Shown here: piece after piece, positions 1-31,375 of the stretch
How positions within the stretch are numbered: the stretch's first letter is position 1
Layout of the letters: each line of letters starts with the position of its first letter
Origin: a virus
Reading direction: 5' to 3' (one strand)
Virus record (IMG/VR): IMGVR_UViG_3300018083_000092
Location: 1-31,375 of that record
DNA length: 31,375 nt
Made by a program: the position numbers and the translations under genes
Notes under the pieces: model-generated
What the model was told of the DNA's origin: nothing
The model's input: only the letters and a program-made list of their open reading frames with translations
Database searches by the model: none

Positions 1-154
1 GTTAATCCTTTACCTCTTTCGTCGTATTTAGCACCGAAAGGTTCATACGACTATCTGCTTTCGTATGCAGAAACCGAATAGACTATAACTCTGGTCTATT
101 AGCAGAGAGTTCCTTCTTTTATGGTCGTCACCGGCGATTGCCGCGTCCACACGT
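1..154. other. Structured non-coding stretch downstream of the lipoprotein gene
   Basis: No gene is visible. Several inverted repeats are present: 21-27 with 45-51 (GTCGTAT/ATACGAC), 44-50 with 61-67 (CATACGA/TCGTATG), 77-83 with 94-100 (AATAGAC/GTCTATT), 87-92 with 106-111 (AACTCT/AGAGTT) and a short CGGC/GCCG stem at 132-143. Some overlap and cannot form together. Inside the first stem the plus strand reads ACC-GAAA-GGT, a GNRA-type tetraloop, so the transcribed strand is uncertain. It may be a 3' untranslated region or a small RNA cut by the window edge. Confidence 0.4.
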
Positions 155-445
155 TCATCGTACTGAACTCACCATGTTAGAACTAGCCGAATGCGTCGTC
201 AAAGTAACTGTCGTACCTTCCAGTATGCGATTATAGTCGGCTGGCGATACGATGAACTTGTACTTTTGGTTGTTCTGATCTACGATGTCGACAATGTACA
301 TACGCTCGCTCATCACTGAAACATATTCACGTTCAATGGATTTCGCTTTAATCGTTATGGTGTGCACTGCAGCCGGATCGGGCTGATTAGGCGCGCAACT
401 AGTCAGGCTCGCTGAAATCAACAGAAGCACGATTCGCTTTGTCAT
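155..445 (-). CDS. Small predicted lipoprotein
   Basis: The 96-residue product starts with a lysine/arginine-containing N-terminus, a hydrophobic stretch (IVLLLISASL) and the lipobox LTSC with the lipidation cysteine at residue 17. A mature membrane-anchored lipoprotein of about 80 residues is therefore predicted. The mature part is mostly polar and beta-like, and I do not recognise its family. An upstream extension to a TTG at 589 is possible, but the ATG at 445 has a GGAG ribosome site 7 nt upstream and puts the signal sequence at the N-terminus. Phage lipoproteins of this size can be lysis spanins or superinfection-exclusion proteins. No lysis genes are seen nearby, so the role is open. 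Confidence 0.75.
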   Translation of the reverse strand: MTKRIVLLLISASLTSCAPNQPDPAAVHTITIKAKSIEREYVSVMSERMYIVDIVDQNNQKYKFIVSPADYNRILEGTTVTLTTHSASSNMVSSVR

Positions 446-552
446 AACATGCTCTCCAGCATTGAAGTCCACACTGGATGGAGGACTTCCCAGGAATTCG
501 CTCGGGTAAATGCGATGCCAGTGCCAGCATATCCCGATGCGGCTTTCGGGTG
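446..552 (-). promoter_or_regulatory. Structured leader of the lipoprotein gene with looped-out ribosome site
   Basis: Just upstream of the start at 445, positions 449-462 form a 5-bp hairpin (ATGCT/AGCAT) whose 4-nt loop on the minus strand is GGAG, the ribosome site itself. Further upstream, 464-470 and 483-489 form a 7-bp stem (GAAGTCC/GGACTTC). Further upstream still, the minus strand reads CCCGA-aagccgca-TCGGG. No open frame fits this stretch convincingly. Confidence 0.45.
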
Positions 553-621
553 CTACAAGAACACGATCCGCCTTCGCTCTGGTCTCCAACGTTCTGGGTT
601 TACCTGCTTAAAGTCAAGCAT
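553..621 (-). CDS. Possible 22-residue leader peptide
   Basis: An ATG at 621 follows a GGGAGAG ribosome site and an ATTA-loop hairpin like those before other minus-strand genes here. It opens a short frame (MLDFKQVNPERWRPERRRIV, then FL and TAG) that is rich in arginine in its second half. It ends 107 nt before the lipoprotein start. The well-placed initiation signals are the only support. It could be a regulatory leader peptide, a remnant of a longer gene, or chance. Confidence 0.3.
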   Translation of the reverse strand: MLDFKQVNPERWRPERRRIVFL

Positions 622-626
622 CACAC

Positions 627-642
627 TCTCCCTAATGGGAAA
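627..642 (-). promoter_or_regulatory. ATTA-loop hairpin
   Basis: On the minus strand TTTCCC-ATTA-GGGAGA forms six pairs, one of them U-G (641 with 628). That pair would be a C-A mismatch on the plus strand. It overlaps the ribosome site of the small frame starting at 621. Confidence 0.55.
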
Positions 643-647
643 TAAAC

Positions 648-840
648 AATAGATCATGCCGACTACTTAACCTACCACGCTAGCCTCATTATATAATAAT
701 ACCTAACCCCATTTTACCAGAGGGGAACTTAGTCCCTAACTCCGCTATTCTCAGGGGGTATTACACGTTTATACTGTTTAGCAGGTAACAGTACAAACTC
801 AATAATAGGATTTAACACAATTTCATCGGCATGATCTATT
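648..840 (-). ncRNA. Candidate structured RNA closed by a 15-bp perfect stem
   Basis: Positions 648-662 (AATAGATCATGCCGA) and 826-840 are exact reverse complements separated by 163 nt that hold no convincing open frame. Inside, 772-778 and 787-793 form a 7-bp hairpin (TACTGTT/AACAGTA) with an 8-nt loop, and AGGG/CCCT near 721-735 can form another stem. The next pair inside the closing stem (663 with 825) would be G-U on the minus strand, as expected if it is read with the flanking minus-strand genes. It lies between the genes at 852-1049 and 553-621. It could be a stable phage RNA, a processed intercistronic RNA or a regulatory domain. Confidence 0.5.
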
Positions 841-851
841 TATCCATACTA

Positions 852-1049
852 TCACTTGATCTCATCGCCTCCAACTGCTTTACGAGTTAAATCGTACTTG
901 TTTTGGAGACAATTTCCAAATTCAACAACAGCGTCAGCTTCTTCACCCTTCCCATATTCCAAAGTATGAGTGTCCATCACTCTTACATGAAGATCGCCAT
1001 GCTTCTTTTGAAGCTTGGTTAGTTCGGTAATGAGTTCGGAAATCTTCAT
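852..1049 (-). CDS. Small conserved-looking phage protein, function unknown
   Basis: The 65-residue product begins MKISELITELTKLQKKHGDL, a pattern shared by many small uncharacterised phage proteins in which an N-terminal helix is followed by a G-D-L turn and a V-x-V strand. The rest is acidic. The start is supported by GGAGTCGGA upstream and by an ATTA-loop hairpin at 1062-1079. It sits between two other small minus-strand genes and probably shares their transcript. There are no catalytic motifs or membrane segments. Confidence 0.7.
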   Translation of the reverse strand: MKISELITELTKLQKKHGDLHVRVMDTHTLEYGKGEEADAVVEFGNCLQNKYDLTRKAVGGDEIK

Positions 1050-1061
1050 AATCCGACTCCA

Positions 1062-1079
1062 TAAATCCTAATGGATTTA
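1062..1079 (-). promoter_or_regulatory. ATTA-loop hairpin
   Basis: A perfect 7-bp stem (TAAATCC/GGATTTA) closes an ATTA loop on the minus strand, 12 nt upstream of the start at 1049. The stem sequence differs wholly from the CCC/GGG versions elsewhere, while loop and position are kept. Confidence 0.6.
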
Positions 1080-1105
1080 GACTTTGTGGATTACTGTGCG
1101 TTCTG

Positions 1106-1261
1106 CTATTCTTTCACCAATTGTGTAGCCTCTTCAAAAGACATTCCCTGTCTCAGAAGTTTGTTAATAGCCTCATCAGAAGAAATAATTCCATTCTTCA
1201 TATTCTTGATGATCTTCTGAATCACAACAGCATCAGAAGAACCAAAAGGCATTCCATCCAT
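1106..1261 (-). CDS. Hypothetical small protein (51 aa)
   Basis: A 51-codon frame begins at ATG 1261 with GGAG 7 nt upstream and ends at TAG 1106-1108. The product starts MDGMPFGSSDAVVIQKIIKN, continues with an I-I-S-S-D-E-A-I-N-K-L-L segment, and ends EEATQLVKE. It looks like two or three short amphipathic helices, reminiscent of small helical modules that bind partners, but I cannot name a family. The two S-D-(E/A)-(A/V)-turn helices may be an internal repeat. It lies 57 nt upstream of the 65-residue gene. Confidence 0.65.
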   Translation of the reverse strand: MDGMPFGSSDAVVIQKIIKNMKNGIISSDEAINKLLRQGMSFEEATQLVKE

Positions 1262-1276
1262 GACTTTTCTCCATAT

Positions 1277-1305
1277 CCTATATCCTTACTGTATAAGGAC
1301 TTAGG
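1277..1305 (-). promoter_or_regulatory. Leader hairpin of the 51-aa gene
   Basis: TCCTTA (1283-1288) pairs with TAAGGA (1294-1299) around a 5-nt loop. It is extended by a G-U pair on the minus strand and, past one mismatch, by CCTA/TAGG (1277-1280 with 1302-1305). It occupies the place of the ATTA-loop hairpins but has a different loop. Confidence 0.4.
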
Positions 1306-1319
1306 ACTTTCCCCGTAAT

Positions 1320-2375
1320 AGCTTAATCCAACTATCACCTTTAACCCCATATTAACCCCTTACTTTAGCCTCTCAATTATATAGATAATTAAATCCATAT
1401 AAGAAAGACTTAGTAAGGAGTCAATAATGGAGGGTAGTTTACCATAAACGGCAAACTATAAGTATTTTGGGCATCCTCAGACTTCCCCATTTTCCCACTA
1501 TTTAATGGGAATAACATATATTCTTCCCTATAAGAATAAGAAAGATATAAGGAGGAAGGAGAGTTAGAGTTTCTAGTCGGGGTTTTACCATCGCTCCAGG
1601 CAGCGACCAGACTAGCAAATCCATCTCACTTTACCAAACCCCTTCATTCCAAGGGTTTTTATTCAAAGCGAGCATTAAAATCCCCAGTGAGAATGGAGAA
1701 ATTAATAATGTAATGGATACAGATTCTATCTGTGATATTCCTTTGGGGAGGAAAATCTCACTCAAAATAGAAAATGAAAACATCATTATTCCTTGAGATT
1801 CTTTCGTTTTTGACTCTAAGAGGGAAACAAATAAATTGCTATATTTAAGAATCCCCGTTTTCGCTGTTTATTTAGCAGAGAAATATAAATATGAGGAGAA
1901 TTAACCCCTCAAATACTTACTTTTCAACACGCCAATAATATTCCATATAGAATTCCCGCAAGAGAACAGAGAAGGGAACAGACTTCGGCATGGTAATTCT
2001 CCGTGAGTACATTGGAGTAATCCCCAATGAATATGGAAAGTGCGGGTCTAGGGAGTTAAACCCCAAATTCCTAGTATTATACATAGGAATTATCTCGGAT
2101 GACCCACAAATATAGTTCCCAAAAGCGAACGGGATTTAATCCATAGTGGACTGTACAATCCCTTAAGCTATATTACCCATAGACTTCCAGGAACATTTCC
2201 AATGAATGTTTTTGTGTGGGGTGGATTACTGGATGCCACCCGCCATACACTTAAATGGAAACATATAGAATCTCCCATTACTCATCTCATTGATTGAGAG
2301 AGTAAAATTGTTTCAGCAGGAAAAAGATATAGAGAATGTTAATCCTCAATATATCCTCTCTTCTGCTGACTAAAC
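1320..2375 (-). ncRNA. About 1 kb of highly structured non-coding sequence
   Basis: No credible gene is found on either strand, but inverted repeats run almost end to end. Examples are 1435-1443/1450-1458 (9 bp), 1573-1578/1610-1615 enclosing 1591-1595/1602-1606, 1636-1641/1653-1658, 1719-1723/1729-1733, 1892-1898/1905-1911, 1941-1948/2031-2038, 2010-2015/2024-2029, 2066-2073/2084-2091 and 2103-2108/2215-2220. The last encloses 2109-2115/2168-2174, 2131-2136/2157-2162 and 2192-2197/2205-2210. Further stems are 2219-2224/2236-2241, 2278-2289/2295-2305 and 2314-2331/2350-2368. Several stems (1435-1458, 1892-1911, 2320-2360) become continuous only with minus-strand G-U pairs; a few ends favour plus. 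Very large ornate phage RNAs such as GOLLD and ROOL are known, but I cannot assign it to either. Confidence 0.5.
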
Positions 2376-2630
2376 GTGTGGATGGAATACGCTATTAGTT
2401 CTTAGCGACAATTCCACCCCGACAATGGAAAACTTCGCACAATATCCGATAGTGGATTCTGTGGGAAATACCATCAAAGTACCGCAAGTATATACATCAG
2501 ACTTCCAAGTGATTTGTGCTTGCCCGGTTGTATCGGATTCGTGAACAGAGCAAATAGCCTGTTCCATGCTTCCATAAATCCCCATTGCGACCGGAAACCC
2601 ATCCGGTGCAATCATTGACACAACGAACAT
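2370..2630 (-). CDS. Hypothetical protein (86 aa)
   Basis: The start at 2630 is supported by a strong GGGAGGT site 6 nt upstream, preceded by an ATTA-loop hairpin. The product starts MFVVSMIAPDGFPVAMGIYG and has an extended, beta-rich look with three cysteines (C27, C49, C64). I recognise no family or catalytic motif. The stop codon lies inside the outer stem (2310-2313/2372-2375) of the structured region that follows, so translation of this gene could affect folding of that RNA's 5' end. Confidence 0.65.
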   Translation of the reverse strand: MFVVSMIAPDGFPVAMGIYGSMEQAICSVHESDTTGQAQITWKSDVYTCGTLMVFPTESTIGYCAKFSIVGVELSLRTNSVFHPHV

Positions 2631-2637
2631 CTGACTA

Positions 2638-2653
2638 CCTCCCTAATGGGGGG
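2638..2653 (-). promoter_or_regulatory. ATTA-loop hairpin
   Basis: CCC-ATTA-GGG at 2641-2650 on the minus strand is flanked by a C-A mismatch and two more C-G pairs. Its 3' arm is part of the AGGGAGGT ribosome site of the 86-aa gene, so pairing would hide that site. Confidence 0.5.
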
Positions 2654-2658
2654 TGGAA

Positions 2659-2706
2659 GGGCTAAAGCCCTAGGAATTCCTTGGAACTATACAATCCCAA
2701 GGAATT
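2659..2706 (-). promoter_or_regulatory. Intercistronic double hairpin
   Basis: Positions 2675-2706 fold on the minus strand into an almost unbroken hairpin. Ten Watson-Crick pairs (AATTCCTTGG/CCAAGGAATT) are followed by G-U, A-U, U-G and U-A pairs. On the plus strand the wobble positions are A-C mismatches. The first arm includes the TAA stop of the upstream gene. A second stem, GGGC-TTTA-GCCC, lies at 2659-2670. No U-tract follows, so it is more likely a processing or stability element than a terminator. Confidence 0.55.
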
Positions 2707-2926
2707 AATTAATCTCTTTAATCCAATCAGGGTAAATGGAAAACGGTTCTACATCTTCCCCGTCGAATGTAACAATTACCCCGATTACCTCTCTCACTCC
2801 AACACTTCTGGCAATATTGCAAGTAATCACATCATCCACGGTTGCAGGAATATCTTTCACGATATCCGAACCAGGGATAGAGATGGTGAGTTTATCACCA
2901 ATACGGATGGAGGGAGAGAATGGCAT
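2705..2926 (-). CDS. Hypothetical protein (73 aa; alternative start gives 80 aa)
   Basis: The product (MPFSPSIRIGDKLTISIPGS, then DIVKDIPATVDDV and on) reads as a small beta-barrel-like protein with alternating hydrophobic residues. It ends with DWIKEIN. An ATG at 2947 would add seven residues, but it overlaps the ATTA-loop hairpin and has its ribosome site only two or three nt away. The ATG at 2926 follows GAAGAGA at a normal distance, so I prefer it. No family is recognised. The stop codon is buried in the intercistronic hairpin at 2675-2706. Confidence 0.6.
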   Translation of the reverse strand: MPFSPSIRIGDKLTISIPGSDIVKDIPATVDDVITCNIARSVGVREVIGVIVTFDGEDVEPFSIYPDWIKEIN

Positions 2927-2946
2927 ATAAGTCTCTTCTGCTGACA

Positions 2947-2962
2947 TTTCCCTAATGGGAAA
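2947..2962 (-). promoter_or_regulatory. ATTA-loop hairpin
   Basis: A perfect 6-bp version (TTTCCC-ATTA-GGGAAA on the minus strand) lies about 20 nt before the preferred start at 2926. A 14-nt motif (GTCAGCAGAAGAGA) follows it and recurs at 2357-2370. Confidence 0.6.
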
Positions 2963-2975
2963 CGAGTGTTTATTT

Positions 2976-3029
2976 CGAACCCACCAGGTTAAAACTAGGC
3001 GGGTCGATTCACAGTACTCACCAGGTTCG
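2976..3029 (-). promoter_or_regulatory. Leader with two competing stems
   Basis: CGAACC (2976-2981) can pair with GGTTCG (3024-3029), or ACCCACC (2979-2985) can pair with GGCGGGT (2998-3004); the latter is continuous only with a minus-strand G-U pair. The two overlap and exclude each other. A 9-bp direct repeat CACCAGGTT occurs at 2982-2990 and 3019-3027. Lying between two terminators and a gene start, this may be the 5' leader of the 2926 transcript. Confidence 0.35.
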
Positions 3030-3066
3030 CGGTCATTATCCTAGTATGTCATCCAGGTAGATTGCG

Positions 3067-3096
3067 AAAAAAAAGGACAAATGGATATTTTTGTCC
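3067..3096 (-). terminator. Intrinsic terminator (second of a pair)
   Basis: On the minus strand GGACAAA and TTTGTCC form a 7-bp stem (3075-3081/3090-3096) followed by eight Us (3074-3067). It backs up the terminator at 3111-3133. Confidence 0.75.
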
Positions 3097-3110
3097 AATT
3101 TCAGGGCATG

Positions 3111-3133
3111 AAAAAACCCGGCAGGTGCCGGGT
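3111..3133 (-). terminator. Intrinsic terminator of the 438-aa gene
   Basis: The minus strand reads CCCGGC-ACCT-GCCGGG (3132-3117) followed by six Us (3116-3111), a textbook rho-independent terminator 18 nt after the stop codon. Confidence 0.9.
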
Positions 3134-3150
3134 AAGGTAGTCGGGGATTT

Positions 3151-4467
3151 TTACCAGTTAGCTTTAGGGTCTAACGGCGCGATAACCGTTTCATCCGGAA
3201 AACCGTAATAGTCGAGTTCCGGGGATTTACCCGTAAAGATTCTCCGCTCTCCGCTTTCCCATTCTCGCAGGGATTCTTGAGCGCGTGCAATCCGATAGGC
3301 TTCCCTGCCGGACCATTCCGCCCATTCACGGAGTGTATCTAACTGCGCCCGTTCCGTGACAATCGCCTGAATCCCTTCCGGGTAATTCTGACGGGCGGAA
3401 TCGACGATAGGATACTCTCCATCGGAAATAGATTGTTCTCCGAGGGTATCGGGGGATTGAATGTACTTACAATCCCTTTCCACGATTGCGAGCGCGTATC
3501 GGTTCGCTTTGTCCGTGTCCCCGTCCATATTCGCCCGTACCATCGAAACGGCAAGGGTAAACCAGAAGGAATGAACACCATTCGTTAAGGAGAGCTCGGC
3601 ATCGGTGCAATTGAAGGGTTCAGACTGGAGAATGCCGATAATCTCGGATTGTAAAGGCATCCGCTTGGATTGCGGGAGTTTGGAGTATTCGACGGTCGCA
3701 CCATGCACTTTGTTATCTTCCCAGCGCTCGATTCCGAACCGACGCATAGCGTGTATACGCTTAGCAGTAGTGGCGGAAATTGGTCCCATGCCAATCGCAT
3801 TCGGTTCCGCGCCTTCCAGAGGTTGTTGGATGGTGCGCACGAATGAAGGGAGACTAGAGACGGGAAAGGCAGAATTGAGAGTAAAGTAGTCGGCGCAGAT
3901 TGAAAACCATCCCGTTCCCTTATCCTCCCTGATTCCCATTTCATCGGGATTGCTCGCGGCTTCCCATTGGATACCCCATTCACGGCAGTAGTTACGGAAT
4001 TGGCGGAAAATCTCCCCGTCCGTAGCTTCACCTAGTTGCCGATACCCGGCAGGAATGGGCGCGTCCGGTCCCTTGCGCGGACCTACTCCGCGCTGCGAGT
4101 AGTAATCGGGAAGCGCGGGAGTTAATTTAACCATCAACAGAGTTTGGCGACCGCGCGTTACCCCAGCGTATAGGTTCCCTTTAGTGGGATCGATTGCGCT
4201 GGGACATTCGGCAATATACTGGTAGCGCGCTGTAGAGGTGTTCTCATGGGTTTTACGGTGGGCGCGTAGTTCTTCCCCCGTCATTCGCCGATAGGTTATC
4301 CCACCTAATTCGATGGAATCGGGAAGAATGGCAAGAGTGCCGACTACGCGCCCGAAGGGGAGAGAAGGACGGGAATATTTAGAACGTGCTTTGATGCCGC
4401 GCGCGTCAACGCTGCGCAGCTCGTGAAGTGTAGTCGGTGACGTGTTGTTAGGAATGCGCTTCGACAT
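3151..4467 (-). CDS. Hypothetical protein (438 aa), GC-rich gene
   Basis: This is the largest minus-strand gene. Its 438-residue product has a basic, low-complexity N-terminus (SKRIPNNTSPTTLHELRS), a folded middle part and a charged C-terminus with R-E-W segments. It has no signal peptide, membrane segment or enzyme signature that I recognise. The gene is clearly GC-richer than the plus-strand genes, with many GCG and CGC codons, which suggests a separate origin or different selection. The start at 4467 has AGGGG upstream and an ATTA-loop hairpin at 4478-4493. Two tandem terminators follow the stop and the neighbour's terminator lies upstream, so it is probably transcribed on its own or by read-through. 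Confidence 0.8.
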   Translation of the reverse strand: MSKRIPNNTSPTTLHELRSVDARGIKARSKYSRPSLPFGRVVGTLAILPDSIELGGITYRRMTGEELRAHRKTHENTSTARYQYIAECPSAIDPTKGNLYAGVTRGRQTLLMVKLTPALPDYYSQRGVGPRKGPDAPIPAGYRQLGEATDGEIFRQFRNYCREWGIQWEAASNPDEMGIREDKGTGWFSICADYFTLNSAFPVSSLPSFVRTIQQPLEGAEPNAIGMGPISATTAKRIHAMRRFGIERWEDNKVHGATVEYSKLPQSKRMPLQSEIIGILQSEPFNCTDAELSLTNGVHSFWFTLAVSMVRANMDGDTDKANRYALAIVERDCKYIQSPDTLGEQSISDGEYPIVDSARQNYPEGIQAIVTERAQLDTLREWAEWSGREAYRIARAQESLREWESGERRIFTGKSPELDYYGFPDETVIAPLDPKANW

Positions 4468-4477
4468 GGAAAACCCC

Positions 4478-4493
4478 TTCCCCTAATGGGGAA
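4478..4493 (-). promoter_or_regulatory. ATTA-loop hairpin
   Basis: A perfect 6-bp stem (TTCCCC/GGGGAA) closes an ATTA loop on the minus strand, 10 nt upstream of the start of the 438-aa gene and just before its AGGGG ribosome site. Confidence 0.6.
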
Positions 4494-4516
4494 TGAACTA
4501 TCCGTCTGTGTAAACG

Positions 4517-4556
4517 AAAAATTCCCGCGTCACGGCATCGCGCCATGACGCGGGAA
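4517..4556 (-). terminator. Intrinsic terminator of the 115-aa gene
   Basis: An 11-bp perfect stem (TTCCCGCGTCA at 4522-4532 with TGACGCGGGAA at 4546-4556) is followed on the minus strand by a run of Us (4521-4517). It lies 8 nt after the stop codon. Confidence 0.85.
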
Positions 4557-4563
4557 AAGTGGA

Positions 4564-4911
4564 TTACGCGGCAACCGTTTCACCCGGTGCAGCGACGGAA
4601 GGCGCGGCAGAGAGCTGCGCGGGTTCGGACATGAATGCGGAAAGGACATTGCGGACGCCCGCAACGTTTTCGAATTTCTGTTGAATGCGACGGGTGAACC
4701 CGTCTTCCGTGGTCAGCGACACTGACGCCTGAATGGTCGCACCGGGTTTATTCGTGGCTTCGCGGATCGCTTCCGTGGTGAGCCCTTCGGGCACGACACC
4801 CGAAATGCGAACGCGCTCCGTGTAGGTTTGCCCGTCCGTGCCGAGCACATCGCGGGAAATGGAGGTTTTCGCTTCCTTCGTGAACGCTCCGAGCATGGGA
4901 GTTGCGGACAT
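4564..4911 (-). CDS. Hypothetical protein (115 aa), GC-rich gene
   Basis: The ATG at 4911 (MSATPMLGAFTKEAKTSISR) follows GGAAGGAAG and an ATTA-loop hairpin, and is preferred over upstream extensions into the structured leader. The product is alternately polar and hydrophobic, with T-Y-T-E-R-V-R-I and A-S-V-S-L-T-T-E-D-G-F-T-R-R-I segments typical of beta-sheet. It ends in an alanine/proline-rich tail (APSVAAPGETVAA). I do not recognise a family. A long leader and a strong own terminator suggest an independently expressed, possibly abundant small protein. Its GC content matches the 438-aa gene, not the plus-strand genes. Confidence 0.75.
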   Translation of the reverse strand: MSATPMLGAFTKEAKTSISRDVLGTDGQTYTERVRISGVVPEGLTTEAIREATNKPGATIQASVSLTTEDGFTRRIQQKFENVAGVRNVLSAFMSEPAQLSAAPSVAAPGETVAA

Positions 4912-4927
4912 AGTGGTATTCTTCCTT

Positions 4928-4945
4928 CCGGCTCTAATGAGCCAA
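4928..4945 (-). promoter_or_regulatory. ATTA-loop hairpin with a different stem
   Basis: GGCTC-ATTA-GAGCC (4943-4930 on the minus strand) has the same loop as the others but a completely different stem, extended by two minus-strand U-G pairs. It is followed directly by the GGAAGGAAG ribosome site of the gene starting at 4911. Confidence 0.6.
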
Positions 4946-5155
4946 GAGTTACCCCTCCGGAGTGTCGGCGGGACGCGGAAGTGCGCCCGCTCGTCCGGGG
5001 GGGTGTCGCCCGATTGGTCCGCCCTTCCGGGCACCGCTCGGCACGAGTGTGGCAGGAACGGCATAGCGTTCCGTCACTGGTAAGTAGGGGGAGGGGGAGC
5101 CAAGGTAGTCCCTGGATGTTATACTTTGTATAACCTGGTCGCGTCGCCGCGGGGG
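4946..5155 (-). promoter_or_regulatory. GC-rich structured leader of the 115-aa gene
   Basis: No gene is supported here. On the minus strand 5021-5032 forms GCCC-GGAA-GGGC, a stem with a GNRA-type loop, extended by GGT/ACC (5016-5018 with 5033-5035). GGAACG/CGTTCC (5055-5060 with 5067-5072) forms a 6-bp hairpin. The composition changes abruptly from GC-rich to AT-rich near 5155. Confidence 0.4.
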
Positions 5156-5385
5156 GTGCAGACTAACCAACCTCTCAAAAATCCAGAGTGTATATCCCAA
5201 ACTAAATGTGTATCCAAAACCATTTATATATTGTTCATGTGTTTTTCTTATGTGTAATAGGATTTAAAAGTCGAAAAGTCCTACAAATTATTGAAAAAAA
5301 TCCGGGACCACTATTTTCAAAATTCTATTTCCTCCTTCTAGTTATGTGTATATATTTAATATTGTATTAAGTATTTCCATATTTA
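5156..5385. other. AT-rich divergent intergenic region
   Basis: There is no gene here. The stretch separates the minus-strand block from the plus-strand virion module. It contains several GTGTAT or GTGTA strings on the plus strand (near 5190, 5206, 5252 and 5345) that resemble the motif found at plus-strand operon heads. I see no clear promoter for the minus-strand genes. Confidence 0.4.
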
Positions 5386-5400
5386 TGTGTATAATATAAT
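5386..5400 (+). promoter_or_regulatory. Candidate promoter of the packaging operon
   Basis: TGTGTATAATATAAT lies 41 nt before the start at 5427, the same distance as the GGTGTAT motifs before other plus-strand operons, from which it differs in the first base. It also contains TATAAT, so a host sigma-70 -10 element is an alternative reading. Confidence 0.45.
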
Positions 5401-5426
5401 TAGAGTTATAGCAATAAAGGATGATT

Positions 5427-5645
5427 ATGTTAGATAAAAATGTAGATGTAATTATTGATGAAGATGAAGAAACTACTAAGGCTGATTTACTAAAAGCCGA
5501 TCCTAGTGACGAAGAAGCTGAGAAAACTATTGCCATGCATATTATTAGTGGAGTATATCCTAGTACATTGAATTATGATTTTACAGTAGAAGGTAATTAT
5601 AAGGAATCTATATGGCATAGTGGGACTCCTAAAGTTTGGAAATAA
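5427..5645 (+). CDS. Small protein resembling a segment of the tail tube protein
   Basis: The 72-residue product has an acidic N-terminal half (DEDEETTKAD and so on) and a C-terminal half, residues 42-71, that aligns without gaps to residues 124-153 of the tail tube protein at 25337-26374. The core reads GVYPSTLNYDFTVEGN here and GMYPSQLGYDFNVDGN there, and I count 15 identities in 30. The second ATG (5427) is chosen because AAAGG lies 6 nt upstream; it abuts the first ATG (5421). It is the first gene of the plus-strand operon. It could be a tube-related virion part, an assembly factor or a domain remnant. Confidence 0.65.
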   Translation: MLDKNVDVIIDEDEETTKADLLKADPSDEEAEKTIAMHIISGVYPSTLNYDFTVEGNYKESIWHSGTPKVWK

Positions 5646-5646
5646 T

Positions 5647-5868
5647 ATGGAACATCGAGATTTAACCGATAAAGAAATAGAAGATGGACTTTTAGAATTC
5701 TTTGGAATAAAATTAATAGATGGTAGTTATTATACTAGGGAAGGTAAATTGGTAACTAAAGTTAATAAATTTAATCATTTAGGAGTAGAGTTTACAGATG
5801 GCAATAATAATTATTACATGCTTTCTAAACCTAAACAATTGATTTCTTCTGCTGAAAAGGATAAATAA
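5647..5868 (+). CDS. Hypothetical protein (73 aa)
   Basis: The frame starts with MEHRDLTDKEIEDGLLEFFG, with GGA 8 nt upstream, one base after the previous stop. An upstream start at 5620 would overlap the previous gene and has no ribosome site. The product is charged, with an N-terminal helix and a strand-rich middle part containing NNNYYML. No family is recognised. Tight spacing on both sides shows it is in the packaging operon. Confidence 0.65.
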   Translation: MEHRDLTDKEIEDGLLEFFGIKLIDGSYYTREGKLVTKVNKFNHLGVEFTDGNNNYYMLSKPKQLISSAEKDK

Positions 5869-5869
5869 T

Positions 5870-6226
5870 ATGAAGGTTCCCGACTCTCCTACCATTCCTC
5901 TAGATGAAAATATAGCAAAAAAAATAATGGAAACATGTTGTAAAGAAGATTTAATTTGGGGACCAGAATATCCTACTACAAGTGATGAAACCATATATCT
6001 AGGTTTAGGATTACCCATTCCTATTTCTCAAGAATTAAAAGATGATGTCCCTGTATGGATAACTAATGAGTATTTAGTAAGTAAAGAAGTTATGGAAAAT
6101 TATAATGAAAAGTTGAAAAGAATTAATGAAGCACCAGCAGATGGTATAGTTAAAACTCTGATTGAAATGGAAAAAATTGGAGAGAATTATTGGGGTGGTA
6201 CTTTAGATAGTAAGGGAGACTTATAG
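5870..6226 (+). CDS. Hypothetical protein (118 aa)
   Basis: The start at 5870 is one base after the previous stop, with AAAGG upstream. The product begins MKVPDSPTIPLDENIAKKIM and contains a C-C-K-E-D-L-I-W-G-P-E-Y motif, a glycine/proline-rich loop (LGLGLPIPI) and a helical C-terminus. There are no transmembrane segments and no catalytic signature I recognise. Its last base is the first base of the following GTG start, so the two are probably translationally coupled. Confidence 0.65.
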   Translation: MKVPDSPTIPLDENIAKKIMETCCKEDLIWGPEYPTTSDETIYLGLGLPIPISQELKDDVPVWITNEYLVSKEVMENYNEKLKRINEAPADGIVKTLIEMEKIGENYWGGTLDSKGDL

Positions 6227-6822
6227 TGTTTGTTCCATCCGGTATGACTGAAGAACAAGTCCTTAGAGAAATCAAACAAATTGTTGATAAAATCTCTCCC
6301 ACATATACTTTTGGTTATTATGATCTAGAGGATATTAAGCAGGAAGCAACAATAGAAGCTTTAAGTGTACTTCCCTCATATGATACTACTCGTCCATTAG
6401 CTAATTTTTTATTCGTACATATTAAAAGACGACTCTTAAATTTAAGACGTAATAAATATAAACGAACGGATGCCCCTTGTAGTTTATGCCATAACCATAG
6501 ACATCACGAGCATGAAAATGGTAAGATGTGCAAGAAGTATGTTAACTGGAAAAAGAATAATAGTACTAAGGCTAATTTAACTCATCCACTTACTATCCAT
6601 CATATTAATGAAGACACAGAATCAAATGTGGAAATTGCCGATACAATCTCTAAAGAGATAGCTAATAACGAGTTACGTGAATTAATAAATACTAAATTAG
6701 ATCCCTCTTTACGTAATGATTACTTAAGAATGTTGGCACGAGAAAAAATCCCCAAGGTAAGACGTAAAAAAGTAGAAGTTGCTATTAGAGAAATTGTGGC
6801 GAGCGATTATCTAGACGAGTAA
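6226..6822 (+). CDS. Putative phage RNA polymerase sigma factor (region 2 with Cys/His cluster)
   Basis: Residues about 27-80 (YYDLEDIKQEATIEALSVLP, then F-L-F-V-H-I-K-R-R-L-L-N-L-R-R) match the pattern of sigma-70 region 2, which binds core polymerase and melts the -10 element. A Cys/His cluster follows (C85, C88, several His, C102) and then an N-W-K-K-N-N segment. This layout is known to me from late sigma-like proteins of large phages. At 198 residues it is close in size to T4 gp55. No clear region 4 is seen. The GTG start has GGGAG 8 nt upstream and overlaps the previous stop by one base. It may recognise the GGTGTAT motifs in this window, which is inference only. Confidence 0.7.
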   Translation: MFVPSGMTEEQVLREIKQIVDKISPTYTFGYYDLEDIKQEATIEALSVLPSYDTTRPLANFLFVHIKRRLLNLRRNKYKRTDAPCSLCHNHRHHEHENGKMCKKYVNWKKNNSTKANLTHPLTIHHINEDTESNVEIADTISKEIANNELRELINTKLDPSLRNDYLRMLAREKIPKVRRKKVEVAIREIVASDYLDE

Positions 6823-6826
6823 TTAT

Positions 6827-7648
6827 ATGGCAAATAAAGTTAAACTTGGTAGGTTAAAAAAAGAAGAAGAAAATTATATTATCGCACATGCGGGTAAGTT
6901 GGTGCCGCAGGAAATTGCTGATAATCTTAATAGAAGTATACGTCAAGTATTAAACATATTATCAAAAGTTGATGTTAAAAGACCCGCCAAAGATAGTGCT
7001 AATGAGAGTAAACTAAGAGTAGGGTTGAAGGAATCAGCTCTTTGGAAAACTCTCAAGGCTGAGTTTGAACCTGACGAACTAGTTTATTTCGAAGAACAAT
7101 ATATAGCATTAATGGATCAATTTAAGCAGGAAGAAGTATTGCATACTGAAGAAAACCAAGTCTGCAAAGTCATTAAAATTGATATTATGAAACACCGTAA
7201 TGCTATACGACAAAAGAGATGTAGTAGGGAAATAGATAGATGTGAAAGGTTACACGAAAAAATAATTGCTAGTAAGGATTATCAGGCATTAGAGAAGAAA
7301 GCTATTGAAGACTTAGAGATCGTTAATAATCAAATACAAAATTTATATGCTCAACAAAAAGGATTTTCTGATGAGTATGTTAAATTAGAAGAAAAACACC
7401 AAAAATTAATGGTGGATTTAAAGGCTACCCGAGAACAGCGTGTTGATCAGATTCAATCTGGTAAGGTAGACTTTTTAGGGGTTATTCGTAATTTATGTGA
7501 AACCAGAGTTCAAGCTGAACAAGACAGACAAATAGAGTTGATGAGACGGGCAACCAAGAATGAGACTGATAGATTGTCCAAACAATATCAATTTGCTGAT
7601 GGTGAGAATGATCCTATGTTATTAAATAGTAATACACAAACGGAATAA
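6827..7648 (+). CDS. Putative small terminase subunit / HTH coiled-coil protein
   Basis: The 273-residue product starts with a probable helix-turn-helix (about residues 12-45, with E-I-A-D-N-L-N-R-S-I-R-Q-V). A long charged, mostly helical region follows (about 120-245), with heptad-like stretches around EIDRCERLHEKIIASKDYQA and LEEKHQKLMVDLKATREQ. A DNA-binding head followed by an oligomerisation helix is the architecture of small terminase subunits, and the large subunit lies a few genes downstream. The length is at the upper end for that family. A general DNA-binding regulator is the main alternative. Confidence 0.5.
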   Translation: MANKVKLGRLKKEEENYIIAHAGKLVPQEIADNLNRSIRQVLNILSKVDVKRPAKDSANESKLRVGLKESALWKTLKAEFEPDELVYFEEQYIALMDQFKQEEVLHTEENQVCKVIKIDIMKHRNAIRQKRCSREIDRCERLHEKIIASKDYQALEKKAIEDLEIVNNQIQNLYAQQKGFSDEYVKLEEKHQKLMVDLKATREQRVDQIQSGKVDFLGVIRNLCETRVQAEQDRQIELMRRATKNETDRLSKQYQFADGENDPMLLNSNTQTE

Positions 7649-7650
7649 CT

Positions 7651-7938
7651 ATGTTTAATGTGATTTTAATTGTAATGGTAGTGGCTTACATTTTTGATGT
7701 ATTGTCTAATCATAAATATCGTAGACGAGTAGTAGATAAGTTGGACGCCATACATATATTACTTTTCTCTGCTGAACAACGTATTCAAAAATCGAATGCT
7801 CGGATTTTTTACGAGAATTTATCTTGTGGAATTAAAGTAGGTGATGGGGGTCAATCTATTGAATACTATGGTAAAGATGTGGATGTAGTATTAGATTTGA
7901 TGGAAAGCCAAAATGGATCCTTAATAAGCGATAAATAA
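7651..7938 (+). CDS. Small membrane-anchored protein
   Basis: The N-terminus is a single hydrophobic segment (MFNVILIVMVVAYIFDVL) followed by basic residues (HKYRRRVV), which predicts one transmembrane helix with a cytoplasmic C-terminal part of about 70 residues. The soluble part has no recognised motif. It starts two bases after the previous stop, in the same operon. The role is unknown; a holin or a membrane-docking protein cannot be inferred from context alone. Confidence 0.6.
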   Translation: MFNVILIVMVVAYIFDVLSNHKYRRRVVDKLDAIHILLFSAEQRIQKSNARIFYENLSCGIKVGDGGQSIEYYGKDVDVVLDLMESQNGSLISDK

Positions 7939-7947
7939 GCCATATTC

Positions 7948-8244
7948 ATGATAAATAGAGATTTTGCCGATCCTCGTTATAAAAAGTGGCGAGCCGATGT
8001 TAGAAAACGAGATGGATTTAAATGTAAGATGTGTGGATCTAATAAGAAATTACAGGTTCACCATATTAAACGATGGGCTGATTATCCTACCTTAAGATTT
8101 GAAATATCCAATGGTATTACTTTATGTAAATTACATCATAAAAGGATGTGGGGACGAGAAGATGATTTCGTTGCCCTCTGTATGACATTAATATCGAATG
8201 GGAACAACGTAAATAGTTTGTTTAAAAAATATGGCATCGAATAA
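7948..8244 (+). CDS. HNH endonuclease
   Basis: The 98-residue protein has the full HNH layout: C26-x2-C29 and C60-x2-H63 for a structural zinc, the H38-H39 pair in VHHIKRW, and N55 in the beta-beta-alpha metal finger. HNH proteins beside terminase genes are known to act with the large subunit in genome cleavage during packaging in several phages. The position here, two genes before the large terminase, fits that. A homing endonuclease is the other possibility, but the short length and operon position favour packaging. It overlaps the next gene by 14 nt. Confidence 0.85.
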   Translation: MINRDFADPRYKKWRADVRKRDGFKCKMCGSNKKLQVHHIKRWADYPTLRFEISNGITLCKLHHKRMWGREDDFVALCMTLISNGNNVNSLFKKYGIE

Positions 8245-8725
8245 AATAACTATTGTTAATAAGTTTACTGTTATTAAAGATACTCGTGAACAAAACGGGT
8301 GGAACTTTAGTAAAGAAGGTAATTGTGATGGGACCGTGGTAGAAAAGTTAGACACGGGTGATTATTCTTTGAAGGGTTTAGAAGATAAATTTACGATTGA
8401 GCGGAAGGGTTGTGTAGCTGAATTCGCAACTAATTTATTTCAAGAGAGATTTTATAGAGAATTAGATAGACTTAATAAATTTGAACATCCATATTTAATA
8501 CTAGAATTCCCTTTTGATTTGATGGAGATCTATCCAAAAAATTCAAGCATTCCTATGTGTAAATGGGAGTTTGTTAAAATTCGTGGTAATATGCTTATTA
8601 AGAGTTATCATGAAATGAGATTATCTTATCCTAATATCAGAGTGGATTTTGTAGGATCAGGAGGAAAATTTTATTCCTTCTCATTGTTTAAAAGAATAAC
8701 GGAATTATATGGCAGAAAAGTTTAA
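8231..8725 (+). CDS. ERCC4/XPF-type nuclease
   Basis: The sequence shows the XPF-family nuclease signatures in order: K-D-T-R-E (D17, R19, E20), L-D-T-G-D-Y (41-45) and I-E-R-K (E57, R58, K59), followed by an aromatic-rich F-Y-R-E-L-D-R-L segment. The acidic residue usually 3-4 positions after ERK is here an E five positions on, a small deviation. There is no helix-hairpin-helix domain, as in other small phage versions. Such enzymes cut branched DNA, so trimming replication or packaging intermediates is a reasonable role. The gene overlaps both its neighbours (HNH and large terminase). Confidence 0.75.
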   Translation: MASNKITIVNKFTVIKDTREQNGWNFSKEGNCDGTVVEKLDTGDYSLKGLEDKFTIERKGCVAEFATNLFQERFYRELDRLNKFEHPYLILEFPFDLMEIYPKNSSIPMCKWEFVKIRGNMLIKSYHEMRLSYPNIRVDFVGSGGKFYSFSLFKRITELYGRKV

Positions 8726-10907
8726 AGCTACCCCTAATATTGATTTTATTTTTGAACTGGCAAATAATGCCTGGGCTCTTTCGGAAGAACAAATAAAAAG
8801 TGTTAGACCCGGAAGTGATGGAGCATTAGATGTAATTAAACTATTAGATATACCTTTACCTGCTGATAGACCTCTAGTACCTAAAACAAAGTTTGAATTT
8901 GACAATCCTCATATACACCTTCTAAAGATAATGTCAGATCCGTTGTTTTTTCCATTTACCTGCAAGACATTATTTTGCCGACCAGATGGCGCTGGTCCAC
9001 TGCAAATCCTCCCATTCCAACAAATCACTCTACAGGAATTGTGGTGGCGTCAATTCCCAATGTTGATTTATACCCGAGGTGGTAGTAAATCTTTTATATT
9101 AGCCTTATACGCTTTATTACGCGCTACCTTTACTCCTGGTTCTAAGATAGTTATTACTGGATCGTCTTTCCGGCAAGCTAAAAACGTTTTTGAGTACATC
9201 GAACGTATTTGGTACAAATCTCCAGTATTTAGATCTTTAGTGAAAAGTAGTCCTAGTGGTCGTCGATCTGGTCCTATTCGTGGTATTGATAAGGTTGAAT
9301 TTATTGTGGGAGACTCCATAATTACTGGTATCCCTATTGGTGATGGTGAAAAAGTTAGAGGTTTGCGTGCTAACTATATCTTGACGGACGAATTCGCATC
9401 TATTAATGAACTAATTTACTCAGTTGTTATTCAGGGTTTCGCCGCTGTTACCGCCGATCCCATAGGAAACGTTAGAGATTATGCTCGAATGGAATTATTA
9501 AAGCGTCTAGGATATTGGACGGTAGATATGGAAGAAGATGAATTAAAAAAGGTTAGAGGTAACCAAAGTGTTCTAGCAGGAACTGCTTCATATGCCTTCA
9601 ACCATTTTTATAAATATTACCAGGACTATAAAACGTTTATTGGTACTCGTGGTGATGAAGAAAAAATTAAACGAGTATTTAATGGAGAAATTCCTACTGG
9701 ATTTAAATGGGATAGTTATTCTATTATCCGATTACCATATACTCAAATCCCACATGGGTTTATGGATGATCAAATTATTGCCCGTGCTAAACGTATTACT
9801 AATACTTCCGAATTTATGCGTGAATATGAAGCTTCTTTCGTTAAGGATTCTGATGGATTTTTTCGTCGTTCTTTAATTGAGAGTTGTGTAGTAGGACATA
9901 AAGATCGAGATCCAATACAATTTAAATCTTGTGGTATTGTAAATTTTGCTGCTTTATTAAAGGGAAGCAAAGATAAAAAATATATATATGGAATTGATCC
10001 TGCATCTGAAAATGATAAATTTGCTTTAGTAATTGTTGAGTTATGGGAAGAACATAGACGAGTGGTATATTCATGGACGACCAGTAAGTCTAAACAAAAG
10101 GATCAGCTTCGTAAAAAATTAGTTAGTGATGGTAACTTTTATAAATATGCTGTGAGAAAAATTAGATCTTTATTTGCTGATTTTCCACCAGAAAGAATTC
10201 TAATTGATAAGGGTGGTGGTGGCGTAGCTTTACGCGAAGCGTTTGGTGATACTGATAAATTGGATGGTTCAGATTTACCCGTTTATGAAGTAATTGATCC
10301 AGATCCTAAAAACTATAAAGATACCGATTCTAAAGAAGGTTTACATTTATTAGAAATTGTCGACTTTACTAGTGAATGGTTAATGGAAGCTAATGAAGGT
10401 ATGAAGAAAGATTTAGAAGATAAAGTCCTTTTATTCCCATTATTTGATAGTCTCCAATTAGGTATGGCTGGTGTAGCTGATGAAATGAGTGGTCGTAAAT
10501 CTAAAAATGATGAAGGTGAAATAGTTTATACTACACAGGATACTCTAGAACAAAATATGTTAGAGATTGAAAAACTTAAAGATGAGTTGGCAACTATTGT
10601 GGTTAGTCAAACTCCTACGGGTAAGCGTAGATGGGATACTCCAGATCATAAAATGCCTGGTTCTAAAGTTGGTCGATTACGTAAGGATAGATATTCCGCA
10701 CTTTTATTAGCAAATATGGGTGCGCGAGTTTATCAACGTGGTGAAGATGAGTTTGAACATGATGGATGTGTTAAGGGAGGGTTTGTTTCCGAAATTTCCA
10801 CTCCATTAAAAATGAGAGAATCATCTGGTAAGCAATTATATAAAGGTCCGGCTTGGTTTAATAAAAAAGTCGGGTCTGGAATATATGGATCTTTAGTACA
10901 AAGATAG
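8709..10907 (+). CDS. terL: Terminase large subunit
   Basis: This 732-residue packaging motor has an ATPase half with a variant Walker A (RGGSKS, residues 123-128), ITGSS (149-153), a Walker B (YILTDEF, D227/E228) and a likely coupling motif AGTAS (290-294). A nuclease half follows with an RNase H-like first strand (YGIDPAS, D430), a second acidic strand (ILIDKGG, D500) and a late D-R-Y-S-A-L segment. It cuts concatemeric DNA and pumps it into the prohead through the portal. The length is above the usual 450-650 residues because of extra sequence in the nuclease half. It overlaps the ERCC4 gene by 17 nt and is the last gene before a new promoter-like motif. Confidence 0.9.
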   Translation: MAEKFKATPNIDFIFELANNAWALSEEQIKSVRPGSDGALDVIKLLDIPLPADRPLVPKTKFEFDNPHIHLLKIMSDPLFFPFTCKTLFCRPDGAGPLQILPFQQITLQELWWRQFPMLIYTRGGSKSFILALYALLRATFTPGSKIVITGSSFRQAKNVFEYIERIWYKSPVFRSLVKSSPSGRRSGPIRGIDKVEFIVGDSIITGIPIGDGEKVRGLRANYILTDEFASINELIYSVVIQGFAAVTADPIGNVRDYARMELLKRLGYWTVDMEEDELKKVRGNQSVLAGTASYAFNHFYKYYQDYKTFIGTRGDEEKIKRVFNGEIPTGFKWDSYSIIRLPYTQIPHGFMDDQIIARAKRITNTSEFMREYEASFVKDSDGFFRRSLIESCVVGHKDRDPIQFKSCGIVNFAALLKGSKDKKYIYGIDPASENDKFALVIVELWEEHRRVVYSWTTSKSKQKDQLRKKLVSDGNFYKYAVRKIRSLFADFPPERILIDKGGGGVALREAFGDTDKLDGSDLPVYEVIDPDPKNYKDTDSKEGLHLLEIVDFTSEWLMEANEGMKKDLEDKVLLFPLFDSLQLGMAGVADEMSGRKSKNDEGEIVYTTQDTLEQNMLEIEKLKDELATIVVSQTPTGKRRWDTPDHKMPGSKVGRLRKDRYSALLLANMGARVYQRGEDEFEHDGCVKGGFVSEISTPLKMRESSGKQLYKGPAWFNKKVGSGIYGSLVQR

Positions 10908-10910
10908 CAT

Positions 10911-10925
10911 GGTGTATTAAGTATA
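10911..10925 (+). promoter_or_regulatory. Candidate late promoter (GGTGTAT motif)
   Basis: GGTGTATTAAGTATA lies 50 nt before the portal start, directly after the terminase stop. It matches the motif at four other operon heads. Confidence 0.5.
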
Positions 10926-10960
10926 TATAAGTAATCCCATTACCAATTGAATTAAAAATT

Positions 10961-13120
10961 ATGGCATCTAAAATTCCACAACATCAACCAGCACCACTAT
11001 TTATAACTTGGAACCCAAAAGATCCAAAAGGTATGGCTGAAGCTCTTGCTACTGCTTCTAAAAATTATAAAACTATTGAGCCGGTTACTAGAAGTGTTGC
11101 TGGTGCTACTACTTATCGAAATGTGGATTCCCCAAACATTTCGGTGAGAGACGGATATAACAGAAGCGATTATGATTATTTTAGACCGGGAGAACGTCTA
11201 CCAACTGAAAGACAAGGGATTCAATCGGCTTGTAAAATGGCTTATAAAAAGTTCGGAATTGTCCGAAATATGATTGATATGATGACAGATTTTGTTGTAA
11301 AAGATATAAATATTGTTCATAAATCACCAAAAGTACAAGAATTTGGTAGATTATGGTTTAAAAAAGTCGCTGGAAAAGTTGTTAGTGGAAAAATTGTTAG
11401 ACGACTTTTACGAGAGGGTTGTGCGCCAGTTCGTAGAAAAATTCAAAAACTTGATGATCTAACATTAACTAGTATAACTCAAGCTGGTGTTAATGCCAAG
11501 TCTCCATTAGGAAAAAATGAAATTCCTTTAAGTTATAAAATACTTGATCCTATTAACATGGAAGTAATTGGTGGAGAATTAGCTCAATTCGTTGATGATG
11601 GATTAGTACAATATGGAATTTCTGTTCCTAATCATTTAGTTAAACAATTGCAAAGTCCAAAGAATGAAGCAGAACGTTTAATTGTTAAAAGTTTAAAACC
11701 GGATATTTATAAACACGCAATAAATGGTCAACATATTATTCCTCTGCCGACAAATCGTTTGGTGATGCTTCATCACAAAAAAGACGATGATGAATTATGG
11801 GCAACCCCACTTTTGTATGCTATATTAGACGATTTACAAATGTTGGAAAAACTCAAGATGGCTGATAGATCAGCTCTTGATGGTGCTATTTCACATATTC
11901 GATTATGGAAAATGGGTAATTTGGATAAACAAATTATTCCAACTGCTGAAGGTATACAAACATTAGCTGATATCTTATTAAGATCAACTGGTGGTGGTTG
12001 TATGGATTTAGTTTGGGGACCAGATCTTGAATTACAAGAAACTAAAGCTGAACAATTTCAGATTTTAGGAAATGAAAAATATATATCAACAATGACATCT
12101 ATTTATCAAGGATTAGGTGTTCCTCCATCATTAACTGGTGTTAGTTCTGATACTGGATTGACTAATAATTTCGTATCTTTACGAGTATTAGTTGAACGTT
12201 TAGATTATTGTAGAGATATATTAATTGATTTTTGGTCAAACGAATTAGAAATAGTACGAAATGTTTTTGGATTTAGAAATCCATTTTCATTAAGTTTTGG
12301 CATTCCTAGTTTATCAGATGATTCAGCAGAGAAGAAATTACTTATTGATTTAATTGATCGAGATGTTATGTCTGGAGTCTTTGTACAAGAACGATTTGGT
12401 GCTGATCCAGATATTGAACAAGCTCGGCTAAAACAAGAAGCTAGAAAAAGAGAAAAGGGATTATTACCAGCTAAAGCAGGTCAATTCCATTCAGATAGTC
12501 AACAAAAGAATAATTTGGAAAAACTATTTGTACAGACTGGAGAAATTACTCCATCAGAAGTTGGAGTTTCTCTTAAAGATAGAAAGTCTGGAGAAGTTCC
12601 ATCAGCTGAAAAACAAGCTTCTCGTAAATTAAAAGAGGTTAAGGCTAAACCACAACCAAAAATTAATGGTAGACCTATAGGTGCAAAAGATAATATAAAG
12701 CGTAAAAATGCACGACAAGCTCCAAAACAATCTTCAAAAGCTGAAATAGCTCAGGCTGTTTTATGGGCTAATGATAGCTATCAAAAGATTGATGATTTGT
12801 TAAGAGATAATCTTTTAAAGATGAAGAAAAAATCTAACATGCGTCAATTAACAGATGATGTAATTGCTGGTTATGAAGATTTAAAATTCCAAGTTTTATG
12901 TAATCATAGAATTGGATCAGAGATAACAGAAGTATCAGTCAAAGCATGTATTAAAGCAAATACTCCTGTTTCTCTGCCGATAAAACGATTATCAGAAATT
13001 ACTATTAATCGATTTATTGAACTAAATAAAGAAAAACCTAATTTAGATCAAGTGCGACGTATTCGCGCGATGGCATACGCTATGTTTAATTATGATGAAA
13101 ATGGTGTAAATATTAATTAA
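10961..13120 (+). CDS. Portal protein
   Basis: The 719-residue protein follows the terminase and precedes the protease/scaffold gene, as portals do. Supporting features are the N-terminal D-Y-F-R-P-G-E-R-L-P segment, the stretch reading YKKFGIVRNMIDMMTDFVVK, and the L-I-P-L-P-T-N-R-L-V-M-L-H-H-K-K segment before a long helix (LLYAILDDLQMLEKLKMADR) that resembles the portal stem. Portals form the 12-subunit ring at one capsid vertex through which DNA is packaged and the neck is attached. The C-terminal 200 residues are lysine-rich and helical. No strong ribosome site is seen before the ATG. The family is inferred from position and pattern. Confidence 0.8.
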   Translation: MASKIPQHQPAPLFITWNPKDPKGMAEALATASKNYKTIEPVTRSVAGATTYRNVDSPNISVRDGYNRSDYDYFRPGERLPTERQGIQSACKMAYKKFGIVRNMIDMMTDFVVKDINIVHKSPKVQEFGRLWFKKVAGKVVSGKIVRRLLREGCAPVRRKIQKLDDLTLTSITQAGVNAKSPLGKNEIPLSYKILDPINMEVIGGELAQFVDDGLVQYGISVPNHLVKQLQSPKNEAERLIVKSLKPDIYKHAINGQHIIPLPTNRLVMLHHKKDDDELWATPLLYAILDDLQMLEKLKMADRSALDGAISHIRLWKMGNLDKQIIPTAEGIQTLADILLRSTGGGCMDLVWGPDLELQETKAEQFQILGNEKYISTMTSIYQGLGVPPSLTGVSSDTGLTNNFVSLRVLVERLDYCRDILIDFWSNELEIVRNVFGFRNPFSLSFGIPSLSDDSAEKKLLIDLIDRDVMSGVFVQERFGADPDIEQARLKQEARKREKGLLPAKAGQFHSDSQQKNNLEKLFVQTGEITPSEVGVSLKDRKSGEVPSAEKQASRKLKEVKAKPQPKINGRPIGAKDNIKRKNARQAPKQSSKAEIAQAVLWANDSYQKIDDLLRDNLLKMKKKSNMRQLTDDVIAGYEDLKFQVLCNHRIGSEITEVSVKACIKANTPVSLPIKRLSEITINRFIELNKEKPNLDQVRRIRAMAYAMFNYDENGVNIN

Positions 13121-13130
13121 GGAGATTGTT

Positions 13131-13430
13131 ATGGCTAAAATATTAATTGAGTTCGATACTGTAGGAAAAACTGCTGTTGCTAAAATTGATGGGGTAGAAG
13201 TTCCCAACTTTATATCAGCTAATTTGTATGGCGGATATAAGAATAAATTTGGCATTGAATTAGTAAGTGGTAAACAAGATGATGACAATGATATGCAGGC
13301 TTGGACTCGTGTTTGTGCTAATGATGGTCAGTTAGTTGACAAAACAGAAGAAAAAGAAGAAGATAAAGACGTATTAGATGAAGAAACTAAGCAAGAACTA
13401 AATACTTACTTTGGAATAGATGATGCCTAA
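13131..13430 (+). CDS. Hypothetical head-module protein with acidic C-terminus
   Basis: The 99-residue product starts MAKILIEFDTVGKTAVAKID, a beta-rich N-terminal half, and ends in a strongly acidic linker (EEKEEDKDVLDEETK) plus ELNTYFGIDDA. The last peptide resembles ELNEFFGLNKE near the end of the next protein, so both may bind the same partner, possibly the shell or portal. AAGGAG lies upstream of the ATG, and the 3' end overlaps the next gene by 8 nt. No family is recognised. Confidence 0.65.
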   Translation: MAKILIEFDTVGKTAVAKIDGVEVPNFISANLYGGYKNKFGIELVSGKQDDDNDMQAWTRVCANDGQLVDKTEEKEEDKDVLDEETKQELNTYFGIDDA

Positions 13431-15015
13431 TTCTGATCCTTCAATCAGAGGTCGTTGCGCCTGCGGTGCAATAGTTTATCAATGTCGTTGTGATTGTTCC
13501 AAAGTTGACAAAATAGTTCAACAAAGTTGTGAACAATGCAAAGGACAAATATTGGTATTTCCAGAAGAAGTATCTGCTGGAATTGCCGATTTAGTTCGAT
13601 CTACTGCATCTGCTTTTTTAACATCTGATATCGCTCCTGATAAGGACGAAATTAAACCAGAAGTTTTAACTAAGTTAAATGCTGTAGCGGCACATAATCT
13701 TTCATTACCAGATTTATATCCAATGAAAGGTATATTAGCATCTACTGGTGTTAATTTAAATGATGATTTCTTTGATAAAGATGAGAGTTATGCAGCTCGA
13801 TTAACACCTATACATAAACCATTTAATTTTGAACATAAATCTAGTGATATAATTGGTCATATGACTGATTGCTGGATTTCAGATTTAGATGGAAATGTTG
13901 TTACAGCAGAAGTTGCTCCAAATGCTTTTGATATTCCATTTAAAGCAGTTTTATATCGACACTTTACTGATAGCGAAAGTAAGCAGGAAAGAATAGATAA
14001 GATTATTGCTGCTATAGAAAATCCAACTGATGAAGATCGATGGTTTGTTTCTATGGAATGTCGTTTTCGTGGTTTTGATTACTTAATGTTCTCTGATAGA
14101 CAAGATGTTAGTAATGCAAAAATAATTGAACGAAATGAATCAACTGCGTTCTTAACTAAACACTTAAGATATTATGGTGGTAGTGGTGTTTATAAAGGCA
14201 ACAAATTAGCGAGATTTTTACGTAATATAACATTTTCAGCAGTAGGTCTAGTACGAAATCCAGGAAATCCGCGTTCTGTGATTTTAGCCCCAACTAGCAC
14301 AATAACTTCTGGAAAAATTTACTCGTTTTCAGAACAATTGGGGTATGATGAAAGTAGCGGCTTAGCGAAAAAGGAACTTATGAACGAACAAGCATTAAAA
14401 GCAGAACTCGAAGCTCTCAAGTTAAAGCTTGATGAAGCTAATAAAGTTATAGCTGATACTCAAAAGGCTAATTGGGAAAAGCAAGTTGCTGATCTAAAAT
14501 CAATAGTTGCTGGCAAAGAAAAAGAAGTGGAATCAGTATCCGCCTCCGTTACAGCCGCAAAAGCAGAAATTGATGCAGCAAAGACTGGCTTAGAAGTTTT
14601 AACAAAAGAAAACACTGAACTAAAAGTAGAAGTTCAAAAATTTAAAGATGAAGCAGCAAAAACAGAGGCAGCCCACAAGTTAACAAAACGTCTTGAACAA
14701 GTAAAAGAAGTCTATGGCTTAAATACTGTTGCAGATGCACAAAAATTTGTTGAACCACTTGTTGCCCTAACCGATGAAGCATTCGCTGCACACTTAGAAG
14801 TAGTCAAGGGTTTTAAAGTTTCTACTAAAACTGATAATGCTAAAGCATTAGAAACAGGAACTCCTGTTGTAGAACCTGATTTAAATGTTGGTGCTAATAG
14901 TGGCAAAGATGAAGAAAAAAATGCATTAGCTTCTGAATTAAATGAATTCTTTGGTTTAAATAAAGAAACTGAAGAACCTGCTAAAGCATCAAAAAAAACC
15001 AAGGTTAAAAAGTAA
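13423..15015 (+). CDS. Prohead protease-scaffold fusion (putative)
   Basis: Three parts are visible in 530 residues. Residues 12-39 hold seven cysteines (RCACG, CRCDC, CEQC), probably zinc-binding. Residues about 100-290 resemble the caudoviral prohead protease fold, with H138 in NFEHKSS and S210 in WFVSMEC as candidate catalytic residues. From about 310 to 460 there is a charged coiled coil (KAELEALKLKLDEANKVIAD and on) as in scaffolds. The tail contains ELNEFFGLNKE and ends in lysines. Position between portal and capsid genes fits a protein that shapes the prohead and is then cleaved. I chose the second ATG because GGA is 7 nt upstream; the first is at 13420. Confidence 0.65.
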   Translation: MPNSDPSIRGRCACGAIVYQCRCDCSKVDKIVQQSCEQCKGQILVFPEEVSAGIADLVRSTASAFLTSDIAPDKDEIKPEVLTKLNAVAAHNLSLPDLYPMKGILASTGVNLNDDFFDKDESYAARLTPIHKPFNFEHKSSDIIGHMTDCWISDLDGNVVTAEVAPNAFDIPFKAVLYRHFTDSESKQERIDKIIAAIENPTDEDRWFVSMECRFRGFDYLMFSDRQDVSNAKIIERNESTAFLTKHLRYYGGSGVYKGNKLARFLRNITFSAVGLVRNPGNPRSVILAPTSTITSGKIYSFSEQLGYDESSGLAKKELMNEQALKAELEALKLKLDEANKVIADTQKANWEKQVADLKSIVAGKEKEVESVSASVTAAKAEIDAAKTGLEVLTKENTELKVEVQKFKDEAAKTEAAHKLTKRLEQVKEVYGLNTVADAQKFVEPLVALTDEAFAAHLEVVKGFKVSTKTDNAKALETGTPVVEPDLNVGANSGKDEEKNALASELNEFFGLNKETEEPAKASKKTKVKK

Positions 15016-15030
15016 AAAAGGAGATTAGCT

Positions 15031-15504
15031 GTGGCTTTAAAATCTGATCGCGAAATTCGAGCAACCAATATCCGCCATATTTGTGATACTACTGGCGAAG
15101 CTGGTGTGTTAATGATATTGAAGGGTACTCAACCATCTGGTCGTGGTGTGGGTCAAGGTATTAATGATTCTGCTCCTGTTGCTGTTCCATGTACTGGAAC
15201 TCCCGCAAGTGGAACAAGAGTTCTTGGAGTTTTACTAGATGATGTTAAAAACATTGATCCAGTTACACAACATCGTAACTTCCAACGAACTGACCAATTA
15301 CAAGGTGAAAACGTCTGCATCGTAACTGATGGTTTTGTAAGAACCAATAAAATCAGTGGTACTCCAGCAGCTGGTGATACTGCATATATTGGAACAGACG
15401 GTGCATTCGCAAACTCACAAACAAATAGTATTCCAGCAGTCGGTAAATTTGATACCTCAAAAGACACTGATGGATTTGCAATTGTAACTGTAAAAATTCC
15501 ATAA
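15031..15504 (+). CDS. Head decoration protein (putative)
   Basis: The 157-residue product contains G-T-G-V-type beta repeats and the segments VLGVLLDDVKNIDP, GENVCIVTDGFVRTNKIS and GTPAAGDTAYIGTDGAF, a pattern common in small capsid-stabilising proteins encoded just before the major capsid gene. These bind the outside of the expanded shell. A GTG start at 15031 is supported by GGAGAT 8 nt upstream. The next gene is the major capsid protein, 28 nt on. Confidence 0.7.
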   Translation: MALKSDREIRATNIRHICDTTGEAGVLMILKGTQPSGRGVGQGINDSAPVAVPCTGTPASGTRVLGVLLDDVKNIDPVTQHRNFQRTDQLQGENVCIVTDGFVRTNKISGTPAAGDTAYIGTDGAFANSQTNSIPAVGKFDTSKDTDGFAIVTVKIP

Positions 15505-15532
15505 TTTATAAAACAAGAATAGGAGTAAGTAG

Positions 15533-16561
15533 ATGTCTCGCTTTAGTAAGAATCCTGGACCTCGGATGACCGAGTTGCTTCAACGTGCTGGCTCTAACGA
15601 ATTAACCATTCGTGCAGAAGCTACCCATCAACTCGCCAAAGCTTTAGAACTTCCTTTGCGTCAAGGCGTTCTTAAGGGCGACATAGTTGGTGATATTTAT
15701 GAAAAAGAACCTCTTCAACCTGGTGTTGCTGCAGAATATCCATTAGATCTTCTAACCCCTGGTACTGAAGATGAATACGTAGCATATACGATCCCAGCTC
15801 AAGGTCGTATCCCTGAAATGCACGTACAAGGCGATTATGTAATGGTTCCAACCTTCGAAATTGGTTCCAGTATTGACTTCGCTACTAAGTATGCTCGTGA
15901 TGCTCGATGGAATGTCGTAGGTCGTGCAATGCAAGTCCTAGAAGGATCAGTTGTTCGTAAGCACAATACTGATGCTTGGAGATGTTTAATTTCCGCTGGT
16001 TATAACCGATTCCTAAACGTCTATGACGATAAGGTACAACCCGGTTTCTTCAGTAAGAGATTAGTCGAATTAATGAAGAACGTAATGAGACGACAAGCTG
16101 GTGGTAACTCCACTTCAGTAAATCGTGGTCGCCTAGATCGTTTATATGTCAGTCCAGAAGCTTTAGGTGATATTCGTACTTGGGACGTAACACAAGTTGA
16201 CCCAATTACTCGTCGAGAATTGTTTGTAGACGATGACCTAGATCGTATGAAGATTTTCGGTGTAGAATTACGATCAATCGATGAATTAGGTGTTGGACAA
16301 GAATTTGAATCCTATTGGGAAACCAAATTAAGTGCATCACTCCCAACTTATTCTCTATCTAGTGTTTCATATACTAAGTTAGAAATCATGGTTGGTCTAG
16401 ATCTCTCCCACGATGGAGTCTTTATGAACCCAGTTCGTCAAGAATTCCAAGTCCAAGAAGATCCAACCTTCGCTCGTCAACGAAGAGTTAGCTTCTGGGG
16501 TTATGCTGAAGGTGGTTGGACAGTTCTAGATGGACGTAGAGTATTAATTGGTTCTATCTAA
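15533..16561 (+). CDS. Major capsid protein
   Basis: The 342-residue product sits at the expected place after scaffold and decoration genes and looks like an HK97-fold capsid subunit. It has an N-terminal helical part (MTELLQRAGS to about 55), a central part with DYVMVPTFEIGSSIDFATKY, a long helix near 165-190 and a P-domain-like region with RLYVSPEALGDIRTWD, followed by HDGVFMNPVRQEFQVQED near the C-terminus. GGAG lies upstream of the ATG and a strong terminator follows. Codons ending in C (TTC, ATC, GAC) are more frequent than in neighbouring genes, as expected for a very highly expressed product. No separate N-terminal scaffold domain is present, in line with the upstream fusion. Confidence 0.85.
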   Translation: MSRFSKNPGPRMTELLQRAGSNELTIRAEATHQLAKALELPLRQGVLKGDIVGDIYEKEPLQPGVAAEYPLDLLTPGTEDEYVAYTIPAQGRIPEMHVQGDYVMVPTFEIGSSIDFATKYARDARWNVVGRAMQVLEGSVVRKHNTDAWRCLISAGYNRFLNVYDDKVQPGFFSKRLVELMKNVMRRQAGGNSTSVNRGRLDRLYVSPEALGDIRTWDVTQVDPITRRELFVDDDLDRMKIFGVELRSIDELGVGQEFESYWETKLSASLPTYSLSSVSYTKLEIMVGLDLSHDGVFMNPVRQEFQVQEDPTFARQRRVSFWGYAEGGWTVLDGRRVLIGSI

Positions 16562-16586
16562 GATTGTTAGAAGATATGAACACTTA

Positions 16587-16618
16587 AATCAGGGACATGG
16601 GTTCCTGATTTTTTTTTA
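16587..16618 (+). terminator. Intrinsic terminator after the major capsid gene
   Basis: AATCAGG (16587-16593) pairs with CCTGATT (16604-16610), extended by G-U and A-U pairs, and is followed by a run of about ten Ts. Confidence 0.9.
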
Positions 16619-16659
16619 TTTATATACACCAATTAACAATATTCATTCCTGCTTATTCC

Positions 16660-16674
16660 GGTGTATAAATTAGT
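16660..16674 (+). promoter_or_regulatory. Candidate late promoter (GGTGTAT motif)
   Basis: GGTGTATAAATTAGT lies 35 nt before the start at 16695, after the capsid terminator. An inverted copy, TATACACC, lies at 16622-16629. Confidence 0.5.
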
Positions 16675-16694
16675 AGACAATACAAGGTAAAATT

Positions 16695-17468
16695 ATGCCA
16701 ATTACATCATCCGATATTAAATTAAGACTATCTGTTACTACTGGTTCAGCTGGTGGATCAACTGCTCAGGGTGATCCTAATGCTTCTTTAGGTAAATATA
16801 TATCAACAACTGATATTTCCGGTACTCCATTAAATAATTTATTTGATAATGTGAGTGGCGATGAAAATTCTATCGGTACTACAGATTATCGCTGTGTGTT
16901 TATTTATAATTCACATGCTTCTTTAGTTTATCAAAGTCCTAAAGTCTGGTTAAGTGGCTTCAGATCAACTGCTGTAGGCTCTACAGACATTATAACTGCT
17001 TCTGGTCATGGAATGGCTGATGCTGATACAGTTAGAGTAGAAGCTGAATATAATACAGATGCTATACCATCAAACTTAGTTAACTCTACTACTTATTATA
17101 TAAGAGATAAAACTACTGATACATTTAAATTAGCATTAACTGCTGGTGGTGCTGCCATCGATATTGGTGATAGCTCTGGCTTCGCGACCCGTCAATTTGG
17201 TCATACTACAATGTCAATTGGTTTAGATCCAACTGGTATTATGGTTTATACTGGAGCTCCACCACAAGCAACTTCTATTTCTACTGAAACTGGCGTTCCT
17301 CCAGGCGTATCTTTTAGTTCACCAACTACAAAATCTGGTGGATTATCTCCATCAAACTTAACTGCTGGTTTTTGTCAAGCTGTTTGGGTTAAACGAGTAC
17401 CATTAAATACTGGTGCTAGAAATGCAGATGGCGTCACTTTAGGTGTTGCGGGCGATACAGCTGCCTAA
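16695..17468 (+). CDS. Virion structural protein
   Basis: The N-terminus (MPITSSDIKLRLSVTTGSAG, then G-D-P-N-A-S-L-G) matches a pattern I know from many phage structural proteins encoded near head or baseplate genes. Residues about 90-165 form an inserted module (GHGMADADTVRVEAEYN, Y-Y-I-R-D, T-F-K-L-A-L-T) that resembles repeat modules of fibre and decoration proteins. The product is 257 residues and rich in Thr, Ser and Gly. It heads the surface-protein operon that follows the capsid terminator. A role as a head fibre or surface protein is inferred from place and composition. Confidence 0.6.
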   Translation: MPITSSDIKLRLSVTTGSAGGSTAQGDPNASLGKYISTTDISGTPLNNLFDNVSGDENSIGTTDYRCVFIYNSHASLVYQSPKVWLSGFRSTAVGSTDIITASGHGMADADTVRVEAEYNTDAIPSNLVNSTTYYIRDKTTDTFKLALTAGGAAIDIGDSSGFATRQFGHTTMSIGLDPTGIMVYTGAPPQATSISTETGVPPGVSFSSPTTKSGGLSPSNLTAGFCQAVWVKRVPLNTGARNADGVTLGVAGDTAA

Positions 17469-17480
17469 TAGGAGACGAAT

Positions 17481-17834
17481 ATGGCTACTGCAGATAGATG
17501 TAAAGAAACTACTACAACAACAGGTAACTCAACTATAACTTTAGATGGTGCCGTTGTTCAACATCAATCTTTTGCTAATGCTTTTAGTGTTGGTCAAAGA
17601 GTACAATATGCTATTGTTGAACAATCAGGTGTTGATTGGGAAGTTGGTGAAGGTACTTTATTAACTTCTAATACCTTATCTAGAGATAAAGTATATTCTA
17701 GTAGTAATAGTAATGCTTTAGTAAATTTTGGTAGTGGAACAAAAGATATTTTTGCTACTATAATCGCGGAATTTGTTGAGCATGCTAGTTTAGGTATACA
17801 GTATGCAAATGCTAATGGTTGGAATATGTCTTAG
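17481..17834 (+). CDS. Small virion protein
   Basis: The 117-residue product begins MATADRCKETTTTTGNSTIT and contains V-Q-Y-A-I-V-E, W-E-V-G-E-G-T, T-L-S-R-D-K-V and V-N-F-G-S-G-T-K-D-I-F. This order occurs in a common family of small phage structural proteins next to fibre genes. The predicted fold is all-beta. GGAG is 8 nt upstream of the ATG. A precise role is not known to me. Confidence 0.6.
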   Translation: MATADRCKETTTTTGNSTITLDGAVVQHQSFANAFSVGQRVQYAIVEQSGVDWEVGEGTLLTSNTLSRDKVYSSSNSNALVNFGSGTKDIFATIIAEFVEHASLGIQYANANGWNMS

Positions 17835-17847
17835 ATAAGGAAAATAT

Positions 17848-18285
17848 ATGGCTTCTGTAAATATTGATCCGATTTATTCTCGTGCCGGTTCTTGTTCAAA
17901 TAATAATGCTACTGGTATGAATCAGTTGGTGTTAAATGCTGCTAATGATTATACTGGTATTGATGCTGACGTATCTTTAATTTTTACTGCCGATGCTACA
18001 AATGGATCTTTTGTACAAGGTATTAAATTTAAAGCTGGTGGTACTAACATTGCTACAGTGGCTCGTATATATATAAATAATGGTGGTGCTGCTACTACTG
18101 CAACTAATAACGTATTTATAGGTGAAGTTTCACTACCAGCAACTACCGCTATTGCTACTGCAGCAACTGCTGAAATATGGTTTCCATTAAATTTTGCTTT
18201 AGATCCTGGTTTTAGATTATATTTTGGTTTAGCTACTGCTGTTGCAGCAGGATGGGTTGGATTTGTAGTAGCAGGAAAGTACTAA
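17848..18285 (+). CDS. Probable virion surface protein
   Basis: The 145-residue product is rich in Ala, Thr, Asn and Gly with alternating hydrophobic residues (A-R-I-Y-I-N-N-G-G-A, E-I-W-F-P-L-N-F-A-L-D-P-G-F-R-L-Y-F-G-L), typical of a beta-sandwich. It begins MASVNIDPIYSRAGSCSNNN. AAGGA lies upstream. Small proteins of this kind are often found in fibre clusters. No enzymatic motif is seen. Confidence 0.55.
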   Translation: MASVNIDPIYSRAGSCSNNNATGMNQLVLNAANDYTGIDADVSLIFTADATNGSFVQGIKFKAGGTNIATVARIYINNGGAATTATNNVFIGEVSLPATTAIATAATAEIWFPLNFALDPGFRLYFGLATAVAAGWVGFVVAGKY

Positions 18286-18289
18286 TAAT

Positions 18290-18712
18290 ATGGCTCGTTA
18301 TTTATACATAAAAAATAATACTGTAGTTAATATAGTTGATAGTCCATATGCTATGCCAGATGTATCAGATATGGGTGAAGATATTATACCTGATCCTGGT
18401 GGAGTAAATTTTGGTGATACATTTAATGTGGCTACATATAGAAGTACTACTGCTAGAACTCCAGCTTCAAATATTATAGATGATACTGGATATTTAGGCA
18501 AATTATTTAGAGCAGAAGGTGCTGTTTTAGTAGATGAGATTAATGCTCTTAGACAATGGATTACTTCTTTTAAAGCTGCTGTAGCTGCTGCAACTACTTT
18601 TGCTAATCTACAAACTAGAGTTGCTGCCTTAGCTTCTGTGCCAGATCGTACATTATCTCAAGCTAGAACTGCTATACAAACTAAAATTACTTCTGGTTCT
18701 GTAGATTCATAA
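18290..18712 (+). CDS. Hypothetical protein with helical C-terminus, in the fibre cluster
   Basis: The 140-residue product starts MARYLYIKNNTVVNIVDSPY, a short beta start seen in several fibre-associated proteins. It ends in an alanine-rich helical half (ALRQWITSFKAAVAAATTFA and on). That layout recalls tail fibre assembly or trimerisation factors, but the match is only general. It begins 4 nt after the previous stop and 12 nt before the first glycine-rich gene. Confidence 0.5.
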   Translation: MARYLYIKNNTVVNIVDSPYAMPDVSDMGEDIIPDPGGVNFGDTFNVATYRSTTARTPASNIIDDTGYLGKLFRAEGAVLVDEINALRQWITSFKAAVAAATTFANLQTRVAALASVPDRTLSQARTAIQTKITSGSVDS

Positions 18713-18724
18713 AAGAGAAAATAA

Positions 18725-19660
18725 ATGTTAGATTTAGGACACCTATCAAACTCCAGTGCATTTATGAGTTCCTGTGGCAAAGGGGACTTACAAATTTTCA
18801 CTACTCCATCTACAGTTACTAATTTACAATGGTCTACGTGGAAAAAACCTCGCGGATGCTCTATGTTTTATGCATTAATGTTGGGTGGTGGTGGTGGTGG
18901 TGGAGGTGGATTTAGTAGAACAACTAACGGTGATGGTGGTGGTGGAGGAGGAGGGGGATCGTCAGGTCAAGTTGTAATGGCTGGTCCTATATTCTTATTA
19001 TCTGATATTTTATATATACAAGTAGGAGCTGGTGGAGCAGGAACGGTTTCTGGTGGTGGTACTGCTGGTAGTGGTGTTCGTAGTTATATTGCAGTATATC
19101 CTGATATAAATGCTAATAATGCTGTTTTAACTTGTTCCCCAACTGTTCCAACTGGTGGAGTAACTGGAACTGTTTTAGCTGGTGGTGGTGGTGGTACTGC
19201 TGGAACAATTACAGCAATTGCTAATCAATGTTTTAATGGACTCGGGTTTTTTCAAAGTATAGCTGGGCAAAATGGTACTGCTGGTGGAGCTCAAAGTGGT
19301 GCAAATGGTACAGCTTTAACTTTACCAACTACTGGAGCTTTTACTACTGGTGGAACAGGTGGTGGTGGTTCAACTGGTACAGATTTTTTGGGTGGAGCTT
19401 TTAGTGCAACTGCACAAACTTTAGTATCAGAAGCTAGACCTGCTACAGCCGGTACTAATGGACATGGTTCGGGTGGTACTCAATTATGGAAACCATTCTT
19501 TTGTTTTGGTGGTGGAGGTGGTTCAACAAATAATAGTGCTACTGCTGGAAATGGTGGTAATGGTGCATATGGATCTGGTGGTGGTGGAGGAGGAGCGGGT
19601 AATCCTGCTGGACGTGGTGGTGAAGGTGGAAATGGAATTATAATAATTTATTGTTGGTAA
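18725..19660 (+). CDS. Glycine-rich adhesin-like protein, copy 1
   Basis: The 311-residue product has an N-terminal part with FTTPSTVTNLQWSTWKKPRG, then many polyglycine runs (nine Gly at 54-62 and several later), and ends GGNGIIIIYCW. Glycine-run proteins with such hydrophobic C-termini occur among phage receptor-binding proteins, where polyglycine helices pack into a sandwich and the loops between runs contact the receptor. The next gene is a paralogue in the same order, so it is a tandem duplication. The two share a 28-nt identical stretch (18839-18866 and 19755-19782). A role in host binding is inferred from composition and position. Confidence 0.65.
   Translation: MLDLGHLSNSSAFMSSCGKGDLQIFTTPSTVTNLQWSTWKKPRGCSMFYALMLGGGGGGGGGFSRTTNGDGGGGGGGGSSGQVVMAGPIFLLSDILYIQVGAGGAGTVSGGGTAGSGVRSYIAVYPDINANNAVLTCSPTVPTGGVTGTVLAGGGGGTAGTITAIANQCFNGLGFFQSIAGQNGTAGGAQSGANGTALTLPTTGAFTTGGTGGGGSTGTDFLGGAFSATAQTLVSEARPATAGTNGHGSGGTQLWKPFFCFGGGGGSTNNSATAGNGGNGAYGSGGGGGGAGNPAGRGGEGGNGIIIIYCW
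18839..18866 (+). repeat. 28-nt exact repeat, copy 1 (second copy 19755-19782)
   Basis: The stretch encoding W-K-K-P-R-G-C-S-M is identical in both glycine-rich genes, including GC-rich codons (CGC, TGC) that are rare around it, while flanking DNA has diverged. It may mark recent gene conversion or DNA-level constraint. Confidence 0.7.
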
Positions 19661-19664
19661 TAAT

Positions 19665-20594
19665 ATGATAGATTTTGGGCATTTACCTACAGGTAAAGGT
19701 AATTTACAGATTTTTACTGTTCCATCAACGGTTACATTTTTGCAATGGCAAACATGGAAAAAACCTCGCGGATGCTCTATGTGTTATATGTTTCTAATGA
19801 GTAGTGGAGCTGGTGGTGGTTCGGGTGCCAGTGGTGCTGCCAATACTGATAGAGGTGGTGGTGGAAGCGGAGCTTCTGGTGGACATATATCAGGTATTTT
19901 TCCATTATTTTTATTACCTGACATTTTATATGTTCAGGTCGGATTGGGTGGAATGGGTGGTGTTGGTGGGACTGGTGTAAGTAGTATGGTTAGTTATGTT
20001 GTTGTATATCCTGCTACAACTCCATCACAAACTTCTAATAATACACTTATTGCTTCTCAAAATACTAATGCCACAGGTGGGGCTGCTGGATCAGGAGTTG
20101 GCGGTGGAACTGCGGGTGTAGCAGGATCTGCTATAGTAATTACTGCTTGTAATTTTATGAGTTTAGGATTTTGGCAAGGCTTTGGTGGACAAAATGGATT
20201 AGTTGGGGGGGCTCAAACTGGTGCAAATGGAGGAAATATAACATTTTCTACATCTGGTCAATTAACAACCGCTGGATGTTCTGGTGCTGGAGCAGGAAAT
20301 ACTAGTACAAGTGATTTTGCTGGTGGAGCATTTGTAACTGTATCTAATACTTTGCTAAATGAAATTGCTGCAAAAGCACCAGCGATTGGCACTTTTAATG
20401 GGAGCAGTGCATTACCTTGTTGGAAACCATTTTTTGGATTTGGCGGAGTAGGTGGTTCATCAAGTGAAGCTGGAAATGGTGGGAATGGTGGACATGGAAT
20501 TTTTGGTGGTGGTGGAGGAGGAGGAGGAGCTGGTATAAATGGTGGTAATGGTGGAGATGGGGGGAATGGATTAGTAATCATTTACGCTTGGTAA
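19665..20594 (+). CDS. Glycine-rich adhesin-like protein, copy 2
   Basis: The 309-residue paralogue of the previous gene has the same plan: I-F-T-V-P-S-T-V-T-F-L-Q-W, K-K-P-R-G-C-S-M, glycine runs, W-K-P-F-F-G-F-G-G near the end, and GGNGLVIIYAW at the C-terminus. The ends are well kept, while the segments between glycine runs differ, as expected if the loops diverged to recognise different surfaces. It starts 4 nt after the stop of copy 1. Whether both are virion parts, and on head or tail, cannot be told from sequence. Confidence 0.65.
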   Translation: MIDFGHLPTGKGNLQIFTVPSTVTFLQWQTWKKPRGCSMCYMFLMSSGAGGGSGASGAANTDRGGGGSGASGGHISGIFPLFLLPDILYVQVGLGGMGGVGGTGVSSMVSYVVVYPATTPSQTSNNTLIASQNTNATGGAAGSGVGGGTAGVAGSAIVITACNFMSLGFWQGFGGQNGLVGGAQTGANGGNITFSTSGQLTTAGCSGAGAGNTSTSDFAGGAFVTVSNTLLNEIAAKAPAIGTFNGSSALPCWKPFFGFGGVGGSSSEAGNGGNGGHGIFGGGGGGGGAGINGGNGGDGGNGLVIIYAW

Positions 20595-20614
20595 TTCTTA
20601 TATAAGAGATAAAT

Positions 20615-21784
20615 ATGTTAGGGTTTAGTCCATTATCATCCACTCCTTTAAGTACATTAGGTAATAACCTAACATCTGTAACACTTAATACTTTATCTAC
20701 TTGGAATGACTTAAAGAGAATAACTAAACAAGGTATTTGTACTTGGAATGATTTATATCGCATTTCTAAAAATAGTACTTGTAGATGGAATGAACTATAT
20801 AGAATTACAAAAGGCAATTTATCTACTTGGAATGACTTAAAGAGAATAACTAAATCTGGTTTATGTACTTGGAATGATGCAGTATTAGCAAATGTTTATA
20901 AAACTGCACTATGTACTTGGAATGACTTATATAGGATTTCAAAAACTAATTTAGAGACATGGAATGATTTATATCGAGTGAGATCTGGATCTTATTCTAG
21001 TTGGAATGATAGATTTGTTATTAATATTAATAAAACTTGTACTTGGAATGATTTATTAGGTATTAAAACTAGATCAACTTGTACTTGGAATGACTTAAAG
21101 AGAATAACTAAAGCTGGATTGTGTACTTGGAATGAAATATATTCAGTACGACCACATATTCTTTGTACTTGGAATTTATCTGCTTTAGGCGATCCTGTAA
21201 TACTTCATTTTTTGTGTACTTGGAATGATTTACAAAGAATTTCCAAAACAACCAATAATAATTATAATTTAAATTATAGAATTGGCAAACAATCTAATAG
21301 TACTTGGACTGATAAATCTAATATTTTAAATAATAACTATATTTCTTGGAATGATAGATTTAGAATTATTAAAAATAATCAAATAAGTTGGAATGATTTA
21401 TTAAGAATTAACAAATTGATTTCAAACTCATGGAATTTGATATATCGTGTTAGTGGGAATAAAGTAGCAAAATGGGGTATAAATAGTGTAGTGAGACAAT
21501 CATTATCAAGCAATTGGTATGATTTAATCAGTATAATTCGGAAATATCCTTCAGTTTGGAACGATTTAGTAAAAATTGCTAAATCTATTGATCAAAAGTG
21601 GGATTTATATACACGAATAAGTGTTCAAAGTTTATCTACTTGGGATTTAATTAGTAGTTTATTAGCTACTTTACTTATAGTAGAAGATTTAATTTTGAAT
21701 AATACTCTAACTGAAGAATTGACTGGAAGATTTAATATTGTGGAAGATTTGTTATTAATAACAGAAGAAACTGGTGATTTATAA
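20615..21784 (+). CDS. Trp-repeat protein (about 23 tandem 13-17-residue repeats)
   Basis: Nearly the whole 389-residue product consists of repeats with the consensus (L/T)-(C/S)-T-W-N-D-L-x-R-I-(T/S)-K. The first dozen are close to consensus (CTWNDLYRISK, STWNDLKRITK, CTWNDLLGIKT). Later ones decay to S-W-N-D-R-F-R-I or K-W-D-L-Y-T-R-I. The final 40 residues lack the repeat and are acidic. One Trp per repeat and a regular spacing suggest a solenoid or fibrous array. It follows the adhesin-like genes and its last base starts the next gene. It may be an extended fibre or connector. Short W-repeat arrays are known to me from other phage structural proteins, but not their function. Confidence 0.7.
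   Translation: MLGFSPLSSTPLSTLGNNLTSVTLNTLSTWNDLKRITKQGICTWNDLYRISKNSTCRWNELYRITKGNLSTWNDLKRITKSGLCTWNDAVLANVYKTALCTWNDLYRISKTNLETWNDLYRVRSGSYSSWNDRFVININKTCTWNDLLGIKTRSTCTWNDLKRITKAGLCTWNEIYSVRPHILCTWNLSALGDPVILHFLCTWNDLQRISKTTNNNYNLNYRIGKQSNSTWTDKSNILNNNYISWNDRFRIIKNNQISWNDLLRINKLISNSWNLIYRVSGNKVAKWGINSVVRQSLSSNWYDLISIIRKYPSVWNDLVKIAKSIDQKWDLYTRISVQSLSTWDLISSLLATLLIVEDLILNNTLTEELTGRFNIVEDLLLITEETGDL
20699..21112 (+). repeat. Direct DNA repeats inside the Trp-repeat gene
   Basis: A 30-nt stretch coding for T-W-N-D-L-K-R-I-T-K is identical at 20699-20728, 20825-20854 and 21083-21112. Shorter matches (ACTTGGAATGATTTATAT and variants) lie between. Identity at DNA level means recent duplication or continuing recombination among repeat units. 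Confidence 0.8.
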
Positions 21785-22113
21785 TGGCTACTGAACTTCA
21801 AGAAGATTGTCTAGGATTGTCTGTAAATCCTACATTATTAAATCCATCAACTTTAGCTCCAATTGATCTTACAACCGCATCAGAAATATTATTTAGATTT
21901 TTAGGACCAACTATTGGTGCTACTGTTGTTGAAGTAACTGGTGCAGTCGATGCTGATCCAACAACTGGTAAGGTATATTATTCCAATACCAGCGATGAAT
22001 TTTCTACTCCTGGAAACTGGAAGTATCAAGTAAAAGTAACTTTTGCTACTGGACAAGTATTTTATAGTAAAATTTCCAAAGTTAAAGTTAAAGCTAATTT
22101 AGGAACCACATAA
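21784..22113 (+). CDS. Small Ig-like virion protein (BppU N-domain-like)
   Basis: The 109-residue product contains the segments L-T-T-A-S-E-I-L-F-R-F, G-K-V-Y-Y-S-N-T, P-G-N-W-K-Y-Q-V-K-V-T-F and G-Q-V-F-Y-S-K-I. This is a beta-sandwich pattern like the N-terminal domain of BppU-type baseplate proteins that many phages use to attach fibres. It overlaps the previous and next genes by one base each (TAATG junctions), so it is translationally coupled with the Trp-repeat gene. An adaptor for that protein is a plausible role. Confidence 0.55.
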   Translation: MATELQEDCLGLSVNPTLLNPSTLAPIDLTTASEILFRFLGPTIGATVVEVTGAVDADPTTGKVYYSNTSDEFSTPGNWKYQVKVTFATGQVFYSKISKVKVKANLGTT

Positions 22114-22637
22114 TGGCTTGGGATGAAGAAATAAATATAATGACTCGAACTTTGATTAATGATGCAGATGCAATAAAGTTCAGTGATGATAGAATCAACC
22201 AAGCTATTTTGGTTGCTATGAAATTCGTACAAATAGAAGTAAGCTTTGAACAGGTTTATACAGTTGATATAACTAATGAATCTGTTAGTCCGGATCCAAC
22301 TGTTGGTGATGATAGAGATGATGGATTTGTGACTCTTGTGTCTGTTAAAACTGCTTGTATAGTTGATCAGGGTAGTGCATCGGATGCTGCTAGTCAAGCT
22401 ATTAGAGTTAAAGACGGAGCAAGTGAAGTAGATTTAAGAGATAGTTTTAAGGCTAAGTTAGAATTATTAAAACGTGGTTGGTGTGCCTTTTATGAAGATC
22501 TAAAAACAGATTATGTATTAGGACAAAGAGGACGAGTATTGGGTGCAGCAGTTATGACACCATTCAGATTGTTTGCTGGATATGGTGCGGATGTTCCTTT
22601 TGCAAATGCAGGATTATTAAGACCTTTTAGCAGATAA
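22113..22637 (+). CDS. Putative head-tail connector (adaptor)
   Basis: The 174-residue product starts MAWDEEINIMTRTLINDADA and is mainly helical, with D-D-R-I-N-Q-A-I-L-V-A-M-K-F-V and L-L-K-R-G-W-C-A-F-Y-E-D-L-K. Such small helical proteins follow the capsid genes in many long-tailed phages and form the ring below the portal. AGGAA precedes the start, which overlaps the previous stop by one base. The assignment rests mainly on position and helix pattern. Confidence 0.5.
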   Translation: MAWDEEINIMTRTLINDADAIKFSDDRINQAILVAMKFVQIEVSFEQVYTVDITNESVSPDPTVGDDRDDGFVTLVSVKTACIVDQGSASDAASQAIRVKDGASEVDLRDSFKAKLELLKRGWCAFYEDLKTDYVLGQRGRVLGAAVMTPFRLFAGYGADVPFANAGLLRPFSR

Positions 22638-22672
22638 GTGTGTATGCTTCTCTGCTGAAAATTGGAGAAAAT

Positions 22673-22888
22673 ATGGCAATTTATGTTTACCCTAGTGGCA
22701 AAACTTATACAGACGTAGATACAGTTCGGGTGACTATTGGTAAACCTGAATTGGGTACATTAACTACTTATACAAAGTTAAATGATCCAGTTACTCATCC
22801 AGATATTACTGGATTAAGTGGAGTGCTTAATGTTAGATATATTCATGATTCACAAAATCCTTGGGATAACCCTGCTATAACTGGATAA
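22673..22888 (+). CDS. Hypothetical protein (71 aa)
   Basis: The ATG at 22673 has GGAG 7 nt upstream and is preferred over one at 22640, which lacks a site. The product starts MAIYVYPSGKTYTDVDTVRV and is beta-rich. A possible virion part, with no family recognised. It lies between two connector-type genes. Confidence 0.55.
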   Translation: MAIYVYPSGKTYTDVDTVRVTIGKPELGTLTTYTKLNDPVTHPDITGLSGVLNVRYIHDSQNPWDNPAITG

Positions 22889-22892
22889 AATA

Positions 22893-23195
22893 ATGTCTAA
22901 ATTACATCAAGGCAATAATAAATTAAAAAAAGAATACGAACAAACTTATTTATATTTTAATTGCCTTGGTTGTCATTCAACACATTGTTTTGCTTATCCT
23001 TTATGGAATTGGAATATGAGTTTTGAAAATCCTACGGTTAGTCCAAGTATAAAAGTAACTTATCATGATAAAATTTGCCATCTTTTTATTAGGGATGGTA
23101 AATTGTGTTTTTGTAATGACTCTTGGCACCAATTAGCAGGAAAAGAAGTAGATATGGTTGATTGGGATAGTATTTGGTTTGCAGAGGATGAATAA
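22893..23195 (+). CDS. DUF6527-like protein
   Basis: The 100-residue product has the pattern C-L-G-C-H-S-T-H, P-T-V-S-P-S-I, C-H-L-F-I-R-D-G and a later W-H-Q-L-A-G-K. This matches small phage proteins of the DUF6527 family, in which Cys and His residues probably bind zinc. The function of that family is not known to me. It sits among connector genes, but families like this are often scattered in phage late regions. The start follows the previous stop by 4 nt and the end overlaps the next ATG by one base. Confidence 0.7.
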   Translation: MSKLHQGNNKLKKEYEQTYLYFNCLGCHSTHCFAYPLWNWNMSFENPTVSPSIKVTYHDKICHLFIRDGKLCFCNDSWHQLAGKEVDMVDWDSIWFAEDE

Positions 23196-23683
23196 TGGGT
23201 GTTCTATTTACTTTAACTCCAGAAATAAAAGCAATTACTCAACAAGCTTTAGATGATTTGATCACTGAACTTGCTAAGGATTGTGTTTTATTGTATCCTC
23301 CAATAATGGAAGCCTGTACATCAAGTGGATATCATCAATTAAGTGGTGGATTTGTTCCACCCGGATTTAGTAGATGTCAATTTTGTGATGGTAGTGGTTT
23401 TCGTGAAGTTCAAACTACTGAAACTATTCAAATGACAGTTGTAGCTTCTCCTGCTCATTTTTATAGAAAATTGCCACGCAATATTGATATTCCTGATGGA
23501 TTAATACAAACTAAATGTTATGCTGCTGATGTAGTTAAGATTAAACAAGCTAGAGAAATGCAATTACAACCAGAATTAGATGCATTATTAAGACCTAGAT
23601 ATAAATTAGTAGGTGAACCTATAGATGTATCTTCTATTATTCCAGGTCGCTATTTTATAGCAATGTGGGAAAGAATACAGTAA
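23195..23683 (+). CDS. Putative neck / head-closure protein
   Basis: The 162-residue product has a helical start, a possible zinc knuckle (C-Q-F-C-D-G-S-G-F at about 71-79), a beta stretch (T-I-Q-M-T-V-V-A-S-P-A) and ends G-R-Y-F-I-A-M-W-E-R-I-Q. C-terminal beta segments with (Y/F)-x-(V/I)-x-(W/G) are typical of head-closure proteins, which plug the connector after packaging. Position between an adaptor-type and a gp10-like gene fits. One-base overlaps join it to both neighbours. Confidence 0.45.
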   Translation: MGVLFTLTPEIKAITQQALDDLITELAKDCVLLYPPIMEACTSSGYHQLSGGFVPPGFSRCQFCDGSGFREVQTTETIQMTVVASPAHFYRKLPRNIDIPDGLIQTKCYAADVVKIKQAREMQLQPELDALLRPRYKLVGEPIDVSSIIPGRYFIAMWERIQ

Positions 23684-24360
23684 TGGAAGCTATTAATATA
23701 ACAGTTAATCCTGATTTAACTGGTTTTGACAAGAATATTTTAGAGGAATTTAAACAATTTGCAATTCCTCGATTAAATAAAATCAAAACTAAATTAGAAA
23801 TTCCTGTTAAAAAAATTATAGCTGATGGTATGAGATCTACTGATCATTATGGATCATTAATTAGTGATAGAGGTCAACTAAGAGTAGAATTTGGTATTTT
23901 AGATAATAAAAAAGCTGTTGAAGATATTATTCAAGCTGTTCAATCTTCTATACAATTAGATGTTATTCCTCCAAAAGGAACTAGTTTGGGTGGAATTTTT
24001 ATTGGAGCTTATAGAGATAATTTTAGTGATGCCTTATCTGCACAAGGCGCTCAATATATTTCTGTTAATAGTGCAGGTACTTCTACTTTAATTGAATGGT
24101 TAAAATGGTTATTGTTTGAAGGTGATGTAATTATAATAGCAGATTATGGAGTTTTTGGACACGCTAAAAAAGGTTCAAGAACTGGATCTCATATTATGGT
24201 TAAAACTAAAAAAGAAGCTGGAAAGTTACAACCTTGGAGAGTCCCACCTGCTTTTGCGGGAACTGTAAATCATAACTGGATTACTGATGCTGCAAAGTTT
24301 TCAGCAGAGAAGATTACAAGATTGCTAGAAGAAACTGGCAGAGAAGTGTTAAATGGATAA
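23683..24360 (+). CDS. Putative tail completion / neck protein (HK97 gp10-like)
   Basis: The product (225 residues from the ATG at 23683, overlapping the previous stop) has an N-terminal helix with F-K-Q-F-A-I-P-R-L-N-K-I-K, a middle part with D-V-I-I-I-A-D-Y-G-V-F-G, and a helical end after W-R-V-P-P-A-F. The helix-sheet-helix plan and position before tail genes fit HK97 gp10-like neck proteins. It is longer than most of them, with about 60 extra residues in the middle. The assignment is tentative. Confidence 0.45.
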   Translation: MEAINITVNPDLTGFDKNILEEFKQFAIPRLNKIKTKLEIPVKKIIADGMRSTDHYGSLISDRGQLRVEFGILDNKKAVEDIIQAVQSSIQLDVIPPKGTSLGGIFIGAYRDNFSDALSAQGAQYISVNSAGTSTLIEWLKWLLFEGDVIIIADYGVFGHAKKGSRTGSHIMVKTKKEAGKLQPWRVPPAFAGTVNHNWITDAAKFSAEKITRLLEETGREVLNG

Positions 24361-25288
24361 ATATAATTTTCGTGGGAATTATACTCAATATGGTAATTAT
24401 TTGTGGACCGATCAATTAGAGATAAATTTGATCTCTTGGTTGAATTGGGCGTTGTTGGGTATTGGTGCATTTGAAAATATACATAAGGATGATGCTGGTG
24501 TTTATGGTGGAGATCGTTCTAGACTCAGAGCAGCAATTGATCCGCGATATGCTACTAATAAAGTATGGCAGGCACATAGACCGGATTGGTGTTGGGAAAG
24601 TGGAATAGCTTATGGAACTCAACCAATACATGTTTCTGGTGTTTGGGTAAATAATTCATTTTATCCTACTACTGGATCAACTTATGCTCATTATATTGAT
24701 TATCCATTAGGACGAGTTGTATTTAGTTCTGCTATTCCAGCAACTTCAATTGTTCAAGTGGAATACTCTCCAAAATATGTAAATATTAGAAGATCTGATG
24801 ATCCTTGGTTTAAACAAGTTATGAATGGTAGTTTAAGAGTAGATGATACCCAATTTACTGCTACTAATCCATCTGGACAATGGACGGCATTACCAGAACA
24901 AAGATTGGTATTACCAGCATTAATTATTGAACCCGCTCTCCATATGAATTCTATTCCTTATGAAATGGGAAATACTTCAAGAATTCATGAAGAAGACTTT
25001 TTAGTACATGTAATAGCAGAAAATCCATTTGATAGAAATATTTTGACAAGTTTATTAAAAGATCAAAGTGATAAAAGAATTATTGGATTTGATAGAAATA
25101 GAGCTCCAATGCCTTTAGACATTTTTGGGAGTCCGACGCCATCTGCAATGACATATCCTCAATTGTGTGAGGCATATGACTTTCCACAAATTAGTATTAA
25201 TAAAGTAGTTACAACAAATCAAGAACCTATTGGAAATAAAATTTGGTGGACTACAACAAGATTAACTTTAGAACTTGATGTTCCGTAA
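24353..25288 (+). CDS. Probable tail-module virion protein
   Basis: The 311-residue product starts MDKYNFRGNYTQYGNYLWTD, is rich in Trp and Tyr and mostly beta. It has G-G-D-R-S-R-L-R-A-A-I-D-P-R-Y near residue 46, Y-A-H-Y-I-D-Y-P-L-G-R-V-V-F-S-S near 110 and T-T-R-L-T-L-E-L-D-V-P at the end. It overlaps the previous gene by 8 nt and directly precedes the tail tube promoter. I see no sheath-like motif. A tail terminator or neck component is likely from position. Confidence 0.5.
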   Translation: MDKYNFRGNYTQYGNYLWTDQLEINLISWLNWALLGIGAFENIHKDDAGVYGGDRSRLRAAIDPRYATNKVWQAHRPDWCWESGIAYGTQPIHVSGVWVNNSFYPTTGSTYAHYIDYPLGRVVFSSAIPATSIVQVEYSPKYVNIRRSDDPWFKQVMNGSLRVDDTQFTATNPSGQWTALPEQRLVLPALIIEPALHMNSIPYEMGNTSRIHEEDFLVHVIAENPFDRNILTSLLKDQSDKRIIGFDRNRAPMPLDIFGSPTPSAMTYPQLCEAYDFPQISINKVVTTNQEPIGNKIWWTTTRLTLELDVP

Positions 25289-25296
25289 TAGTTTAT

Positions 25297-25311
25297 GGTG
25301 TATTTAACAAT
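25297..25311 (+). promoter_or_regulatory. Candidate late promoter (GGTGTAT motif)
   Basis: GGTGTATTTAACAAT lies 40 nt before the tail tube start, just after the previous stop codon. Confidence 0.55.
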
Positions 25312-25336
25312 AGAAATATTATAAAGGTAGGATATA

Positions 25337-26374
25337 ATGTCACTTAATCGTCGTGTTTACTATGCCAACCGAGTAGTTGGTGTTCAATCTTATGATTTAG
25401 GCGGAACCTATACAGCCGCTCGTGGTGTACAAAGCGTAGGCATTAATACCACTTTTAATCTAGAACAAGTGTTCGAACTTGGTCAATTAGCTGTTTATGA
25501 AAATATTGAAAACGTTCCTGACGTTGAAATAACTATGGAAAAGGTTTTAGATGGTTATCCTCCATTATGGACTTTGTGTACTCAAGGATCACCTGCTTCT
25601 ACATTAGTAGGACGCTCAAATGCTAGAGCTAACGTTGCTGTTGGTGTCTTCCCAGATACTAATTCCACTGCTAGTGGTGGACAAATAGCACAGGTTATTT
25701 GTTCAGGTATGTATCCTAGCCAATTAGGATATGATTTTAACGTTGATGGCAATGCCCGAGAAACTATGAGTTTAGTGGGTAATAACAAACTTTGGAGTAC
25801 TGGTAGTTTCTTATTTGCTGGTTATACCGCAACTAATGGTGTTACTGGAACTGATCCACGTGCTCCTGAAGGTGTAAACCGTCGACAAGACATGTTAATG
25901 CCAAGTTGTTTATTTCCAACGGATATTCACGGAATTAGTTCAAGTGGTACTAACAATGATACTGGTAGTGGTTGCTTTACTGTATCTATTCAATCTATTA
26001 GATTTTCAACCAACTTAGGTCGGTCACAAATTCTAGAATTAGGTCGATTAGCACCATACTTCCGATATGTAGAATTCCCTGTACAAACTTCAACTACTAT
26101 CGAATTAATTGATAAAGAAGGCGAACAAGTTTCCGCTCTTGAAACTGGTATTTATTCTTATAACAGAAACGTTCTTGATCAACATATCAAGATTGTAATG
26201 CAAGAAGGTATTCAAATTGATATGGGTACAAAGAATAAGTTAAACAGTGTTAGTGAAAGTGGTGGTAACGCAGCTAGAGGTGGTGGTAATGCATCCTTAA
26301 CATATAGTTATATTGGCTATAATGACTTTGATGTTAAGCATCCACTAGATCCAACAACTGGTTTAAGACCATAA
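25337..26374 (+). CDS. Major tail tube protein (putative)
   Basis: The 345-residue product starts MSLNRRVYYANRVVGVQSYD, is beta-rich and has D-V-E-I-T-M-E-K-V-L-D-G-Y near 55-67 and G-C-F-T-V-S-I-Q-S-I near 213, as expected of subunits that stack as hexamer rings. It has its own promoter-like motif, an AGG site and a strong terminator. Codon use is biased to C-ending codons like the major capsid gene, consistent with high expression. The tape measure gene lies downstream, as usual. Residues 124-153 match the small protein at 5427-5645. Confidence 0.7.
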   Translation: MSLNRRVYYANRVVGVQSYDLGGTYTAARGVQSVGINTTFNLEQVFELGQLAVYENIENVPDVEITMEKVLDGYPPLWTLCTQGSPASTLVGRSNARANVAVGVFPDTNSTASGGQIAQVICSGMYPSQLGYDFNVDGNARETMSLVGNNKLWSTGSFLFAGYTATNGVTGTDPRAPEGVNRRQDMLMPSCLFPTDIHGISSSGTNNDTGSGCFTVSIQSIRFSTNLGRSQILELGRLAPYFRYVEFPVQTSTTIELIDKEGEQVSALETGIYSYNRNVLDQHIKIVMQEGIQIDMGTKNKLNSVSESGGNAARGGGNASLTYSYIGYNDFDVKHPLDPTTGLRP

Positions 26375-26396
26375 AAATAATTCGCAGTTATTTTCG

Positions 26397-26422
26397 AGCC
26401 GTCCTAGATGGGCGGCTTTTTT
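26397..26422 (+). terminator. Intrinsic terminator after the tail tube gene
   Basis: AGCCGTCC and GGGCGGCT form an 8-bp stem with one U-G pair around a 5-nt loop, followed by six Ts. Confidence 0.9.
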
Positions 26423-26447
26423 ATTTTATAAGATTAATATACCTTTT

Positions 26448-26462
26448 GGTGTATTTCTTTAT
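26448..26462 (+). promoter_or_regulatory. Candidate late promoter (GGTGTAT motif)
   Basis: GGTGTATTTCTTTAT follows the terminator by 25 nt and lies 46 nt before the GTG at 26494, the preferred start of the next gene. Confidence 0.5.
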
Positions 26463-26493
26463 AGGCACATCTCTTAAATCAATTATAATATCT

Positions 26494-27588
26494 GTGAACG
26501 ATAAAGACCGCGAAAAGATTCTCTATAGAATTTTAGCAGGAAAAGAACGAGTTATATTAATCGATAATGGTGTTAAAAGACCATTTTGGATTAAAGCGCC
26601 TACAATAACTGATAAACTTATTTCCTGTGATATATATGATGAAGCATATTCTGAAGCCGTATTAAATGGATTGTATACGGAAGAAGAAGCTATAGCCTTT
26701 TTAGAAGAACGATTGACATGGAGAAGTGCTGATAAAAAGGATTTACAAACGGCTATTGATAATATTGATAAATTAAAAATTGGTCTTTATAAATCATTAA
26801 GGAAACGAGATAAAGAAGCTGCAAGATTAGGTTTAGCTAAAACCCGTGAACTCATTTCCACTCTTTCTGCTAAAAAATTTCAATTATCACATAGGACAGC
26901 TGAACACTTTGCGTCTACTGCTAAGATTAAATACTTGATAGGAAGATCATTATTTAATGAGAGAAATAAAAGAGTTTGGAAACACAATAAATTTTGGTTA
27001 GATCAATCTGAATTATTAGATAACGCCTATTATGCACATTTAGTAAATAAAATAACTGAAACACAAATAAGAGAATTGTCTAGAACCGATCCGTGGCGAC
27101 CAATTTGGATATGTAAGTCGGTAGAACATTCTATGTTTGGTATATCTGCTTCTAATCTATCTGAGGATCAAAAATCATTAGTTGCATGGAGTAGATTATA
27201 TGATTCTTGTTATGAAGATCAGGAAAGACCACCAGATAGTGTTATTGAAGAAGATGATATGTTTGATGGTTGGTTAATAGTTAAACGTAAAGAAAGAGAA
27301 AAAGACGTAAAGAAAAGTAAGTTTGAAGATGCTATTCAGAATGAAAAAATTGCCAATTCATCTGAGGTATTTGTTATGGCAGCGGCTCCAGGAGCTGCTG
27401 ATCCAGGATTTACTGATGAAGAATTAGAAGAAATAGAAGATATGAATAGTCCGGTTGCATTAAGTATTAAACGTCAAAGAATGAATGTAGTTAAAGAATT
27501 GGGTGAAGTTAAAGAAGCTGATATGCCAGATACCAAACAATTCATACAATCTGAATTGAATAAAATGAGAGCTAATGCTAAAAAATAG
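26494..27588 (+). CDS. Hypothetical tail protein (364 aa), possible assembly chaperone
   Basis: The open frame extends upstream to 26446, but that end lies on the promoter-like motif, so I place the start at GTG 26494 (V-N-D-K-D-R-E-K). No strong ribosome site is seen. The product is helical and charged, with E-E-E-A-I-A-F-L-E-E-R-L near 72 and a W-R-P-I-W-I-C-K-S-V segment near 208. Its C-terminus is acidic then basic. Position between tail tube and tape measure genes is where tail assembly chaperones lie. I see no slippery-site frameshift joining it to the next gene, which starts 53 nt after its stop. Confidence 0.55.
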   Translation: MNDKDREKILYRILAGKERVILIDNGVKRPFWIKAPTITDKLISCDIYDEAYSEAVLNGLYTEEEAIAFLEERLTWRSADKKDLQTAIDNIDKLKIGLYKSLRKRDKEAARLGLAKTRELISTLSAKKFQLSHRTAEHFASTAKIKYLIGRSLFNERNKRVWKHNKFWLDQSELLDNAYYAHLVNKITETQIRELSRTDPWRPIWICKSVEHSMFGISASNLSEDQKSLVAWSRLYDSCYEDQERPPDSVIEEDDMFDGWLIVKRKEREKDVKKSKFEDAIQNEKIANSSEVFVMAAAPGAADPGFTDEELEEIEDMNSPVALSIKRQRMNVVKELGEVKEADMPDTKQFIQSELNKMRANAKK

Positions 27589-27641
27589 CTTTGTTTTTAC
27601 ACCTCTAACCATATAATATTACAGTATAAGGAATTATAATT

Positions 27642-28421
27642 ATGACAGTTAATAAGATTGAATTTAAAGTTGAAAAAGATGGTAAAGAAGTTATTCTAGC
27701 TGCCGTACGTCCAAATCAAGAAGTTAAACATCAAGCTGAAATGGAATATGCTAAAGCTTGGTCTAAATATGTTCGAGATGGTCTAATATTAGAAAGTACT
27801 TTATGGGATCATTTACGTAAGCAGAATATATGGGATAATGAAAAGCAAAATAGATTAGATGAGATTGATAAGCGATTAAATGAAAATCAGGATAAATTAC
27901 CTGATGAAAAGGGCAAGGTAAAACAAAAGGGTGTTACTTTAAGTCAGGCTCGTGAAGCTGCTATACAAATGCGTATAGATCGAGTCCAACGAGTTAATTT
28001 ACTAAGAGAAGTAACTAGATTAACCTCAAATACTTGCGAGGGTATGGCTAATAATGATAAATTTAATTATTTAGTTTCAAAATGTATTGTTACTGGCGAT
28101 ACTAATAATCCCTACTTTTTATCTTTAAAAGATTACCTTGATCGAGCAAATGATCCTACATCAGAAAAGGCTGCACAAGAATTCGCCACGCTTTATTATA
28201 ACCACGATCCTGATTTTGACAAGAATCTCCCTGAAAACCAATTCTTATTAAAATATAAAATGTGTAGAGGGGATTTATCCTTAGTTGACAAAGATGGCAA
28301 CTTGGTAGATATTGTAGGTAATAAGGTTGATGAGAATGGATTTGTAATAGAAGCTCCAAAGGTTGATGTGGAAACCTTTGAAATTGAAGATGACTGGAAT
28401 CCAAAGCCTGTAGAAAACTAA
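27642..28421 (+). CDS. Putative tail assembly chaperone
   Basis: The 259-residue product has a small beta N-terminus (MTVNKIEFKVEKDGKEVILA), then a long helical region with A-E-M-E-Y-A-K-A-W-S-K-Y, and an acidic C-terminal part ending EIEDDWNPKPVEN. AAGGA lies upstream of the ATG. It directly precedes the tape measure gene, and a terminator follows. In many phages proteins at this place bind the tape measure and recruit tube subunits. The fit is positional, with modest sequence support. Confidence 0.5.
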   Translation: MTVNKIEFKVEKDGKEVILAAVRPNQEVKHQAEMEYAKAWSKYVRDGLILESTLWDHLRKQNIWDNEKQNRLDEIDKRLNENQDKLPDEKGKVKQKGVTLSQAREAAIQMRIDRVQRVNLLREVTRLTSNTCEGMANNDKFNYLVSKCIVTGDTNNPYFLSLKDYLDRANDPTSEKAAQEFATLYYNHDPDFDKNLPENQFLLKYKMCRGDLSLVDKDGNLVDIVGNKVDENGFVIEAPKVDVETFEIEDDWNPKPVEN

Positions 28422-28450
28422 CAATAAATATGATGTTTCTCTGCTAAAAT

Positions 28451-28476
28451 ATAAGGGTTTAATAGCCCTTATTTTT
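28451..28476 (+). terminator. Intrinsic terminator before the tape measure gene
   Basis: ATAAGGGT and GCCCTTAT form an 8-bp stem with one U-G pair around a 6-nt loop, followed by five Ts. Confidence 0.85.
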
Positions 28477-28486
28477 ATTTAAATAT

Positions 28487-28501
28487 GGTGTATTTAATAT
28501 T
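28487..28501 (+). promoter_or_regulatory. Candidate late promoter (GGTGTAT motif)
   Basis: GGTGTATTTAATATT lies 11 nt after the terminator and 33 nt before the tape measure GTG. This is the strongest match to the copy at 25297. Confidence 0.55.
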
Positions 28502-28519
28502 AGGTCATAAGGACATATC

Positions 28520-31375
28520 GTGTTTTTAATCAATGCTCAATTAAACTTAGATTTATCTAAAGGTTCTGGTTCCAAACTTAAAACTGAAGTTGAAGCTTTA
28601 ATTGGTGGAATTAAGGGAAAAGTAAGTATTGAAGTTTCTTCTAAAAGTAAGCAAGATATTGCTGAACTTGCTAGAAATCTCGATGCACTACGTAATAGTA
28701 TGAAGGCATTATCTTTAGAAAGTGCTAATGCTGCATCTACCATGAATAAAATGTCTGGTGGTATGAATAGTGTTAGTTCTAATACTAAAACTGCTACTAG
28801 TAGTATTACTGGAGCTACTGTTGCTACTCAAAGTTTAAATAAAGCAATGGGTGAAGGTGTTGATTTAGCAACTGCATTTGGTACTCAAGCTGGTTTAGCT
28901 GGTCGTAGATTTTTAGCCTTTACAGCTGCTACTACTAGTATGTTTACATTAGTCCGAGCATTAAAAGCTGGTGTGTCTGAAGCTATTGAATTTGATTTAG
29001 CAATTAATAAATTAAAACAGGTTTCTGATGAAGGAAGTAAAGGCGTTGCGAATTTACGTTCTACTATTCAGGATTTAGCAAAAAATTTAGGTGTATCATC
29101 CTTACAATTGTCAGAAGCTGCAACAGCATTTACACAAGCTGGTATTTCAGCTAGAGATTCAGCTAAAGCAGTAGAAGCCTTTGGATTAGCTTTATTAACT
29201 CCAAACTTTGGTAATGCTAAAAATACTATTGAAGGTATGATTGCCTTATACCAACAATTTGGTAAAGATGCTGATAATCTTAAAAATCAATTGGGTTCTA
29301 TTAATGCTGTGGCGGGCGCATTCGCGTCTGAAGCAGAGGATTTAGTAACTGCTGTTCAGAAGGCTGGTGGTGTTTTTGCTACTACTGGTGGAAAGCTTGA
29401 AGAACTTTTGGCTATTATGACTTCTGTGCGAGCTACTACTCGTGAAAGTGCTGATAGTATTGCCACTGGTTTGAGATCCATCTTCACTTATGTTCAACGT
29501 ACTGAAACTGTAGATGCTCTTAAATTATTAAATATTAATCTAAGACGTACTCGTGAAGAAGCCGAAGCATTAGGTGATGTTGATTTAGCAGAACAATTCG
29601 TTGGTCCATATGAAGCCATTCAAAGATTGAGTGCTGGTCTATCTAAATTACGTTCTACTGATCCTCGGTATTCACAGATTGTTGAAGATTTAGGTGGTGT
29701 GCGTCAAGTATCTAGAGTACTTCCATTAATCCAACAATTCGGTGAAGCCCAAAAAGCATTAAATGTGGCTCGTGTTGGTGCTGCATCTCTTGAAACTGCA
29801 GCTGCAATTCGTCAAGATGCATTAGTTACTAAATTAACTAAAATTCGAGAAACTTATCAACAATTAACTAATGATTTATTACAATCAAAGGGATTTAAAT
29901 CATTGATTGATTTTATTGGTGAGACTTCAAATGCTATTGATAAGTTAGTTCGAACATTATCTCCATTATTACCTGTATTAGGTGGTTTAGCATTAGGTAA
30001 CTTGGCTAAATTTGGTTTAACCGCTGGTGCTGCATTCGTGAGTACGGTTAAAGCTCCAAGTACAATCATACATAGATCATCCGGCGGTCCAGTTCCAGGA
30101 TATGGTAATGGTGATACTGTTCCAGCTATGCTTGAAGGTGGAGAATATGTAATAAAGAAGGATTCAGCACAAAAGATTGGCTATGGAAATTTGAATTCCA
30201 TGAATGCTAAGGGATATGCTAATGGTGGACAATTTAATATACCAGTATATAATACTGATCCATATGCTAAATTAAAATTATTAAATGGTCCTACTCCAAC
30301 AATACAAAAAGTATTATCTAAAGTCAATGATATTGGTCTTAATCCCGAAGCATTAATAAATGCGATTGAGATAAATTCGAGCGCCATGATAGGCGGTGTA
30401 CAGAATTTAGGAGCATTTTATCATAATAGAAAAGGTGTTGCAGTTAATAATATTGCAATATCACATGCTAAACCTTTAGCTAAAACTTCTACTTTTAGTT
30501 CTGTATTAGCTCATGAAATAGGTCATGGATTAGATTATAGTATTATAGAACAACTTGGTAAGAAAGGATATGTTAGTGATTTTTCATCACAAGTACCCGG
30601 AAGTGGTTTAGCATCTACTGGTAGTGATTATTTAGATAATCCTCAAGAAAAATTTGCTGATGTATTTGCGTCTTTAATTACTGGACAAGCTCCTGCTAAT
30701 AGAAGACAAATTCCTTCTGAAGAAAAAATTGGATTAATTAATTTCATAAATCAGTTTGCAGAAAGATTACCAGGATTAAGAGCTAAAAAGTTTGCAACTG
30801 GTGGTTCTGTATTTGGTGGTAGTTCTGATGAAGATTCTGTTAATGCACGTTTAACTCCTGGAGAATTTGTTTTACGAAAAGCTGCCGCTGATAAAATTGG
30901 TCATAGTACTTTAGAGTATATGAATAAAAAGGGCAAGCTTCCAGGTTATGCCAAAGGTGGTAGAGTTAAACGAGATGAAGATGCACCTTTCAGATTACCA
31001 GATGAAGCTTATCAAAATGAAATAGATCCTAAATTTTTATTACAGAAAGCTACCTATACTAGTTTAGAATCTAAAATTGAAGATTTAGATAAAGCTTTTG
31101 GTGGTCTTGGAACTTTAGCAGAAAAAGTTACAAAAACTGTTAATAATACTATTGCTCAATTAAAGAATAAGTTTCCAAGAGCGGATGCTGAAAGTAGTCC
31201 GGCAATAGGTACTGGTTTAGCTAAAGCGGTTCAAGGTTATACTTTTACTGACAAATCTACATCTGGTGGTTTTCTTAATTTTATTCGTAATGGAATCATA
31301 AAAGATTTTAAGTCTGAATTTTCTAGTGATAAATTTAAATTAAGTACAGCTACTACAAAAGCAATTGAAGCTGAA
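28520..31375 (+). CDS. Tape measure protein with embedded zinc-metallopeptidase motif (3' end outside window)
   Basis: The GTG at 28520 has AAGGA 6 nt upstream. The frame stays open to the window end (952 codons). Residues 1-115 are coiled and Ser/Ala-rich. Residues about 150-420 carry the usual tape measure core (LAKNLGVSSLQLSEAATAFT, then T-Q-A-G-I-S, then A-T-G-L-R-S-I-F-T-Y). Two copies of the G-G-x-V-P-G...G-E-(Y/F)-V-(I/L)-(K/R)-K motif ending in Y-A-(N/K)-G-G lie at 521-570 and 761-814. Between them sits a zincin motif, A-H-E-I-G-H-G-L-D (H665, H669), with N-P-Q-E-K-F-A-D (E710) as a likely third ligand. The protein sets tail length; the peptidase may help penetrate the host envelope, as enzyme domains in other tape measures do. 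Confidence 0.85.
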   Translation, partial: MFLINAQLNLDLSKGSGSKLKTEVEALIGGIKGKVSIEVSSKSKQDIAELARNLDALRNSMKALSLESANAASTMNKMSGGMNSVSSNTKTATSSITGATVATQSLNKAMGEGVDLATAFGTQAGLAGRRFLAFTAATTSMFTLVRALKAGVSEAIEFDLAINKLKQVSDEGSKGVANLRSTIQDLAKNLGVSSLQLSEAATAFTQAGISARDSAKAVEAFGLALLTPNFGNAKNTIEGMIALYQQFGKDADNLKNQLGSINAVAGAFASEAEDLVTAVQKAGGVFATTGGKLEELLAIMTSVRATTRESADSIATGLRSIFTYVQRTETVDALKLLNINLRRTREEAEALGDVDLAEQFVGPYEAIQRLSAGLSKLRSTDPRYSQIVEDLGGVRQVSRVLPLIQQFGEAQKALNVARVGAASLETAAAIRQDALVTKLTKIRETYQQLTNDLLQSKGFKSLIDFIGETSNAIDKLVRTLSPLLPVLGGLALGNLAKFGLTAGAAFVSTVKAPSTIIHRSSGGPVPGYGNGDTVPAMLEGGEYVIKKDSAQKIGYGNLNSMNAKGYANGGQFNIPVYNTDPYAKLKLLNGPTPTIQKVLSKVNDIGLNPEALINAIEINSSAMIGGVQNLGAFYHNRKGVAVNNIAISHAKPLAKTSTFSSVLAHEIGHGLDYSIIEQLGKKGYVSDFSSQVPGSGLASTGSDYLDNPQEKFADVFASLITGQAPANRRQIPSEEKIGLINFINQFAERLPGLRAKKFATGGSVFGGSSDEDSVNARLTPGEFVLRKAAADKIGHSTLEYMNKKGKLPGYAKGGRVKRDEDAPFRLPDEAYQNEIDPKFLLQKATYTSLESKIEDLDKAFGGLGTLAEKVTKTVNNTIAQLKNKFPRADAESSPAIGTGLAKAVQGYTFTDKSTSGGFLNFIRNGIIKDFKSEFSSDKFKLSTATTKAIEAE

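Follow-up and report, generated by a model that had tools for sequence, protein, structure and literature searches.

The locus examined here raises the question of what is encoded by a stretch of about 1.1 kb that contains no credible gene, is rich in hairpins and lies within a cluster of small viral genes. The window analysed was the whole virus record IMGVR_UViG_3300018083_000092 (31,375 bases), which is probably a fragment. The right 26 kb holds a structural gene cluster on the plus strand, and the terminase and capsid genes found there (Table 1) bear out the phage origin that an earlier note on this DNA had claimed. The sole annotated relative found for the major head protein was that of Bacillus phage G, a distant one (24%). 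Alignment-guided scans of IMG/VR placed the virus in a large uncultured clade in which terminases are at most about 46% and capsids at most 58% identical, and detected no relative nearer than these values. Contigs of the clade in IMG/VR reach 206 kb, and four capsid relatives sit in MAGs of unrelated bacteria. Judged by these sequence comparisons, the virus is a member of a widespread uncultured clade of large phages.

Table 1. Features of the window discussed in the text; positions are those of the 31,375-base record.
Feature	Positions	Strand	Remarks
Terminase large subunit	8709-10907	+	PHROG match
Major head protein	15533-16561	+	
Upstream flanking gene	2370-2630	-	86 aa; no known family
Downstream flanking gene	1106-1261	-	51 aa; no family above threshold
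Second, smaller structured non-coding stretch	648-840	-	Perfect 15-bp closing stem 826-840/648-662; fold of 620-851 z -4.85
Candidate hairpin-array RNA (whole structured non-coding stretch)	1264-2369	-	z -9.5; no coding signal
5′ structured block	1862-2369	-	MFE -165.1, z -6.0; begins directly past the stop codon of the upstream gene
Linker, weakly structured	1755-1861	-	z -0.7; pairing entropy higher than elsewhere in the array
3′ structured block	1264-1754	-	MFE -178.3, z -9.7; ends directly ahead of the RBS of the downstream gene
First hairpin (7 + 11 + 6 bp)	2313-2369	-	Pair probabilities 0.97, 0.89, 0.93
Longest hairpin (6 + 14 + 8 + 10 bp; 38 bp, interrupted)	1345-1432	-	Pair probabilities 0.76-0.99
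Hairpin, continuous via a minus-strand G-U pair	1435-1458	-	Pair probability 0.98
Hairpin, continuous via a minus-strand G-U pair	1892-1911	-	Pair probability 0.95
AUUA-loop hairpin inside the array	2010-2029	-	CAUUGGGG-AUUA-CUCCAAUG; same loop as the gene-leader hairpins
Last hairpin (6 + 8 bp)	1275-1307	-	Pair probability 0.97; just ahead of the RBS of the downstream gene

The left 5 kb, which contains the array, is transcribed in the opposite direction and consists of small genes that could be assigned to no known family, although the gene at 852-1049 gave weak PHROG matches. A 96-aa protein encoded at 155-445 on the minus strand has a start resembling a signal peptide with a lipobox (LISASLTSCA) and a weak spanin-like PHROG match (E 0.011). 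For the 115-aa protein encoded at 4564-4911, a single-sequence AlphaFold model (pLDDT 68) gave no meaningful PDB match and was set aside. Between the divergent transcription units lies an operator-like palindrome (GTTATAC-TTT-GTATAAC, 5117-5136).

Near 5.2 kb the GC content drops from about 55% to 33%, which raised the suspicion that the left 5 kb, and the array with it, came from another genome through a false assembly join and thus belonged to another element. The AUUA-loop leader hairpins described below are likewise restricted to the left part, and the left proteins had no match in the fetched relatives, in which many of the right-hand proteins did. Against such a join, relatives L009 and L010 have the same divergent layout and the same direction of GC change, with higher-GC small minus-strand genes set against the structural block, and L031 and L038 carry minus-strand genes close to the start of that block; the left part was therefore treated as native. 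Members of the clade share this layout of small minus-strand genes adjoining plus-strand structural genes and differ in the small genes themselves. Small-gene regions of phages turn over rapidly, and the unmatched left proteins accordingly point to a fast-changing gene region. We consider a false join improbable.

The earlier note had described positions 1320-2375 as gene-free. This held, with better limits at 1264-2369: the nearest credible minus-strand open reading frames have their end at 2370 and their start at 1261, and between them the array extends from one gene's stop codon to the RBS and leader of the next. Reading frames within these limits (at most 55 aa) had negative codon log-likelihoods and weak period-3 signals, in tests that are weak for frames this short. 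By comparison, codon log-likelihood was positive for all seven neighbouring genes, whose scores are somewhat flattered because the codon table was trained on them.

Two of these frames nevertheless have the look of genes. Downstream of the AUUA hairpin at 2029-2010 come CGGAG and the ATG of a 24-aa frame (1990-1917, minus strand), and a 51-aa frame with a hydrophobic stretch (1786-1631, minus strand) has AAGGA ahead of ATGATG, its start lying in the unstructured linker. The stretch could accordingly be occupied by very small genes of the cluster, with leaders that form hairpins like the AUUA hairpins of their neighbours. Neither codon usage nor periodicity distinguished the inner frames as it did all seven neighbours, to the extent that such lengths allow, and none of the frames matched a family. 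Very small genes are in our view an unlikely explanation of the array as a whole, although the 51-aa frame, itself without codon signal, may be a small gene.

Folding of both strands against dinucleotide-shuffled controls, as the earlier note had proposed, showed both to be more stable than shuffled sequence and favoured the minus strand. With 200 shuffles, the minus strand of 1264-2369 had a minimum free energy of -371.6 kcal mol-1 (shuffled -280.2 ± 9.6; z -9.5), and the lowest of the shuffles did not fall under -309. The corresponding energy of the plus strand was -285.0 kcal mol-1 (shuffled -242.0 ± 9.3; z -4.6). Fewer shuffles or slightly different limits gave z from -8.3 to -13.9 for the minus strand and from -3.3 to -7.7 for the plus strand, and the 200-shuffle values are preferred. 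On the minus strand, the tile 1201-1600 (z -9.4) was the strongest 400-nt tile of the whole 31-kb window, and the tile 1301-1500 reached z -5.7.

The strand preference was also evident in individual stems. The minus-strand fold contained 55 G-U pairs and the plus-strand fold 22. Three stems had been noted that only the minus strand makes continuous, and indeed A-C mismatches of the plus strand became G-U pairs at 1435-1458, 1892-1911 and 2321-2360, with pair probabilities on the minus and plus strands of 0.98 and 0.87, 0.95 and 0.70, and 0.89 and 0.52, respectively. The nested stem 2103-2108/2215-2220 fared otherwise: the complementary sequences are present (CCCACA/TGTGGG), but their pair probability was 0.000 on either strand, and the predicted partner of 2101-2108 was 2041-2048.

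Restriction of pairing to a span of at most 100 nt retained -350.0 of the -371.6 kcal mol-1 (z -11.7). Since almost all of the stability is local, the molecule is predicted to be a row of local hairpins. Only 15 probable pairs spanned more than 100 nt, in a fold model of nested secondary structure. The claim of at least fifteen stems was exceeded: 20 hairpins had stems of at least 5 bp, compared with 8.6 ± 2.5 in 200 shuffles (maximum 16). UUAA or AUUA occurred in or next to the loop of 7 of the 20 hairpins and in 1.2 per shuffle, an enrichment that is modest per hairpin (35% vs about 14%) once the larger number of hairpins in the array is allowed for. A recurrent GAAGUCU motif was left as possible chance. 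An identical 14-base minus-strand repeat (GTCAGCAGAAGAGA) occurs at 2945-2932, where the gene 2705-2947 starts, and at 2370-2357, where the array has its 5′ end.

The space between the two flanking genes is taken up exactly by the array. No strong intrinsic terminator was found within it, and clear ones follow the upstream genes 4564-4911 and 3151-4467; the most economical transcription unit is accordingly an operon that starts below about 3065 and extends across the array. A search for promoters identified none, promoter-like sites being at chance level. The array would thus be co-transcribed with the minus-strand small genes, which are probably early genes.

This setting would also suit hairpins that act only within the message, setting its stability, its processing or the translational insulation of the two flanking genes, with no separate RNA formed. 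The placement from stop codon to RBS between two genes of the same strand and the lack of a terminator closing the array agree with such a role, as does structure in other intergenic parts, namely the stretch at 648-840 and the minus-strand tiles of 2401-3200 (z about -4). Intercistronic spacers, however, usually need far less than 1.1 kb and some 20 hairpins, and the other spacers of the left gene cluster measure 60-210 nt. A purely intercistronic function is a real possibility, but we regard it as less probable than a non-coding RNA in its own right.

The array could be assigned to no Rfam family. None matched at the gathering score, and over 1000-2750 the filters were relaxed without any match to GOLLD, ROOL, OLE or HEARO as far as E = 10. 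Searched directly with the models of ROOL and GOLLD, the region gave nothing (the best GOLLD score, 5.2 bits, lay elsewhere in the window); as no control genome reached the cut-off in these direct searches, it is the search to E = 10 that carries weight. By blastn, only short matches at chance level were obtained in phage and plasmid collections and in 96 related viral records, and the same was true of nhmmer over the fetched loci; three matches that clustered at query positions 30-72 proved on inspection to be short and AT-rich (23-41 nt). Scans with the flanking proteins, which work from exact matches of short peptides and would overlook remote homologues, detected no relatives for 2370-2630, 3151-4467 or 4564-4911, and one 43% match for 852-1049. 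An antisense role was rejected, the longest complementarity of the array to mRNAs of the window being no better than for shuffled sequence.

The proposal of a large phage RNA, of known or new class, therefore stood in part. The phage, the large non-coding stretch and minus-strand folding beyond chance were substantiated, and a long stretch without coding signal that folds beyond shuffled sequence agrees with the general kind of large structured phage non-coding RNAs. Membership in GOLLD or ROOL was not: no Rfam model matched, and a local row of hairpins was predicted in place of a nested multibranch fold. The RNA is probably of a kind not yet catalogued, but a single sequence without a homologue is too little to establish a new class.

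GOLLD (RF02032) and ROOL (RF03087) are both large structured non-coding RNAs, the former of phages and the latter of phages and prophages, and have been described as compact nested folds (PMC12286853). The fold of GOLLD is nested, with conservation of the 3′ region, and the RNA often lies near tRNA genes, in contrast to the local hairpins of the array and to the window, a probable fragment, in which no tRNA gene was found. ROOL has a complex fold with several pseudoknots and is often near tRNA islands (PMC12286853); its model matched nothing in the region. A close parallel in setting is phage ICP1, in which the most abundant transcript (about 800 nt), non-coding, comes from an ORF-less gap of about 1 kb (PMC7567579). 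Like the array, this gap, in a lytic phage, lies between two same-strand genes and not beside tRNAs. It folds with z -2.6 on the gene strand, compared with about -9.5 for the array, and its expression has been demonstrated, whereas that of the array is predicted; no sequence match between the two was found in the phage collection. Phage K produces abundant lncRNAs, of which lnc001 and lnc002 are likewise long minus-strand non-coding RNAs (about 0.6-1.2 kb) from intergenic gaps (PMC9241854). These two differ in adjoining tRNA genes and had no sequence match to the array in the phage collection.

Other members of the clade offered related observations. Relative G046 (172 kb) has strongly structured large stretches at L125 14409-15648, directly upstream of a tRNA-Met, at L125 17289-18223, which seems to hold at least one small ORF, and at L126 11485-12122. 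None matched an Rfam family, and the first and last, both gene-free, had no convincing sequence similarity to the array. These two hint, short of proof, at a clade that repeatedly carries large structured RNAs while their sequences turn over. Relative G005 (125 kb; L096, L098-L100; L097 19017-19360) carries a tmRNA and about 30 tRNAs.

Hairpins with an AUUA loop were found at six further minus-strand sites (4944-4929, 4493-4478, 2962-2947, 2653-2638, 1078-1063 and 642-627), directly upstream of or overlapping the RBS or start codon of genes of the left cluster. On the minus strand of the left 5 kb, AUUA hairpins with stems of at least 6 bp numbered six, compared with 0.09 per shuffle (maximum 1; 300 shuffles); these six comprise five leaders and the array hairpin 2029-2010, the leader 2653-2638 being excluded by one mismatch. 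Among the six leaders 97% of pairs were kept, and five of six pairs were changed on both sides; because the sites had been collected for forming stems, these figures are descriptive and the shuffle count is the test. A covariance model of the leaders gave no further match in the window below E = 0.16, no comparable set was found in the relatives scanned, and a scan of viral contigs for CCCATTAGGG-type hairpins returned 37 matches, none resembling the left cluster. The leader hairpins are likely to be a translational control element.

An AUUA tetraloop at the RBS recalls the operator hairpin of the MS2 coat protein. The leaders differ in lacking the bulged adenine; moreover, no coat-like protein was found and the virus is a DNA phage. 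An origin of the left part from a single-stranded RNA phage was dropped in view of the intrinsic terminators after its genes and the layout common to relatives. The array also resembles CsrB and RsmZ, in which one non-coding RNA carries local hairpins in a row and can bind many protein copies, but it is much longer and its GGA motifs are mostly paired and outside loops. A CsrB-like sponge was rejected on this ground (2 of 30 GGA motifs clearly exposed; mean unpaired probability 0.18 vs 0.34 overall).

Taken on balance, positions 1264-2369 on the minus strand are best explained, with middling confidence, as a lineage-specific structured non-coding phage RNA of about 1.1 kb that would serve as a protein-binding scaffold or decoy. 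The absence of coding signal, the strand preference, the local hairpin architecture and the genomic setting were established here; transcription, release and a protein-binding role we infer. The RNA would be transcribed within the small-gene operon as two blocks, each a succession of local hairpins, with a flexible linker between them, and would be either released or kept in the message. Its many short exposed hairpins would present many protein-binding sites per molecule, which is why a multivalent scaffold or decoy was favoured over a compact nested fold. The loop enrichment that would point to a protein partner was counted against this explanation, being modest per hairpin. A more specific proposal, which we hold to be unlikely, is that the array is a decoy titrating a phage translational regulator that binds hairpins with AUUA- or UUAA-type loops at the RBSs of the left cluster. 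If true, this would be a CsrA/CsrB-like circuit built on an unrelated motif.

Phages repeatedly turn out to encode large structured RNAs, and to our knowledge hardly any of these has been assigned a function. Compared with the published ICP1 gap, the array departs much further from shuffled controls, with a simple beads-on-a-string design in a widespread clade of uncultured large phages. The AUUA leader hairpins of the same gene cluster provide a concrete binding hypothesis, which is usually missing for such RNAs.
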